Source of the DNA: Nitrospira sp.
GTDB taxonomy: Bacteria > Nitrospirota > Nitrospiria > Nitrospirales > Nitrospiraceae
Length of the DNA: 64,000 bases
Reading direction: 5' to 3'
NCBI GenBank assembly: GCA_005116835.1
Contig: SWDM01000023.1
Coordinates: forward strand, 68,870 to 132,869
Position numbers and translations under genes: made by a program. The notes beneath the pieces were generated by a model. The model was not told the origin of the DNA. It did not search any database and was given only the letters and a program-made list of their open reading frames with translations. Positions 1-64,000 of the stretch are shown piece after piece (the stretch's first letter is position 1; the number at the start of each line of letters is the position of its first letter).

Positions 1-87
1 AATGTTGAGGGGCTCGGGGTGGTATCGGAGACCGTGGTCGTCTCGTCTGACGTAATCACGACGTCGACAGACGAGGTTCTACACTAA
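1..87 (+). other. 3' end of an open frame cut by the window edge
   Basis: Frame 1 is open from the window edge to a TAA at 85-87, directly before the ATG of the methylase fragment and in the same frame. The 28 codons show no methylase motif. They may be the tail of an unrelated gene, or sequence that replaced the lost 5' half of the methylase. I cannot tell which from this window. Confidence 0.3.
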
Positions 88-2046
88 ATGCCAACGGCCA
101 GTGTCCCAAACTCATTGACACGTTCCGCGCTCTCGTTTTTGGACCACCATCTCAAGTGCGGCAACTCGCTTATCGGCGCTACGGTGGAAGAAGTGGACAA
201 AGCATTAGAGACCCCGGAGCAGACGTCGTTCTTCCATACCAGCGAGTTCGCGCGCGAGCTGGTGGCAGTGGACCTTATGCGAAAGATCGGCGAGCTTTCT
301 GATGTAACACCGGAGCAGGTGCAGGAGTCCCGTCGAGAGTTCCGAAAGGCAGCCTCCGCTCTGATACCAGCCAAGACTGTCATGGACGTTTACGTTAGTC
401 GATGGTTCGGTAATGAGCCAGTACACAAAACAGTCGGGGTGGGGCTCAAGCCAGCACCTCTGAGCAAGCGAAAAGCTTTGCACGACTTTGCTCTCGATTT
501 TCTCCGAACGGACACGTGTAAGGAGTGGCTTAAACATCCAAGGGAGTTGGCCAAGCTCAACGGCAATGACCGAAAAGTAGCCGAAACTGCACTCAAGGCA
601 GCCCAAGAAAAGCGGTTTTTCCACTGGGCAATTGAGTTTCCAGAAGTCTTCTTCGCCCCACGCCAAGGAACAACGCAGGTAGTGGAGAAAAAGCCAGACT
701 CAGGGTTCGATGCAGTCGTGGGAAACCCACCATATGATGTGCTGGCCACTGAGGAGCTTGGCTACGATGTATCGAAAGATCTAGCTTTTTATGAATCGGC
801 GCTTGTCTATGAGCCAGCCATACGAGGCAAGAAGAATTTGTACAAGCTCTTCATATGCCGTGGTGTAGCTGCTACAAGACCAGCAGGAGCATTTTCCTTC
901 ATCGTTCCCATGCCGCTGCTAGGTGATGACCAATCGGCTGATGTGCGAAGACTTTTGCTGGAAAAGACCGGTCTTAGGATGATCGAATCTTTTCCTCAAA
1001 AGGACGATCCGCACAATCGAGTCTTTCCAGAAGCCAAGCTCTCCACTACAATCTTTGTGACGCGAACTCAAAATAACAAACAAGGATGCTTTTCTATCAG
1101 GGTGCACCCTGGACGTCTCATTGAAGAAACCTCACCTAAACTTGAGCTGTCTTCATCAAAGGTTCTGACCTTCGACCCTGAGAATAGCGCAATTCCATCA
1201 TGCACCCAACAAGACTGGGATCTCGTGGTTAGAATCATCGATTTGAAAACAATTCTCCGCATGCCTGAAATTGCCGGATCATATCAGGGTGAAGTAAATG
1301 AAACGAACGAAAGAGAACGGGCAGTTTTCACCAATCGTTCAACGGCTCCTTTGATCCTTCGAGGTGCAAACATTTGTACATACGTGGTTCGAGAAGCATC
1401 TCAGGGGGAAGAAGTTCGGCTGGATGTCAAAAAGTTTCTTGCGGGCAAAGGAAAGGACGCAAAAGCATTCGCGCACAAGAGCAACCGGGCTGGCTTTCAG
1501 CGCAGTTCGCCCCAGAATAACTTTCGAAGAATTATTGCCGCACGAATTCCTGTGGGCAGCTTTTGTTTTGATACCGTCAGTTATGTGATGGAAGAGTCCT
1601 CTAAGATCGATCTGGACCTTTTGCTCGCCTTCCTCAATTCAAAGATTTTGGATTGGTACTTCAGACTTGGAAGCACAAACTCAAAGGTAAATGAATACCA
1701 GTTCAACTCCTTGCCGGTACCAACCATTTCTGCTGAAAAATCGAATGTGGAGTATCAAACCTTGCTCAAGAAAAACCAGTGGCCTGAATTGAGGAAGCTC
1801 CTGTGTGCTGAATGCACAACGCCCGGTGTAATGCCTAAGCCCGTTGCCGAAGCGTTGGCAGAGATGAGCCGCTGTATTCAGAAGATAGAGACAGCGCGCG
1901 TGCTCAAGAACCGCTCCGAGCGCTCACACTTGGCACTAGAAAGCCAACCCATTCAGGACACAATAGATGCCATTATCTTCCATTGCTACGGCCTCTCCGA
2001 CGATGACGCCTTATACGTGTCAAAACGGTTGAAGGAGATGCTCTAA
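88..2046 (+). pseudogene. Eco57I/type IIG-like DNA adenine methylase, 5'-truncated
   Basis: The protein (652 aa) begins at the block SFLDHHLKCGNSLIG (residues 16-30). In full-length Eco57I-class methylases this block follows the SAM-binding motif I. The catalytic NPPY motif is at 213-216, preceded by FDAVVG. A target-recognition-like C-terminal half follows (about 290-560). The motif I region is absent and an in-frame stop sits directly before the ATG, so I read this as a truncated methylase that probably cannot bind SAM. Full-length relatives are usually 900 aa or more. The next gene on the strand is a PLD-helicase, as in restriction or defence loci. Alternatively, a separate upstream polypeptide could supply the missing half. 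Confidence 0.7.
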
Positions 2047-2234
2047 CGCGTGGTTAGCGTGTGGCCAAGATATTAACGATGTGGCTTTCTGAGATCCATG
2101 CATCATGCTTGCTCTCTACCATACGCTTTCAGATTTGCTTCTCCTGAAGCGTGCCTGAGACATTGCTCGAAACGATTCTCGAACCGTAACATACTGCCTA
2201 TAGTTCATCTCGATGATTTGTTAATGGACCGAAT

Positions 2235-5200
2235 ATGAAGATTCCGTATGTCATAGACAACCAGACCAACCGATTGACCGATGTGTTAAATGGCCTGCTG
2301 GCTGAGCACGCCGGTCGGTCTGTAGACGTGGCGACGGCGTATTTTACAGTCCAGGGCTACAGGTTATTGAAAGACGGGCTGGATCGCCTCGGAACGTTTC
2401 GATTACTCCTCGGGGCCGAGCCCCACGCTGGTGAAGATGTCGGACTCCATGCCAACGCTAAGGCCGTTAAGGCTGCGCTTACAGGTGATCTGAACAGAGA
2501 ACCGTTCACGGAAGAAACACTCCGTCTCATCGAGGATCTGATTCGCTATCTGCGGAAGGATCACGTGCTGGTTAATTTACATGATCAAGGCTTCCTCCAC
2601 GCCAAGTGCTTCCTGTTTTACGCCGACCGTCCAGGCCAGCAGGGCCTTTTTGACCGATTTCGGCCAATCGTGGCGATCGTAGGTTCAAGCAATTTTACCG
2701 GCCCTGGTCTCACAAGTAACCGAGAGTTGAATCTAGCCCATAAAGTTCTCTTGGATGATGCTGAAGTTGAAGATCCGCAGGCTGAAAAATCCGTCGCTTG
2801 GCTCTCAGACCAATCTGCCAGTGAGCGGATCTCTCTAAAGAACCGCCAGCTTATCAAGAGCGAGGTCGGTGCTCGCGCCATCATAGAGTTGGAGCAGTGG
2901 TATGAACGGCAGTGGCAGGATGCGCGAAACTTCAAAGACGACCTGATCGCCCTTTTAGACGCATCTAAGTTTGGCCAGTTCGAGTACACGCCGTATCAGA
3001 TTTACATGAAGGCACTGTTCGAATACTTCAAGGACGATCTGGATCGTCCGGCTGAGGGTGTGGGCCGATCGGCGGTAGACTTGGCCGAGTTCCAGGAAGA
3101 TGCAGTCAGAAAGGCTCGGAAGATTCTGGCACGCTACGACGGTGTCATGGTGGCCGATTCTGTTGGACTCGGCAAGACATGGATTGGCAAGAAGCTTCTG
3201 GAAGACTTCGCCTACCATCTCCGTCAGCAAGCGCTCGTCGTGTGCCCAGCGTCGTTAGAAGACATGTGGGAAACCGAGTTGGGGAAAGCCTCAATTTCGG
3301 TTCGTGTGATCAGTCAAGAGCGACTCGGACAAGCTGACTTTGCGGTGGATGAGTACAGCAACGTGGATGTGATTTTGATCGATGAGTCTCACAATTTTCG
3401 GAACCCTGGCAGCCAGCGGTACGAGAATTTGGAACGACTGATCGGATTGAACGGCGGTCTTGGGCGGGACGGGAATCGGAAGAAGCTCATCCTTCTGACA
3501 GCGACTCCAGTTAACAATGATTTGCTGGACCTCTATCAGCAGATTAATCTCTTTACACGAGGCGACCTGGGTTACTTCGCGGCAGCTGGGATCGGCGATC
3601 TGCGCAAGTACTTTCTTGCTGCGAGACGAGAGGTTGGAGATCGGTCCAGTGCGGTGGCTCTCTTCAATCTACTGGAAGAAGTTGTTATCCGCCGGACGCG
3701 GCCGTTCATTCGCCAGGCCTATCCGGATGCCACGATTAATGGGGAGCGCATTACTTTTCCGGAGCGGAAGCTGAAGACTGTCCGGTACGATCTTGAGGCG
3801 ACGTATAACGGAATTTACGCGGAAGTCGTATTCGGAATCGAAGGGCTTCGACTTGCACCCTACAACCTCGAAGCCTTCAAGAAGAAGGGCGTCGAAGTCG
3901 ACGAACTGGAGGCTGGTCGCGAACAAGCCTTAGTCGGGATATTTAAGAGCCGGTACCTCAAACGCTTCGAGTCGAGTATTGCGGCTTTTCGGATCAGCGT
4001 TCGTCGAGCGCTGGAGTTCCAGAAAACATTCGAGTCCTACATTCTCGATGGCAAGGCTCTTAAGAGTGTCGATTTTCACCGTGCGATGCGGTTCCTAGAG
4101 CGCGAGGGTGAAGAGGACGATGCTCTGCCAACCTCCAAGGCCGATGAACTGGATGCATCCGAAGACGCAAAGACCGCGTTGGGCACTATGCCAATTGTCG
4201 ATCCTGCGCAATATAACCTGCGAGCATTGCATGCGGCCGTTCAACACGACATTGATACCCTTACGAAGATTTGGCAGCGGGTGAAGGATATTAAGCCTGA
4301 GAAAGATGCCAAACTGCAGAAATTGAAAACCATCCTATTCAAGGACCTGAAAGGGAAAAAAGTCATTATCTTCACTTATTACAAGGATACAGCCCGCTAC
4401 CTGTATGAACAGCTCGGCGGCGACGCCGGTGCAGCTTTTCTGAAAAAGGCTGGTAACCCGCATGTCCGAAGAATGGACAGCGGGGCCGCCCCAAAAGAAC
4501 GCGTCGGGTTGGTTCAAGCGTTTGCGCCAGTGGCAAATAAGCGGCCAGAGCTTCTGGGAACCGAAAAAGAGGTAGATCTGCTCATTTCGACCGACGTCTT
4601 ATCGGAAGGTCAAAATCTCCAAGACTGCGGATATCTCGTTAACTATGATCTGCATTGGAATCCGACCCGCATGGTGCAGCGTGCCGGTCGTATCGACAGA
4701 ATCGGGACAAAGTTCGACACGCTCTGGATCTACAACATGTTTCCTGAAGAGGGGCTGGAGCGATTGCTACGTCTCGTGCAGAGCCTTAGCGCAAAGATCG
4801 CTGATATAGATCGAACCGGATTCTTAGACGCTAGTGTTTTAGGAGAAACAGTCCATCCCAGAAACTTCAACACTCTTAGACGGATTCGGGAAGAGGATGG
4901 GACGGTCATTGAGGAAGAAGAACAGTTTACCGAGTTGGCTAGTAATGAGTTCTTGTTGCAGCAACTGCGCACCTTGCTCAACAAAGAAGGACAGGAAGCA
5001 CTCGATCAGTTGCCAGATGGAATTCATTCAGGGTTGGCCCGTGACCGTACCAAGGGAATCTTCTTTTATTTCAAGGCAGGCGATCCTATTGGACAAGGTC
5101 ATCTCCATTTCTGGCGCTACTACGATCTGAGGGAGAATCGGATCGTTGATAACCGATACCTGATTGCCAACTTGATTGCCTGTAATCCTGACACTCCTCG

Positions 5201-5612
5201 CGTCGTTGCCGACTACGATGTATTTGACCTGAAAGAGAAGATTGTCATCGATATCCTTCAGTCTCATCAACGCCAGCAGTCCATCCAAGCAGCACCCAAG
5301 GTGATTGATCCGATTCAGGCGACTGTGGCCACCGCGATCCAGGGGTATCTCCAGCACCCTAAGGTTGATCGTGTCCAGGCTCTCGATGCCATTCGCTACT
5401 TAAACCAGCCGCTTCCCGGCGTGCAGGTGAAAGAGCTTCGAAATGCTTTCAAAGCCTTTCGTAACGACCAGGCAATCGACGTATTGCTACAGGTTGTGCT
5501 TTCGCTGAAATCTCGTTACGGGACAATCGGTACATCAGATTCTGGCGCGACGGCAAGGAGTCTAAGACGAGAAGACCTTCATCTTGTCTGTTTTGAGTAC
5601 ATCTGCAGCTAG
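2235..5612 (+). CDS. Phospholipase D-like/SNF2-family helicase (defence or restriction type)
   Basis: This is a large two-part protein of 1125 aa. The N-terminal PLD-like nuclease domain (about 1-200) has one HxK motif (H122, K124) followed by the SSN stretch at 151-153 and E164. The SF2 helicase core has Walker A SVGLGKT at about 309-315, a DESH box at 383-386, an LTATP motif III and a C-terminal RecA lobe with an AGRIDRIG motif VI. A helical tail of about 300 residues follows. Such PLD-SNF2 fusions occur next to DNA methylases in restriction-like phage defence loci, and the upstream neighbour is a methylase fragment. A single HKD-type motif suggests a dimeric nuclease. With the methylase truncated, the system may be non-functional. 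No DISARM drmA or drmB is seen. Confidence 0.82.
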   Translation: MKIPYVIDNQTNRLTDVLNGLLAEHAGRSVDVATAYFTVQGYRLLKDGLDRLGTFRLLLGAEPHAGEDVGLHANAKAVKAALTGDLNREPFTEETLRLIEDLIRYLRKDHVLVNLHDQGFLHAKCFLFYADRPGQQGLFDRFRPIVAIVGSSNFTGPGLTSNRELNLAHKVLLDDAEVEDPQAEKSVAWLSDQSASERISLKNRQLIKSEVGARAIIELEQWYERQWQDARNFKDDLIALLDASKFGQFEYTPYQIYMKALFEYFKDDLDRPAEGVGRSAVDLAEFQEDAVRKARKILARYDGVMVADSVGLGKTWIGKKLLEDFAYHLRQQALVVCPASLEDMWETELGKASISVRVISQERLGQADFAVDEYSNVDVILIDESHNFRNPGSQRYENLERLIGLNGGLGRDGNRKKLILLTATPVNNDLLDLYQQINLFTRGDLGYFAAAGIGDLRKYFLAARREVGDRSSAVALFNLLEEVVIRRTRPFIRQAYPDATINGERITFPERKLKTVRYDLEATYNGIYAEVVFGIEGLRLAPYNLEAFKKKGVEVDELEAGREQALVGIFKSRYLKRFESSIAAFRISVRRALEFQKTFESYILDGKALKSVDFHRAMRFLEREGEEDDALPTSKADELDASEDAKTALGTMPIVDPAQYNLRALHAAVQHDIDTLTKIWQRVKDIKPEKDAKLQKLKTILFKDLKGKKVIIFTYYKDTARYLYEQLGGDAGAAFLKKAGNPHVRRMDSGAAPKERVGLVQAFAPVANKRPELLGTEKEVDLLISTDVLSEGQNLQDCGYLVNYDLHWNPTRMVQRAGRIDRIGTKFDTLWIYNMFPEEGLERLLRLVQSLSAKIADIDRTGFLDASVLGETVHPRNFNTLRRIREEDGTVIEEEEQFTELASNEFLLQQLRTLLNKEGQEALDQLPDGIHSGLARDRTKGIFFYFKAGDPIGQGHLHFWRYYDLRENRIVDNRYLIANLIACNPDTPRVVADYDVFDLKEKIVIDILQSHQRQQSIQAAPKVIDPIQATVATAIQGYLQHPKVDRVQALDAIRYLNQPLPGVQVKELRNAFKAFRNDQAIDVLLQVVLSLKSRYGTIGTSDSGATARSLRREDLHLVCFEYICS

Positions 5613-5730
5613 ATGATACGAGTTTAAAATCAGTCTTAAGGCCAATTAGGTTGTAAATGGAGAATACATTATGGGATCGCTCTATCTGAACTCTCCCTCG
5701 GTGAAATAAAGGTGCCAAGAACCATTGGCC

Positions 5731-5832
5731 ATAATCGTACCTGACATCATCGCCAAAGAAATCACCGACAACCTCGAAGCAGCCCTCGAAGAGTTCCGAC
5801 TATGTCCCAAGTCTCCCCCAGAGATTCACTAG
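5731..5832 (+). pseudogene. Remnant of a type I HsdM-like methylase C-terminus
   Basis: A short frame ending in TAG reads DIIAKEITDNLEAALEEF. This resembles the conserved C-terminal helix of HsdM subunits and related N-6 adenine methylases (IAxDLEAALEQF). No start codon or upstream methylase sequence is attached, so this looks like the last few codons of a deleted gene. It sits between the PLD-helicase and the next gene, which fits repeated turnover of defence genes here. The match is from memory of the family, over about 18 residues. Confidence 0.4.
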
Positions 5833-5892
5833 GCCTCAATCGGCCTTGAGCGGGTGATCCGAGGGTAAGGGGCGACAAAGAGGTTAGGAGTT

Positions 5893-6711
5893 ATGACACT
5901 TGAGGAAATGACGACTCAGTGGAAGAAGGTCATAGCGGGAAAGCCTCCCTATTTCTTTCCTGGAGACCGTAAGATTCTAGAGCAAAGTGGCGTTGCCTTG
6001 GTCACCCACGGATCGTATGACAAATTTTCAAAAAGCGACGACCTTCGTGAATGCGAAGCGAAACCTGCCCTGTTCATGGACCTAATTCCCCAACCGTATG
6101 CTGGTGACTTGATTAAAGCAGACATTTTTCTCTTGCAGATGAATCCTGGATTCGGCGCACATGACTATTACGCTGAGTATAGGGATGAGCATTTCAGAAG
6201 CACTATAGAGTTGAATCTTAAACAGAAACTGAAGGGTATCAAATACCCTTTCTTTGTACTCAACCCGGCCTTTGCATGGCACGGAGGTTTCAAGTATTGG
6301 GAAGCTCGGCTCAGGCGTTTTGCCAGGGCGTTTCAGATAAGGAATCGGCTGAGCACCTACCAGGATGCCCTGTCTATGCTTTCGCATCGTGTAGCAGTTA
6401 TCGAATTAGTTCCTTACCATTCCAGAAAGTGGAACTTACCCAGGAAGATTGTTAGCGAATTGCCTTCCTCTAATGCCATCAAGGAATTTGTCCGCTCCAC
6501 AGTTGTTGAGAGGGCAAAAACAGGAGATGCAATTGTGATCGTTATGCGAGGAAATCAATACTGGGGGATTGGGAATTCATCCAGAGGAGTTATCTCTGAT
6601 CCACGTTCTTTTACGAATCAAGGAGCCTACTTTACAAACAAGGGAAAGGCTAAGCGAAAACTAGCCGCGTGGCTTGGGGTACAAAAAGAGATCAGGGCGA
6701 TTGGGAAATAA
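5893..6711 (+). CDS. Conserved hypothetical protein, possibly uracil-DNA-glycosylase-fold
   Basis: The 272-aa protein has a ribosome-binding site (TTAGGAG) just before the ATG. It lacks a signal peptide and membrane segments, so it is probably cytosolic. Two stretches, FLLQMNPGFG (about residue 79) and VAVIELVPYHS (about residue 170), recall the MNPG-type and late catalytic loops of UDG-superfamily proteins. The middle part is rich in aromatic residues (FAWHGGFKYW). The likeness is weak and not enough to assign an activity. It lies in the island between defence gene remnants and a replication module. A cluster of basic residues at the C-terminus could contact nucleic acid. Confidence 0.6.
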   Translation: MTLEEMTTQWKKVIAGKPPYFFPGDRKILEQSGVALVTHGSYDKFSKSDDLRECEAKPALFMDLIPQPYAGDLIKADIFLLQMNPGFGAHDYYAEYRDEHFRSTIELNLKQKLKGIKYPFFVLNPAFAWHGGFKYWEARLRRFARAFQIRNRLSTYQDALSMLSHRVAVIELVPYHSRKWNLPRKIVSELPSSNAIKEFVRSTVVERAKTGDAIVIVMRGNQYWGIGNSSRGVISDPRSFTNQGAYFTNKGKAKRKLAAWLGVQKEIRAIGK

Positions 6712-7078
6712 ATCTGGGAAATTCTACTTTTCTGCTGCGCCTGACGGTTGCTTGCGCTGTTCTTCAGGCGGGGAGCGGGCTGTTCTCTCGCGCTGCCTCG
6801 CTCTTCGGTGAAAAGGTTTTGCAGACACACGACCCGGTGAGGTATAACAACACCGCCATCTTTCGAATCGCTTCGCATCCTGCCCTCATCTCAAGTTGGA
6901 ATCCAGACAACGACGGGGACACGCCTGTGCACCGATCGAGTTAAGGTAAGAGAGATCAAAAACAGTGGGTTTCCCAATAATTGGGGTCCCCATCTCTTTT
7001 CTTGGGTTTTCTAACCTGGTTCTCCAGGAGTTTCCTCGTAGTTTGCAGTGGTTTCTTGTGTGACAGCGTGACCAGTCG
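6712..7078. other. Convergent intergenic region
   Basis: These 367 bp lie between the ends of a plus-strand and a minus-strand gene. I see no supported gene. An inverted repeat, CGCCTGA/TCAGGCG (6738-6744 and 6764-6770), and a small CCTGG/CCAGG hairpin near 7015 could act in termination, but neither has a convincing U-tract. Confidence 0.4.
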
Positions 7079-9682
7079 TCAAGGAATCTCGATCCATTCG
7101 GCGACCAGTGCTGGATCCGCAGGCGGATGACACGCCGTGCAACTCACGAGATGATGTACACTTTCCCAAAACCGAATGCCCTTACAAGAGAAACAGGCTT
7201 CTGCACGTCGATGCTGCGGCAAAGTCTCCAGCTCGGGTCCTGCCTTGCCTTCCTTCTCGTTGGGCCTCTTACCCTCTAAGTCCAGCGGTAATTCGTCGCT
7301 GACAGGTTTCGTGGAGGAAGGTGTCATGGTGTCAGCCTCCGATTCGCCCTGCTGTTCTGCAGGGTTCTGGAGCATGACAGGATGACACCTTGCATTGACA
7401 AACTTCCAGGATCGCGTCACTGAGGAACGGGCCTCTCGAACAACGACCCCCACCTGGGCTTCGATGAGCTCCTTATTGCGCCCGAGCCAGGCACCCAGGA
7501 CCGTCGTACTCCGAAACGGGAACATTCGCTCGGATCCGGGGTAGATTTTCCGCAATTCTTGGAATAATTCCTGCGTAGTGGTCACGTACTGGTTCCACAT
7601 GAGAGGCCGCTCGGTGACCCACAGGGTCAACAATTCCAATCGTTCATCCCCTTCACCTAATAAGGCCAACTGTGTCCGATCGAGGACGGCCATAGCCGCG
7701 CTAAATTCAGCGTGAAGACCAAGGACCGGCGCAGCGAGGCTGCCGAACCAGTGAAAGTCGGCGAGCCGATGGGAAGAGGTGCTCTGCCCAGGAGTGGTCC
7801 GCATGCTGGCTACCACTTGGTTCAAGATGGTCAGGATGGACCCCCAAATCGCTCCCCGGCGATTGACAATTTCCCCCTGGAGCTGTTTCTCCGGCCGCTT
7901 GCTCCCCTGAATGGTCTCCATCCGGATGGGAAGCAACCGGCGTGCGACGTCGTCTCGTTTCCAACGGGGATCTCGGGAGGTAATAACCAGCATGCAGTCC
8001 GTCCGGTAACTGATCAGCCTGTTTGTGGTGTAGAGTTCACGTTTTTCGATGTCCGCTCCGGTGGCGAGCCTCGCCACATGGTCAGGGAGCCATCGAATGT
8101 TGGCATCAGCATTGTCGAACACGGCGAATCGCCGGGCAGTGATGGCCGCAATGAAATCATCTTCGCCGGACGGATCGGAGCGAAAACTGCCGACCTGAAA
8201 GCAAGGACCGTAGAGCGCAAGTCCCAGGCGGCGGCCCAGCGTCGTTTTTCCGCTGCCCTGCTCGCCGATTAACGCAAGGATCGGTCGCACGGGGAGTGCT
8301 TCAAGGAAGAAGATCGACAAGGTCCAGACTTTGAGCAGGGCCAGCGCCTGGGCTTGCATCGCCTGATCATCTCCCGCCAGACTCAAGCCGTCGTAAAGGC
8401 GATGGAAGTTCTCCTGGTCTGCGGTGAAATCGGGATCGATAGGGTTGGCGACACGATCCGACAGAAACAACACATTGTCATACCCATTATCTCGGCTCTC
8501 GATCTCCTCCCCATTGAGGACAAACATCGTGCCGTCGTTCATGTCTATATAAAGCGTCTGGGTTTCCTCCTTCCAGAAGGCCAGACGGTGGACCTGCACT
8601 TTGTCTCCCCGTGTCCGAGCGACCATGAGAATCTGCTCTTCAGCAAAACGCGTTTCTTCCTCAGTCTGATTGAGGTCAAATTCCTCATAGAGTTCCGCCA
8701 AGAACTCTTCCTGATCCACTCGCACGAGCGCCTTCGTTTGTCGATTAAAGAAATACAGCACCCGATCTGGCGTGCAGATTAACTTCCCTTTTTCCGTGAG
8801 GGAGCTGAGCACAAGATCAGCGATTCGACGCTTCCGCTCAAACGGTTTCAACCCTGGTTCGAGCCGGATCGCCGTCACGCGCTCACCGGAGGATCCAGCT
8901 GCCCGCAAGGCCACCTGATCCTGCTTGCGTATCCATCGCTGATACCAAGCCGTGAGCTTCATTAGCCGACGATCGCTAAGCTCCCATCGTTCCAAGAGTG
9001 GCCATAGGTGCTGCCACTGCGATGGCTCAGACACCAGGAAGTCATCTAAGCCAACTTTGATACCTCCTGATTCGGGCAATTGCACGAGCTGCACATGCGC
9101 CCCACGCTGGGTCAGTTCCATGCCAAGGGCATAGAAGCCCGCTAGCACCTGAATCATCTTGTCTGGCCGCCAGGCATCAGAATCTGGCAGGATCTCGACC
9201 CGCCGCCCTTGCCACACAAAAAGGTCCAATTCTGCAAGTACCAGGCGCTCTCCGTTCTCCAGTTTCATCCGCCAGCACCACACGCCAGCTGTTCCCATGA
9301 CAACGAGACTCCCTTGGCAACCCGCCGCGGCTTTCTTCTCGCCTTCCGTGATGACGATCGTAATCGTGGGATCGGCGGCTATGGCTCGCCAGTTGAGAAG
9401 CGGGGGGAGATACAGGTACGGCGCGGAGCCTTTCGCTTGATGATACTTCCGCGTGTGACTATCGGGAGTGACAATCGGCGGGAAGAGCCGCCACCGTTCA
9501 AAATCGAAGGGCTTTCCGTCCAGATCGAAATACGGCAGTCGATAGGCATGGAAGACGCCAGGTAGTTTGAGATCGTGGGGCCGTACAGCATGAATGCCAA
9601 GTCGCGCGATGGTGTCGTCGGAGAGCCCAGACTTGCGCAGATCTGCGAGTTGCTCTTCATGCAGAGAAAGATGTTGGTCCAT
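7079..9682 (-). CDS. Primase-helicase of a mobile element (DUF3854 Toprim + AAA ATPase)
   Basis: The protein is 867 aa. The N-terminal part carries a Toprim-like DUF3854 domain with ITEGEKKA (111-118) and a later PDSD (166-169), the acidic residues of primase-type Toprim domains. The second half is a P-loop helicase domain with Walker A GEQGSGKT at 473-480 and a downstream FDNAD acidic motif, as in replication proteins of phages, plasmids and satellites. Near the C-terminus four cysteines in two CxxC pairs (CFSC and CTAC) suggest a zinc ribbon. It is the last gene of a minus-strand operon behind an AlpA-like regulator and a 76-aa protein. The role inferred is replication of an integrated element. 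Confidence 0.8.
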   Translation of the reverse strand: MDQHLSLHEEQLADLRKSGLSDDTIARLGIHAVRPHDLKLPGVFHAYRLPYFDLDGKPFDFERWRLFPPIVTPDSHTRKYHQAKGSAPYLYLPPLLNWRAIAADPTITIVITEGEKKAAAGCQGSLVVMGTAGVWCWRMKLENGERLVLAELDLFVWQGRRVEILPDSDAWRPDKMIQVLAGFYALGMELTQRGAHVQLVQLPESGGIKVGLDDFLVSEPSQWQHLWPLLERWELSDRRLMKLTAWYQRWIRKQDQVALRAAGSSGERVTAIRLEPGLKPFERKRRIADLVLSSLTEKGKLICTPDRVLYFFNRQTKALVRVDQEEFLAELYEEFDLNQTEEETRFAEEQILMVARTRGDKVQVHRLAFWKEETQTLYIDMNDGTMFVLNGEEIESRDNGYDNVLFLSDRVANPIDPDFTADQENFHRLYDGLSLAGDDQAMQAQALALLKVWTLSIFFLEALPVRPILALIGEQGSGKTTLGRRLGLALYGPCFQVGSFRSDPSGEDDFIAAITARRFAVFDNADANIRWLPDHVARLATGADIEKRELYTTNRLISYRTDCMLVITSRDPRWKRDDVARRLLPIRMETIQGSKRPEKQLQGEIVNRRGAIWGSILTILNQVVASMRTTPGQSTSSHRLADFHWFGSLAAPVLGLHAEFSAAMAVLDRTQLALLGEGDERLELLTLWVTERPLMWNQYVTTTQELFQELRKIYPGSERMFPFRSTTVLGAWLGRNKELIEAQVGVVVREARSSVTRSWKFVNARCHPVMLQNPAEQQGESEADTMTPSSTKPVSDELPLDLEGKRPNEKEGKAGPELETLPQHRRAEACFSCKGIRFWESVHHLVSCTACHPPADPALVAEWIEIP

Positions 9683-9737
9683 GCGTCTAGTCCTTATGCA
9701 GATGAAGTTTGGTCACCGATCAAACTCGTTCGTCATG

Positions 9738-9968
9738 TCAGTCCCGCGTCAGTATTTCTGTAACTTTGCGTGACTTAGATTGCGCTTTCCAGTGTCCTTT
9801 CCCATCGCGGGAATAGGTCACCGTCCGTTTCACGCGTGAGACCCTCAGCCTTTGCATAAGCGTCATCACCCCTCGCGGGGTCTTGAATTCGTACACGAGC
9901 CACCGTCGTCGGGGATCGTGCTTGTCGTGGGTCAAGTAGCGCCGATATGAGTGAAAATAGAACGCCAT
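9738..9968 (-). CDS. Small basic protein of the replication module
   Basis: The 76-aa protein is strongly basic (many Arg and Lys) and is preceded by a near-perfect ribosome-binding site (AAGGAGGG, 8 nt before the ATG), which fixes this start. It sits between the AlpA-like regulator and the primase-helicase in the same direction. The sequence YEFKTPRGVMTLMQRL suggests a compact beta-rich fold. I recognise no family. The basic charge and position suggest DNA binding or a replication accessory. Confidence 0.65.
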   Translation of the reverse strand: MAFYFHSYRRYLTHDKHDPRRRWLVYEFKTPRGVMTLMQRLRVSRVKRTVTYSRDGKGHWKAQSKSRKVTEILTRD

Positions 9969-9989
9969 GGCCGTCCCTCCTTGTCGTCA

Positions 9990-10187
9990 CTACAATTCGG
10001 CATCCTGATCCTGCGCATCCCGCCGCATCGCGGCGAGCACTTCGCGCAGATCCACCAAAACCTTGCGCCCAAATCGATATGCGGGTATCTCCTCGGTCTG
10101 AATTTTTCGATACAGGCCGGATATAGATACATTGAGTAAGAGTGCCGCTTCCCTAACGGTCTTGAGTTTGTTGTCTAGGTGTTGCAT
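9990..10187 (-). CDS. AlpA/helix-turn-helix (HTH_17) regulator or excisionase
   Basis: The 65-aa protein is a single winged HTH of the MerR-like excisionase family: TVREAALLLNVSISGLYRKI, then a wing ending in RFGRKVLVD. I chose the ATG at 10187 because GGAGG lies 7 nt upstream. A further in-frame ATG at 10202 has no such site. These proteins control excision or early transcription of phage- and plasmid-derived elements. It leads the minus-strand operon with the 76-aa protein and the primase-helicase. Confidence 0.82.
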   Translation of the reverse strand: MQHLDNKLKTVREAALLLNVSISGLYRKIQTEEIPAYRFGRKVLVDLREVLAAMRRDAQDQDAEL

Positions 10188-10492
10188 GGGTACGACCTCC
10201 ATGGGTTCAGCGATGTTTACGCATGACTCCTTGCGATGGTCTCACCCTAAAGGGCTTGCACTGGTGTTCGCTATCGGGACGCTCAGTCCGGCCACGTGCG
10301 TCACTAGGGACGGGGAGAACACGATGTGCCGTCGGTATTCGAACCGAAGACTTCGTGAAATAACGAGAAACACTAGCTCCGGGGTGGGGGAGCTGAGAGG
10401 GCGCAGGGACGCGAAAATATATTTTATTTTTGTTGAGCTGCTACGGGAGGGAAGAGGCTTTTGGGGTGGGGTTCACTACGTCTGTGAGAAGG

Positions 10493-11254
10493 CTACTTAA
10501 TCTTTGGCGGCCAGTGGTTCGATTCGGCTTGTGCGATCAATTGTCTTACCCGCTTGACGGCCGTTTCCGCTCTTTCATAGGACTGCGAATTTCTTGTGCC
10601 GTACACTTTCCTGGCAATATCTCCAAACGAAAGATTCTGGTTCTGTCGCCACAAATCGTAACAGTCCAGGTATTTGATCCACGAGGAGACCTTAAACTGG
10701 TATGGCTTCTTTATCCTGGCTCTACGACCCTGCAGTAGTGCAAGAACAGTCTTGAGATCATTGATGATCACGTCAGGATGTAAGGAGCGATCGATCAAGA
10801 GACAGATGAATCGCTCAGGAATATCACCGAGATCATCTTTTTTTCTGCCCCGTCGTGCCTTTACGATCCGCTCCAAGACGTCGACCATGTAAGGGTCATC
10901 AAAAAGCTCGCCGTAGGAGCGGATTCTGAGCCCGCGCGACGCACGGATCGGCCGTTCTTCGTCCGTGCGCCAATTCCATGGCCACATATAACGATCGTGC
11001 GATCGATGAAGAGCCCATTTCATATTAAACTCATATTGATGCATAAGGGTCATCTCAACGCGTTCCGTGACGCCTTTTTCTGCCTGGTAGAGGGTTAGAA
11101 CGGTGTCGCACCGTAAGAGGGCCTCGATGCGAAAGAATTCTTGCACGTTCCAAGGATCCAACTGTTTCAGTTCAGTAGCGGAAGGACGATGAAAGTCAGA
11201 AAGAGGAGGTAGCGGATAAGGGTAGGGTCCTCGGCTAGGAAACTTCTTTGTCAC
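10493..11254 (-). CDS. Hypothetical protein of the mobile region
   Basis: This 253-aa protein starts at GTG. It has no signal peptide or membrane segment and is rich in Arg and Trp. A segment near the C-terminus, LSFGDIARKVYG followed by AETAVKRVRQLIAQAE, looks like a helix-turn-helix and helix, similar to the C-terminal parts of element-encoded DNA-binding proteins. A basic stretch, KARRGRKKDD, occurs near residue 140. It lies upstream of the AlpA-like gene, 306 bp away, on the same strand. The family is not recognised and a regulatory or replication role is only a guess. Confidence 0.6.
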   Translation of the reverse strand: MTKKFPSRGPYPYPLPPLSDFHRPSATELKQLDPWNVQEFFRIEALLRCDTVLTLYQAEKGVTERVEMTLMHQYEFNMKWALHRSHDRYMWPWNWRTDEERPIRASRGLRIRSYGELFDDPYMVDVLERIVKARRGRKKDDLGDIPERFICLLIDRSLHPDVIINDLKTVLALLQGRRARIKKPYQFKVSSWIKYLDCYDLWRQNQNLSFGDIARKVYGTRNSQSYERAETAVKRVRQLIAQAESNHWPPKIK

Positions 11255-11602
11255 GATGTCTCTTTAGCAAGGTCTCGGCTCGGGGACAGAGACCGGTTGT
11301 TTTTCAAAAGGAACGGATGGCCTCACACCAGAGACCTGGAGTTGCCTCGAAGCTTCGCTATGGTTCTCCCGCCCTCCGCTTCCGATCACAACTCAACCGT
11401 ATCACGGCATACCAATCCGGACAATGCGAACCAACATATCTTGTAGATGGATCTCATTCCGTAGTCGCCCCCTCCCTTTCCTACCCTGTTCAAAAACCTA
11501 CTTCTCAAATCAATAGTCTGCTCGTTGATTTTTCTATAGTTTCGGTACATCCTTTCGGAGGTTCAAAACCAAAAGATTTTGCTGTGGGCTGTAAGATCTA
11601 GT
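11255..11602. other. Divergent intergenic region
   Basis: These 348 bp separate the minus-strand hypothetical gene from the SEC-C gene and must hold both promoters. The stretch 11495-11560 is AT-rich. I see no gene and no promoter close enough to consensus to call. Confidence 0.4.
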
Positions 11603-13216
11603 ATGCCGAAGATTGGTCGAAACGATCCTTGTCCATGCGGAAGCAAGAAGAAGTATAAGCGTTGTCACGGATTCTACCGACAGCCTCTCGTATCAGCTGA
11701 GGACGTCCAGTATGCCGCGAACCGCGTCCAAGCTGACAAGGTCCAACGTGAGCGACAGCAAGGACTGGGCAGGCCAATCATTTCGACAGAGGCGTTTGGA
11801 CGTCGCTTCGTCGCTGTGAAAAGTCGGTTATTGCATTCGAAAGGTTGGCTCACATTTCATGATTTTCTCGGCGACTATATCAAGATGGCGATGGGCATAG
11901 ACTGGGGTATAGCTGAGCTTGCGAAGCCTCTCGACCAGCGTCATCCCATACTGGCCTGGCATCATCTCCGCGCCGAGCAACTCAATCGTGGACCTAAAGA
12001 GCCAGGGAAAGTGCATTCGATACCCATGACGGGAGCTATGGAAGCTTATTTACGATTGGCTTATGACCTTTACGCGCTAGATCATAACGCTGAGCTGCAA
12101 GAAAAACTTGTGAACCGCTTGCGGAACAAAGACAACTTTCCCGGCGCGCGTTATGAGGCTTTTGTTGCCGCAACCCTGATCCGAGCTGGTTTTGAACTTG
12201 AATTTGAAAATGAAGACGACGGCAGCACGTCACACTGCGAATTTACGGCAACTTGCACGAAGACAGGCAGGAAATTTTCAGTCGAGGCTAAGCACCGCGC
12301 GGGTAGCACGTTCAGGCTCGGACGCCAGCTAAATAGAGCTTTGGCAAAGAAAGCGAATCACACTCGGTTGGTCTTCATCGACATCAATGTGCCGGATGAT
12401 ACCACAGATATTGAAGTGCCAGTGTATATGCAAAGGGCACTTGTAAGCCTCAGGAAATTTGAAGGCAGGATCATCAATGGCAAGCCGCTGCCCGACGCCT
12501 ATCTTGTCGTAACAAATACTCCATGGCATCACCATTTAGACACTTTGAATTTCCGATCTGTTGTGATGGCAGAAGGTTTTCAAATACAGGATCTCAAGAT
12601 TGGTTCAACGTTTCCAACCCTACGGGCGGCGATTGATTCCCGGGATCGTCATATCGAAGTCTTCGACTTGATTCAATCGATGAAGGACTATGCGGAAATT
12701 CCGTCCACTTTCGATGGAGAGATTCCTGAGTTCGCATTTGGAAATGATGAGGCGCGGTTGCTTATTGGTCAGCGATATCTGGTACCAGACCCAGACGGGA
12801 ACGAGTCTCCTGGGCTATTAACGACTGCGACGGTTAATGAAAGAGAGCAAACGGCATACTGCGGGTTATCGTTCGCTAGCGGCAAATCAGGCATTTATAC
12901 ATGGCCTCTGTCCGATCTCGAAATGGCGGCATGGCGAAAGCATCCGGACACATTTTTTGGCGAGGTTGGACAGAGGTCAACCAAAGCCGAAGACCCGCTC
13001 GACCTTTATGATTTCATCCACAAATCTTATCGCCAAACACCCAAAGAACGACTACTTGAGCTCATGGCGGGCGCACTTGATGTTGAGGAACTCAGGAAGC
13101 TTGACCAGCCACAGCTAGCCAGTATCTATGCAGAACGTTGCGCTTGTTCAATAGTTGCACAGCAGTCACAATCAGCCACCGCGCCTCCCGCTAGCACCGA
13201 GAGCGGGACCACCTAG
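11603..13216 (+). CDS. SEC-C zinc-motif protein with probable PD-(D/E)xK nuclease domain
   Basis: The start at 11603 places the SEC-C motif at the N-terminus, [17 protein letters not shown], with zinc ligands C10, C12, C21 and H22. This motif also ends SecA and occurs in many defence and regulatory proteins. The middle of the 537-aa protein has a pattern typical of restriction-endonuclease folds: a helix with E185 ([17 protein letters not shown]), a strand with E213, then SVEAK (E228, K230). This suggests nuclease activity, although the usual Asp is Glu. It lies in the island beside the Schlafen-like gene. A defence role is inferred from context. Confidence 0.7.
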
Positions 13217-13358
13217 GGGAATGGGTTACCGTCCCTACCCACGCATGTCGCGCGAGCGATCTTGTATAAGTGTTAGATGTGCAAGTAGACTTCCCTCCCA
13301 GGGGAGAGCTGTGACCACCTTGATACGATGCTCGGGTAGGCCGCAGCAGACTTCATAG

Positions 13359-14316
13359 TTAGACCTCTTCCTTTGGTGTTATCAAAACGTGGCTCGACAT
13401 GATCCCGACCAGACTTGACGAATGGAACCTCGATGCTGTGCTGAGTGTCGCCGCGAGTGGCATAGCAGAGAACGACCTGTTTGATCTCAAGGCAGACCTT
13501 CAGCCTGCGGAGCATCAGCGAAAGGTTGTCGCAGCTTTTGCCAACACACGAGGTGGATACCTTGTGTTTGGCGTGACCAATGATAGGCGAGTCGTCGGCG
13601 TATCCAACGATGAGCTCCCACGGGACTTTGGGAGCAAGCTAGGTACTGGCATCGAACCCTCTGTGGAGTTTCGGATTGGGTCGGCAATTCCTGTGTCGCC
13701 GGGAAAGAACGTATTCGTCGTCGAGATTCCGAGGAGCAGTAGAGTCCCGCACGCTGTTCTACAGAACGGCAGCTGGACTTTTCTTAAGCGGTTGGCTTCT
13801 GGAAGCAACGATCCAATGTCGTACGAGGAGATTCGATTGGCCTTTCAAGATACCGATATGAAACGATCGAAACTTGCTTTAGTGGCATCGGAACTAGACC
13901 TGATTGAGGCAATTGCGGGTCGGGTTATCGATGGAGTGCCCGAGGAGTTTGAGGCCAAGAACTTGTATCGGTGGGCGTGGGTGACCCGATATCCTACTAA
14001 TCTGTTAGATGCAATATTGGGCGACGCCTACTCATTACTCGCAAAGGACAAGGACACATGGGACTTGCTTGGCTACGTTCGGGACAGCGTGCGAGTCTCC
14101 AACACTTACAGCGAGGCTCTTTCGCAGCTCCCGTTCTCCGCAATTTCTGGAGCGGATGAACAGAAGAAACAGTTTCAGCTTGAGATACGCAGCACGGCGA
14201 GCAAGCTGCGAGAGAAGGCAGCGAGCGCAAAAGCGGCAATTGAGAAACTACTTGGCCCAGAGGTCTAACCCTTCGCTCAAGCGGACATGCCTGTGGCACG
14301 CCGCTAAGCTCAAACG
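13359..14316 (+). mobile_element. Probable integron gene cassette carrying the AlbA_2 gene
   Basis: The cassette would run from the TTAGAC following the G at 13358 to the G of GTTAGAC at 14316. Core sites (GTTAGAC) occur at both ends. The single gene almost fills the unit, and its stop codon lies within the inverse core of the attC site, as is typical. The left core has no partner inverse core, so it is either an attI-like or secondary insertion site, or a decayed attC. No integron integrase is present in the window. Confidence 0.6.
13399..14268 (+). CDS. Schlafen/AlbA_2-domain protein (cassette-borne)
   Basis: The 289-aa protein has an N-terminal AlbA_2 (Schlafen-type) domain: ENDLFDLKADL near residue 25, then AAFANTRGGYLVFGV near residue 46, the signature block of this family. 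The domain binds nucleic acid or acts as a tRNA/rRNA endonuclease in Schlafen proteins. In bacteria it is frequent in defence and regulatory genes. The C-terminal half (about 150-289) is helical and of unknown function. The TAA stop falls inside the attC inverse core directly downstream. That position and the compact size mark it as an integron cassette gene. Substrate and activity cannot be read from the sequence. Confidence 0.78.
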   Translation: MIPTRLDEWNLDAVLSVAASGIAENDLFDLKADLQPAEHQRKVVAAFANTRGGYLVFGVTNDRRVVGVSNDELPRDFGSKLGTGIEPSVEFRIGSAIPVSPGKNVFVVEIPRSSRVPHAVLQNGSWTFLKRLASGSNDPMSYEEIRLAFQDTDMKRSKLALVASELDLIEAIAGRVIDGVPEEFEAKNLYRWAWVTRYPTNLLDAILGDAYSLLAKDKDTWDLLGYVRDSVRVSNTYSEALSQLPFSAISGADEQKKQFQLEIRSTASKLREKAASAKAAIEKLLGPEV

Positions 14317-14322
14317 TTAGAC
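14263..14322 (+). mobile_element. attC recombination site (59-base element)
   Basis: The site has outer cores GTCTAAC (14263-14269) and GTTAGAC (14316-14322), which are exact inverses. The arms between can fold: CTCAAGCGG against CCGCTAAGCTC, and GCC against GGC around a short central loop. The length (60 bp), the nearly symmetrical arms and the overlap with the stop codon of the preceding gene all match the attC family recognised by IntI as a folded strand. Confidence 0.85.
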
Positions 14323-14590
14323 AGTACCTCGTTCCGATCTCTCCTTGCTCTCCCGAAGTTAGTTCCGATCCGAGCGAAGAGCACAACAATTGAATGTGCC
14401 AGGCAATGATTCAGAGCATTACGGTTCTAGTCACGGTTCCATTCTGGGAATCACGGTTTTGGTCACGGTTAGAGGGAGCCAGCGTGCGCAACACCAAATC
14501 ACGGGAGAACACAGAACCCATTGAAGGGCTTGTGCTTCCCGTGATAAGGAGTTGCTCCATGTGGTCTCCTGTTGCATTGGCTAACAGTCT

Positions 14591-14634
14591 TCGTAAACCG
14601 CAGGTCGTCCGTTCAATCCGGATCGCCGGCTCCA
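14591..14634 (+). repeat. tRNA 3'-end fragment (tRNA-Thr(CGT)-like), copy 1
   Basis: The last part folds as a T-arm, GTCCG TTCAATC CGGAT, followed by an acceptor strand CGCCGGC, T and CCA. The preceding bases fit a variable loop and the 3' side of an anticodon loop with CGT, but the 5' half cannot pair, so this is a fragment. Integrases of many islands cut at this part of a tRNA gene, so it is a likely attachment-site scar. Confidence 0.65.
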
Positions 14635-14710
14635 TAAGTCACACAAAATAACCCCCACAACACGTTTGGGTGCGCATTCCTGTCGGTTGAACGGGCGACC
14701 TGGGGGGATC

Positions 14711-14766
14711 GAAGGGGGTGTGCCCCCTTCGTGGGGATCGTACAAGGGGGCTGGCCCCCTTTGTAG
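14711..14766. repeat. Two tandem GC-rich hairpins
   Basis: GAAGGGGG-TGTG-CCCCCTTC (14711-14730) is a perfect stem. A second one, AAGGGGG-CTGG-CCCCCTT (14744-14761), follows 13 bp later. Both lie between the two tRNA fragments. They lack U-tracts, so they are structured DNA or RNA elements rather than clear terminators. Confidence 0.6.
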
Positions 14767-14802
14767 GAATCGGTGAGGCAGGTTTCAGGGCCGAACCGAT
14801 GA

Positions 14803-14837
14803 CAGGTTGTTCCGTTCAATCCGGATCGCCGGCTCCA
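14803..14837 (+). repeat. tRNA 3'-end fragment, copy 2
   Basis: This copy shares 26 identical bases with copy 1 (14609-14634 and 14812-14837), ending in GCCGGCTCCA. The T-stem carries one mismatch, which marks it as a degenerate copy. The two copies are 203 bp apart, so two nested attachment sites are plausible. No intact tRNA-Thr(CGT) is in the window. Confidence 0.65.
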
Positions 14838-15200
14838 AAGATTGATTGTCAGACCCGAGCGCTCCAAGCTGGCGCGACGGGATAAATCCATTCGGTTTTC
14901 TGCTTCTGAAAGTTGCTCCCCTCCCTGTTAAGGCATTCCATTGTATCGCGTGGGCTAGATACGTTGCTCCCACCGGACCTACCCCTGTGATTTCAGGCCG
15001 GCCAAGATCAGATTCTGGATTCATCGAAATGATAGCGCCAGACCGGTTCATCCAGTATCCTTGTCAGTGAACCAACTCGATCATTGTTGTTCAAAGCCTC
15101 CGCAATGAGAAGAACGAGTGTCCATCTCGTGAGTCGTGATCGAATATCCTGTGAGGGTGTGATAGGTGCGTAGGCAGCTATCGGCAGTTGTGAGGTTTGC

Positions 15201-16103
15201 ATGATTCGAGTGCTGTTAGTCGAGGACAATCCTGGCGACGCGAAGCGTGCCATCGAGATGTTGCGTGAGAAGGAAAAGGACGAGATCGAGGTGATCCATG
15301 TGGAACGTCTCAGCAGCGCCTTGCGTCGTCTCAATCAAGAGTCGTTCGACGCCATTGTCATGGATCGAACCTTAGTCGATACTCATGGTTTGGACATGTT
15401 GGATCTTATCCAGGCTGCGCTGTGTCGGCTGCCGATCGTGGTGCTCGGTGAAAAGGACGATGAAGCAGCAGACCGGCAGATGATTCAACATGGCGCCCAA
15501 GAGGTTGTGATTAAAGACGGGTCGACTGCCGGTCAGCTCATTCGCGCTGTCCGGCATGCCGTTGAACGGAAAAAAGCTGAGCAAAACCTGAGCTATCTTG
15601 CTCAGCAGGATCCGCTGACCACCCTGGCGAATCGCGTGCTGTTTCGAGACCGGATGGTCCATGCCGTGGCTATGGCCAAGCGTAAAAAACAAGTAGTCGG
15701 CCTCGTCCTGTGCGGTTTGGATTATTTCAAAGAGACGACCTGGGAGTTTGGGAAGGAGGCGGGGGATCTCTTGTTGAAAGAGACGGCCGATCGCCTCAAG
15801 AAATGTTTGAGAGAAGTCGATACGGCCGCGCGTCTCGCCGGAGATGAGTTTACCTGCCTGATTGAAGGGGTCAATAGCCGGTCCGATATGGAAATTGTCG
15901 GCAGCAGGATTCTAAAGGTGTTCGCACAGCCATGGGTCATCGAAAAAAAGGAAGTGCCGGTCACGGTGAGTCTCGGGCTCGCAGTGTACCCGATCGATAG
16001 CCAGGAGATCGACGGTTTATTCACGAGTGCGAAGGCGGCGATGGAATGTGCGAGAGAAGCGGGTGGCAATAGGTATTGTTTCCCTTTGCTCCAAGCCGCA
16101 TGA
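15201..16103 (+). CDS. Response-regulator receiver protein with degenerate GGDEF domain
   Basis: The 300-aa protein has a receiver domain (1-120) with phosphoacceptor D55 and K105, but the usual Ser/Thr switch residue is G83. The GGDEF domain (about 130-295) has a changed signature, AGDEF (213-217). The first metal-binding Asp of the LDxDxFK motif is replaced (CGLDYFK, 171-177) and the guanine-binding Asn is Thr (KETTW). These changes at conserved diguanylate-cyclase positions make c-di-GMP synthesis doubtful. The domain may instead bind nucleotide or a partner. No EAL domain and no partner kinase gene is adjacent. A weak TGAGGT ribosome site precedes the ATG. Confidence 0.82.
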   Translation: MIRVLLVEDNPGDAKRAIEMLREKEKDEIEVIHVERLSSALRRLNQESFDAIVMDRTLVDTHGLDMLDLIQAALCRLPIVVLGEKDDEAADRQMIQHGAQEVVIKDGSTAGQLIRAVRHAVERKKAEQNLSYLAQQDPLTTLANRVLFRDRMVHAVAMAKRKKQVVGLVLCGLDYFKETTWEFGKEAGDLLLKETADRLKKCLREVDTAARLAGDEFTCLIEGVNSRSDMEIVGSRILKVFAQPWVIEKKEVPVTVSLGLAVYPIDSQEIDGLFTSAKAAMECAREAGGNRYCFPLLQAA

Positions 16104-16209
16104 GCCAGTTGATCGATCGCCCTTCTTGTCATGTCCGGCCTATAGGATTCACGAACATCTGCTGCGAAATATATAAGAATAGTTGGCCCCTTGTTTCAGG
16201 GGCGTTAGC

Positions 16210-16719
16210 ATGGACACCAGCATGAAACGTTGCATCTTAACCGGTCTCGCGCTTGCCTTGGTCACGGCCTATCCGACTCTTGCAGGAGCCGACTTTGTCG
16301 CGAGAGTCGTCACCGTCCATGAGGGAGATCAGGTGACCATTCGGCACGATGGCCGCAACGAAACCATCTATCTGCAAGATATCGATTGCCCTGAGCTCAA
16401 GCAGCCTTACGGGAAACAAGCAAGATTGGCGATGGCAGCCTATGTGGGCCATCGTGAAGTTGTCGTTCAGTCGCTCAAACGAGACAGGCATGGTCGAACT
16501 ACTGCTGAAATTCTTCTTCCAGATAAACGGAACGTCGCGCATGAGTTGGTCAAAGAAGGGTTGGCATGGTTGAGGCCTGATATGCCCCAGGGCCAGAGTC
16601 TTGGGGAGGTGGAGCAGCTGGCCAGGGCGGAACGCAAAGGCTTGTGGTCTGAGCCTAATCCTGTACCGCCGTGGAAATGGAATGAGGCCAAGAAAACCAA
16701 CAGGAAGTTTTCCAATTAG
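16210..16719 (+). CDS. Secreted thermonuclease-like (SNase) protein
   Basis: From the ATG at 16210 the protein is 169 aa, with a signal peptide (KRCILTGLALALVTAYPTLAGA). The SNase fold follows: DIDCPELKQPYGKQA contains the conserved acidic residue and the QxYG motif, and SLKRDRHGRTTAEI carries the second catalytic Arg region. The first catalytic Arg (VRL in most members) is replaced by Tyr (IYLQDIDCPE), so nuclease activity may be weak or lost. The gene stands alone. The start could also be the ATG at 16222, as no strong ribosome site decides. Confidence 0.8.
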   Translation: MDTSMKRCILTGLALALVTAYPTLAGADFVARVVTVHEGDQVTIRHDGRNETIYLQDIDCPELKQPYGKQARLAMAAYVGHREVVVQSLKRDRHGRTTAEILLPDKRNVAHELVKEGLAWLRPDMPQGQSLGEVEQLARAERKGLWSEPNPVPPWKWNEAKKTNRKFSN

Positions 16720-16838
16720 ACCGTACTCCCTCCTCCGCGCATACCTGTGACCTTCCCGTCTCCTTAGCACCATCTGTCTGCATCATGACATGCACTGGTC
16801 CGCATCGGATCGATTCGTATCAGCTGATGTGGCCCAGC

Positions 16839-16869
16839 TTCTGCGTGAGGCCGGGGGCCTCACGCAGAA
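16839..16869. terminator. Perfect 14-bp hairpin between convergent genes
   Basis: TTCTGCGTGAGGCC and GGCCTCACGCAGAA form a perfect stem around GGG. It lies 17 bp past the stop of the OmpA gene on the minus strand and beyond the SNase gene on the plus strand. No U-tract follows on either strand, so termination is likely but not certain. Confidence 0.55.
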
Positions 16870-16885
16870 ACAGACTTGGTATCGG

Positions 16886-17635
16886 CTAGCTGCCGGAAGC
16901 CTCATCAATGGGGGGAAGGGCGGGATCGATATCTTCGGGATAGCCAGTCGAGAGGAGGCTCTCCTGAGTCTGTGTGGCGGCGGTTGGAACGACCATATGT
17001 TCCTGGCCGATTTTTCGCATCTCTAAGTGGACATGCCGATTCATATGGCGGCAGACATCGCTGTTGTCGATGCAGAGAACGCCTTCCTTGCCGAGGCTGA
17101 CGACCTTGATCTGGTTCTCAGCAACTCCAGCCTTCATGAGCTCTTCCTTCACTGTGTCTGCCCGTTTCAGGCCAAGCTGTTTGTTATAACTGGCCGAACC
17201 CTGTTGATCCGTATAGCCCTGAACCAACAGGCCCCAGTCCGCATTCTTTTTGAGGATCTCTGCTTGTGTCGCGAGAATCGACTTGGCCTCGTCTGTGAGG
17301 CCCTTCCGGCCCACCTCGAAATAGATGTCCGCATGGATGATGTTGTTGGTAGGCACTGAAGCTCCAGTGGCTACAGTCTTGGCGAAGGGCTCGGGGGCTG
17401 GGCTGGTTGCACTCTGGCTCTTGAGCAGGGTGGAGACCTGATTATTGGCCAACTCGGGATTCAAGCCGGTTGCAGACGAATCAACTAGGTTTTGAGAGTA
17501 GAGCCAAGCAGCTCCTACGACGATGGCTAAGATCAAGACCATCCCGCCGATGACATAGACCTCCTTCGTGTCCTTGTAGGGTCCGGCAATGGCAGGGGCA
17601 ATGTTTCCTGACGTGACTGACGAGGGCTTCTGCAT
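16886..17635 (-). CDS. OmpA-family peptidoglycan-binding membrane protein
   Basis: I place the start at 17635, where GAAGGAG precedes the ATG, giving 249 aa. A single membrane segment (about 27-49, VYVIGGMVLILAIVVGAAW) anchors the protein in the inner membrane. A Pro/Ser linker follows, then an OmpA C-terminal domain with YTDQQGSASYNKQLGLKRA, which keeps the Asp and Arg that contact diaminopimelate. Such proteins tie a membrane to the cell wall. The presence of mDAP-type wall binding agrees with a Gram-negative host. The tail is acidic and the gene is monocistronic. Confidence 0.82.
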   Translation of the reverse strand: MQKPSSVTSGNIAPAIAGPYKDTKEVYVIGGMVLILAIVVGAAWLYSQNLVDSSATGLNPELANNQVSTLLKSQSATSPAPEPFAKTVATGASVPTNNIIHADIYFEVGRKGLTDEAKSILATQAEILKKNADWGLLVQGYTDQQGSASYNKQLGLKRADTVKEELMKAGVAENQIKVVSLGKEGVLCIDNSDVCRHMNRHVHLEMRKIGQEHMVVPTAATQTQESLLSTGYPEDIDPALPPIDEASGS

Positions 17636-17654
17636 GATGCTTCTCCTTCTTTGG

Positions 17655-17682
17655 TGAAACGTGAAAGGTGAAATGTGAAATG
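17655..17682. repeat. Array of four heptamers (TGAAACG type)
   Basis: TGAAACG, TGAAAGG, TGAAATG, TGAAATG run without gaps upstream of the OmpA gene. The first unit is the reverse complement of the CGTTTCA unit found before hisF (55189-55216). It belongs to the heptamer family described in the findings. Confidence 0.65.
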
Positions 17683-17902
17683 CTCTTCGGCTTCGGCTCT
17701 GCATCACCTCCTTTCCGGACGTTTGGCGTCTCTGCCGATGCGTTAGAGCTTGAGCAACGGGAGTGCCGATGTGGGAAAAGAAAGGAAGCGATAAAGAGCT
17801 GAGGAATATTCAGGGGTTCAGAAAGTGAGGGAGAGGTGCGATTGATGCGGGGAGATGGAGACCGGCATCTCGTGCGGGGATGGACCCGCAAGAAAGAAGC
17901 GG

Positions 17903-18074
17903 GCTTGGCAGAGAGCGGTCGCGCCCTCACCTCCCGGAGCGACCCTATCGGACTCAGCCAGGCGGAAGCCTTCGGAAATTCCCTCGCGGACTCAGTCAGT
18001 TTCCGCTTTCCTTCCTGGCTGAGTCTCGATGGGGCCCCGCTCCTCCGGTGAAGTTGTTCCGCTCTCTGCCAGGC
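17903..18074. repeat. 172-bp imperfect palindrome (MITE-like or structured RNA)
   Basis: The outer arms GCTTGGCAGAGAGCGG (17903-17918) and CCGCTCTCTGCCAGGC (18059-18074) are inverted and match at 15 of 16 positions. The inner arms GACTCAGCCAGG (17951-17962) and CCTGGCTGAGTC (18014-18025) match exactly. Intervening parts also pair partly (GGAGCG with CGCTCC). The nested pairing resembles a miniature inverted-repeat element or a long hairpin transcript. No transposase reading frame is inside. Confidence 0.7.
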
Positions 18075-18198
18075 CCTTAGAGGTGGAGAAAACATGATGG
18101 GCTCGTTCGACGGCCGCAGTCAGGCCTGACAGATGTGCCTATTCAGAGGAGGATAAAGGAGTAAGCGTGGAGTGAAGGGGCTGAAGCCTGATAATTTT

Positions 18199-18219
18199 CC
18201 GTGTTCACGCAACGCGCGG
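18199..18219. repeat. GTTCACGCAACGCGCGGT repeat
   Basis: The block GTGTTCACGCAACGCGCGGT recurs as GTGCTCGTGCAACGCGCGGT near 19214. Its 14-bp core, GTTCACGCAACGCG, occurs inverted near 46053-46066. All copies are intergenic, which suggests a dispersed repeat family. Confidence 0.5.
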
Positions 18220-18420
18220 TCTTACGACCAAAAAGGTTAAGGTTCGTGTTCAGTACCGACAAATCCGACTTGAGGACTATTCGACTTTCAACCCCGGCCT
18301 AAGCCTTGGTCTTCCGATGTGATGTGCGTAGTGATGATGATCCCAGCTTCTTCGCTGGGAACAGGTATGGAAGGATACGCATTTGCCGGTCGCGCGTAGA
18401 CTAACATGGGGCTCTTTCAT

Positions 18421-18466
18421 TTGACGAAGCAACGGGCCATGAGGTAGTATCTACACTGTATCTACA
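18421..18466 (+). promoter_or_regulatory. mazEF promoter with direct-repeat operator
   Basis: A sigma70-type promoter, TTGACG (18421-18426), 18 bp, TAGTAT (18445-18450), lies before mazE. Two copies of GTATCTACA (18447-18455 and 18458-18466), one helical turn apart, overlap the -10 and start region. This is where MazE and MazEF bind to repress their own operon in known systems. Confidence 0.6.
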
Positions 18467-18489
18467 AGATTGAATGGAGGACAGCGAAG

Positions 18490-18732
18490 ATGAAAACCAC
18501 CGCCCAGAAATGGGGTAACAGCTTAGCCATCCGCTTGCCGAAGAGCATGGCCCAACAGGTAGGGCTCAAAGTGAAGGATGACTTGGATATTGAAGTGCGG
18601 AAAGGGGTTCTCGTGCTAAGACCTCACCTGCGCCGAGTCTATCGGCTGGAGGATCTGGTCAAGCGCATGACCCCACGCAATGCGCATAAGGAACTCGACT
18701 TCGGCGGGCCTGTAGGCCACGAGGCTCTGTGA
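18490..18732 (+). CDS. mazE: MazE-family antitoxin (AbrB/SpoVT fold)
   Basis: The 80-aa protein has the swapped-hairpin AbrB-type DNA-binding domain typical of MazE: QKWGNSLAIRLPKSMAQQVGL at the N-terminus, then VLVLRPH. The C-terminal tail (RRVYRLEDLVKRM) would wrap the toxin. It neutralises the MazF toxin encoded directly downstream, with overlapping stop and start codons, and should repress the operon through the direct repeats upstream. A TGGAGG ribosome site lies 9 nt before the ATG. Confidence 0.92.
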   Translation: MKTTAQKWGNSLAIRLPKSMAQQVGLKVKDDLDIEVRKGVLVLRPHLRRVYRLEDLVKRMTPRNAHKELDFGGPVGHEAL

Positions 18733-19070
18733 AGAGTAAGCGACAATATGTGCCGGATCGTGGCGATATCGTCTGGCTGCAATTCAATCCGCAAGCGGGC
18801 CACGAACAGGCCGGACACCGACCGGCACTTGTTCTTTCACCGGCGAGCTACAATCGACGGAGTGGATTGATGCTGTGTTGTCCCATGACCAGCCAGATAA
18901 AAGGTTATCCCTTCGAAGTGGTGATAGCGGCTGAAAGAGATCGGGACAGTGTAGTGCTCGCGGACCAGGTCAAGAGTCTCGACTGGAGAGTTCGGAAGGC
19001 GGTGAAGAAAGGGACCGCCTCGATCGACGTGATCGCAGAAACGTTGAGCAAGCTTCAGACGCTCCTGTAA
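18729..19070 (+). CDS. mazF: MazF-family toxin (mRNA interferase)
   Basis: The 113-aa protein matches the PemK/MazF fold. It has PDRGDIVWLQFNPQAGHEQAGHRPALVLSP at the N-terminus, with the GDI and HEQxGHRP motifs that hold the catalytic Arg. Further on are CCPMTSQIKGYPFEV and the late VVLADQVKSLDW. MazF cuts mRNA at short sequence motifs; the exact target here is unknown. It starts at a GTG that overlaps the mazE stop (GTGA), so the two are translationally coupled. The length is normal and the gene looks intact. Confidence 0.92.
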   Translation: MKSKRQYVPDRGDIVWLQFNPQAGHEQAGHRPALVLSPASYNRRSGLMLCCPMTSQIKGYPFEVVIAAERDRDSVVLADQVKSLDWRVRKAVKKGTASIDVIAETLSKLQTLL

Positions 19071-19408
19071 CAACCGACAAGCGTTCATCCATCTCCTAAC
19101 ATTGCCCCACGCCTACAGCAATTCGTCTGAAATTCAGAATGTCTCCGACTCTCCAGAATGCAAAAGAGTAAGTGCAGAAGGATAAGGGGGTGGATGGAAG
19201 CTGATGATCTCCTGTGCTCGTGCAACGCGCGGTTTGCGAAGGATGGGCAGGGAGCGGCCAGGTGCCCTTCTTGCTCGCAGAACGCGCACGATAGGAATGT
19301 GCTCGTTCGATGCGCGCAGTAAAGGGCAGCCTTGGCCGTTCCCTTAATTAGTGAAGCAGGTAGAGGGTCAGGCATGACTATTGACTTATGCAGGCGAAGG
19401 GTTAGCCA
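19071..19408. other. Intergenic region with degenerate repeats
   Basis: These 338 bp hold no supported gene. Three loose copies of a TGCTCGnnnnAnGCGCG-type unit occur near 19214, 19272 and 19301. The first contains GTGCTCGTGCAACGCGCGGT, shared in altered form with 18202. The stretch looks like a repeat cluster. Confidence 0.45.
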
Positions 19409-19957
19409 ATGAGTCTGACATTTCCTGTCGACGCGAAACTCAAAGACGGTTCGCCTGTTCAATTGGTGTTGGCCGACAATCAAGATATTGAGCCGCTGCG
19501 GCAGCTGTATCGGGTGATTGTCGATGAGGGGAACTCCTATCCGCATGATCGGTTTCCGGATCAGGAGGGTTTCATGGACTATTGGTTTCGCGGCAAGAGC
19601 ACGGTGGCGGCTTATGTGCCGGACCGGGCCGGTGCGGTTGGCATGGTAGGGGCCTTCTACCTTAAGCCGAACTGGCCTGGGCGGGCGGGACATGTGGCGA
19701 ATGCCGGCTTTATCGTGGCGCCAGAATGGCGCAATCGAGGCCTGGGTTGGCTCATGGGTACCACGATGCTGGCCTACGCGAAGCAACTGGGTTACCGCTG
19801 TGTGATCTTCAATCTTGTATTCTCTGAAAATGTGGCCGCGTGGCGTCTCTGGGACAAGCTTGGTTTCAAAGAGTTGGGTACAATCCCCGGTGCAGTGCGG
19901 AAGAACGATGGAACCTATCAGGATGCGATGATTATGTTTCGATCGTTGGGTGATTGA
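19409..19957 (+). CDS. GNAT-family N-acetyltransferase
   Basis: The 182-aa protein carries the acetyl-CoA pyrophosphate loop of GNAT enzymes, EWRNRGLGWLMG (near residue 110), after a beta strand NAGFIVAP. The C-terminal NVAAWRLWDKLGFKELG is the usual late helix that completes the cofactor site. The N-terminal half resembles acetyltransferases related to yeast SPT10 or L-azetidine/phosphinothricin-type enzymes, but the acceptor cannot be named. The gene stands alone between MazEF and the next small-gene cluster. Confidence 0.85.
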   Translation: MSLTFPVDAKLKDGSPVQLVLADNQDIEPLRQLYRVIVDEGNSYPHDRFPDQEGFMDYWFRGKSTVAAYVPDRAGAVGMVGAFYLKPNWPGRAGHVANAGFIVAPEWRNRGLGWLMGTTMLAYAKQLGYRCVIFNLVFSENVAAWRLWDKLGFKELGTIPGAVRKNDGTYQDAMIMFRSLGD

Positions 19958-20112
19958 AGAATTGATCCTGAAGACGAAGGGCGGTGAGCAATCGAGAAGG
20001 GCTTTGTCGGCATGGCGAAGAGATGCTGTGTTCAGATTAGTGGATAATTGCTGTGATTTTCAGTAGACTTGCTCGCAGCAAGTTACCGGGGTTGCAGGGC
20101 ATAGAGAGCACG

Positions 20113-20349
20113 GTGAAATTCACCAAATACTTCGACTTCATTCGGCAGCGGCCTGATCGCGTTATCATTCGTGATGAGTGGATCGCACAGGTGGTCAGCA
20201 ATCCAGTGAAGGAAACAGTGCAACAAGATGGACGCATCCGTCGATGGGGGCAGATTAAAGAGATGGAAAACCGATTCTTGCGGGTTGTCTTACTTCCGGA
20301 TCATGAGACGGTACATAACGCCTTCTTTGACAGGGGATTCAAGCCATGA
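20113..20349 (+). CDS. DUF4258-type small protein (putative toxin partner)
   Basis: I start the gene at GTG 20113, giving 78 aa (VKFTKYFDFIRQRPDR). A longer frame begins at GTG 20053. The sequence FTKYFDFIRQRPDRV, VQQDGRIRRW and ENRFLRVVLLPDHETVHNAFFDRGF matches small proteins that pair with DUF2283 partners. They look like BrnT- or RelE-type RNases, but activity is not shown for this family. It overlaps the next gene by 4 bp (ATGA). Confidence 0.68.
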   Translation: MKFTKYFDFIRQRPDRVIIRDEWIAQVVSNPVKETVQQDGRIRRWGQIKEMENRFLRVVLLPDHETVHNAFFDRGFKP

Positions 20350-20543
20350 CGATCAAGTACTTTCAGGACACTGACACGCTCCACATTGAATTCAGAGCGG
20401 TAGAAGTGGCAGAGACTAGAGATCTCGATGAGAACACTCAACTTGATATCGACAAAGATGGAAATATCTGTGCCATGACCATTGAACATGCCCGAGATCG
20501 AGCGGATATTCCAAATTTCTCCTTTGAGCAGATCGCAGCCTAA
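20346..20543 (+). CDS. DUF2283-family protein (putative antitoxin)
   Basis: The 65-aa protein shows the DUF2283 pattern: IKYFQDTDTLHIEF at the start and LDENTQLDIDKDGNICAMTIEHA in the middle. DUF2283 proteins are small beta-strand proteins often encoded beside DUF4258 genes, in the arrangement of a toxin-antitoxin pair. Its start overlaps the upstream stop (ATGA), which supports coupled translation. It is acidic, as many antitoxins are. The antitoxin role is inferred from context. Confidence 0.75.
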   Translation: MTIKYFQDTDTLHIEFRAVEVAETRDLDENTQLDIDKDGNICAMTIEHARDRADIPNFSFEQIAA

Positions 20544-20605
20544 TAGGGGTAGCGTCCCACTATGCTTCCGCTCGCCGTTTGCGCAGATGTTAGCTCCGAG
20601 GCAAC

Positions 20606-20926
20606 ATGACGATGCGCAAACTCAAACCTGTTACACCCGGCGAACTCTTGCTCGAAGAATTTCTCATGCCAATGGGGGGCAGCCAGTATCGATTGGCGAA
20701 GGAGATTGATGTGCCTGCTCAGCGCATCGGCGATATTGTGGCGGGCAAACGAGCTGTTACCGCTGATACCGACTTGCGGTTGTGCCGGTTTTTTGGTCTT
20801 TCGAATGGCTACTGGCTTCGGGCGCAAGCGGCCTATGACACAGAAGTGGCGGAACGTGCGCTTGGCCCCAAGCTCGCGAAAATAAAACCGTGGGCGCAGT
20901 CGAAAATCTTAGAAGTCGCGTCTTGA
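20606..20926 (+). CDS. higA: HigA-family antitoxin (lone)
   Basis: The 106-aa protein has the HigA pattern: PVTPGELLLEEFLMPMG at the N-terminus, then an XRE helix-turn-helix (QYRLAKEIDVPAQRIGDIVAGKRAVTADTDLRLCRFF). The family represses its own operon and binds the HigB toxin. No higB-like gene is next to it; the upstream genes are DUF4258 and DUF2283. It may be an orphan left by loss of higB, or may act on another toxin. Confidence 0.88.
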   Translation: MTMRKLKPVTPGELLLEEFLMPMGGSQYRLAKEIDVPAQRIGDIVAGKRAVTADTDLRLCRFFGLSNGYWLRAQAAYDTEVAERALGPKLAKIKPWAQSKILEVAS

Positions 20927-20959
20927 CCAGTGCAGTTGTGAATAATCAGATGAGACGTC

Positions 20960-21160
20960 ATGAATAGTACGATCACCATTATGCGCGACGAAGATGGCCT
21001 CTACATCGCTGAATGTCCGGCCATTCCTGGATGCGTCAGTCAAGGCAAGACGGAGGCGCAAGCTAATATGCAAGACGCAATTAAGCAGTGTCTTGAAGTG
21101 CGTGCTGAAAGGGGGATGCCGCTGACGGTTCCCACTCGTCAAGTCGAAGGCATTGCGTAA
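20960..21160 (+). CDS. hicB: HicB-family antitoxin (lone)
   Basis: The 66-aa protein reads ITIMRDEDGLYIAECPAIPGCVSQGKTEAQA and continues AIKQCLE, the partial RNase H fold of HicB. It lacks a C-terminal DNA-binding domain and has about the minimal family length. No HicA toxin (dsRBD-like, about 60 aa) is found on either side, so this looks like an orphan. It lies 33 bp after higA on the same strand. Confidence 0.82.
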   Translation: MNSTITIMRDEDGLYIAECPAIPGCVSQGKTEAQANMQDAIKQCLEVRAERGMPLTVPTRQVEGIA

Positions 21161-21303
21161 TACTGACGGTTCCCGTTCTCCCTCCACCAGACGTCATCAA
21201 GAGAGAGATAAGGCCCCCCCCCCCCTAAAAATTCCCTCACTTTTATCAGTCTTGACCTTGGACATAACCGTCCAGATTCAGCATCCTGTTGAGGAGAAAT
21301 GTG

Positions 21304-21738
21304 ATGCCGAGTGATGAAACTAATGAAGCAACACGCCGGGCTTGGCGCGAGTTGGGGTTTTTCTGCGGTCGAGATGCTGCTGCGAAAGAGTGGCGCATTG
21401 TCGGGTCGGTGAAGGGACTGTGGAAGTTTGCGGCAGAGATACGCTCGTATGCGTCCAATCCAGTCAATGATCGGCTGTCGGAATATACCCACTTCGGACC
21501 GGCCATGAATCTCGAACTCGGAACTTCGCATCAAACGGAAATTACTGAGCAGTGGATTGGCGGCCCATTGGTGGAACTGCTCCGCCTCGCGACGCTGATT
21601 GAGCGGAGCGCGCAAGCCAATGTGGTCGGGAAGCGCATTGCCTTACGCGCGAATTTCTCGCCCATGGCCCCCTATGAGCTCATTTTGGATGTCCGCGATG
21701 ATGCCTTCGACCCTGCATCCGCCGACTCGATTTACTAA
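21304..21738 (+). CDS. Hypothetical protein
   Basis: The ATG at 21304 follows GAGGAG at a good distance, giving 144 aa. The sequence (RAWRELGFFCGRDA, WRIVGSVKGLWKFAAEIRSY, FGPAMNLELGT, PYELILDVRDDAFDP) shows a mixed alpha/beta protein without signal peptide or membrane segment. I recognise no family. It follows the toxin-antitoxin genes and precedes, convergently, the CHASE2 regulator, ending 15 bp before that gene's stop. Confidence 0.6.
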   Translation: MPSDETNEATRRAWRELGFFCGRDAAAKEWRIVGSVKGLWKFAAEIRSYASNPVNDRLSEYTHFGPAMNLELGTSHQTEITEQWIGGPLVELLRLATLIERSAQANVVGKRIALRANFSPMAPYELILDVRDDAFDPASADSIY

Positions 21739-21753
21739 GGAGGGTGATAGGGC

Positions 21754-24411
21754 TCAGGAACCTTTTCTCAATCCCAGTGAAGCAGGTCTCTCTTGCCGGA
21801 AGTACTTCCGCACGAGCGTCTCGACTGAGGCGAAATGCCGGTCGGGGAGATTTTTGAATCGCCGTTTGCAATCGAGGAGGGCTTCGTTGGCTGTGGCGAA
21901 GGGTTGGATTACGGACAAGAGATGGTCGTGATAATCCATGAGCTTCAGCTCAACCGTTCTCAGATGGCTGGGATCGCCGGCGATGGCTAGCGCGGCTTTC
22001 CCCTGATCGCCATCGGCCTCGACCAGCGCCTGGAAACAGAGGCCCTTCAATCGCTGAGTCACAGTGCTGCGGTCCCACCGTAACATCTTGGCCGCTGACT
22101 GCATGTCGAAATTATGCTGCCGTAGACAATTCAATACTGCGGCATCGCTGGCAGGATCCGGAAGGATCTGCGTGTGCTTGGCTCGGCCAGAGGGCGTGGG
22201 TGATGTGCTGCCGAGGCGTAATGATTCTTTCGTGAGTAGAGGCCCGTCGTTGAGGGCGATCGCCTGTTCCAGGCAATGCCTGAACTCCCGCACGTTCCCT
22301 TTCCATTCCTGTTCGACGAGCGAACGAAGCGCCTCGTTCGAGAGTTTCGGCACAGGCTTGCCCATTTGACCTGCGATATCGGTGAGAAAGATGTCCGCGA
22401 GGATCGGCACGTCGCCGGTCCGTTCCCGTAATGGCGGAAGCCGGAACACGAGACCGGACAGACGGAAATAGAGATCTTCGCGAAACCAGCCTTCAGAAAC
22501 CCCGCGCTGCAGATCGCGATTCGTTGCTGCGACGATACGCACATCGACGGTGGTGGGGGTCGTTGCACCGACGCGATAGAAGGTTCTCTCTTGTAAGACT
22601 CGTAGCAGCTTACTTTGGTGGTCTAGGCGCAGGTCGCCGATTTCATCCAGAAAAATGGTCCCATGGTTGGCCAGTTCGAAGTATCCACGCCGATCGGTTG
22701 TGGCCCCGGTGAAGCTGCCTCTCGTATGGCCGAAGAGCTCACTTTCAAACAATTCAGGAGAAATTGCTGCCATATTGACTGCGATGAAGGTCTTGCCGGT
22801 ACGTGGACTGAGTCGGTGGACCGCCCTGGCAAATAGTTCTTTTCCTGTCCCCGGTTCGCCGAGCACGAGGACCGTCAGGGGTGATTTGGCTCCCCTCTTG
22901 AGATCCCGATAGAGGCGCAAGAGGGAAGAATCCTGGGTCATGATGTCGAGCTGTCGGCATTCGTCGCGGAGACGAACAAGTTCCCCATCGCTGAATACCC
23001 TGGGCTCGGTGGTGGCGGCCCGCAGACTATGTAACTGATGTTCGAGCCCTTCCAGTTTCCGACGTGCTTCATTTTCCTGCGCCTGAGCGTCGGCGAGTTG
23101 TGAGCGAAGGTCATCCGCGGATTTTGAAAGTTCCTCCTGTTGACCAGTCGAATGAGAAATGAAAGTCCGCGCAGCCGCGAGATCTTCTTGCAATGTTTCT
23201 GTCCTCGTCTCTCGCAAGATCAGAGCTTCACGTATCGCTGCAGCTTCCTGTTGCAGGCGGAGCATGTCCTGTTCTACGAGCATCAGCCTTTGATGGCCGG
23301 TCAGGTGGCTCCAAACAGTTGCGGCAACAAGCACCGACAGGGCGGTAGTCAGTGGCATGGCGAGGGGAAGGGCTAAGTCGGCCACCGCAAGCCCGAGAAA
23401 AACGAATACGCCATAAGTGGCAATAGCCTTCCCTGCCAGGAGCAGGCTGATCGTGCCTCGAAATCGAAGCAGGAGCCAGGCGACCAAGCATGCCAGGAGC
23501 AGCGTGATCAAGGTGCGGCTTGGTTGGTTGAGTTGGGAGAGCCGGTTGCCGGTCAGTAACATGTTCAGGACATGAAGATGGACTACCGAGCTGCTGACGG
23601 TCTGTCCTGTTGGTAAGAGCCAGTGCTCCCCACCGATGTGGTTTGGAAGAAATACGACGACCTTGTTCTTGAACCACTCGGTGAGCTGATCGCGATCGTG
23701 GTGTTCGATAGCGGTCCAGACGGATGAAATAGGAATGGTCGGCAAGGCATTGATCGTTCCATCGCCGACATAGTTGACCAAGAGGGAGTCCGTAGCGTCT
23801 TCGGAGAGCAACGGCGTTCTTGGTGAGGCCTGTTGTTGAAATAATTGATAGAGCGATATCCCGAAGGCTTGACTGGACTGCCTATCTCCGTTCGCCGTCA
23901 AAGGCACAGCACGTGTGACTCGATCGACATGGGTCGTGACCAGCAGATGGCTTGGGATCGTGGCATCCGAGGCAAGCGTGGTGTCAGGACTCTGCACGAG
24001 GACGATGGGTCCGGCTGTGGCCATGGCTTCTATCAGCAGGGCATCGCTTGTTGCCCCGCCGAGCTGGGCTGGGCTGGCATGGTCGAGGCGATAATCGAGA
24101 CCGATCACGAGAGATCCTGATTCATGCGCACTGGTCAGGAGCCGAGCGAGGACAGCCCGATCCCATGGCCCAGCGCCGAATTCTTTCTCGCTTGCCGGAT
24201 CCCGCGTGACTATGAGCAGGGATGGGCTTATCGGAATAGCAGTGCGATTGGTCAGCCAGAGATCGTACGCGGCCCAGTCCAGACCCGTGAATGTGGTGGG
24301 GGCAGCGGCCCATAAAACGAAGGCGAGGGCAGTGGCGAACAGCCCCATGGCGCAGGCTTGAAGCCAGGTGGAACCAAGGAACTGTCGCCACAGGCGGGAA
24401 ACGCTAAACAT
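21754..24411 (-). CDS. CHASE2-domain sensor fused to a sigma-54 activator
   Basis: The protein is 885 aa. An N-terminal membrane segment (about 14-36) leads into an extracytoplasmic CHASE2 sensor (about 40-295). Three membrane segments (about 298-366) and a coiled coil (about 375-465) follow. The AAA+ sigma-54-interaction domain (about 490-740) has Walker A GEPGTGKE (518-525). The sigma-54-contact loop is GSFTGA (565-570) where GAFTGA is standard. The C-terminus has a short Fis-like helix-turn-helix (AAKMLRWDRSTVTQRLKGL) and an added helical domain. It is a one-component membrane regulator, encoded 9 bp after a TPR protein on the same strand. The signal is unknown. Confidence 0.87.
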   Translation of the reverse strand: MFSVSRLWRQFLGSTWLQACAMGLFATALAFVLWAAAPTTFTGLDWAAYDLWLTNRTAIPISPSLLIVTRDPASEKEFGAGPWDRAVLARLLTSAHESGSLVIGLDYRLDHASPAQLGGATSDALLIEAMATAGPIVLVQSPDTTLASDATIPSHLLVTTHVDRVTRAVPLTANGDRQSSQAFGISLYQLFQQQASPRTPLLSEDATDSLLVNYVGDGTINALPTIPISSVWTAIEHHDRDQLTEWFKNKVVVFLPNHIGGEHWLLPTGQTVSSSVVHLHVLNMLLTGNRLSQLNQPSRTLITLLLACLVAWLLLRFRGTISLLLAGKAIATYGVFVFLGLAVADLALPLAMPLTTALSVLVAATVWSHLTGHQRLMLVEQDMLRLQQEAAAIREALILRETRTETLQEDLAAARTFISHSTGQQEELSKSADDLRSQLADAQAQENEARRKLEGLEHQLHSLRAATTEPRVFSDGELVRLRDECRQLDIMTQDSSLLRLYRDLKRGAKSPLTVLVLGEPGTGKELFARAVHRLSPRTGKTFIAVNMAAISPELFESELFGHTRGSFTGATTDRRGYFELANHGTIFLDEIGDLRLDHQSKLLRVLQERTFYRVGATTPTTVDVRIVAATNRDLQRGVSEGWFREDLYFRLSGLVFRLPPLRERTGDVPILADIFLTDIAGQMGKPVPKLSNEALRSLVEQEWKGNVREFRHCLEQAIALNDGPLLTKESLRLGSTSPTPSGRAKHTQILPDPASDAAVLNCLRQHNFDMQSAAKMLRWDRSTVTQRLKGLCFQALVEADGDQGKAALAIAGDPSHLRTVELKLMDYHDHLLSVIQPFATANEALLDCKRRFKNLPDRHFASVETLVRKYFRQERPASLGLRKGS

Positions 24412-24420
24412 GATGACTCT

Positions 24421-25680
24421 TTATCGGCCGGCAATCTCGTCCAAGATCCCTTGCATCTCCTGTTTGGGCAGCCCCTTCAGCATCGCTTTGGCCTTCTGTA
24501 AATCCGGCGTGATCCCGAGGCCTTTTCCATACATGCGTGCCAGCGCTTTTTTTGCCGGGATAAACCCGTCTGCAGCGGTGGTGGCAAAGCAGGCCAGGAT
24601 GCGCTTATCGAATTGACTGAGGCGAGTATCGAGACCGGTTTCATAAAGGCCCACGAGTTCGTCGTGCGCCGCCTCGCCCAAGGCATAGGCTTCTGCGAGT
24701 AGAACCGTGACTCCTTTGGCGCCTGGATTGTCTTTGAGCAGGGCGGCGCCTAAGGATTCGTTGGGATCCTTTCTGGCCATATCGGGGTAGTCGGCCCAGA
24801 GGCCGTCCCGATACTGCCTGAAAGCCTCGATGATACCGGTTCGACGCCGCTCAGGCTGGTCGGGCGATAGCGCTTGGCGGCGAAGCTGTGACAGGGATTC
24901 TGCCGCTCGTTGCTGGCCGAACTCGATAGCCTTGGTCCACCAGCGGATCGCCAGCGATAGATCCTTATCAACGCCCTGCCCATTGCGATAGGCGACTCCC
25001 ATAAAGTACTGCGCCTGCGAAATCCCTCCGATCGCCGCATCCTCCATCAACCTCACTGCTTCCTGATGCTGATTCATTAGCTTCAAGACCAGAGCAAGAC
25101 GATAGCGAGCGTCGAGAAAGCTCGGTTGTAGCTCTAACGCACGGCGATAGGATTGGGCTGCGGCTGAGAAATTTCCCAATGTGTACTGGACGCTGCCTAG
25201 GCCGTAATGGGCCTGGGCTAACCCAGGATCCAGCATGGTGGCTTCCATCAGAGCGATGGCAGCGGCTTGCCCATCCTGTTTGGCCATCTGTGTGATACCA
25301 AGTTGCAGATAGGCTTTGGCGTTGTTCGATTCGAGTTTGAGCGCCATACGGCATTCTTCGATCGCCGCATCGAGGTCGCCGATATTGTAGAGCGCCTGTG
25401 CCAACTTCAGCCGGTTGTCCGCGCTGTCCGGCGACAAGCGGAGTGCATTGCGTAACTCAATCAGTTCAAGCACTGCGTCCGCCGGCTTTGGCGGTATGGG
25501 TTCGGGGAGTGTTTGTTCTTCCGCTGGTGCTGGAGTTGGCGAAGTGTCGTCAGTCGGAGGTTGGGACTCGATGACAGGGGGCGGTCCGTTCTCAGGTGAT
25601 TGGGCGAAGGATGAATGGACGGGTAGCCGTGTAATCAAGGATACAAACAAGAGGGGCACGAGTATCAATCCAGAACGCAT
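24421..25680 (-). CDS. Secreted TPR/Sel1-repeat protein
   Basis: The 419-aa protein has an N-terminal signal peptide ending near FAQS, then a long Pro/Thr-rich linker. TPR units occupy about 75-220 (for example NIGDLDAAIEECRMALKLESNNAKAY and LGNFSAAAQSYRRALELQPSF). A Sel1-type repeat follows (AQYFMGVAYRNGQGVDKDLSLAIRWWTKA). These are protein-interaction repeats of the periplasm or envelope. Its stop lies 9 bp before the start of the CHASE2 regulator on the same strand, so the two probably work together. It might present a signal to the CHASE2 domain. Confidence 0.82.
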   Translation of the reverse strand: MRSGLILVPLLFVSLITRLPVHSSFAQSPENGPPPVIESQPPTDDTSPTPAPAEEQTLPEPIPPKPADAVLELIELRNALRLSPDSADNRLKLAQALYNIGDLDAAIEECRMALKLESNNAKAYLQLGITQMAKQDGQAAAIALMEATMLDPGLAQAHYGLGSVQYTLGNFSAAAQSYRRALELQPSFLDARYRLALVLKLMNQHQEAVRLMEDAAIGGISQAQYFMGVAYRNGQGVDKDLSLAIRWWTKAIEFGQQRAAESLSQLRRQALSPDQPERRRTGIIEAFRQYRDGLWADYPDMARKDPNESLGAALLKDNPGAKGVTVLLAEAYALGEAAHDELVGLYETGLDTRLSQFDKRILACFATTAADGFIPAKKALARMYGKGLGITPDLQKAKAMLKGLPKQEMQGILDEIAGR

Positions 25681-25781
25681 GGGAAACCTGTGATCCTCCG
25701 GCTCTTATGGGGAAAAGCAGACCGCATTATAGCACTGAATCGATATTGGCGGGCTGCATAGGAGAAATCAACATCTAGTGA

Positions 25782-26210
25782 TTAACGGGTATGCTGAAGG
25801 GCCTGCTGCAGGCGCTCGACTGACTTTTGCATCTCAGATTCCGAAAGGGGCAAGGGCTCATGCTGCACTCGCCAGACCGGATCGAGAGGGGCTGGGTCAG
25901 TGACTAGCCGGGGAATCACATGCCAATGGATGTGGGGGAGCTGGTTGCCGAGGAGTTCGTAATTGATCTTCTTGGCCTCATAGACTTTGGCGAGAATGCT
26001 GGCAATGCGACTGACGTGCTCCATCAGCAGAATCCGTTCCGTGGGGGCCAAATGAAACAGCTCTGTCGCATGGCGTTTAAAGACGACGACGGTCCAGCCG
26101 GGGAAAAATTGATCTTCATGCAAATAGACTTTGGAGAGGTCAAGGTCGGCGATGAGATGGGTTTTGGGGGGCCAGCTGCCCTGGCAAGCTTTACAAGTGG
26201 GATCTATCAT
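25782..26210 (-). CDS. HIT-family hydrolase
   Basis: From the ATG at 26210 the protein is 142 aa. The histidine triad HIHWHVIPR occurs in the C-terminal half, as in HIT nucleotide hydrolases and transferases. An N-terminal CKAC pair and WTVVVFKRHATELFHL fit the Fhit/GalT-like sub-family. It lies head-to-head with the HD-domain gene and shares its control region. A GTG start at 26231 is also possible, but it would sit inside the ribosome-site sequence. Confidence 0.85.
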   Translation of the reverse strand: MIDPTCKACQGSWPPKTHLIADLDLSKVYLHEDQFFPGWTVVVFKRHATELFHLAPTERILLMEHVSRIASILAKVYEAKKINYELLGNQLPHIHWHVIPRLVTDPAPLDPVWRVQHEPLPLSESEMQKSVERLQQALQHTR

Positions 26211-26308
26211 AGTCAGTCGGCCCTGTGACACTCCTTTGACCTTCGTGTGACCATGACCTCAGCATGCTTCGCATCTTCGGGCCGCAGCATAGCAGAAATC
26301 GAGACGTT

Positions 26309-26365
26309 CATCGAACGATGGCGCCGTCGCTTGCCTTGACACCTCGTTTCATCGAACGATATTCT
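26309..26365 (+). promoter_or_regulatory. Promoter of the HD gene with two CATCGAACGAT sites
   Basis: TTGACA at 26336-26341 is followed after 18 bp by TATTCT. Two copies of CATCGAACGAT (26309-26319 and 26350-26360) flank the -35 and overlap the -10. The core ATCG-AA-CGAT is an inverted repeat. A third copy lies near the start of the YheT-like gene (36785-36795). This suggests a shared regulator, which is not identified. Confidence 0.45.
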
Positions 26366-26410
26366 CCTTGGAGTTTATTCGTTATCTATTCACCTCATCC
26401 ATTCCAACTC

Positions 26411-27292
26411 ATGATGCGATCTGTCCACACATGTGCCCCGCTCCTGGTTTCCCCCGCGTTCCTGTCCCGGCTCATGCGTCTCTACGACTACCCACATCCT
26501 CTTTACCCTGGCAGGACTATTCGCGGGTACGATCGGCCCCATGCGGTGAGGACTGCTCGCATGTGCGCGGCTGTGGCAGCGACGTTGGGTCATGGATCTG
26601 AGCTGGTTCGCCAATATCAAATCGCCTGTTTTCTGCACGACTTAGGCCGTGCTGGACTCGATCGCCGGCTTTTTGGGAAGATTTGGTCTTGGGCTAAGGA
26701 ACGCGGGGTTCCAACCAGACCACGCGAGTGGAGAGCCATATATCCGGAGACGGTCTATGGGCGAGAAACCGAGGCCTTTCTTCAGCGCTACAGGAAGGAT
26801 TTGGAGGCCGACGGCATCGCGATGACCCCTTGGGCCAAGGAGCAAGTCGAAATGCGGTTGGGCTATTCGCGCCGGCTTGCCCGCCGTCTTCGTCTTGTTC
26901 GGCCAGCCATCAGGCAGATGGGGGTAACCTGGGCTCCTTGGATGCAGCAGGTCATGCTCTATTATTACTATCCGGAGAAGCTGGCGTCGGCTAAGCCATG
27001 GGTCAAGCAATTGGCAGAGATTCTTGTGGCCTGCGAGCAATTTGAAGCCTACAGCAATCAGCGCCGTGGACGGGATTATTATGTGAGGAAAAAGGAAACC
27101 CTGGTTGATGCCTTTGCCTATTTGGAGAAATTGCAGCAGGAGGGTATTTTGAGTGGCGCGGTAATGGGGGCCTTGCGTCGATTGACGGCCCAAGGCGAGT
27201 TCGATTCTATCATCGAGAAGGCCCGTGGCCGCGCGTTGACGAGAGGAGAGCGACAATCGCTCCGAGCCATGGAGACGAAGAATGGCGGTTAA
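26411..27292 (+). CDS. HD-domain phosphohydrolase-like protein
   Basis: The conserved core has YDRPHAVRTARMCAA and, later, QIACFLHDLGRAGLDRRLFG, the H...HD metal-binding pattern of HD phosphohydrolases. LAEILVACEQFEAY is the late helix, with Glu where HD-GYP proteins usually have Asp. The protein is 293 aa from the ATG at 26411. The frame extends upstream to ATG 26264, but the promoter-like sequence at 26336-26365 argues for a later start. It overlaps the next gene by 11 bp, so they are co-transcribed. The substrate is unknown. Confidence 0.75.
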   Translation: MMRSVHTCAPLLVSPAFLSRLMRLYDYPHPLYPGRTIRGYDRPHAVRTARMCAAVAATLGHGSELVRQYQIACFLHDLGRAGLDRRLFGKIWSWAKERGVPTRPREWRAIYPETVYGRETEAFLQRYRKDLEADGIAMTPWAKEQVEMRLGYSRRLARRLRLVRPAIRQMGVTWAPWMQQVMLYYYYPEKLASAKPWVKQLAEILVACEQFEAYSNQRRGRDYYVRKKETLVDAFAYLEKLQQEGILSGAVMGALRRLTAQGEFDSIIEKARGRALTRGERQSLRAMETKNGG

Positions 27293-27704
27293 AACTGTAT
27301 CGTTGCGTCTCCCCATGCAGGGGAACAGCCAGATCGAGAATATCACGAAGTCTGTGGCCGAGGCCTTGGCAAACGCTGGGTTGTCGGCTGGGATCGTCAC
27401 GGTGTTCGTCAAACACACCACCGCATCGGTCATGATCATTGAAGATGAACCAGGCATCAGGGCCGATACCAAGGCCTTCTGGGACCGGGCCGTGCCGGAC
27501 GATCCTGCCTGGCAGCATAATACGAGGAACGCCGGTGAGGACAATGGCCACAGCCATCTGCGGGGTCAGCTGCAAGGGCCGTCGGTGACCATTCCATTCC
27601 TGGGAGGGTTGCTCCAGCTGGGAACCTGGCAGCAGATTGTGCTGATCGACTTCGATACCAGATCCAGGACCAGGGAGCTCATTGTCCAAATCATGGGGGA
27701 GTAA
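27282..27704 (+). CDS. YjbQ/UPF0047-family protein
   Basis: The 140-aa protein matches the YjbQ family along its whole length: ENITKSVAEAL, VTVFVKHTTASVMIIEDEPGI, HNTRNAGEDNGHSHLRGQLQGPSVTIPF and LGTWQQIVLIDFDTRSRTRELIVQI. The His residues (KHT, HSH) and acidic residues bind a metal in known structures. A weak thiamine-phosphate synthase activity is reported for the family, but its main role is unclear. The gene lies between the HD gene (11-bp overlap) and htrA (5-bp gap). Confidence 0.9.
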   Translation: MAVKTVSLRLPMQGNSQIENITKSVAEALANAGLSAGIVTVFVKHTTASVMIIEDEPGIRADTKAFWDRAVPDDPAWQHNTRNAGEDNGHSHLRGQLQGPSVTIPFLGGLLQLGTWQQIVLIDFDTRSRTRELIVQIMGE

Positions 27705-27709
27705 TCAGC

Positions 27710-28822
27710 ATGAGAGGGCTGGTGATGTCGGCGGGCTTGTTACTCATTAGCCTCTGGCCGCATATGGCATCGGCAGAGTGGGGGAAGCCGCTGGGTGGGA
27801 GCTACGATGGTCCCGAGGGGAAACCACGGGTGGTGGCACCTCCCCCTGCTGAGTTGGGCGCGGATGAACGGGCCACCATGGCCGTGTTCGAGCGGGCCAC
27901 GAAGTCCGTGGTCTTTATCGCGAACACGGCGATCCAGCGGGATCCCTGGTCGTTCAACCTTTTTGAAACTCCCCAAGGGTCCGGATCGGGATTTGTCTGG
28001 AATAAACAGGGACACATTGTCACTAATTTCCATGTCGTCCTCGGAGCCAACTCGATCACTGTCACGCTGGCCGATCGAAAGGAGCTAAAGGCCACGCTCA
28101 TTGGAACCGACCCCGATCACGATGTGGCAGTGTTGCAGGTTCGCGCGCCCGAAGAAGCGCTGTCACCCCTCACGGTCGGGACGTCGAACGATCTGCGCGT
28201 CGGGCAGAAAGTCTTGGCGATCGGAAATCCCTTCGGCCTCGATCATACCTTGACGACCGGTGTGGTGAGCGCCTTGGGCCGGACCATCAAATCCCTTTCA
28301 AATAGGACGATTGAAGGGGTGATTCAAACCGATGCCGCCATCAATCCTGGAAATTCCGGCGGGCCTCTGCTCGATAGCGCCGGTCGATTGATCGGCGTGA
28401 ATACGCAGATTGTCAGTCCCAGCGGGGCCTTCGCGGGAATCGGTTTCGCCGTGCCGGTGGACACAATAAACCGCATCGTCCCAGAGTTGATCAAATACGG
28501 AAAGCTCATCCGTCCGGGGCTTGGAGTCTCGCTCGTTCCCGATGCCATGGCCAAACGGTGGGGGATCAAGGGGCTGATTATCGGTAAGGTTGGACGTGGG
28601 AGCGGGGCGGAGCTGGCGGGACTGAAGGGCGCCCGCGAGACATTCGATGGCCGGCTGGAATTGGGCGATGTCATCACGGCAGTCGACGGCAAGCAAGTCG
28701 GAACTTTGGATGAACTGATGGATGTGTTGGAACGGCACAAAGTCAACGATCAGGTCACGGTCGAGTACTTACGGGAGACACGCCGTGAGCGTGTCTCCGT
28801 GACTCTCCAGGCAGTCAATTGA
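27710..28822 (+). CDS. HtrA/DegP-like periplasmic serine protease
   Basis: The 370-aa protein has a signal peptide (about 1-22, ending at ASAEW). The trypsin-like domain keeps the triad: H108 (NFHVV), D138 (DHDVAVL) and S216 (GNSGGPL). One PDZ domain follows (about 265-370, GLGVSLVP... ELGDVITAVDGKQVGTLDELM). Such proteases remove misfolded envelope proteins. It sits directly upstream of the proteasome genes on the same strand with a 61-bp gap, so extracytoplasmic and cytosolic proteolysis genes are neighbours here. Confidence 0.93.
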   Translation: MRGLVMSAGLLLISLWPHMASAEWGKPLGGSYDGPEGKPRVVAPPPAELGADERATMAVFERATKSVVFIANTAIQRDPWSFNLFETPQGSGSGFVWNKQGHIVTNFHVVLGANSITVTLADRKELKATLIGTDPDHDVAVLQVRAPEEALSPLTVGTSNDLRVGQKVLAIGNPFGLDHTLTTGVVSALGRTIKSLSNRTIEGVIQTDAAINPGNSGGPLLDSAGRLIGVNTQIVSPSGAFAGIGFAVPVDTINRIVPELIKYGKLIRPGLGVSLVPDAMAKRWGIKGLIIGKVGRGSGAELAGLKGARETFDGRLELGDVITAVDGKQVGTLDELMDVLERHKVNDQVTVEYLRETRRERVSVTLQAVN

Positions 28823-28883
28823 TCGGTAATCCCCGATGTCACTATGGTAGGATCATGAATCTGTTCCGCATGGAGGACTACCG

Positions 28884-30641
28884 ATGAGTGATCGCCGACC
28901 AGCTCAGCCATCAGATCCCACACCCAATGGAAAGACGGAGGATGGCCCTGATCCATCTGCACGGATGGAATCCGATCCGCTTGCGCTGATAGAGCAATGT
29001 CTCGCTTTATTTCCCGACGGCGATCCCAGGCAGAAGATCCTCTATAAGCTGCGCCATACCGTGACCCTTGGGCAAGCAGCGCAGCACCAACGGGAAGCTG
29101 AATTCAAAAAGGTCGCGGACGTGATTGCGAAGCTCACGGCCCCGGCCAATCGAGTCGGTACCTTGCTTGAGGTGCCAGGTGAAGGTCTTGCGCGGATTCT
29201 GGTGGGGGGCGCTGAGTACTATGCCTCGGTTGACCCACGGGTTCAGGCTGCTGAGCTGAAGATCGGCGCTCAGATTCTGGTCAACGAAGCCTATGCGGTG
29301 ATTAAGGTATTGGAATATGACCGGAATGGGCCGGTGTTGAAAGTGGCAGAGGCTCTGGCAGACGGGCGACTTCGTTTTGAGCAGGAGATGGGGCGGCAGG
29401 TCTTGATCCTCCAACGGTCGAGCGATCTGATCGGCGTGGATATTAAGCCGGGCGATGAGATACGTATCGAACCCAGCCTCCATGTGGCGATCGAGAAACT
29501 GGAGGATCGGAAAGCCAAGTCTCACCTGCTCGATGAGGTGCCCACCGTTACATGGGAGCAGATTGGGGGGCAGACCGAGGCTATCGCCGCGATTCAGAAA
29601 GCCATCGAGTATCCCCTGCTCCATGCAGCGACCTTTCAGCGCTTTAAATTCACCCAGCCAAAGGGTTTCCTGCTCTACGGACCTCCCGGTTGCGGAAAGA
29701 CTTTGATCGGGCAGGCAGCGGCCGCCAGCCTCTCAAAGCTTGTGGGGGAGTCAAGTCAGGCTGCTTCAGGTGCGAAGGAGGGTAAGCCGCCGGTGACTCG
29801 CGGGGCGTTCCTTCACATCAAGGGGCCTGAGATTCTCAATATGTGGTTGGGCGAATCGGAGCGGATGGTCCGGGATCTCTTCGCCCAGGCCCGTGCCCGC
29901 CGGAAAGAAGGGGCCTTACCGTTCATTTTCATCGACGAGGCGGAGTCGGTCCTCGGTACGAGACGGGCCTCTCGGTCATTCAACATTTCCAGCACCCTGG
30001 TTCCGATGTTCTGTTCCGAAATGGACGGGATCGAGTCCTTGCACGATGTGGTCATTATTCTGGCTTCGAACAGGCCGGACCTGATCGACCCGGCTGTGCT
30101 GCGGCCCGGGCGGATCGATCGTAAGATCAAGGTAGGCCGTCCCAATCGCGAATCGGCGGCAGCGATTTTGAACGTGTATCTCACGGACGATCTGCCGTTG
30201 GACCGGCAATGGATCGACCAACACGGTGGGGACCGGAAGAAGGCCTGTGCCGACCTTGTCGATCATGCGCTCGCCACGATTTTCTCGCGGATCGATGAGA
30301 ATCGGCTTCTGTCGATCAGGCTCCGAAACGGACAGAACAAAGTACTCTATCGAAGCGATCTGATCAGCGGAGCGATCTTGGCTTCGATCGTTCAACGAGC
30401 GAAAGAACAGGCGATCGAACGTATGATTGCGGCCGGTGGGGCTGAACAGGGCGGCATGATCTTGGATGATCTAGTGAACTCCGTTCATGCAGAATTCAGG
30501 GAGGGCGAGATGCTTCCTCCCGACGACGCAGCAGAAGAATGGCTCAAGCTCCTCGATCACCATCCGGAGCAGATCGTCGGTATCTCGTCGTTCCGGAGAG
30601 GGCGACAGTCTGAAGAGAGATTGATCAACCAAATTATCTAG
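28884..30641 (+). CDS. arc: Proteasome-associated AAA ATPase ARC/Mpa
   Basis: The 585-aa protein is the unfoldase that threads tagged proteins into the 20S core. It has a short N-terminal helical stretch (about 65-90), two OB-fold domains (about 90-205), then an AAA module with Walker A GPPGCGKT (266-273), Walker B FIFIDE (347-352) and RPGRIDR arginine fingers. The pore loop is NMWLGE (319-324), Trp where Mpa has Tyr. The C-terminus ends LINQII, with no hydrophobic-Tyr-X motif, which in actinobacterial ARC docks on the 20S ring. Docking must differ or be weak. It is followed by dop, ubact, prcB, prcA and pafA. The ATG follows TGGAGGA. Confidence 0.93.
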   Translation: MSDRRPAQPSDPTPNGKTEDGPDPSARMESDPLALIEQCLALFPDGDPRQKILYKLRHTVTLGQAAQHQREAEFKKVADVIAKLTAPANRVGTLLEVPGEGLARILVGGAEYYASVDPRVQAAELKIGAQILVNEAYAVIKVLEYDRNGPVLKVAEALADGRLRFEQEMGRQVLILQRSSDLIGVDIKPGDEIRIEPSLHVAIEKLEDRKAKSHLLDEVPTVTWEQIGGQTEAIAAIQKAIEYPLLHAATFQRFKFTQPKGFLLYGPPGCGKTLIGQAAAASLSKLVGESSQAASGAKEGKPPVTRGAFLHIKGPEILNMWLGESERMVRDLFAQARARRKEGALPFIFIDEAESVLGTRRASRSFNISSTLVPMFCSEMDGIESLHDVVIILASNRPDLIDPAVLRPGRIDRKIKVGRPNRESAAAILNVYLTDDLPLDRQWIDQHGGDRKKACADLVDHALATIFSRIDENRLLSIRLRNGQNKVLYRSDLISGAILASIVQRAKEQAIERMIAAGGAEQGGMILDDLVNSVHAEFREGEMLPPDDAAEEWLKLLDHHPEQIVGISSFRRGRQSEERLINQII

Positions 30642-30642
30642 G

Positions 30643-30715
30643 AGTCTAAAGTCTGAACGTTAAAAAGTCGTCAAGTCTGGAATCGGCACTTTCTGACTTG
30701 AAGACTTTCGACATG
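30643..30715. repeat. Heptamer repeat arrays forming a hairpin (arc-dop gap)
   Basis: Consecutive 7-bp units (AGTCTAA, AGTCTGA, ACGTTAA, AAAGTCG, TCAAGTC) face a second array (ACTTTCT, GACTTGA, AGACTTT). AGTCGTCAAGTC (30666-30677) and GACTTGAAGACT (30695-30706) pair at 11 of 12 positions. The structure fills the gap between arc and dop. Confidence 0.6.
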
Positions 30716-30729
30716 ATGACAGTTTAACG

Positions 30730-32256
30730 ATGCGACTCTTTGGGATTGAAACAGAGTACGGTATTACCAGGGAAGACCAGGAGCTGGTCGATCCGGTCGT
30801 GGAGTCGATGGAGTTGGTGCGGGCTCACCTGACTGCCTCGTTCGAACGGCGATGGGACTATGGCGGTGAAGATCCGCATGAGGATGCGCGGGGGTTTCGG
30901 GTTTCCGGCCTACAGCAGGATAAGGAAGAAGACGAGTTTGCCAAGGTCGATGCCCATCGGCCATTTTCGTTTCACGAGATGAAGAGCGATCTCGTGCTTC
31001 CGAACGGCGCGCGATTTTATAACGACCATACGCACCCTGAATATTCCACGCCTGAATGTCGGACGCTCTTGGATATCCTTGCCCATGACCGTGCCGGGGA
31101 GCGTATTGTCCAGCGGGCGGCGGAACGGCGTAACCATACGCTCGGCGGACCGCATGTGCAGCTGTATAAAAATAACACGGATTTCCACGGGCACAGTTAC
31201 GGTTGCCACGATAACTATCTTGTCTCTCGCTCAATTCCATTCTCATCGCTGACCGCGGGATTGCTGCCGTTCCTTGTCAGCCGGCAGATCCTTGCGGGAG
31301 CCGGCAAGGTAGGGGTAGAGGGGCAAGAGAGCGGGTTCGTGCCTGGCCAGTATCAGCTCTCTCAGCGAGCGGACTTTATGGAGACGGATTTGAGCGTCGA
31401 CACGATGCACAACCGGCCGATTCTGAATACGAGAGACGAGCCCCATGCGGTGCGGGAGAAATATCGGAGGCTCCACCTCATTATCGGCGATGCCAATATG
31501 TGCGAGTACAGCACAGCGCTGAAGGTGGGGACGACGCAGCTGGCGTTGGAGTTGATTGCGCGAGGCGTTGCGCCGGCTCTTGAATTGGAACAGCCTGTCA
31601 TTGCCGTGAAACAGCTCTCTCGCGATCAGAATCTCAAGGCTGCGGTTCGTCGGAAAGAAGGCAGCACGATTACTGGACTCGACATCCAAGAGCTATACTA
31701 CCTCGCGGCTGAGAAGCATTTGGCCGGTACCGATGCAGAGACCGACTGGATCCTTCACGAATGGGGTTCCACGCTGCGACAGCTTACCGGCGACCGGAGA
31801 CAACTTGTCGGGAAGCTCGATTGGGTCACCAAGCTCTGGCTGATGGAAACCTTTATGCAGGAAGAGAAGCTTGGCTGGGACGATCCCTGGCTGGCGAGTT
31901 TGGATTTGGAGTACCATAATCTGAATCCGGATCGCGGGCTCTTTCTGGGGATCGAAGCAGAGGGAAAGGCCTGGCGAATGACATCGGAGCGGGATGTCGA
32001 AGCGGCATTGGTGGCCGGCCCAGCCGATACCAGAGGGGGTATTCGCGGTCTCTGCATCAGACGGTTTCCGGATCAGATCAAGTCGATGCAGTGGGAACGT
32101 ATTCAGTTCAGCGGGGGGCTGCTCCCGCGTACTTTGGAGATGGGCGATCTCTTCGAGCCAGAGGCAGTGCGAGCTTGTGCGAAGATGATCGAGAGTGCGG
32201 CATCCCCTATGGATGCGCTGAACGAATGGAATAGAAACAAGGAGTCCCGATCATGA
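30730..32256 (+). CDS. dop: Dop, UBact/Pup deamidase-depupylase
   Basis: The 508-aa protein belongs to the glutamine-synthetase-like carboxylate-amine ligase fold: GIETEYG at the N-terminus binds Mg-ATP, and NDHTHPEYSTPEC holds the catalytic Asp (D99). An acidic insertion (about 41-80) matches the Dop-specific loop absent from PafA. Dop deamidates the C-terminal Gln of the modifier and removes it from substrates. The product of the overlapping downstream gene ends in Gln, so this step is needed. The dop stop overlaps the ubact start (ATGA). Confidence 0.92.
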   Translation: MRLFGIETEYGITREDQELVDPVVESMELVRAHLTASFERRWDYGGEDPHEDARGFRVSGLQQDKEEDEFAKVDAHRPFSFHEMKSDLVLPNGARFYNDHTHPEYSTPECRTLLDILAHDRAGERIVQRAAERRNHTLGGPHVQLYKNNTDFHGHSYGCHDNYLVSRSIPFSSLTAGLLPFLVSRQILAGAGKVGVEGQESGFVPGQYQLSQRADFMETDLSVDTMHNRPILNTRDEPHAVREKYRRLHLIIGDANMCEYSTALKVGTTQLALELIARGVAPALELEQPVIAVKQLSRDQNLKAAVRRKEGSTITGLDIQELYYLAAEKHLAGTDAETDWILHEWGSTLRQLTGDRRQLVGKLDWVTKLWLMETFMQEEKLGWDDPWLASLDLEYHNLNPDRGLFLGIEAEGKAWRMTSERDVEAALVAGPADTRGGIRGLCIRRFPDQIKSMQWERIQFSGGLLPRTLEMGDLFEPEAVRACAKMIESAASPMDALNEWNRNKESRS

Positions 32257-32447
32257 ACTACAGCTCAATGCCGGAACGTCGTGAAGGGCCAGGCAATCCG
32301 ATGCCGAAGGCGCCGAGTCCGTCCGATGAGGGTGGCGGGCCAAAACGGCCGGAGACCGGGTCTCCCGACAAAGACAATCTACTCAAGCGCATGCGCAAGG
32401 TCGATCCGAAACAGGCTGAGCGGTATCGGCAACGAACAGGACAGTAA
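32253..32447 (+). CDS. ubact: UBact, Pup-like protein modifier
   Basis: This 64-aa, hydrophilic, Pro/Gly/Lys/Arg-rich protein is predicted to be disordered, with a short helical C-terminal part (DNLLKRMRKVDPKQAERY). It ends in RQRTGQ. The terminal Gly-Gln is the Pup-family signature; Gln becomes Glu by Dop and is joined to substrate lysines by PafA. The length and the KVDPKQAERYRQRTG ending are those of UBact of Nitrospirota. The ATG at 32253 is preceded by AAGGAG at 8 nt. A second in-frame ATG is at 32268. Confidence 0.93.
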   Translation: MNYSSMPERREGPGNPMPKAPSPSDEGGGPKRPETGSPDKDNLLKRMRKVDPKQAERYRQRTGQ

Positions 32448-32455
32448 GGGAAGAA

Positions 32456-32548
32456 GTGCTGAGTTCTGAGTGCTGAGTACTCAGGATGGACCAGGATTCA
32501 GGAGTCAGACGTCGAGCCACTACTCAGCACTCAGCACTTTTCACTCAG
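32456..32548. repeat. Paired heptamer arrays forming a hairpin (ubact-prcB gap)
   Basis: GTGCTGA, GTTCTGA, GTGCTGA, GTACTCA (32456-32483) and TACTCAG, CACTCAG, CACTTTT, CACTCAG (32521-32548) are four-unit arrays in opposite orientation. GAGTGCTGAGTA (32468-32479) and TACTCAGCACTC (32521-32532) pair perfectly across a 41-nt loop. The left arm also contains the palindrome CTGAGTACTCAG. Confidence 0.7.
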
Positions 32549-32563
32549 AACTAAGGGGATGAG

Positions 32564-33337
32564 ATGGGGATGCAAGGCGATTTCTATCAGTTACTCAAAG
32601 AACAGGGCTATGCACTGGCAACTTCAGGCCAGGTAGGGACTGGTCATGCGCTCACGAACGCCACCACGATTCTCGCCTTCAAGTATCGCGATGGGGTGTT
32701 GGTGGCGGGAGATCGCCGCGCGACCGCCGGCAACATGGTGATGTACGATCGCACGGATAAGGTATTGGAGATCGATCGGCACAGTGTGATGGCGATCGCC
32801 GGGGTTCCGGCGACGGCTTATGAAATGGTGCGGATCCTGGAACATTCCTTCAAATACTACCGGCGGACGCAGCTGCAGGAGTTGAGCTTCGACGGCAAGC
32901 TACGCGCTGTCTCCAAGCTCTTGAAGGAGAATGTGCCGGCGGCCCTGGCTGGGACTGGGGCGGTGGTCCCTGTGTTTGCCGGCTACGATCTGGAGCAGGG
33001 CTCAGCCAAGATATACTTCTACGATATACTCGGAGCGGAGTTTGAGGCTGTCGAGTATGCCGTATCCGGGTCCGGTTCCCCCACGATCCGTGGGATCTTG
33101 CACTATTTGAATACCTGGGGCGAACAGCCGCTCAATGCATTGCCGGAAGAACAGGCGATGGTGCAGGCGTTACGATTGCTCACGAGCGCGGCGGAGTTCG
33201 ATTCGGCGACCGGCGGGGTCAATCGAGAAGCGAGCTTGTACCCTGTGATCAAGTTGATTACAGGGGTCGGGATCCAGACGGTGCCGGATGCGACATTGAA
33301 ACCTCTTTATGAATCACAGGTGGTGCGCTATGTATGA
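32564..33337 (+). CDS. prcB: 20S proteasome beta subunit PrcB
   Basis: The 257-aa protein carries an N-terminal propeptide of 33 residues that should be cut off before T34 (NA/TTILAFKYRDGVLVAGDRRAT). The mature protein keeps the catalytic set: Thr1, the Asp of AGDRR (residue 17 in standard numbering) and the Lys of DKVLEI (33). The residue before the cleavage site is Ala instead of the common Gly. It is the proteolytic subunit and forms the inner rings of the 20S core with PrcA. It overlaps prcA by 8 bp. Confidence 0.94.
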   Translation: MGMQGDFYQLLKEQGYALATSGQVGTGHALTNATTILAFKYRDGVLVAGDRRATAGNMVMYDRTDKVLEIDRHSVMAIAGVPATAYEMVRILEHSFKYYRRTQLQELSFDGKLRAVSKLLKENVPAALAGTGAVVPVFAGYDLEQGSAKIYFYDILGAEFEAVEYAVSGSGSPTIRGILHYLNTWGEQPLNALPEEQAMVQALRLLTSAAEFDSATGGVNREASLYPVIKLITGVGIQTVPDATLKPLYESQVVRYV

Positions 33338-34160
33338 AGAACCCTATCGCTGGGTAGAAGCGGTCGGCAATCGGCGGCAGTATCTGGACGAACAGTTCAA
33401 GCAAGGGAGCCCGGTTGTTGCGCTGACCTATGAGGGAGGCATTCTCATCACTACGGTCAGTAAAGGGACTCCCAAGCTTTATGAGATCTATGACCGATTG
33501 GCATTGGGTGGGATGGGACATCCCACGGATTTGGAAAAGCTTCGCTTCAGTCTGCTAGAAATGGCTCATGTCGAAGGTTTCAACCGCTCACCGTCCGATG
33601 TGACGGGAGCGAGACTGATTAAGAACGGCATTGCTCCGGTCATCAAGCAAGCCTTCGAGGAAGTGTATAAGGCGCCGTTCATCGTGCGTATTTTGGTAGC
33701 CGAGTTAGGGCAGAAACCGGAGAAGGACGCGCTGTTGACGATTAATTACGACGGAACATTTGAGGAAGTCACAGGTCATGCGGTTCTCGCTGCTACCACG
33801 GCTATTCAAGCGAAGATGCTGACCTATCTCAAGGATCAGCAGCAGGCCACACTGACATTGGAACAGGCGTTGGATCTCACGCTGCGCGTTTGGGCGATCG
33901 GATCGTTAGCCCAGCAACAGGCTGAGGCAGATCAAGATGCTGAAGCCAAGCCGACGGCTAGTGGAGCAGGGTCAGTGGCTGCTGTCATCCCAAGCAGAGA
34001 CGCGTTGATCGAACATGTGCGAGGTCTTGCCGGTGAACGGACAATCGAATGCGCGATCCTCGAGCGCCAGGCTCCCGGCACGTCCAAGTATCGGCCACTC
34101 AAGCAGGCAGTGCTGTTACGTCTTCTGCCGGCGGCGCTTCAATCCGTCGTGGCGCATTGA
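33330..34160 (+). CDS. prcA: 20S proteasome alpha subunit PrcA
   Basis: Starting at ATG 33330, the protein is 276 aa and has the proteasome fold without a catalytic Thr: QGSPVVALTYEGGILITT, EIYDRLALGGMGHPTDLEKLR and ARLIKNGIAPVIKQAFEEV. The short N-terminal tail (MYEEPYRWVEA) would form the gate of the outer ring. The C-terminal extension (about 215-276), with an Ala/Glu-rich linker and a final helical segment, is somewhat longer than usual. It is co-transcribed with prcB and ends one base before the pafA start. Confidence 0.92.
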   Translation: MYEEPYRWVEAVGNRRQYLDEQFKQGSPVVALTYEGGILITTVSKGTPKLYEIYDRLALGGMGHPTDLEKLRFSLLEMAHVEGFNRSPSDVTGARLIKNGIAPVIKQAFEEVYKAPFIVRILVAELGQKPEKDALLTINYDGTFEEVTGHAVLAATTAIQAKMLTYLKDQQQATLTLEQALDLTLRVWAIGSLAQQQAEADQDAEAKPTASGAGSVAAVIPSRDALIEHVRGLAGERTIECAILERQAPGTSKYRPLKQAVLLRLLPAALQSVVAH

Positions 34161-34161
34161 G

Positions 34162-35646
34162 ATGTTGAACCGTATTTTCGGGCTTGAAACCGAATACGGA
34201 CTCTTGGTCAACCAAGAGCGCCCAGACCATTCCCCTACCTGGTTCGCCAACAAGATTCGCGACCATCTCTTTCATGTCCAGCGGCGAGGCGTCCTTGATC
34301 TGCACCACCGGGGACACGATGAACCGCCTGGCAATGGGGGATTTCTCACCAACGCCGGCCGCATGTACCTCGATATGGGGCATCTGGAATGGGCATCGCC
34401 GGAATGCGAGTCGCTCAGCGATGTGGTGGCCGCCGATCGCGCAGGGGATCAGTTACTGCAGGAGGCGATTCACGATCTTGGGCTGGCTGACACGGTATCG
34501 TTGATCAAGAACAACGTCGATCATGAGACCGACGCAACCTTTGGATCGCACGAGAACTATCTCGTGTCTCGGCGGTTTCCCTTTACCAGGCGCGGACTCG
34601 GACCCTTTGTGACCTTCCTTGTCACCAGACAGATCTTTACGGGAGCCGGGCGTATCGGCGCGGCGAGCCCTCAAGAGGGCTGGGTTCAGATGGACCGGCT
34701 CCTGATGCCGCGAGAAGTGAGCCATCGTTCTTCGCAGGAAGCACCGCTCCCGTTTCAGATCTCTCAGCGCGCCGACTACATCGTGAACGATTTCTTCGAA
34801 TGGGTGCAGCAGAATCGCGCGATCGTCAATACCAGAGATGAACCGCTGGCCGATCCGAATCAATTCCGACGCATTCACCTTCTCCTGGGCGATTCAAACA
34901 TGGCCGAAGTGGCGACGGCTTTGAAGTTGGGCACGACGGGGCTGGTTCTTCAGCTGATCGAGGAGGGGCATGCGCCGCTCGATCTTGATCTCCACGAACC
35001 GGTTGAAACCATGCAGGATTTGTCGCAGGATCAGAGCCGACAATGGGTCGTTAAGCTGCAATCGGGAAAGACGATCTCTGCGATCGATATTCAAGAAGCA
35101 TTTCTCGCGGCGGCGAGCGAACACTATCGTGGGCAAGACGATGAAACGGATTGGGTGCTCGATCAATGGGAGAAGGTCTTGCACGACCTACGCGGGGACT
35201 ATCAGACGCTGGTGGGGCGTGTCGATTGGGCTTCGAAGTTATGGCTGCTCGACACCTTCCGCGAGTCGGAACAGATGACATGGGACGATCCGGCCTTGAA
35301 AAGTCTGGATTTGGAATATCACAATCTTCATCAAGGTAAGGGGCTCTATTTTGGTTTGATGGAAGAAGGGCGGGTTCCACGCCTCATTACGGACAAGGCA
35401 ATTACCCTCGCGATGGACCATCCCCCACGCAATACCAGGGCCTTTGGTCGTGGCGAACTGGTTCGCCATTTGCTGGCTAGCGGACCTTCGAATGATTCAG
35501 TCGATCCCAGGCTGGAAGAACGGTTTTCTCCCTCGTATGTGATCAACTGGTCGATCTTCCAACTGCGCGGCCAGCCACCCTTTCCCATGCCGGATCCCTT
35601 CAAGACCTATGTGCAGGAAGTGCGAGCTCATCTTCAAACGGCGTGA
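34162..35646 (+). CDS. pafA: PafA, UBact/Pup ligase
   Basis: I start it at ATG 34162, giving 494 aa. The frame is open further upstream but overlaps prcA. The fold is the same as Dop: FGLETEYG at the N-terminus, then AGRMYLDMGHLEWASPEC with the catalytic Asp D71. It lacks the long acidic loop of Dop, so it is assigned as the ligase. PafA forms the isopeptide bond between the C-terminal Glu of the deamidated modifier and a substrate Lys. The other member, dop, lies upstream, so the locus has both activities. Confidence 0.9.
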   Translation: MLNRIFGLETEYGLLVNQERPDHSPTWFANKIRDHLFHVQRRGVLDLHHRGHDEPPGNGGFLTNAGRMYLDMGHLEWASPECESLSDVVAADRAGDQLLQEAIHDLGLADTVSLIKNNVDHETDATFGSHENYLVSRRFPFTRRGLGPFVTFLVTRQIFTGAGRIGAASPQEGWVQMDRLLMPREVSHRSSQEAPLPFQISQRADYIVNDFFEWVQQNRAIVNTRDEPLADPNQFRRIHLLLGDSNMAEVATALKLGTTGLVLQLIEEGHAPLDLDLHEPVETMQDLSQDQSRQWVVKLQSGKTISAIDIQEAFLAAASEHYRGQDDETDWVLDQWEKVLHDLRGDYQTLVGRVDWASKLWLLDTFRESEQMTWDDPALKSLDLEYHNLHQGKGLYFGLMEEGRVPRLITDKAITLAMDHPPRNTRAFGRGELVRHLLASGPSNDSVDPRLEERFSPSYVINWSIFQLRGQPPFPMPDPFKTYVQEVRAHLQTA

Positions 35647-35739
35647 CTTGGTTGGAGAGTATCTCTCGTAAGGCGCTCTAATTTTCCTCTCAAGTATCCG
35701 GGTGAAACGTCGCACCGCCAGGTGCTCCATATTGAAAAC

Positions 35740-35767
35740 CTTTCACATGTAACGTCTCACGTTTCAC
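35740..35767. repeat. Array of four heptamers (GTTTCAC type)
   Basis: CTTTCAC, ATGTAAC, GTCTCAC, GTTTCAC run in register downstream of pafA. GTGAAACGT at 35702-35710 is inverted relative to ACGTTTCAC at the end, so a hairpin is possible. It belongs to the same family as the arrays at 17655 and 55189. Confidence 0.55.
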
Positions 35768-35780
35768 GGATCCCCATGCT

Positions 35781-36779
35781 TCACTTTTGTTCTTGCAAGA
35801 AGTCCATAATTCGATTCTCCGCCCAGAAATGATCCTCCCCGTTGCTCGCCCATTGTAAGAATCCACAATGGCCACCGTAGCGAGGCGCCATCACTCGAAT
35901 CCGATCGTTGCGTTGAATCTGCGGCACCGTAAACATGGAATAGGGAATAAAGGGGTCGTCTTGCGCCGTAACGATGAGCGTAGGGACTGTGATAGAGCCG
36001 ACCACAAGGCATGCGCCAACGCGATTGTAGTAGTCGTCTCCGCTGGCGTACCCTCCGTCCGGGGCTGTATAGCGGTCGTCGAATTGGCTCATGCTGACTG
36101 TGCTGTCGAGATCCTTAAGATCCCACTTGCCTGGGAAGAGCGCAGCCTTTCGCCGCAGCCTTGCTTTGAGCTCCACGAGAAAATGTCTGTGGTAAACCCA
36201 ATTGCGAGGCTTCTCCAGAGCTTCGACGCATTTCGGAGGGTCGATATTCGGACAGACTGCAATTGCGCCGGCCAATGCTGCTTCTGACGAGCCAGCTTCT
36301 CCAGCTGCTTTCAAGATGAGATTCCCTCCCATCGAATAGCCGACAAGCCAGATGCGATTGAGACCATCCAGGCGAGACAATTCCTGGACAATGGCCCGAT
36401 AGTCCTGACTCAAGCCGGTGTTATAGAGCGTCGGGGTTAAGTGTTCGGTTCCGCCACAAGTACGTTGATTCATCCGGATAACATTGAACCCCGCGCGATA
36501 AGCTTTCGCGGCAATGCCGTGCATATAGTGAGACTCGCTGGAGCCTTCAAGACCATGCACGAGTATCAAGGTCCGACACATGGTGCGGGTCGGTTGCCAG
36601 TGGCAGAAGCCGAGTAACTGGGTATTGGGTTCGGTAGTGAAGAGGCGCGACTCGGTCGGGACTCCGGCAAGCAGCTCTCCGCGAGGCCAATAGCCTGGGA
36701 GAATCGTCATAAGATGCGGACTGCGGAATAAGCCAGCCGGTATAAACTCTCGCCCGTTTGGTGCCATGGCACCCATCAT
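35781..36779 (-). CDS. YheT-like alpha/beta hydrolase
   Basis: From ATG 36779 the protein is 332 aa and belongs to the COG0429 group (YheT/ABHD1-3). The oxyanion region LILVHGLEGSSESHY is followed by GLNRIWLVGYSMGGNLILKAAGEAG, with the nucleophile Ser in GYSMGG. The Asp and His of the triad are probably in VTAQDDPFIP and YGGHCGF. These enzymes hydrolyse esters or lipids; the substrate is unknown. A GTG at 36827 would give a longer form, and ATG 36767 a shorter one. A CATCGAACGAT site lies near the start. Confidence 0.85.
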   Translation of the reverse strand: MMGAMAPNGREFIPAGLFRSPHLMTILPGYWPRGELLAGVPTESRLFTTEPNTQLLGFCHWQPTRTMCRTLILVHGLEGSSESHYMHGIAAKAYRAGFNVIRMNQRTCGGTEHLTPTLYNTGLSQDYRAIVQELSRLDGLNRIWLVGYSMGGNLILKAAGEAGSSEAALAGAIAVCPNIDPPKCVEALEKPRNWVYHRHFLVELKARLRRKAALFPGKWDLKDLDSTVSMSQFDDRYTAPDGGYASGDDYYNRVGACLVVGSITVPTLIVTAQDDPFIPYSMFTVPQIQRNDRIRVMAPRYGGHCGFLQWASNGEDHFWAENRIMDFLQEQK

Positions 36780-36925
36780 ACAGAATCGTTCGATGGTTCT
36801 GCAGTATGGACTGTCAGGAAGTGACACAGTGGAGGGGAGCGGCTTCCTCGCAATTCCGCTATAGCAGTGGATTTAGCGAAAGCGTGACAGGTGAAAGAAA
36901 CTCTTGTTTCAAAGGTTGAAAAAAC

Positions 36926-36960
36926 AAAAGAGGCACTTCACAGAGTGAAGTGCCTCTTTT
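36926..36960. terminator. Strong bidirectional terminator
   Basis: AAAAGAGGCACTTCAC and GTGAAGTGCCTCTTTT form a perfect 16-bp stem with the loop AGA and A/T runs at both ends. It lies 9 bp past the 3' end of tRNA-Asn on the minus strand and works in both directions. Confidence 0.9.
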
Positions 36961-36969
36961 CGTCTAGAT

Positions 36970-37044
36970 TGGCTCCCCGGGCAGGAGTCGAACCTGCGAC
37001 CAGCCGGTTAACAGCCGGCTGCTCTACCACTGAGCTACCGGGGA
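36970..37044 (-). tRNA. tRNA-Asn (GTT)
   Basis: The minus strand reads TCCCCGGTAGCTCAGTGGTA and folds as a full cloverleaf of 75 nt including the encoded CCA. The anticodon loop CTGTTAA carries GTT. The T-arm is GCAGG TTCGACT CCTGC and the acceptor pairs TCCCCGG with CCGGGGA. A strong terminator follows. Confidence 0.97.
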
Positions 37045-37148
37045 ATTAGATAGTTGCGTCCTCTGGCGGCGTATTCTAACAAAAGATATTCGTTGGAGGG
37101 AGACTTTTTTCTATTAGGACAAAACCACCCTTACCTTCGGCTATCCAG

Positions 37149-37418
37149 TTACACGTCGAAATCCTCTGTTTCATCCTCATCAGAGGTTGCATCGGTCCTG
37201 CCCGCTGCAACGGATGCGTAGTGTTTGGCCCAGGTTAGATAGAGGTTCCCGCTGTCGCGCATGGTATCGGCAGCCTTGATAAGGGTCTGCGCTAAATCCG
37301 GGTCTTTCCCGGCGGTATGGATCTCGACGGCACGCCGCTCAAGCACTTTTGGGTACTCGTTGATTAAGCCCGTAATCTCTCGAATGAGTTCATCGATGAC
37401 GTTGTCTTCAGTTTCCAT
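37149..37418 (-). CDS. Small acidic conserved protein downstream of the oxidoreductase operon
   Basis: The 89-aa protein is acidic, with a helical core (DELIREITGLINEYPKVLERRAVEI and AQTLIKAADTMRDSGNLYLTWAKHY) and an Asp/Glu-rich tail. It has no signal peptide. It lies beyond the terminator of the 2-oxoacid oxidoreductase operon, so it may have its own promoter or depend on read-through. GAAGGGAA precedes the ATG. Family and function are unknown to me. Confidence 0.65.
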   Translation of the reverse strand: METEDNVIDELIREITGLINEYPKVLERRAVEIHTAGKDPDLAQTLIKAADTMRDSGNLYLTWAKHYASVAAGRTDATSDEDETEDFDV

Positions 37419-37445
37419 TTATCAATTCCCTTCACATGTCGCCAA

Positions 37446-37477
37446 CAAAAAACCCCATAGCGCAGGCGCCATGGGGT
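37446..37477 (-). terminator. Rho-independent terminator of the oxidoreductase operon
   Basis: On the minus strand, ACCCCAT and ATGGGGT pair around a GC-rich inner stem and are followed by TTTTTTG. It lies about 30 bp after the stop of the ferredoxin-type subunit. Confidence 0.88.
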
Positions 37478-37507
37478 CTTGCGCGGGATACCCGCTACAC
37501 GAAATAG

Positions 37508-37786
37508 TTACCCTTGGTAGGCCTGCCCCAGCGCGGCGGACTCACCTTTATTGGACATGAGTTGCCCGGTGGCGCTGACGGCCTGCATGGTGATGGCATA
37601 ATGCTTGGCCGCGTCGCAGACGATGACACAGAGTTCACAGCCTTTGCAGCGGTCGATGATCACTTCGGCCACCATTTTAGTCGAATTGAGATCAAGTGTG
37701 TTGGCCTCAGGGCAATACATGATGCAGAGTCGGCATCCCTTTTTGGCCACGCATTTTTCGTCGATCACTTGGGCTACATTATACAT
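37508..37786 (-). CDS. 2-oxoacid:ferredoxin oxidoreductase, delta (ferredoxin-type) subunit
   Basis: The 92-aa protein binds two [4Fe-4S] clusters: CVAKKGCRLCIMYCPE is the first and CKGCELCVIVCD the second. It passes electrons between the catalytic subunits and ferredoxin. It is the last gene of the five-subunit operon and is followed by a strong terminator. The C-terminal 25 residues after the second cluster are unlike common ferredoxins. PorD/ForD are names used for the equivalent subunit elsewhere. Confidence 0.88.
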   Translation of the reverse strand: MYNVAQVIDEKCVAKKGCRLCIMYCPEANTLDLNSTKMVAEVIIDRCKGCELCVIVCDAAKHYAITMQAVSATGQLMSNKGESAALGQAYQG

Positions 37787-37809
37787 GCGAGCTGGTTCCT
37801 TCTCTCTCG

Positions 37810-38517
37810 TTAAGCCGCAACGGCAGGATTACCGACTCGCAGCTCATACTGATTCTTTTCGGCCCACGCACTGGCGATGTCATAAGCCGCTTTTACGGTT
37901 GCCAGGTTTTTGGCCAGCAACATTTCTTTCTTGGCGAACTTCTTCTTGATCGCTTCGTCCAAGGAGGCAGTTCCACCGGATGCGACGAATTTCTTCCCGA
38001 ACCGTTCCTGTAAGGCGAGATCCAGGGATTCCATTGAGACGCACTTGGTGATACCCGAGACCGATCCGAGCATCGCCATATTCGTTGAAAGCTCGGTGCC
38101 GGCCACTTCGATCGCAAGTTCAGTTCCCGCGATATAAAATACCTTGACGTTCAAATCCCTGAGACGTTCAATGTCATCGGCTGACAGAAGCTCCTGGTCG
38201 GAGTTGATGACGACCAAGCCACCTTCTTTCACCCCTGAGTAGAAGGGCATGGTGTAGCTTTTCCCCATGGTGATGACCTGGGGGTGAAAAACTTGAATGA
38301 CATCGGGGAATACCAACTCGCCACGGTCATAGATCCGTTCGATGCCGATTCGGCAATAGCTCTCCGCCGGCGCCATGCGTTTTTCAGCGCCGAAGAAGGG
38401 ATTGGAGATCGAAAACTTGCCGTCGCGGTTGGCGGCCATGGCCAACACATGGGCGGCTGTGACGGCGCCCTGCCCACCTAATCCGGACATCCGGATGTTC
38501 AGTCTTTTCTTGATCAT
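37810..38517 (-). CDS. 2-oxoacid:ferredoxin oxidoreductase, gamma subunit
   Basis: The 235-aa protein shows the gamma-subunit signature near the N-terminus, IRMSGLGGQGAVTAAHVLAMAA, followed by ISNPFFGAEKRMAPAESYCRIG. The domain contacts CoA in related enzymes. The gene lies 23 bp before the delta subunit and 24 bp after the beta subunit. The C-terminal helix-rich part (about 165-220) is probably specific to this sub-family. The substrate (pyruvate or 2-oxoglutarate) cannot be fixed from this subunit. Confidence 0.88.
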   Translation of the reverse strand: MIKKRLNIRMSGLGGQGAVTAAHVLAMAANRDGKFSISNPFFGAEKRMAPAESYCRIGIERIYDRGELVFPDVIQVFHPQVITMGKSYTMPFYSGVKEGGLVVINSDQELLSADDIERLRDLNVKVFYIAGTELAIEVAGTELSTNMAMLGSVSGITKCVSMESLDLALQERFGKKFVASGGTASLDEAIKKKFAKKEMLLAKNLATVKAAYDIASAWAEKNQYELRVGNPAVAA

Positions 38518-38541
38518 GAGCGTCTCTCCTCCAGAATCGGA

Positions 38542-39447
38542 TTAGGCTCCCTGGGAAGCGAGCTGTTTTGCGGCGGCCTTCTTTTCCTTGTCCTTGGCGG
38601 CTATTTCTGCCAGGAGTTGCTTGGCCGGCTCGCTGACGTACTCTTTGTAGGCGAACCGCTCGGTCGGTTTTTCCGAATCCCGCATTTCCTGGAGCCCTTC
38701 CATGCTGTTCTTTCCAATTTCGAGAATGCATGGCGTATAGAGCTGGAGGTAAGTCGGACCGATCTCGCGCGCGATCATGACCGCATTTCGGACCACCTTC
38801 TCAACGAGGGACGGCTTGCTGACGGTGCATTGGACGACGTAATGACAGCCTGACTCGCGAGCGATTTCCGGCAGACGAACTTTGTCAAAGAGCTTTCCGA
38901 CTGGGGCCATCTTGGCGACGAACCCCTTCTGCATCAGACCGCTCTCCTGACCACCGGTATTGGCGTACAGTTCGTTATCGAAGCAAATCGTGGTGAACTT
39001 TTCCTGGCGGAACCAGGCTTGCAGCGTCATGTCGAGGCCGATATCTACGGTGGCGCCGTCGCCAGCTAGCACGACCACGTCTTTCGTCCGGCCTGGGAAG
39101 CGGACGCTCAAGGCGCGCTTCAAGCCGGAGGCGATGGCGTTCTGGTTACCAAAGAGGGAGTGAATGTTATGCACGGCTACCATGGGGAACACCAGGCTGG
39201 TACAGCCGGTGGAACCAACCATGACTGTGTCTTCGGGGTTAGGCAATGAGGCCAGGATGTAGCGGAAGGCCATGGACTCCGGGCAGCCGGCGCAGAGGGA
39301 GTGCTGCTCGATCAGCTCTTTGCTATTGCCGATATCCTTCCAGCCCCGGTCTTCCTTACCGTAGGTCGCGCTCTTGACCAGGTCTTGATAGTCGGACGGC
39401 ATGATGTCGTACAGGTCTTCAGAAATCTTGATACGTTCTTTGCTCAT
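38542..39447 (-). CDS. 2-oxoacid:ferredoxin oxidoreductase, beta (TPP-binding) subunit
   Basis: The 301-aa protein binds thiamine diphosphate: VVVLAGDGATVDIGLD holds the GDG start of the TPP motif and ends in the FDNELYANTGGQ segment. The SLCAGCPESMAFRY stretch near residue 50 carries cysteines that bind the [4Fe-4S] cluster near TPP. Together with the alpha subunit it decarboxylates a 2-oxoacid with CoA, or runs in reverse as a CO2-fixing carboxylase in the reductive TCA cycle. The tail is Lys/Ala-rich. Confidence 0.92.
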   Translation of the reverse strand: MSKERIKISEDLYDIMPSDYQDLVKSATYGKEDRGWKDIGNSKELIEQHSLCAGCPESMAFRYILASLPNPEDTVMVGSTGCTSLVFPMVAVHNIHSLFGNQNAIASGLKRALSVRFPGRTKDVVVLAGDGATVDIGLDMTLQAWFRQEKFTTICFDNELYANTGGQESGLMQKGFVAKMAPVGKLFDKVRLPEIARESGCHYVVQCTVSKPSLVEKVVRNAVMIAREIGPTYLQLYTPCILEIGKNSMEGLQEMRDSEKPTERFAYKEYVSEPAKQLLAEIAAKDKEKKAAAKQLASQGA

Positions 39448-39506
39448 ATTGGCCTCCTCGGTGGTACGTCTTGTTCAAATCGTTTTGTTCATGCTGCTAG
39501 ATGCGA

Positions 39507-40718
39507 TCAACTGCCGCGACCAGCCAACGACATGGTGCGCATGCCGAGCAGGGTCTTGATTTCTGAGACAATAATTTCCGGCGGCATCGTCATGCCTCCA
39601 CAGACACGTGGGCCGGAGTGCACACGCTCGCTGTTCGGGATGGTGGCTCTAATTTCTTTTGCCAGCCACCCGGTTACGTTGAATTCTGGAACGATAATAT
39701 GTTTGGCATTCTTTGTGGCTTCACGGATTTCTTCGCCTGGCCAAGGTCGCAGAACCTTGATTTTGACCAGACCGCAACGGATGCCTTCGTCCTCAAGGAG
39801 CCGGATGGCTTCGCGGCCCTGAGATACCGCTGTGCCAGAAGCGACGATGAGAACCTCGGCATCGGTATTTTCTGTTTCGATCAAGCCGTTCAGCCATTTG
39901 ATCGTGTGTTTACGTGATCGCTCCACTGCAGCCCAGACCTCTTGTTGCCATGAGGCGTGGGTGGCATAGCTGATGTAGTTGCTCTTCATGACGAAGGGGT
40001 CGCGCATCATTCGAACCGGGGGACATTCCATGTCCATACAGGGCACGGGAGAGCGGTAAGGGTCATAGGGAGGAAGACACATGTCGGCCGGGGTGAGATT
40101 GACGACGTCCTTGGTGTGCGTCACGAAAAATCCGTCGCAGCAGAGGGCTAAGGGAAGATGCACATCAGGCTCTTCCGACACCATGTAGCCCTTGAGGATC
40201 CAATCGAAGAAGTCCTGCGCGGTTTCCGCATGCCAGACGAGCATGCCGGTATTCAGGAGATAGGCGATTTCTAGTGTGTCAGGCTGGATCGACAACGGTG
40301 AGTTGATGCCGCGGCAGGTGACGATCATCTGAATCGGCAGCCGTGCGCCAGACCACATGGGGAAATTCTCCATCGCGCGCATGGTGCCGGGTCCTGCGGT
40401 CGTGGTAAACACACGAGCTCCGCCGAAGGCTGCGCCTGCGCATTGCGACATGACGGCAAATTCACTCTCACCGCGGAAGTAGTCGCCGATATAGCCCTCG
40501 GCAAAGAGCTCACCGATCAAGGCAGCCGCTTCGCTCTGCGGGGTAATCGGATAGGCGATCATCACGTCACAGCTGGCCCGCCGGAGCGCTTCCTTGATGA
40601 CCTCGCTGCCCGTGAAGAATGACGGCGTGCGTGGGGCATCGTTCATCATTGCCCAGGTGTCGGTAAAGGTCTGACCCTTTTTATTTTTTGTGCCGATGAC
40701 GGAGTGTGTGTCTGCCAT
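39507..40718 (-). CDS. 2-oxoacid:ferredoxin oxidoreductase, alpha subunit
   Basis: The 403-aa protein has the pyrimidine-binding domain of TPP enzymes: VIKEALRRASCDVMIAYPITPQSE at the N-terminus, then GGARVFTTTAGPGTM and the substrate-loop region RLPIQMIVTCRG. A C-terminal transketolase-like domain (EVLIVASGTAVSQGREAI) completes it. It contributes substrate and TPP binding with the beta subunit. The YPITPQSE block is the usual alpha signature. Nitrospira genomes carry both pyruvate and 2-oxoglutarate versions of this five-subunit type, so the substrate stays open. Confidence 0.92.
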   Translation of the reverse strand: MADTHSVIGTKNKKGQTFTDTWAMMNDAPRTPSFFTGSEVIKEALRRASCDVMIAYPITPQSEAAALIGELFAEGYIGDYFRGESEFAVMSQCAGAAFGGARVFTTTAGPGTMRAMENFPMWSGARLPIQMIVTCRGINSPLSIQPDTLEIAYLLNTGMLVWHAETAQDFFDWILKGYMVSEEPDVHLPLALCCDGFFVTHTKDVVNLTPADMCLPPYDPYRSPVPCMDMECPPVRMMRDPFVMKSNYISYATHASWQQEVWAAVERSRKHTIKWLNGLIETENTDAEVLIVASGTAVSQGREAIRLLEDEGIRCGLVKIKVLRPWPGEEIREATKNAKHIIVPEFNVTGWLAKEIRATIPNSERVHSGPRVCGGMTMPPEIIVSEIKTLLGMRTMSLAGRGS

Positions 40719-40762
40719 GATGTAGGCTCCTTTCGCTGTCTTCAGAACCTCAGCCCTGTCGC

Positions 40763-41401
40763 TTAGTTTGAGGCTCCGCTTTTGGCTGATGTCAGCCGTG
40801 GTGTAACCGTCCCTTTTAATCTTTTCACAGCATCGGCCAGTCTCATAATCTTTTCAACGGATGCGTCGCGGAAGGACAACATCGCATCTTCATGACCGGC
40901 TTGAGCACACATGGCAATGGTGTAACAGGATGTCCCGCCTCGAATGATCTTGAGCGACAAATTTGCTTGATGACAATGGACTCCGATGAACATGCAGCAG
41001 TCGATTTTATTGTGCCAGATGGTCAGGTTCGGATGGTTCGGATTGATCTCGACTTCAGGATTGATCTTGGGGTACTTAGGTCGGTAGTCAGGCATCGGGA
41101 TCAGCATGGGCGTTTGCCCTGGCTGCACGCATTCCTTGAGTGTGTTGTACAAGTGGCGAATGGCTGTAGCCTTTTTGGCTGCTTTCTCGTTCCAAGCCCA
41201 CAGGACTAAGGGACCAGGGAAAAGGGTCGGCACTTTGGCCATGAGGAATTGCTTTGCCGCTTCCTCGTATGCCTGTTCCTCCGGGACGATGACTCCATTG
41301 ATATGAGCTTCTCCAGGGTTCGGCAAGCAAATACCCATACTTGCCGCCGATGGAGGGAGGAAATGTTCTGGGCCTGGAAGGACGCGATACTGAGTCATCA
41401 C
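40763..41401 (-). CDS. 2-oxoacid:ferredoxin oxidoreductase, epsilon-type accessory subunit
   Basis: The 212-aa protein is the first gene of the operon. Distinctive stretches are LPNPGEAHINGVIVPEEQAYEEAA, LVLWAWNEKAAKKATAIRHLYN and NPNHPNLTIWHNKIDCCMFIGVHCHQANLSLKIIRGGTSCYT. The cysteines and histidines of the last stretch might bind metal. It matches the small extra subunit of five-subunit oxidoreductases in Nitrospirota and Aquificales (PorE/ForE-like). Its exact role is not known. The promoter is 220 bp upstream. Confidence 0.75.
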   Translation of the reverse strand: MMTQYRVLPGPEHFLPPSAASMGICLPNPGEAHINGVIVPEEQAYEEAAKQFLMAKVPTLFPGPLVLWAWNEKAAKKATAIRHLYNTLKECVQPGQTPMLIPMPDYRPKYPKINPEVEINPNHPNLTIWHNKIDCCMFIGVHCHQANLSLKIIRGGTSCYTIAMCAQAGHEDAMLSFRDASVEKIMRLADAVKRLKGTVTPRLTSAKSGASN

Positions 41402-41627
41402 AGTTTACTCTCCGGCAAGGGGTAAATAACGAGAAATAAAAGTTTTCCGACGATCTTAGCCTTCAGCACTCTAAGCTTTTTCCGTGCGTCCTGCAACCTA
41501 ACAGAAGCCCCACAGCAGAGAAATTTCGGGCTATCGGGCCTTGTGGGGCTTAGGCCTTTTGTCCGGGGTGGGGCATTGCCACTGGCAGCTCCACCTCTCC
41601 ATGCTATTTTGCACGTAGGGAGCTCGC
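41402..41627 (-). promoter_or_regulatory. Long 5' leader of the oxidoreductase operon with a 10-bp stem
   Basis: Between the predicted transcription start (about 41620) and the first ATG at 41401 lie about 220 nt. AAGCCCCACA and TGTGGGGCTT (41505-41514 and 41542-41551) pair perfectly across a 27-nt loop. No U-run follows in the transcribed direction, so this is a structured leader rather than a plain terminator. No known riboswitch consensus is recognised. Confidence 0.5.
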
Positions 41628-41657
41628 ATTATAGGGCTGGCTTATCCGGGATGTCAA
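41628..41657 (-). promoter_or_regulatory. Consensus sigma70 promoter of the oxidoreductase operon
   Basis: On the minus strand TTGACA and TATAAT are both perfect and 18 bp apart (tgtcaa at 41652-41657, attata at 41628-41633 on the plus strand). Transcription should start near 41620. This is the best promoter in the window and predicts strong constitutive expression. Confidence 0.85.
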
Positions 41658-41721
41658 ACAAATCGGCAGAGGATAGATTACTGTAGACTGGCTTGTGCGA
41701 GCCCAATATTATCGCATAAAG

Positions 41722-41738
41722 TCAATATGTTATATTGA
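41722..41738. promoter_or_regulatory. AT-rich palindrome TCAATAT-GTT-ATATTGA
   Basis: Two exact 7-bp arms lie around GTT, directly after the stop of the TPR protein and about 65 bp upstream of the oxidoreductase -35. It could be an operator or the stem of a weak terminator. Its AT-rich composition stands out from the surroundings. Confidence 0.5.
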
Positions 41739-41739
41739 T

Positions 41740-43011
41740 CTAAGGCAATTGCTCACAGGCTGGGATGGATCCGAGGTCGCAGGCCCGCTCAAGGTCGTCC
41801 TTGGCAAGCCTACCTTGCAGCCCTTCTCTATAGAGCTGTGCTCTGGTTATCAAAGCTGTAACGTTAGTGGGGTCGACCTGAATAACAGTGGACAGATCTG
41901 CAATAGCAAGTTCGGGCTGATTCAATTTGAGATAGATTTTCCCCCTGAGTGCATAGGCTTCTTTATGATAGGGAAGCCAGCTTTCATGCGACTGGGTATC
42001 GAGGAGCTTCTTCAATGTGGCTAACGCGGGGTGCCATTGCTTGGAATCTGCTTGGTGTCTGGCTTTCGTCGTGTAGAGGTTGATCAGACGTTGGCGGGCG
42101 ACATCGGCGAACGGGTCGATGTCAAGAACCTGCTCGAAGGCAAACGCAGCTTCGTCCAATCGTTTCTGCCAGGTAAGGACATCCCCTTTCCCAATCCAGG
42201 CCCATACATTCTTGGTATCGAGTGCGATGGCGCGGTCGAAGTCTACCTTGGCCTTGTTTAGATAGTCCCTGTACTCGGTAGTCTTCGTCTTTTGGGAAAA
42301 AGCGAGGGAGACCAGCTGGAGATAAGTTTGTCCTCGCACAATCGGCGCATCGACATTGCGATCATCGAGGGTGGCGGCGTCGGTGCTGAGCTGGATCTTA
42401 TCCCTAAGACTGGATGTATGGAGCGCTGCCTCTATCAATGCACGGGCCTGTTGGTGTGAGGCAGGCTTCCCGTGCGGATCGATCGCCAGCATTCTGACCC
42501 CGATCGGCTGCTGCCGAAGCTCTCGCAGTTGCGAACGTAATTGATGATTTTCTCGCTGGAGCTGGCGAAAATGTTGCGCCAGCTGCTGGTCGGATTGAAG
42601 TCGGCGTATCGTTTCTGCCAGGCTGCCGATATCGACCGTGGCGCGAATACGGACAAAGAAGACGGGGCGATCACCTTCGAAGGAGCGTCTGGATTCGAGT
42701 ATCTCTGTTTCCGTTATCGCCGCGGCAATTGTCCTAATTTCCAGCGAACTGGTCTGAGTGCTTCTCCCGTCTGACTCTTTTTCCACATCCTGGAACGTGG
42801 ATTCGAGATAGACCCCTGCTTCCTCCACTGCTTTGCGTTGGGCTCGTTGAAGAACCTTTTCTTCTGCCCCGGCTAAGGTGTCGCCGTCCGCCATGACATA
42901 TTGGCTGTCGGCAATGACGGTTTTTGTAGTGGCGCCGAATGCAACGGCTCCCCATAGAATAATAGAAATGGCAAAGAGGGAAGGAGTAACCAGTTGTCGA
43001 TATAGGTTCAT
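41740..43011 (-). CDS. Secreted FlgT-N-like/TPR-repeat protein
   Basis: From ATG 43011 the protein is 423 aa with a signal peptide (SLFAISIILWGAVAFGA). The N-terminal domain (about 25-125, AEEKVLQRAQRKAVEEAGVYL... VRIRATVDIGSLAETI) resembles the FlgT/LPP20 envelope fold. A coiled stretch (about 130-160, QHFRQLQRENHQLRSQLREL) separates it from TPR-like repeats (about 215-415, including AAFAFEQVLDIDPFADVARQRL). The protein is probably periplasmic. No flagellar genes are near, so the exact role is unknown. Confidence 0.75.
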   Translation of the reverse strand: MNLYRQLVTPSLFAISIILWGAVAFGATTKTVIADSQYVMADGDTLAGAEEKVLQRAQRKAVEEAGVYLESTFQDVEKESDGRSTQTSSLEIRTIAAAITETEILESRRSFEGDRPVFFVRIRATVDIGSLAETIRRLQSDQQLAQHFRQLQRENHQLRSQLRELRQQPIGVRMLAIDPHGKPASHQQARALIEAALHTSSLRDKIQLSTDAATLDDRNVDAPIVRGQTYLQLVSLAFSQKTKTTEYRDYLNKAKVDFDRAIALDTKNVWAWIGKGDVLTWQKRLDEAAFAFEQVLDIDPFADVARQRLINLYTTKARHQADSKQWHPALATLKKLLDTQSHESWLPYHKEAYALRGKIYLKLNQPELAIADLSTVIQVDPTNVTALITRAQLYREGLQGRLAKDDLERACDLGSIPACEQLP

Positions 43012-43102
43012 CGACCAACTATACCGCTCAAGATCGGTTGGGGCAATGTGGCGAGAACAGGGCTCATGGAGGCGGGAAGGAGGTGGGTCAATAGGTTTCC
43101 GG

Positions 43103-43381
43103 TTACCGTTCTTTTGGAAAGACTTGAGTGAATGGGTGGACTTCGACTCGCTCGAATATCCCATGAACAGTATAGGGGTCTTCGCGGGCGAACTGTTGCG
43201 CCTCTTCCAGGGAGTCCGCTTCGATGACAATGAGACTCCCTGCTTTATCGGTGAGCGGACCGGCTAGCACGACTCGACCTTGTGCATCGAGGGGTTCCAT
43301 TTTGGCGAGATGCGCCGGTCGGTAGATTTTCCGCTTGGCTTCCCCGTCCGGACCATCGAATCCAAGTATGACGAATTTCAT
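43103..43381 (-). CDS. YciI-family protein
   Basis: The 92-aa protein matches the YCII domain throughout: FVILGFDGPDGEAKRKIYRPAHLAKM, RVVLAGPLTDKAGSLIVIEADSLEEAQQFAREDPYTVHGIFERVEVHPF. The conserved His (RPAHL) and Asp (EDPY) form the putative active site. The fold resembles ferredoxin-like dehalogenases, but activity in bacteria is not established. It stands alone, 36 bp from the DUF2203 gene. Confidence 0.92.
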   Translation of the reverse strand: MKFVILGFDGPDGEAKRKIYRPAHLAKMEPLDAQGRVVLAGPLTDKAGSLIVIEADSLEEAQQFAREDPYTVHGIFERVEVHPFTQVFPKER

Positions 43382-43417
43382 AAATACCTCGATTGGGTAC
43401 GGGCTAGAATTCCTGCT

Positions 43418-43831
43418 TCAGGCCAGATCCTCTAATGGGCAACGGTCTTTATAGCCGCTGTTCGTTTCATGCCACCAGCGAACTTCTTGCTCTCCGAGCT
43501 TCCAGCATAGATACACCACTCGACCGTCATGGAGATGGGGGAAATCACAGAGGCCTAGGTCCAGATCCTTTACCAGGATACCGAGTTCCTGAATTGCCTG
43601 AAGATTTGCACTGATTTGTTGCAGACCCAAGATATAGAGGTGTCCAACGGTACTCCCCCCTCCATATTCAGCCTGAGAGCTTGCTTTCTCGACATCGTCT
43701 TTTGTGCGCGACAAGACAGCCTTGGCTTGTTGAATAGAGATCAACTTGGCGTTGAGCTGGGGAATGAGGCGATTGGCCTCGGACAATGTGAATATTCGCT
43801 CATGCTGTTCCTGATTGTCGTCATGCGCCAT
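43418..43831 (-). CDS. DUF2203-family protein
   Basis: Starting at ATG 43831 (137 aa), the sequence gives the DUF2203 pattern: FTLSEANRLIPQLNAKL, LQAIQELGILVKDLDLGLCDFPHLHDGRVVYLCWKLGEQEVRWWHETNSGYKDRCPLE. The family is uncharacterised; the WHE...GYxDR ending is strongly conserved. A longer frame to 43996 starts in sequence with no coding signs. No signal peptide. Confidence 0.85.
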   Translation of the reverse strand: MAHDDNQEQHERIFTLSEANRLIPQLNAKLISIQQAKAVLSRTKDDVEKASSQAEYGGGSTVGHLYILGLQQISANLQAIQELGILVKDLDLGLCDFPHLHDGRVVYLCWKLGEQEVRWWHETNSGYKDRCPLEDLA

Positions 43832-44371
43832 GGTATGCCTCCGCGAAGCCCTCCCCTCATTTAGCACAGCACTCTTTTGCGCCGCAACCGTAGGGCGTCG
43901 GAGCCTATAGTAGATGCGTCCGTGTAGAGGCGTTCTCGGTTGGTCTGGCTCGGCGCCGGTAGGAGCGTTGTGAAAAAAAGATATCGCTGTTGACAATGAA
44001 CAATGCTCGCGTTATTATCTCCCCACTATCTCGGCTCGGTTCAAAGGTATCTCCACACGCAATACTTCTCGGGGCGCATCTCGATACATGCCGCAATTAC
44101 TCAGGGGCCAGAGGCGAGTCTAGCGACGCATGAGTTCCAGCCTTCGACAATTTCCGCAACCATGAGACAAATTCTTACTCTGATTAGCGATACACAAAAA
44201 CAAGTCAGTCCCTCAGGATCACCTTCTTTTTAGCTGACTAGACACAACACAACCATCAACGCATTGCATTGCCAATTTCTCAATTATTTTCAGTCCGTGG
44301 ACAATTTCCCATGGTTCACCGTGTGCGAACGCTGCCCATAACGAAGCAGCCTGAGGCTTGAGAGGATATTC
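43832..44371. other. Intergenic region and rho leader
   Basis: This 540-bp stretch separates the minus-strand DUF2203 gene from rho. It contains the rho promoter and a long, C-rich and G-poor leader. No gene is supported; the open frame near 44003 has no ribosome site. Confidence 0.6.
43990..44018 (+). promoter_or_regulatory. rho promoter
   Basis: TTGACA (43990-43995), 17 bp, TATTAT (44013-44018). Start of transcription is expected near 44025, giving a leader of about 345 nt before the rho ATG. Confidence 0.78.
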
Positions 44372-45643
44372 ATGGCACAAACGAAGGGGGAGGTTATGCA
44401 TCTGGCGGAGCTGAAGCAGAAGTCCATCGCCGATCTCAATGAGGTGGCGCGCGATCTGAAGATCGATGGTGCGCCCACGCTGCGGAAGCAGGAATTGATT
44501 TTTGCGATTCTGCAGGCACAGACCGCGAACAACGGGGTGGTCTTCGGCGAGGGTGTGCTCGAAACGCTCCCTGATGGGTTCGGATTTTTGCGCGCTCCCG
44601 ATTCAAACTATCTCCCCGGTCCCGATGATATCTATATTTCACCTTCTCAAATCCGGCGTTTCAATCTGCGTACCGGCGACATTGTGTCCGGGCAGATCCG
44701 CCCGCCGAAGGAGAGCGAACGGTATTTTGCGTTGCTCAAGGTTGAGAAGGTCAATTACGAAGATCCCGAAGTCTCTCGCGACAAGATTCTCTTCGATAAC
44801 CTGACACCGCTTTATCCGGAGGAGCGGCTGGTTCTTGAGTTCGACCGTGAGGAATATTGCACCCGCGTCATGGATCTCACGACTCCGATCGGCAAAGGTC
44901 AGCGCGGGCTGATCGTTGCCGCTCCCCGAACTGGAAAGACGATGCTGTTGCAGGCTATTGCCCGAGCCATCTTGAAAAACCACAAGGAAGTGACCTTAAT
45001 TGTGCTTCTCATCGATGAGCGGCCGGAAGAGGTCACCGACTGGCAGCGGCAGGTGAAGGCCGAGGTCATCAGCTCCACATTCGACGAGCCGGCCCAGCGT
45101 CATGCCCAAGTGGCTGAAATGGTGCTTGAAAAGGCCAAGAGGCTGGTCGAGCATAAAAAAGATGTTGTGGTGCTGCTGGATAGCGTCACCAGGCTGGCTC
45201 GCGCGTACAATACTATTGCGCCACCAAGCGGCAAGGTGTTGTCGGGAGGATTGGATTCGAATGCCCTTCAACGGCCAAAACGGTTCTTTGGGGCGGCCCG
45301 CAATATCGAGAACGGCGGCAGTCTCACCATTATGGCGACGGCGCTTGTCGACACCGGTAGCAGAATGGATGATGTGATTTTCGAGGAGTTCAAGGGAACC
45401 GGTAATATGGAAGTCCATCTCGATCGCCGTCTTGCCGACAAGCGACTCTTCCCGGCCATCGATATCGCCCAGTCCGGGACAAGAAAAGAAGAATTGTTGG
45501 TGGACAAGGATCGCCTCAACAAGATGTGGATTCTCCGCAAGGTGTTGAGTCCGCTCGGGACGATGGAAGCGATGGAGTTTCTGATGGACAAGTTGCATGG
45601 CACCAAGACCAATCAGGAGTTCCTGCAGTCGATGAATCGATAA
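44372..45643 (+). CDS. rho: Transcription termination factor Rho
   Basis: The 423-aa protein is a full Rho: an N-terminal helical domain ([14 protein letters not shown] onward), the RNA-binding cold-shock domain with [30 protein letters not shown], and the ATPase core with Walker A AAPRTGKT, Walker B VVVLLDS and the Q-loop region. The hexamer terminates transcription at C-rich RNA. ATG 44372 has AGAGGA 6 nt upstream. A second ATG at 44396 matches where E. coli Rho begins, so the first eight residues could be extra. The long leader suggests autogenous control. Confidence 0.96.
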
Positions 45644-45737
45644 TATCCGGCTTGTATCCGGTCCCTGAGACAGGGTACAGTGCCAAGTCTTCGAATGGGC
45701 GAAGGCTGATGATTGTGACGTCGGGGGAGTGTGAATT

Positions 45738-45944
45738 ATGAAGAAGGGTATCCATCCCGTGTATCGGGAAGTCGCGGTGCATTGCGCTTGCGGTAATAAG
45801 TATAAGACCAGATCGACAGGCGGCGACATCAATGTCGATATCTGTTCGAACTGCCATCCATTTTTTACCGGGACGCAGAAGATCATCGATACTGAAGGGC
45901 GAGTTGAACGATTCAAGAAGAAGTACGCGAAGAAAGAAAAGTAG
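45738..45944 (+). CDS. rpmE: 50S ribosomal protein L31 (zinc-binding form)
   Basis: The 68-aa protein has [26 protein letters not shown] and [26 protein letters not shown]. Cysteines 16, 18, 36 and 39 form the zinc site, which marks the C+ type. It is 94 bp after rho and may share its transcript, as in many bacteria. A clear terminator follows. Confidence 0.97.
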
Positions 45945-45965
45945 CTCGGGAAGAGGTCATCGATG

Positions 45966-46004
45966 GACCCTGCTTCGTTGAGGGGCAGGGTCTTTTTCTT
46001 TTTG
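45966..46004 (+). terminator. Rho-independent terminator after rpmE
   Basis: GACCCTGC and GCAGGGTC pair (8 bp, 11-nt loop), followed by TTTTTCTTTTTG. Confidence 0.92.
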
Positions 46005-46238
46005 TGCGGCTAGAGCCGCATGATGGATGACGGTTCGTCGCGAAATCGCTGAGCCGCGTTGCGTGAACGGCGTGAGGAGCTCTGAGGTTGTGAGGCGTAC
46101 TCATGCTGTACGTTGAAGGTCCGAAGGTCGAGCCCGCCGCCCGCAGGCTCGTCGTAGCGGCGCATCGGCGATTGCAGCAGAAGCGCTCATGAATCATGCG
46201 GGCTAGCTACTGAGCGCGAGTTCGAAGGAAGCAGGACG

Positions 46239-47315
46239 ATGGAAGCAGCCTTACTGAAAAAATGGGAAGTGCTGGCGACTCGGTATGACGAGTTGACCAA
46301 TCAGCTCATGGACCCATTCCTGATGAGCCAGCCTTCGCAGCTGCACAAAGTCAATAAGGAGCGAACGGATATCGAACCGGCAGCCAAGCTTCTTGCAACC
46401 TATCGAGACAACGCGAGGCAGTTGGAGGAAGCCGCTCAAATACTTGCCGATCCCACGTCCGGCGCCGAGTTTCATAAAATGGCTATGGAGGAGAGTGTTG
46501 CGTTAGCAGACCAGCAGCGCGAGATCGAACAGAAGGCCCAAGAGCTGCTCATTCCTAAAGATCCGCGAGACGAGAAGAGTCTGCTTCTCGAAATCCGAGC
46601 CGGAACCGGGGGTGATGAGGCGGCACTCTTTGCCGGAGCCCTATTCAAAATGTACAGCAAGTATGCAGAGATCAAAGGCTTCAAGGTGGACATGGTCGAA
46701 GCCACAGAAACCACCGGTGGAGGCTATAAGGGCGTTGTCGCGCTTATAGAAGGTAAGGGCGCCTACAGTCACTTCAAGTTTGAGGCAGGAGTTCACCGGG
46801 TACAGCGTGTTCCTGTCACCGAAGCCAGTGGCAGGATACATACGTCGACCGTCACTGTCGCCGTCATGCCTGAGGTGGATGAGGTGGAGGTACAGATCGA
46901 CCCGATGGACCTACGAATCGACACATTCTGTTCTTCCGGCGCCGGCGGCCAGAGCGTCAATACCACAAAGTCTGCGGTACGGATCACTCATATACCGACT
47001 GGTGTCGTGGTGAGCTGTCAGGATGAACGGTCGCAACTGAAAAATCGCACCAAGGCGATGCGAACGTTGAGGGCAAGGATTGTCGAGGCGGAGAGGGAGA
47101 GGCAGGATGCCGAAATTGCGCAGAACCGCAAGGCCCAGGTTGGCACGGGCGAGCGGAGCGAGAAGATTCGCACCTACAACTTCCCCCAAAATCGAGTAAC
47201 GGATCACCGCGTCGGGGTAACGCTGCATAAGCTGGAGCAAGTCCTCGAAGGTGATCTCGGCGAACTTGTTCAGGCTCTCAAGGCACAGCGTCAGCAAGAA
47301 GTAGGGGCAGCTTAA
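46239..47315 (+). CDS. prfA: Peptide chain release factor 1
   Basis: The 358-aa protein has all RF1 features: the codon-reading PxT tripeptide (PVT, 192-194, in RVPVTEASGRIHTS), which reads UAA and UAG, and the catalytic GGQ (236-238, SSGAGGQSVN) that triggers hydrolysis of peptidyl-tRNA. The N-terminal helices are normal. It begins an operon with prmC one base downstream. The enzyme encoded by prmC methylates the Gln of GGQ. Confidence 0.97.
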   Translation: MEAALLKKWEVLATRYDELTNQLMDPFLMSQPSQLHKVNKERTDIEPAAKLLATYRDNARQLEEAAQILADPTSGAEFHKMAMEESVALADQQREIEQKAQELLIPKDPRDEKSLLLEIRAGTGGDEAALFAGALFKMYSKYAEIKGFKVDMVEATETTGGGYKGVVALIEGKGAYSHFKFEAGVHRVQRVPVTEASGRIHTSTVTVAVMPEVDEVEVQIDPMDLRIDTFCSSGAGGQSVNTTKSAVRITHIPTGVVVSCQDERSQLKNRTKAMRTLRARIVEAERERQDAEIAQNRKAQVGTGERSEKIRTYNFPQNRVTDHRVGVTLHKLEQVLEGDLGELVQALKAQRQQEVGAA

Positions 47316-47316
47316 T

Positions 47317-48222
47317 ATGGATGCAGTAGCTCTTATCCCTCAATCGGCAGGAGAAGCAACGCTTGGCGAAGTGATTGCGGAAGCGCGACGGCAGCTGGAA
47401 CAGGCTGGTATCGAGAGCGCGGGGCAGGAAGCCTTTTGGATCCTAGAGCACGTGCTCCGGTTGCCGCCCCATCGTGTGGTGACGGATCGAGATCGATTGC
47501 TGTTGCCTGCTGAACTGATCGCAGCAAGGGGGCTGATCAAGCGGCGGGCGGCACGGGAGCCCTTGCAATATATTTTAGGGACGCAGGAGTTTTGCGGGCT
47601 GGATTTTTACGTAAACAAGGCAGTGCTCATTCCGAGGCCGGAGACGGAATTGCTGGTGGAGTATGTCGCGCGACGAATTCCTGCCGAACTGCAGGCCACG
47701 ATCGTCGATGTTTGCACCGGATCCGGCTGTATCGCCGTGGCGCTTGCGCGGCGGAGGCCTCTTGCGCGGGTGATTGCCACGGACCTATCAAAACCCTCGC
47801 TAGAGGTCGCCAGGCGGAATGCTGTTTGCCATGGGGTTGATAAGCGTATCACATGGCTGGAAGGCGATATGCTCGGGGGGTTGGCAGGGCAGGGGCTTGA
47901 GCGACAGATTGATGTCATCGTCTCGAATCCTCCCTATATTGCGGAGGCTGACTGGGCGGCGCTTCAGCCGGAAGTGCGGTTGTTTGAGCCAAGGAATGCG
48001 TTGGTAGCTGGTTCTCAGGGGACGGAGTTGCACGAACGATTATTACAAGAATCCGGTCGATATCTCACTCCAGGCGGGGCGCTGATTATGGAAATCGGCG
48101 CAGGCCAAGCTGGTGCGATACGCCGGATTGTTGAACAGGTACCGGGGTATAGGCTCCATCGATTGGTCTACGACGAAGCGGGGCTGGAGCGTGTGGTGAT
48201 TGTGGAGCGAGTCGGAGTATAG
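47317..48222 (+). CDS. prmC: Release-factor glutamine N5-methyltransferase PrmC
   Basis: The 301-aa enzyme methylates the Gln of the GGQ motif in release factors. It has an N-terminal helical domain (about 20-90) with EAFWILEHVLRLP, a SAM-binding motif (IVDVCTGSGCIAVALA) and the catalytic NPPY (VSNPPYIAEADW). It follows prfA, one of its substrates, with a 1-bp gap, the common arrangement. The length is normal. Confidence 0.96.
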   Translation: MDAVALIPQSAGEATLGEVIAEARRQLEQAGIESAGQEAFWILEHVLRLPPHRVVTDRDRLLLPAELIAARGLIKRRAAREPLQYILGTQEFCGLDFYVNKAVLIPRPETELLVEYVARRIPAELQATIVDVCTGSGCIAVALARRRPLARVIATDLSKPSLEVARRNAVCHGVDKRITWLEGDMLGGLAGQGLERQIDVIVSNPPYIAEADWAALQPEVRLFEPRNALVAGSQGTELHERLLQESGRYLTPGGALIMEIGAGQAGAIRRIVEQVPGYRLHRLVYDEAGLERVVIVERVGV

Positions 48223-48225
48223 ACG

Positions 48226-49503
48226 ATGGATCGTACGATCATCACCGGCGGAACGCCGCTTCGTGGAGAGGTTCAAATCAGCGGGGCAAAGAATGCCGCG
48301 TTGCCGATCCTGGCCTCCACCATTCTGGGCGGCGGCGAATGTGTGATTACCAATGTGCCTCGCGTGGTGGATGTTGTCACCATGGGCAAGTTGTTGGGTA
48401 TCTTGGGCGCGAAGGTCCAATACGAGGGAAATCGCGCGGTCATCAACGCTGCAGTCATCACGTCGACTCAGGCTCCGTACGAGCTGGTGAAGACCATGCG
48501 CGCCTCCGTGCTGGTCTTGGGGCCGCTCTTGGCGCGATGGGGAGAAGCGACGGTCTCGATGCCCGGCGGTTGCGCGATTGGATCGCGACCTGTCAATCTC
48601 CATCTTGCCGGATTGGCAAAAATGGGTGCGGAAGTGTCGATGGAGCATGGGTATATTCGCGCCAAAGCGAAGCGGCTCACGGGAGCCCAGATCTATTGCG
48701 ATACTCCGACAGTCACCGGAACGGAAAATTTAATGATGGCTGCGACGCTTGCCCAGGGCACGACCGTCATAGAAAATGCGGCCAAAGAACCGGAAATCGT
48801 AGACCTTGCGAACTTTCTCGTCAAGCGAGGCGCGCGCATCGACGGCGCAGGGTCTGATGTCATCACGATCGAAGGTGTCCGGGAGTTGCATGGGAGCGAT
48901 CACGATGTCATTCCTGATCGTATCGAAGCCGGCACGTATCTTGTGGCTGGAGCCATTACGCGGGGAGCGGTGACGATCAATCGGTGCCGTCCAAATCACA
49001 TGGATGCCTTGCTGTTGAAGCTACGGGAAGCCGGTGTGGAACTGCAAGTGGAGAAGGAACGAATTTCCCTCAACGCCGTATCGCGGCTCAAGGGGGTCGA
49101 TATCCGGACGTTGCCGTATCCTGGATTTCCTACCGACATGCAAGCGCAGATGGTGGCCTTGATGACGGCCGCCGAGGGTACGAGTGTGGTTACGGAGACG
49201 GTGTTTGAAAGTCGATTCATGCATGTCGAGGAGTTGCGACGGATGGGCGCCGATATTAAGGTCGAAGGTAATCGTGCGGTGGTGACAGGGCCGACCAGGT
49301 TGGCCGGGGCACCGGTGATGGCGTCCGATCTTCGTGCGAGCGCAGGATTGGTCCTGGCCGGTCTTGCGGCAGAGGGTGAGACGGAGATTCTCCGGGTTTA
49401 CCATCTGGATCGTGGATATGAACGGATGGAGGAGAAATTGCGCGGATTGGGCGCGACGATCAACCGTCACAAAGAGGGAGCCTCTTTGGCTGAGAATCGC
49501 TGA
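48226..49503 (+). CDS. murA: UDP-N-acetylglucosamine 1-carboxyvinyltransferase MurA
   Basis: The 425-aa enzyme starts peptidoglycan synthesis by transferring enolpyruvate to UDP-GlcNAc. The N-terminus [15 protein letters not shown] carries the conserved KN. The active-site Cys is C116 ([11 protein letters not shown]), so the enzyme should be the fosfomycin-sensitive type. [12 protein letters not shown] and [15 protein letters not shown] are typical late blocks. It lies 3 bp after prmC and 2 bp before hisG. Confidence 0.97.
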
Positions 49504-49505
49504 CC

Positions 49506-50210
49506 ATGCTGACCGTTGCTTTGTCGAAGGGGAAAATGCTGGATCTCACGCTGGACGTGTTTCGTCGAGCGGGCTACGCGTTGGGTAACCTTTCTACCGA
49601 GAGCCGGCTGTTGGTGTTTCCCTGTCCGGAGATCGGCATGACGTTCCTGATTGTGCGTCCAACCGATGTACCGACCTATGTTGAGTATGGCGCGGCGGAT
49701 GTCGGGATTGTCGGGAAGGACGTCTTGATGGAGCAGGACAGCGACGTCTATGAACCATTGGATTTAGGGTTTGGAGCGTGTAGAATCGCCGTTGCTGCGC
49801 TTGAGGGACAGACCTCACGAGATCGGCTGTCCTCGAAAATTCGAGTCGCGACCAAGTATCCGAAAATCACCGAGCGGTATTTCAATCAGCGCGGTATACC
49901 GGTCGAGATTGTCAAACTGTACGGCTCGATTGAATTGGCGCCCTTGGTCGGTCTGGCTGATCGGATCGTCGATCTGGTCGAAACAGGCAACACACTCAAG
50001 GCACATGGTCTTGTTGAAGTGGAATGCATTGCCAAGTCCACAGCCCGGCTCATCGTCAATCGCGCGAGTCTCAAACTGAAGCACGCAGTGGTTACAGAGC
50101 TGATTAAAAAGCTTAGGACTGTGAACGGAACACCGGCTGAGCCTCGAATACCCCCTCCGCGCAAGTCTTCGCGCGGGGTACGTCAAACGGTCAAACGGAC
50201 GCGCACATGA
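49506..50210 (+). CDS. hisG: ATP phosphoribosyltransferase, short form HisG
   Basis: The 234-aa protein is the short catalytic form: TVALSKGKMLD at the start, YVEYGAADVGIVGKDVL and LVETGNTLKAHGLVEVE, the PRPP-binding motif. It catalyses the first step of histidine synthesis. The regulatory C-terminal domain is absent, so it should need the HisZ partner, which is not in this window. A basic tail ([16 protein letters not shown]) is unusual. It overlaps hisD by 4 bp. Confidence 0.94.
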   Translation: MLTVALSKGKMLDLTLDVFRRAGYALGNLSTESRLLVFPCPEIGMTFLIVRPTDVPTYVEYGAADVGIVGKDVLMEQDSDVYEPLDLGFGACRIAVAALEGQTSRDRLSSKIRVATKYPKITERYFNQRGIPVEIVKLYGSIELAPLVGLADRIVDLVETGNTLKAHGLVEVECIAKSTARLIVNRASLKLKHAVVTELIKKLRTVNGTPAEPRIPPPRKSSRGVRQTVKRTRT

Positions 50211-51490
50211 AGATAGTGGCCTCTACCGAGCGAGCGTTTCTCCCTGCACTCAAAAAAGTGGCATCGCGTGCCCGCGTGCAAGGGGCTGCCGTTGAGAAGC
50301 CGGTCAAGTCGATTCTGCAAGCGGTGGAACGGGGCGGCGATAAGGCCGTCCTCCGCTATACAAAGCAGTTCGACCGCGTTTCCATGAAAGCCACGGAGCT
50401 GCGCGTCACGCCCGAAGAAATCAAAGAAGCCTACTTTCACATCCGGAAAGACGAGGGCGACGCCCTCCGGTTTGCCGCCCAACGGATCACGTTGTTCCAC
50501 GAACGCCAACGCATCAAGACCTGGATGTATCAGGACCACGACGCGACCTTGGGGCAGGCGGTCACAGCGGTCGATGCGGTCGGAGTCTACGTACCGGGCG
50601 GCAAGGCTGTTTATCCCTCGTCGGTCTTGATGTGCGCGATTCCAGCCAAGGTCGCGGGCGTCTCCCGAGTGGTCATGTGTACGCCACCGCAAAAAGGCCC
50701 GATCAATCCCTATTTGCTCGTCGCTGCCGATATCGCCGGCGTCACGGAGATCTACCGTGTCGGCGGTGTGCAGGCAATCGGAGCGATGGCCTATGGGACT
50801 GAGACGATCCAGCGAGTCGACAAGATCGTGGGGCCCGGTAATATTTATGTCGCGACGGCCAAACGACTTCTCTATGGCACGGTCGGGATCGACATGGTGG
50901 CGGGCCCGAGCGAACTGCTTGTCGTCGCGGATGGCGATGCCAACCCGTCGCATGTCGCAGCCGATCTTCTCTGTGAAGCGGAGCATGACGAAGATGCGCA
51001 GGTGTATCTGGTTACTACATCGGCTGAGTTGGCGAAAGGTGTGGTGAAACTCATCGGCAGCCAGTTGAAGGGGTTGCAACGGGAGAAGATTGCGGCAAAG
51101 TCCATCGCGCGCCATTCGGTAGCCTTTGTCGTCGCTACGATGGACGAAGCCATCGATGTGGCCAACCAGATTGCCCCGGAACATTTGAGCCTCTCGGTCG
51201 ATGAACCGTTCGACTATCTGGAGAAAATTCGCCATGCGGGGGCGCTCTTTTTGGGTCGGTATACCCCCCCATCGGTTGCGGATTACGTGGCAGGACCGAA
51301 TCATGTGCTGCCGACCGGCGGATCGGCGCGTTTCTTTTCTGCGCTCTCTGTCCACGATTACATCAAGGTGAGCAACATCGTGCATTACACGAAGGAGGAG
51401 CTGAGCAAGGTGAAAGATCATCTCGTTCGGTTGGCCCACATCGAAGGGTTTGACGCGCATGCCAAGTCGGCCCTGAGCAGGTTTTCATGA
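50207..51490 (+). CDS. hisD: Histidinol dehydrogenase HisD
   Basis: The 427-aa protein oxidises histidinol to histidine in two NAD-dependent steps. Features include [18 protein letters not shown], the central [16 protein letters not shown] and [16 protein letters not shown] motifs, and the metal ligands in [36 protein letters not shown] is the usual C-terminal block. It overlaps hisG and hisB by 4 bp each, so all three are translated together. Confidence 0.97.
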
Positions 51491-52095
51491 AAAAGAATGG
51501 ATCGGCACCCAGGCAGGCATTGATTCATCGCGCGACCAAGGAAACGGATATCTCTGTCGAATGGGCCCTAGACGGCAGCGGACAAGGGAAGATCGACACG
51601 GGGATTCGGTTCTTCGACCACATGCTGGAGTTGTTGTCTAAGCACGGGTTTTTCGATTTGACGGTCAAGGCTAAAGGCGACATCGACATCGACGAACACC
51701 ATACGGTGGAAGACGTCGGTATCGTCATGGGAAAGGCCTTGCATCAAGCCTTGGGCGAGAAGGCCGGGATCAAGCGATTTGGATTCGCCTCAGCCCCGCT
51801 CGATGAAACGCTAGCGCAAGTCACAGTAGATCTCAGTGGCAGGCCCTATCTCGTCTACAACGTGGCATTGCCGGACCGGAAGATCAAAGCTTTCGACCTG
51901 GGTCTGTTCGAAGACTTCTTCCAAGCCTTCGTCACCCACGGCGGGCTAAATTTGCATGTGAATTTGATGTATGGCCGTAACCCGCACCACATCATGGAAG
52001 CCATCTTCAAAGCGACAGCCAAGGCCCTCGATCAGGCAACGATGTTGGAAGAACGATTGGCTGGAAAGGTGCTGTCGACGAAGGGGCTGTTGTAA
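51487..52095 (+). CDS. hisB: Imidazoleglycerol-phosphate dehydratase HisB
   Basis: The 202-aa protein is the single-function dehydratase: [39 protein letters not shown] and the late [19 protein letters not shown] hold the histidines that bind two manganese ions. It catalyses step six of the pathway. It lacks the phosphatase domain present in E. coli HisB. A terminator follows, and its last 64 bp overlap the end of the convergent lipoprotein gene. Confidence 0.97.
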
Positions 52096-52814
52096 GGCGA
52101 GATAGATCTAATCAAAGCGTACGAGAATGGGCTGGTCGCAATCAGGCGGTCAGCCCATTCTTTTTTGGATTTAGTAAACGTGCCAAATGGAAGCGTTGGG
52201 TCGAGTTGAGGCAGATCGGAATTGCGGCAACCGGCTCGGTAATGGAACAGGTATCCGCCATTCAGGTAAAAGGCACGGAAGGTCAAGGGAATACAGGACT
52301 CGGTCAGCGTAGCTTCGACGAGCAACGTTTCCTTACGGACCTCAGTTCTATCCGCCAGGCCACAACTAGCCTTGGGGCCAGCATCCAAGTTGATGCGCAC
52401 GCAGACCATACTTCGGTCGACCGTGAACCGACGTTGGCCTCCAACGGCCATACCATTGAGCCCCAGCTGGATCCCCTCATTGGATATGGTGAGCAACGGG
52501 CCACTTCGAATGTCATTGGTGATAGCAGTAATGACGACGAATCCAACATAAGTGTAGATGGGACCTTGATAGACCAGAGTGCCGTCGGCATAGCGAACGG
52601 TCAGATCGGCGGAGAGACGTCTTCCCCAAGAAGCGACGGAACCAGTTCCAACCTTGATATCTTCAATCTGAAGCAGTTCCCGCTTCTGTCGTTCGAGAAT
52701 CTTGGTAATACCGTCGTTCAATCGTTCTCTCTTAAAGGGCGAGATATCCTCTCCGTAGTCACAACCGGCCTGGGTCAGAGCGAGAACCAAGATGACCAGA
52801 ATGCGCTTTAGCAC
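52032..52814 (-). CDS. FKBP-like lipoprotein
   Basis: The 260-aa protein has a lipoprotein signal with lipobox LTQAGC (C18). The middle part ([24 protein letters not shown]... [22 protein letters not shown]) resembles an FKBP-type peptidyl-prolyl isomerase fold, but several aromatic residues of the active site are missing, so isomerase activity is doubtful. Two cysteine pairs in the C-terminal half may form disulfides. Its 3' end overlaps hisB by 64 bp and contains the hisB terminator, so the last 45 residues may be extra or read through. Confidence 0.65.
52125..52166 (+). terminator. Rho-independent terminator after hisB
   Basis: GAATGGGCTG and CAGCCCATTC pair (10 bp, 16-nt loop), followed by TTTTTT. 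It lies inside the coding frame of the convergent lipoprotein gene. Confidence 0.88.
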
Positions 52815-53021
52815 GAATCCTCCGTGAGCAGTTCTTCGGCGACCTTATCTAGACATCGCTGGCTGGTCAAGAAATGGGGAAGAAAATTCAAGGTAGGGGT
52901 TCATATAATTGAGGAGTGGCAGGGAGGCTTCAGTTGCGGTATTGTTACGACCCTGGGGCTTCGATGGGTCGTATGTGTGGCACAGTAGGAGTAGGCAACA
53001 GTATCCTGCCAGGAACTGGAT

Positions 53022-53633
53022 ATGATCGCGATTATTGATTACGGCATGGGCAACCTCCGCAGTGTCTCCAAGGCCTTCGAGGCGGTGGGGCATCAGGCGG
53101 TCGTCACGCGTGATCCGCGCGCGATCGGGAATGCGAGCCATGTGGTATTGCCTGGTGTTGGGGCTTTTGGCGATTGTATGGCCAATGTCGAGCGCTATGG
53201 GTTGGCGGAACCGATTCGTGCAGCGATTCAATCGGGAAAACCATTTCTAGGAATCTGCTTGGGCCTCCAATTGTTGTTTGAGGAAAGTGAAGAATTTGGA
53301 ACCCACAAGGGTCTCGGCATTATCCCCGGCAAGGTCAGACGATTCGTTGCCGATCAGAGGTTGAAGGTGCCGCACATGGGCTGGAATAACGTCACGATTG
53401 AGCGGCACTGTCCTCTGTTCGAAGGGATTTCCAACGGGTCGTATTGGTACTTTGTGCATTCCTTTTATGTCGATCCTTCTGACAAGACTGTTGTGGCAAC
53501 CACAACGGACTATGGGACATCGTTTGTCTCGAGTATCTGGCGAGACAATGTGGTGGCCTGTCAGTTCCATCCTGAGAAAAGTCAGGACGTCGGGCTGCAA
53601 CTCATTAAGAACTTTGGATCCTGGCGCACATAA
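53022..53633 (+). CDS. hisH: Imidazole glycerol phosphate synthase glutaminase subunit HisH
   Basis: The 203-aa protein is a class I glutamine amidotransferase. The nucleophile Cys lies in FLGICLGLQLLFE, and the His and Glu of the triad are in ACQFHPEKSQ. It supplies ammonia to HisF for imidazole ring closure. hisF lies downstream in the same cluster, after a lipoprotein gene and hisA. No ribosome site stands out; the ATG follows AGGAACTGGAT. Confidence 0.96.
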   Translation: MIAIIDYGMGNLRSVSKAFEAVGHQAVVTRDPRAIGNASHVVLPGVGAFGDCMANVERYGLAEPIRAAIQSGKPFLGICLGLQLLFEESEEFGTHKGLGIIPGKVRRFVADQRLKVPHMGWNNVTIERHCPLFEGISNGSYWYFVHSFYVDPSDKTVVATTTDYGTSFVSSIWRDNVVACQFHPEKSQDVGLQLIKNFGSWRT

Positions 53634-53664
53634 ATGCCTTGAGTAAGGCAGGAGGAGTGAACTG

Positions 53665-54423
53665 GTGAACATGCAAAACAAGGGAGCCGGTGCCCCACGT
53701 TTGGCGTTTCATGCGCTTACGCTGACGATTGCCATGTTGGCGGTTGCCGGTTGTAGTGGGGCGAAGGTGACGACGAAGACATCTTCGGAGTTGCCGCGCT
53801 ATCAGATTCGAACCATCGCATTGGTGCCGTTCACGATCCTTGCGACGCCACAGGTGAGGGCTGTCGCCTCTCAAACCTTTTCAGTGCCGCCGGAGGTTCG
53901 CAGGTCCGACATATCGATGGCGATGCCGCCGAACGCCGAGCCGTCTTTTCGGCAAACTGTCACAGTGCCGACCGGAGCCGGGAATATCGTGACTCAATTA
54001 CTCTGGAATCGGTTAAAGACAAGGCAGGGGATGACAGTGCTTTCGCCCGGTGAGGTAGCGAAAGCTCTCGGTGCCTTGGCGATGCCGCAACCTTCCGCCG
54101 GCCAGTCCCCGGCAATAGCCGTGGCAAAACAGCTTGGCGCGGATGCCTCGTTGATCGGCCAAGTGTTGGTATATCAGGAGCGGGTCGGAGGTCGCTTTGG
54201 CGCCAGCCCGCCGGCGACAGTGGGCTTTGAAGCCCGAGTCATTGCTGCTGACGGGCAAGTTCTGTGGGAGGGAAGTTATTATGAGCATCAACGGCCATTG
54301 ACTGAAGACGTCATGGGGTTTTTCCAACGTTGGGGTACGTTCGTGACGGCAGAAGAATTGGCGGCCTATGGAGTCGAACATATGCTCCACGAGTTTCCGT
54401 TCGGAACAGTCGTGGAGCGCTGA
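53665..54423 (+). CDS. Hypothetical lipoprotein inside the his cluster
   Basis: The 252-aa protein starts at GTG 53665, with AGGAGG 9 nt upstream. The lipobox is LAVAGC (C30). The mature part begins with a Thr-rich stretch and has a domain with TIALVPFTILATPQ, NIVTQLLWNRLKTRQGMTVL and ADASLIGQVLVYQERVGGRFGA, which recalls the GNA1162/LpoB-like envelope lipoprotein fold. It is unrelated to histidine synthesis but lies 31 bp after hisH and 18 bp before hisA. Confidence 0.72.
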   Translation: MNMQNKGAGAPRLAFHALTLTIAMLAVAGCSGAKVTTKTSSELPRYQIRTIALVPFTILATPQVRAVASQTFSVPPEVRRSDISMAMPPNAEPSFRQTVTVPTGAGNIVTQLLWNRLKTRQGMTVLSPGEVAKALGALAMPQPSAGQSPAIAVAKQLGADASLIGQVLVYQERVGGRFGASPPATVGFEARVIAADGQVLWEGSYYEHQRPLTEDVMGFFQRWGTFVTAEELAAYGVEHMLHEFPFGTVVER

Positions 54424-54441
54424 AAGAAAGCGGTCTTTCCC

Positions 54442-55167
54442 ATGCTCGTGATTCCTGCTATCGATTTAAAAGATGGCCGTTGTGTGCGGTTGCGTCAGGG
54501 CGATATGGCGGCTGAAACGGTCTATTCCGACGACGTGCCGGCTGTTGCGCGGCAATGGCAGCAAGGCGGCGCGGCATTGATCCATGTGGTGGATCTAAAT
54601 GGGGCGGTGGAGGGAGAGCCACGCAATCTTTCTCAGATTGAAGCGATCATTCGCACTGTCAGCCTCAATATCCAGGTCGGGGGAGGGATCCGGTCGATTG
54701 AGACTGTGCGGCGTTATCTCGGGGCGGGCGTGACCAGAGTGGTGCTCGGCACTGCGGCCTTGACCGATCGGTCGTTCTTGGAGAAGGCCTGTCGGGAGTT
54801 CCCTCGCCGGATTCTGTTGGGGTTGGATGCGCGAGATGGGAAGGTGGCGGTTAAGGGGTGGACAGCGGTATCGGAGACGAAGGCGACAGATCTGCTCAAG
54901 GAGTTGGCAGGATATGCCTTGGGCGCCGTGATCTATACGGACATTGCCCGCGATGGTATGTTGAGCGGGCCGAATCTGGCTGCGTTGCGGGAAGTGGTTG
55001 AGTTGTCCTCCTTCCCTGTGATCGCTTCCGGCGGGATCTCTCGCGTCGAAGATTTGCGGGCCGTACAGGCGCTCGGCCCACAGGTTGAAGGTGCCATTGT
55101 GGGGAAGGCGCTCTACGACGGCAAGCTCGACTATCGTGCCGCTGTCGCTGCTCTCCGTGAGGCATGA
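54442..55167 (+). CDS. hisA: HisA, ProFAR isomerase
   Basis: The 241-aa TIM-barrel enzyme carries out the Amadori rearrangement of Pro[18 protein letters not shown] holds the first catalytic Asp (D8). IQVGGGIRS and the late [16 protein letters not shown] (second Asp) and VIASGGIS form the phosphate sites. It is followed by hisF after 58 bp, which include a heptamer array. Confidence 0.96.
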
Positions 55168-55188
55168 TGAATTCTTTTCTAACTTGGT

Positions 55189-55216
55189 CGTTTCACGTTT
55201 CACGTTTCACGCTTCA
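55189..55216. repeat. Array of four heptamers (CGTTTCA x3, CGCTTCA)
   Basis: Four 7-bp units run without gaps between hisA and hisF, ending 10 bp before the hisF ATG. The first three are identical. The unit is the reverse complement of TGAAACG at 17655. Confidence 0.75.
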
Positions 55217-55225
55217 CATGCTGCG

Positions 55226-55987
55226 ATGTTGACCAAACGCATTATTCCCTGCCTCGATGTCAAAGACGGGCGCGTGGTCAAGGGCGTGAGCTTTGTGAAT
55301 CTCCGCGACGCGGGCGATCCGGTCGAAGTGGCTACCGTCTATGATCGTGAAGGAGCCGATGAACTCTGCTTTCTGGACATCACCGCTTCCCATGAGAACC
55401 GAAAGACCATCATCGATGTCGTTGAGCAGACGGCAGCCCGGGTCTTCATGCCGTTGACTGTCGGTGGGGGAGTGAGAACGATCGAAGATATCCGAGCGCT
55501 GTTAAATGCGGGCGCGGATAAGGTGAGCATCAATACTGCGGCAGTCCAACGGCCAGAGTTTGTAAAAGAAGCGGCGGAGCGATTCGGGACACAATGTATT
55601 GTCGTGGCCATCGATGCCAAGCGTCGTCCCGCCCTGACTGCAGGGTGGGAGGTGTTCACCCATGGGGGGCGCAAGTCGACTGGTCTCGATGTTGTCGAAT
55701 GGGCGAAGACGATGGAGCAGTATGGGGCAGGTGAGGTTTTGCTCACAAGCATGGATCAGGACGGGCAACAGCGGGGTTATGATCTCGCGTTGACCGCAAC
55801 AGTATCGGAATCTGTGTCGATTCCGGTTATTGCATCGGGCGGGGTGGGGAATTTGGACCATCTTTACGATGGGTTCGTCACGGGCAAGGCAGACGCGGTG
55901 CTGGCCGCGTCTATTTTTCACTTCCGGACCCATACGATTCCAGAGGCGAAAGCCTATCTTCGCCAGAAGGGAGTGGCGGTTCGATAA
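55226..55987 (+). CDS. hisF: Imidazole glycerol phosphate synthase subunit HisF
   Basis: The ATG at 55226 gives 253 aa. [20 protein letters not shown] holds the catalytic Asp, [29 protein letters not shown] and [16 protein letters not shown] the second Asp. It joins ammonia from HisH to PRFAR, giving imidazole glycerol phosphate and AICAR. The stop overlaps the hisI start (TAATG), so the two are coupled. Confidence 0.97.
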
Positions 55988-56640
55988 TGGATGCCGGACG
56001 TGTGAAATTTGATGCGCAGGGCTTGATTCCAGCCGTCGTGCAGGATTGGAAGGATGGCACGGTGCTGATGGTGGCCTTCATGAACCAGAAGGCGTTGCAG
56101 AAAACTATCGAGACGAAGTCTGTACACTTCTGGAGCCGGTCACGCCAGGTTCTGTGGGAAAAGGGTGAGACTTCGGGACACAAGCTGCAACTCAAAGACC
56201 TATTTCTCGACTGCGACGGCGATGCTCTCCTTCTGAAAGTCGAGCCGGTTGGCCCGACATGCCACACCGGAGAGCGGGCTTGCTTCTTCTCCCGGTTGGA
56301 TTCACCGGAGGCAAAAACGTCTGAGTCCTGGGGTGGTATTCTCGAACGCCTGTCCCAGATGATCCAAGAACGGAAGCAACACCCCTCGAGCGAGTCCTAT
56401 ACTTCCAAGCTGTTAGAGGGCGGTGTCGATCGTATCCTCAAGAAAGTTGTCGAGGAAGCAGGGGAGGTGGCGATTGCCGGGAAGGGAGGGAAAAAAGACG
56501 AGATTGTATACGAAACAGCAGATCTATTGTTCCATACGTTGGTGGCCTTGGGATACCATGGTGTGACGACTCAAGAGATCTATCAGGAATTGGCGATTCG
56601 GTTCGGAAAATCCGGTTTGAGAAAAGGATCCACGCCATGA
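55987..56640 (+). CDS. hisI: Bifunctional PRA-CH/PRA-PH enzyme HisIE
   Basis: The 217-aa protein has an N-terminal PRA-cyclohydrolase domain (about 1-110): GTVLMVAFMNQKAL, SVHFWSRSRQVLWEKGETSGH and the metal-binding DCDGDALLLKVEP with CHTGERACFF. The C-terminal pyrophosphohydrolase domain (about 130-217) has KVVEEAGEVAIAGK and DLLFHTLVAL. Together they catalyse steps two and three of histidine synthesis. It overlaps the HIT gene by 4 bp. Confidence 0.95.
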   Translation: MDAGRVKFDAQGLIPAVVQDWKDGTVLMVAFMNQKALQKTIETKSVHFWSRSRQVLWEKGETSGHKLQLKDLFLDCDGDALLLKVEPVGPTCHTGERACFFSRLDSPEAKTSESWGGILERLSQMIQERKQHPSSESYTSKLLEGGVDRILKKVVEEAGEVAIAGKGGKKDEIVYETADLLFHTLVALGYHGVTTQEIYQELAIRFGKSGLRKGSTP

Positions 56641-56981
56641 CGGAATGCCTCTTTTGCAAAATCGTCGAGAGGACGATTCCCGCGGCGCTCGTCTATGAGG
56701 ACGAGTTGGTGGTCGCATTCGACGATATCAATCCGCAGGCCCAGACTCATACGCTTGTCATCCCCCGGAGACATGTGACGTCGGTTGCAGATCTCCAGGA
56801 TTCCGATGTCGGACTGCTTGGACATTTGATGCTTGCCGGCAACAAGATCGCAAAAATAAAGGGAGTTGCGGATACCGGTTACCGTTTCGTCATCAATACC
56901 GGTGTGCATGGCGGCCAGAGCGTGTTTCATCTTCATCTCCATGTCTTGGGCGGACGACACATGGCTTGGCCTCCAGGCTAA
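56637..56981 (+). CDS. HinT-like HIT-family protein
   Basis: The 114-aa protein has the HIT triad VFHLHLHVLGGRHMAWPPG at the C-terminus and CLFCKIVERTIPA at the N-terminus, the HinT layout. HinT hydrolyses adenosine phosphoramidates and aminoacyl-AMP. The neighbouring his genes produce phosphoribosyl-AMP type intermediates. It starts inside the hisI stop (ATGA) and closes the cluster. Confidence 0.94.
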   Translation: MTECLFCKIVERTIPAALVYEDELVVAFDDINPQAQTHTLVIPRRHVTSVADLQDSDVGLLGHLMLAGNKIAKIKGVADTGYRFVINTGVHGGQSVFHLHLHVLGGRHMAWPPG

Positions 56982-57287
56982 CAGGATGCAGACAATGTCC
57001 ACCACCTCCGTTCTTGCCTCGCTTCGCAGTAGCGTCAGGTGACAATGGTACGGACCGTTGGCGTGATTGTTTTCGATATCCTCACCGTTTGACACATGGC
57101 TGGCCCCTTCGGACTTTGGGCGGCTTGCTTGACGGGCTTTTCCCAACCTTGTGCCAGTCCAGGCTGTGGCATCGTGCCACGTTGACAGATTTATTTCCCG
57201 TCTGTTACCCTGACCGGTCTATTTAACGATCACTTACGATTGTCTTTCTTGCCTGTAGCAGGCGGGGAAATAGGAGCGGCGACTTCC

Positions 57288-59105
57288 GTGGGCCGAGGTC
57301 TGATTTCTGAAGATGTGATTAATCAAATCAAGGATCGGGTCGATATTGCCGAGGTGGTCGGACAACATGTAAGTCTGACTCGGGCCGGTCAGAACTTGAA
57401 AGGTCTCTGCCCCTTCCATCAGGAAAAATCACCCTCTTTTACAGTCAGCTCTTCCCGCCAGTTTTTTCATTGCTTCGGGTGCGGCGCTGGCGGCGATGTG
57501 TTTACGTTTCTGACTCGGATTACCGGAACAAGTTTTCCGGAAGTGTTACGCGATCTTGGCCGCAAAGTAGGGATCGAAGTTCAGGAATCCCCCGGTCAGT
57601 CCGGTCCTCTGGCCGCGCAGATCGCCAGGGTCGAGTCCTTAAATCGGGCGGTGGCGGGGTGGTTTAGACAGAACCTTAAGGATTCCAATCTCGGAAGAGA
57701 AGCCCGCGAGTATTTGGGTGGTCGCGGTATGACGGAAGCGACGCTCGAGCAGTTTGCCGTTGGGTTCGCTCCGAATGAATGGGATGGATTGAGCAAAGCT
57801 CTGATCAAGCAGGGGTTCACCGCTGCTGAGCTGGCAATGGGAGGGTTGACGGTCGCGCGTGAGCAGCGCGGGATGGGATCCTACGATCGTTTTCGAGGCC
57901 GGGTGATGTTTCCTATCACGGATTTGCGAAAGCGGGTTGTCGGGTTTGGCGGGCGTATTCTTGGTGAGGGGGAGCCAAAGTATCTGAATTCGCCCGATAC
58001 TCCTCTATTCAAAAAGGGGCAGACGCTCTACGCGTTGGATCTTGCACGGGAAGCGGTCGCTCGGCTGAAAACCGTAATTGTAGTGGAGGGGTATTTTGAT
58101 GCGGTTGCGCTTCACCAGGCGGGATTGACCCATACGGTCGCGACGCTGGGAACCGCGCTGACGGCAGAGCACATTCAGGTATTGAGACGTTTTGCTTCAA
58201 AGGTTGTACTCTTGTTCGATCCGGACAAGGCCGGGGTTCGCGCTGCGCTGCGGTCACTGGATTTGTTTGTCAATAGCGGGATCGGAGTGAAAGTCGTCAC
58301 GTTGCCGGCTGGAGAGGATCCCGATACCTACGTGCGAAAGGAAGGGACAGAGGCCTTCGCGCGGTTAGAAGAGAAGGCTCCGAGCCTCTTAGATTTTTCC
58401 CTTGAGCACAGTTTGAGTACGGCAGAGTCGAGTACGATCGAAGGGCGCATCCGCAGTGTGGACGATGTGTTGCGGATTCTACAGAAGAGCGAGCATCCGA
58501 TCGAACGGGAAGAACGGATTCGTGTGGTGGCCGAACGACTGGGGGTCAGCCAACAACGATTGATCGAACGGTATCCGGCGCTGATGCAGTCCGAGGGACG
58601 CCCACCGGCGCCTGCTCAATCGGCTGGCATCGCCCCGGCGACGTTCAAGGGCGTGAGCGAAGAGCGGGATTTGGTCTACTTGCTGTTGCACGGGCACCTG
58701 AAACCTGCCGATGTGCAACGACTGAGGCCCGATGCCTTTTCTGTTCCAGCCTGCCGATCCCTCGTCGAGGCGGCGCTCAACCACCTTGACCGCGACGGGC
58801 GAGTCGGGCTCGGGCCGCTACTGGATGAGGTTATCCATCACGAGGAATGCGGGTCTCTGGCGACCGAGCTTTCCATGCGGGAAGATCATTTCGACGACGT
58901 GGATGCCCATGTTGCCGGCTGTTTAGAGACATTGGATCGGAAGCGGGCCGAAGCGGTATTTCGAAATCTCATCGCGCAGTTGAAAGCTGCCGAACGGGAA
59001 GGGCGTGCGGAAGATGCACGGAAACTGAATACTCAAGTGAATGAATTACGGATGCAAAAGGCGGGGCGGCCCTCTAGCGGGATGTTGTCTTTAGTGAAGG
59101 AGTAG
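57288..59105 (+). CDS. dnaG: DNA primase DnaG
   Basis: Taking GTG 57288 (AGGAG 10 nt upstream) gives 605 aa; a longer TTG start at 57240 is possible. The zinc-binding CHC2 domain has C41, H44, C62 and C65 ([11 protein letters not shown]... [10 protein letters not shown]). The core has [19 protein letters not shown] and the Toprim block [14 protein letters not shown] followed by LFDPDKAG. The C-terminal helicase-binding region (about 440-600) is helical. It lies 2 bp before rpoD, as in the macromolecular-synthesis operon, without rpsU. Confidence 0.95.
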
Positions 59106-59107
59106 TC

Positions 59108-60949
<1,842 letters not shown>

Positions 60950-61052
60950 TCCGATAGGGGCTGTTCTTCGGGATTTGACTCCGCTTCCCGGGCAGCCTAG
61001 AATCCTCTGTTCGTGTCTGTGGGTCAGGCGCGAAAGACTCGTCCGCCTGATC

Positions 61053-61129
61053 GGGCCCATAGCTCAGGTGGTTAGAGCGGCTGACTCATAATCAGCTGGT
61101 CCTAGGTTCAAGTCCTAGTGGGCCCACCA
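61053..61129 (+). tRNA. tRNA with CAT anticodon (Ile2 or elongator Met)
   Basis: The sequence folds as a 77-nt cloverleaf with GGGCCCA paired to TGGGCCC and encoded CCA. The anticodon stem-loop GCTGA CTCATAA TCAGC gives anticodon CAT. The GGGCCC acceptor and the AATC after the anticodon fit tRNA-Ile2, read as AUA after lysidine modification, but elongator tRNA-Met cannot be excluded. The initiator is unlikely, as all acceptor pairs are formed. Confidence 0.93.
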
Positions 61130-61189
61130 GCTTAGCCGCGGAATTCATCGGTCGAGATCGTTGTTAGGAACGACAACTATGGGAACGCA

Positions 61190-61966
61190 TTGAACCAGAA
61201 TCTTCCTGCCCTTATCGAGCTGCAGAAGTTGGATCTCCGCATTGCGGACATCAAAGATCAGCGCCGAAAAATTCCAGACCGGCTTCAGGCGGTTGACGCT
61301 CCGTTGCGAGAAGCCCGGCAGCTATACCAACAGACCAATGTTTCGGTGGAGACTGTCGTCAAGGAACGGCGGTCATACGAACAAGATCTTGAAGCGCAGG
61401 AAGCGCACACTGAAAAAATGAAGTCACGGCTGTCTGAGCTGAAGTCCAATAAAGAATATCAAGCCCATCTTTTCGAGATCGAGGTTGCCAATAAGAAGAA
61501 AGGGGACATCGAGGAGAAGATATTGCTGTGTATGGAGAAGATCGAACAACTGCAGCGGGCGACCAAGGAGGCGCAGGAGAAGCTCGGCGTCATTGAAAAG
61601 GCCTACACGCAGGAAAAACAAGCACTCGATAAACTGGAGCAGTCCCTCTCCAGTGAATTGGCAGACCTCGAAGGGCAGCAACAGGCCCGTTCGGCTCATG
61701 TCGAAAAGGGGATGCTCAATCGCTATAACTCGATCAAAGCGTCTCGCAAGGATCACGCGCTCGCTGAAATCAAAGAAGGGATCTGCTCGGGATGCCGCCT
61801 GCAGCTTCCGCCGCAACTGATTTCAGAGGTCAAACGAGCCGAAGATCTCCACACCTGCCCCTACTGCCGTCGGATGCTCTACTGGAATGGGCAAATTCCT
61901 GTCCAGCCCACGCCAGGCCCCGAGATCGATAAGACGTCGATTCTTGAGATCGGTGAATCAGTGTAG
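61190..61966 (+). CDS. Coiled-coil C4-type zinc-ribbon protein
   Basis: The 258-aa protein starts at TTG 61190. Residues about 5-190 form a long coiled coil (LIELQKLDLRIADIKDQRRKI, EKMKSRLSELKSNKEYQAHLFEIE). The zinc ribbon follows: GICSGCRLQLPPQL and HTCPYCRRMLYW (four Cys). The family (DUF164/CdsZ) is linked to gene regulation and may bind nucleic acid. It ends 3 bp before the convergent RNase HIII gene. Confidence 0.88.
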   Translation: MNQNLPALIELQKLDLRIADIKDQRRKIPDRLQAVDAPLREARQLYQQTNVSVETVVKERRSYEQDLEAQEAHTEKMKSRLSELKSNKEYQAHLFEIEVANKKKGDIEEKILLCMEKIEQLQRATKEAQEKLGVIEKAYTQEKQALDKLEQSLSSELADLEGQQQARSAHVEKGMLNRYNSIKASRKDHALAEIKEGICSGCRLQLPPQLISEVKRAEDLHTCPYCRRMLYWNGQIPVQPTPGPEIDKTSILEIGESV

Positions 61967-61969
61967 CCG

Positions 61970-62632
61970 TTAGCCGATTGTTCCTAGTACAGCGTGAGTT
62001 GTTTTGAAGTGCAGTTTGGCAACCGACCCCAACCGTTCCTCTCCATGTTTTTTCACGATCATGCGTCCAGCCAGTTCAACGGCCGGTGATGCGCCCTTGG
62101 GCAGCGTTGTGCCGATCTCACCTGAGAGGCGTTTCAATCGGAGGAGGAATTCCGCACGGGCCAGGATCGAGGCGGCGGCCACAGCCAGATCAGATTCAGC
62201 TTTGTGCCGCTGCTCCAAGACGATCGTGCGACCCTTTTCCTGCAAGGCCTTCAGAATCAACCGTTCATCGCCAAACTGATCTGAGATTGCGCGCCCACAC
62301 GAAACTCTTTCCAACAGAGTTTCAAGGGCCTTGGCATGGCCCCAGGCGAGCAGGCGATTTAGGTTTCGGATTTTCGCGTACAGCTCGTTGTATCGTTGTG
62401 GGCCTATTGCGATAATGCTATGCGGGCATATCGTTCGGATGTCGGGCGCCATTTCGAGAATGCGACCGTCTGATATTTTCTTGCTGTCACGAACATTCAT
62501 GAGCCTGAGCTCTCCTTGTGTGGTGGCGTCGACAAAGACAGCAGCGATGACCAGGGGGCCAAAATAGTCTCCCTTGCCGGACTCATCAATGCCGATTCGC
62601 TCCACCGTCGCTGTTTCTGTTGTGTTGGTCAC
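61970..62632 (-). CDS. rnhC: Ribonuclease HIII-like protein
   Basis: The 220-aa protein has the type 2 RNase H core with the RNase HIII signature GIDESGKGDYFGPLVIAAVF (acidic residues D15, E16) and RDSKKISDGRI. KAESDLAVAAASILARAEFL is the late metal-binding block. It lacks the N-terminal TBP-like substrate-binding domain found in Bacillus RnhC, so it is a core-only version. It cuts RNA in RNA-DNA hybrids. Confidence 0.85.
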   Translation of the reverse strand: MTNTTETATVERIGIDESGKGDYFGPLVIAAVFVDATTQGELRLMNVRDSKKISDGRILEMAPDIRTICPHSIIAIGPQRYNELYAKIRNLNRLLAWGHAKALETLLERVSCGRAISDQFGDERLILKALQEKGRTIVLEQRHKAESDLAVAAASILARAEFLLRLKRLSGEIGTTLPKGASPAVELAGRMIVKKHGEERLGSVAKLHFKTTHAVLGTIG

Positions 62633-62755
62633 TGGACAGGAGCTCTTTTATATAGAGTTTCACTGAGGTGGGAGGCGCGTTAATCTAACAGAGCCTCAAA
62701 GGACGGTCAATTTCCCCGATTGTAGGTAGCGGGTCATTGTTATGGAGGATGTGCG

Positions 62756-63619
62756 ATGCACAGATGGAAGTCATTCTCGCGCGGAATGGTCTTGGTGGTG
62801 GCGGGACTTGGACTGCTGGTGATCGGTGGGTGCGAAACCAATCCCTATACGGGCCGGTCGCAGTTGCTCATGACCTCGGTGTCGGAAGAAATACAAATGG
62901 GGGCGCAGGCCTATGATCAGGTGAAGAGTGATCCCAAAATGCGGCCGTCTCAAGATCCTCGTGAGCTCGAACCGGTGAAGAGAGTCGCGGCTCGGATCGT
63001 CGAGGCGGCGAAGCGATCGAAGTATGCTGAGATGGCGCAGCAATTTCAGTGGGAAGTAACGGTTATCAAGGATGCCAAGACCGCGAATGCCTTTGCGCTG
63101 CCTGGCGGTAAAATGGCGGTCTATACAGGCATCTTTCCCATGGCCAAGACGGAATCAGGGCTGGCCGCTGTGATGGGGCATGAAGTGGTCCATGCCTTGG
63201 CCCGACACGGTGCGGAACGGATGAGTCAAGCCCAGATGACAAATGCCGGACTTCAAATCGTTGGCGCAGCAGCTGGAGCAGTTGGTAGGGGCGGGATGGT
63301 GGGACAGGCGGCGATGGCGGCGCTTGGTGTCGGGGCGCAAGTGGGTGTGCTGTTGCCCTTCAGTCGAAAGCATGAATCGGAAGCGGACTATGTCGGGATT
63401 TTACTCGCGGCGGAGGCCGGCTATGATCCGCGAGAGGCCATTGCCCTGTGGGAACGCATGGGGCAGATGTCCGGTGGCGGCGCGCAGGCAGAGTTTATGT
63501 CTACACACCCAAGCCACGAGACCAGGATTTCTCAACTGAAGAAGTGGATGCCGGAGGCTATGGCTATTTATCAGCATAAGCAGCCGGCGCCTGAGGCGCT
63601 GTTACCCGCTGTTCAGTAG
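62756..63619 (+). CDS. M48-family zinc metallopeptidase lipoprotein
   Basis: The 287-aa protein has a lipoprotein signal with lipobox VIGGC (C26). The catalytic motif HEVVH (142-146) lies in GLAAVMGHEVVHALARH, and the third zinc ligand is the Glu of HESEADYVGILLAA. TGRSQLLMTSVSEEIQMGAQAY is the usual start of LoiP/BepA-like proteins, which guard outer-membrane protein assembly. The TPR domain of BepA is absent, so it is LoiP-like in size. It lies divergently from rnhC. Confidence 0.93.
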   Translation: MHRWKSFSRGMVLVVAGLGLLVIGGCETNPYTGRSQLLMTSVSEEIQMGAQAYDQVKSDPKMRPSQDPRELEPVKRVAARIVEAAKRSKYAEMAQQFQWEVTVIKDAKTANAFALPGGKMAVYTGIFPMAKTESGLAAVMGHEVVHALARHGAERMSQAQMTNAGLQIVGAAAGAVGRGGMVGQAAMAALGVGAQVGVLLPFSRKHESEADYVGILLAAEAGYDPREAIALWERMGQMSGGGAQAEFMSTHPSHETRISQLKKWMPEAMAIYQHKQPAPEALLPAVQ

Positions 63620-63639
63620 GACGCATGTATGCCGGGCCC

Positions 63640-63668
63640 TTGAAAGCCTTGGTATCCAGTTCTATAGT
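63640..63668 (+). promoter_or_regulatory. rnpB promoter
   Basis: TTGAAA (63640-63645), 17 bp, TATAGT (63663-63668), just upstream of the RNase P RNA. Start of transcription is expected near 63675-63682. Confidence 0.75.
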
Positions 63669-63681
63669 GTTGTGGCGCGAG

Positions 63682-64000
63682 GGAGAAGACTGGGTGATCG
63701 CTTGGAACGGTAACGTTCCGAGAGGAAAGTCCGGACTTCATGGGCAGGGCGCTGGGTAACTCCCAGGCGGAGCGATCCGACACCAGCACCACAGAGAATA
63801 GACCGCCGATGGCCAAGGCGACTTGGTTCTAACCTGGTCGCTCTGGATCAGGTAAGGGTGAAACGGTGGGGTAAGAGCCCACCGCGGTGGTGGCAACATC
63901 ACTGGCAGGGTAAGCGTCGCCTGATGCAAGGCCAAATAGGAAGACACCTGCCGATTCTCTTTGGAGAAACGGCGACCGGCTGGCCCGGCCGAGGTCTTCG
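63682..64000 (+). ncRNA. rnpB: RNase P RNA, 3' end cut by the window
   Basis: Conserved class A stretches occur in order: GAGGAAAGTCCGGAC (about 63720), ACCACAGAGAATAGACCGCC, GATCAGGTAAGGGTGAAACGG, GGTAAGAGCCCACCG and GATGCAAGGCCAAATAGGAAG (about 63921-63943). The 3' part, which pairs with the start, lies beyond 64000. The RNA matures the 5' ends of tRNAs together with RnpA. Confidence 0.94.

Follow-up and report, generated by a model that had tools for sequence, protein, structure and literature searches.

A complete UBact-proteasome locus is encoded in the 64,000-nucleotide stretch of Nitrospira sp. DNA analysed here (the window, to which positions refer unless another contig is named). We consider it probable that this locus, as a representative of the UBact branch within the Pup-proteasome family, constitutes one of two complete tag-proteasome circuits per cell, a circuit that its sequence suggests is insulated from the Pup circuit. 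The locus is a complete member of an already catalogued kind and is ordinary for its lineage.

HMM searches confirmed the proposal, made from the sequence only, that six genes occur on one strand in the order ARC, Dop, UBact, PrcB, PrcA and PafA (28884-35646). ARC, two Pup-ligase-family enzymes, PrcB and PrcA are thus adjacent, the arrangement that characterizes a UBact-proteasome. The genes, and the parts of them that are important below, are:

28884..30641, forward strand: ARC, UBact-type proteasomal AAA ATPase (TIGR03689, 434 bits; Pfam OB_N, OB_C and AAA)
30627..30638, forward strand: codons of the ARC tail NQII, which replaces the G[QH]Y[LF] of Pup-type ATPases
30730..32256, forward strand: Dop, predicted UBact deamidase/depupylase with Dop-loop (TIGR03688, 456 bits; best PDB matches; DARGF)
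31654..31968, forward strand: Dop residues 309-413, a segment that tracks the system and not the enzyme class (ten acidified columns; segment tree; per-column likelihoods)
32253..32447, forward strand: UBact tag, 64 aa, C-terminus RTGQ (NF033388, 81 bits; PF20513, 76 bits)
32564..33337, forward strand: PrcB, catalytic 20S subunit, with a propeptide and then T1 in NA/TTILAF (TIGR03690, 166 bits; T1, D17, K33)
33330..34160, forward strand: PrcA, 20S alpha subunit with the docking-pocket lysine (TIGR03691, 78 bits; motif TPKLYEIYDR)
34162..35646, forward strand: enzyme in the PafA position, probable UBact ligase, without Dop-loop (TIGR03686, 328 bits; Dop model, 321 bits; AlphaFold match 4bjr)
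35059..35373, forward strand: PafA residues 300-404, the counterpart of Dop 309-413, sharing its system-specific residues (columns, tree, likelihoods)

The tag scores above the curated cut-offs of both of its models (35 bits for NF033388 and 27.8 bits for PF20513). ARC, PrcB, PrcA, Dop and PafA have good scores that are nevertheless under NCBI's curated NCBIfam cut-offs, and these are thus divergent family members. The tight spacing described earlier holds for three of the junctions: the Dop stop is overlapped by the UBact ATG (32253/32256), the end of PrcB is overlapped by the start of PrcA (33330/33337), and PafA starts 2 bases past the PrcA stop (34162/34160). It does not hold for ARC-Dop (88 bp) or UBact-PrcB (116 bp). 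The starts of PrcA and PafA were corrected, most plausibly to 33330 and 34162, respectively. None of the six genes contains an internal stop, and PrcB retains T1, D17 and K33, including the N-terminal threonine nucleophile of 20S proteasomes. Between the window's genome (G000) and a congener (G195), dN/dS is 0.04-0.09 for the five genes of the UBact locus that were tested and 0.01-0.05 for the Pup set. Strong purifying selection thus acts on the core genes of the window's UBact set, all of which are intact.

Searches of the window's genome found four genes of the Pup-ligase family and two for PrcB. A second, canonical Pup-type cassette with the order ARC-Dop-PrcB-PrcA-PafA was identified on contig C18 (L031). 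There is no pup between the dop and prcB of this cassette; instead, pup occurs on a third contig (C10 43493-43684, L091) and its product ends in QKGGE. The genome therefore contains a whole Pup-proteasome set, and the window locus is a second system rather than the sole one. The sequence-only reading was right as to the completeness of the locus but overlooked the Pup cassette elsewhere. Other Nitrospirota families have pup between dop and prcB, which indicates that it moved out of its cassette in the lineage of the window (Nitrospiraceae). In one single-contig genome (G145), the distance from pup to prcB is ~51 kb.

UBact is present in 42/46 Nitrospiraceae and in 69 of the 198 Nitrospirota genomes sampled. 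A tally by hand of the UBact and pup searches gives 62 genomes of the 198 with both tags, 28 with Pup only and 7 with UBact but without detected Pup. G019, a single contig estimated at 99% completeness, has UBact without detected Pup, one PrcB and two ligase-family genes; thus, a genuine UBact-only state exists. The earlier remark that proteasomes are rare outside Actinobacteria was overstated, as the locus is near-universal in this lineage (the 42/46 Nitrospiraceae) and Gram-negative proteasomes have been published (PMC5666114, PMC3511204). In a scan of public genomes, UBact-type ARCs were found in Verrucomicrobiota, Armatimonadota, Poribacteria, Nitrospinota, Gemmatimonadota and one Bipolaricaulota MAG. 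A Nitrospinaceae UBact cassette (L131 8380-11024) encodes two different prcB genes, which flank prcA and UBact on either side.

Several other candidates were considered. A possible second UBact in G139 (26 bits) was rejected, as this open frame looks unrelated and is not accompanied by proteasome genes. HslV is missing from 7/7 sampled genomes of the window's genus and present in most other Nitrospirota, and mutual exclusion of HslV and the proteasome in the phylum was rejected because many dual genomes encode HslV. The search for the Bpa/PafE activator returned no matches among 41 relatives, and its positive controls were likewise unmatched. One record of plasmid-borne Pup-type core genes was found, and it is actinobacterial.

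Upstream of ARC, the linkage to HD, YjbQ and HtrA genes suggested earlier is supported as synteny (17/18 Nitrospiraceae loci read) but there is no sign of shared function. These genes precede ARC in 0/14 Nitrospirota loci read outside the Nitrospiraceae. As the order is confined to one family, we attribute it to descent and do not take it as evidence for a functional link. The gene described as encoding an HD protein (26264-27292) is itself conserved in this position, but its score of 15.1 bits falls short of the Pfam HD cut-off of 22. Also present on the minus strand are a large regulator whose AAA region resembles that of sigma-54 activators (21754-24411) and, adjoining the locus, subunits like those of 2-oxoacid:ferredoxin oxidoreductase (37508-40718), both judged by eye. 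Promoter-like and terminator-like sites scanned at the locus occur at a frequency near that of chance. The gap between UBact and prcB (32448-32563) is filled by an imperfect inverted repeat (ctgagtgctgag ... ctcagcactcagcac), and a sequence resembling it precedes the Pup-type cassette (near 13880 of L031).

The two tags differ in their ends. The Gly-Gln terminus first noted for the window's tag was verified (RTGQ), and the tag lacks the canonical Pup end FVxNYVQKGG[EQ]; the Pup of this genome is the one encoded on C10. Net charge over the last 30 residues averages +4.2 for UBact (range +2 to +7, n = 42) and -7.6 for Pup (range -10 to -3, n = 69), with no overlap between them. The C-terminal end of UBact is almost unchanged from Nitrospirota to Armatimonadota, and only Y-x-Q-[KR]-x-G-[EQ] is common to the UBact and Pup ends. 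The suggestion that a full cycle is encoded stands in that all components are present, but deamidation is not a conserved step, given that 23/30 Nitrospirota UBacts already end in Glu.

The ARC consists of a helix (48-85), two OB domains, an AAA domain, a C-terminal domain and the tail LINQII, and the best matches to its AlphaFold model are Mpa structures (7pxc/5kwa). The GQYL, or close variant, that is typical of Pup-type ATPases is absent from the window ARC, which ends in LINQII versus TGHYL in the ARC of C18. In the mycobacterial ATPase, C-terminal GQYL is required for opening of the 20S gate (PMC8142254). Two branched hydrophobic residues (II, VI, IV, VV or AI) form the tail in 49/56 UBact-type ARCs from several phyla; the remainder are six that end in IE, all from one family, and one that ends in KN (G131). 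G[QH]Y[LF] occurs in 0/56. All Nitrospirota Pup-type ARCs read from cassettes end in GHYL or GHYF, and the difference in tails between the systems is seen in 49/56 (UBact-type) against 77/83 loci. In the ARC tree, UBact-type and Pup-type proteins form two clades with no swapped members.

The first of the two ligase-family enzymes in the locus is, by its sequence, a Dop. It scores 456 bits with the Dop model versus 363 with the PafA model, its best PDB matches are Dop structures, and the Dop-loop reported earlier is confirmed by its motif (RWDYGGEDPHEDARGF). DARGF is found in UBact Dop as in Pup Dop, and in 0/31 UBact-type PafAs. The last gene is probably the UBact ligase, an assignment that we make by elimination and gene position. 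Its HMM scores are almost tied (328 bits for PafA and 321 for Dop), in phmmer searches Dop structures are matched better than PafA structures, and PafA-Pup (4bjr) is, by a narrow margin, the best match to its AlphaFold model. UBact-type PafA has an alpha-loop (window 34774-34824, residues 205-221) with a conserved motif of its own (e.g., FFEWVQ.NRAI); absent from this loop are the two threonines that aid ligase function in Pup ligases (PMC7947786). As to whether this region is helix or loop, AlphaFold assigns residues 162-228 a pLDDT below 50. In the tree of the family, UBact-type and Pup-type Dop and PafA form four separate clades with no swapped members; the best topology pairs the two UBact enzymes, and pairing Dop with Dop is not rejected (p 0.443).

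The near-equal scores, the phmmer ranking, this topology and the distinct alpha-loop would all be consistent with a last gene that is not an orthologue of the Pup ligase, as in the case of a separate duplication in the UBact branch, a ligase/depupylase split that arose twice, or another activity. We regard this as quite unlikely, given that the last gene lacks a Dop-loop as Pup ligases do, that UBact Dop shares the Dop-loop motif of Pup Dop, and that cassette position and best fold match both point to PafA.

Dop and PafA share a region that follows the system to which they belong. Across 19 genomes, charge per 100 residues is -3.8/-3.9 for Dop/PafA of UBact loci and -1.6/-1.7 for those of Pup loci. 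In ten of 426 aligned columns, the two UBact enzymes are both acidified compared with the two Pup enzymes (expected, 1.5; Fisher 2e-7), and all ten are within Dop 321-411 (PafA numbering in this test counts 49 residues upstream of the adopted start). In a tree of the segment, which was defined after inspection of the columns, the enzymes cluster by system (support 100) and the Dop+Dop constraint is rejected (p 0.0006); outside the segment Dop groups with Dop, weakly. Because the segment was chosen post hoc, a test over all columns was run and actinobacterial sequences were added. Per-column likelihoods favor grouping by system most strongly at Dop 324-353 and 369-413, whereas at Dop 13-106 they favor grouping by enzyme, and the by-system columns are clustered over all columns (permutation p 0.013). 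The idea that Dop and PafA of one genome still undergo gene conversion was rejected, as identity is the same within and between genomes; thus, the likeness of the segments is old. We read the segment as a likely part of the tag-binding surface. The literature searched provided no lists of Pup-binding-groove residues by which to place it.

Pupylation is non-degradative in proteasome-less corynebacteria, and UBact conjugation could be mainly non-degradative in some or all of the bacteria considered here. One genome bears on this. In the interval between UBact and PafA of G131 (contig C37, L040 6189-6659), an ORF consists of approximately 52 residues from the start of PrcB fused in frame with approximately the last 110 of PrcA, so that most of both is gone, although this is a single genome and the fusion may be an assembly error. 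The cassette still encodes ARC, Dop, UBact and PafA; its ARC ends in KN, without a hydrophobic tail, and no further UBact-type core gene was found in the genome. The joint loss of core and hydrophobic tail agrees with a role of the tail in docking. Some UBact-type ARC loci in other phyla also have no core genes detected nearby, for which contig ends or divergence may be responsible. Nonetheless, a mainly non-degradative function seems very unlikely to us in view of the intact and strongly constrained core in the window and the retention of core genes by every other Nitrospirota UBact cassette that was read.

The cores also bear on possible exchange between the two sets. The PrcBs of both are catalytically intact by residues, and, wherever the motif search detected it, alpha subunits of the two systems alike keep the docking-pocket lysine, so ARCs could still be exchanged between sets. 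Mixed 20S cores or swapped ATPases might then serve both tags, and the second set would mainly provide capacity or separate regulation. Genomes with a single set are known both ways, and thus neither set requires the other. Such cross-talk is unlikely in our view, since identity between the two PrcBs of the window's genome is only 36% and ARC tails, tag charges and Dop/PafA segments are consistently different. In sequence, the two cassettes differ consistently at the points where mixing could occur.

We therefore return to the preferred reading of a UBact circuit that is probably insulated from the Pup circuit. By analogy with the Pup family, the Gln end of UBact would be deamidated by the Dop of its own locus, and the resulting Glu would be joined to lysines of target proteins by PafA of that locus. 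The tagged target would be recognized by the N-terminal helices of the cognate ARC, unfolded and handed to PrcAB encoded beside it; Dop would also take UBact off. Insulation would probably arise at two points. The opposite charges of the tags would be read by the segment that matches within each Dop/PafA pair, and docking on the 20S core would rely on a different C-terminal tail in each of the two ATPases. It is a tentative further proposal that the circuits are orthogonal within one cytoplasm, with opposite-charge tags, a co-evolved ligase/depupylase segment and different tails directing UBact-marked and Pup-marked proteins to different 20S cores.

Most work on Pup-type tagging concerns bacteria that have a single tag and a single proteasome, and Nitrospira may offer a natural two-circuit cell for it. 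The ARC tail, the tag charge and the ten enzyme positions predict which parts should be exchangeable and which should not. If correct, the proposal would reveal how two ubiquitin-like systems stay unmixed and could provide bacterial engineering with a degradation system that operates independently. Nitrospira are leading nitrite oxidisers, which gives ecological weight to their protein turnover.

The UBact-proteasome system was reportedly named by Lehmann and colleagues in 2017. The window locus shares with it the tag family (NF033388, PF20513), gene order, six components and Gly-Gln/Glu C-terminus, as well as occurrence in Nitrospirota, Armatimonadota and Verrucomicrobiota. No feature distinguishes the locus from other Nitrospira UBact loci, and the tail, charge and segment features belong to the whole UBact branch as sampled. 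A subcluster of their own has been described for the proteasome subunits found in Nitrospirae, Armatimonadetes and Verrucomicrobia (PMC5666114). Our literature search on UBact experiments and dual systems in Nitrospira returned passing mentions and one 2012 study (PMC3511204), and no earlier description of the tail, tag-charge or Dop/PafA-segment differences was found in the literature searched. Figure 2 of that study presents two complete cassettes, L1 and L2, in Leptospirillum ferrooxidans, the second with a tag that lacks GGE. As in the window's genome, these are two whole and very different cassettes in one Nitrospirota genome; unlike in L. ferrooxidans, pup is outside its cassette in the window's family. 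The legend to that figure does not name UBact or compare tails, charge or enzyme segments.

The actinobacterial Pup-proteasome (Mpa/ARC, Dop, Pup, PrcBA, PafA) has the same architecture, folds, cassette order, threonine protease core and Dop-loop as the UBact set. The two differ in the end of the tag, which is RYRQRTG[QE] in UBact and FVxNYVQKGG[EQ] in actinobacterial Pup, with the charge reversed, and in the ARC, where the UBact type has a tail without Tyr and the pore loop NMWLGES in place of NKYVGES. The N-terminus of PrcA and the alpha-loop of PafA are also different.
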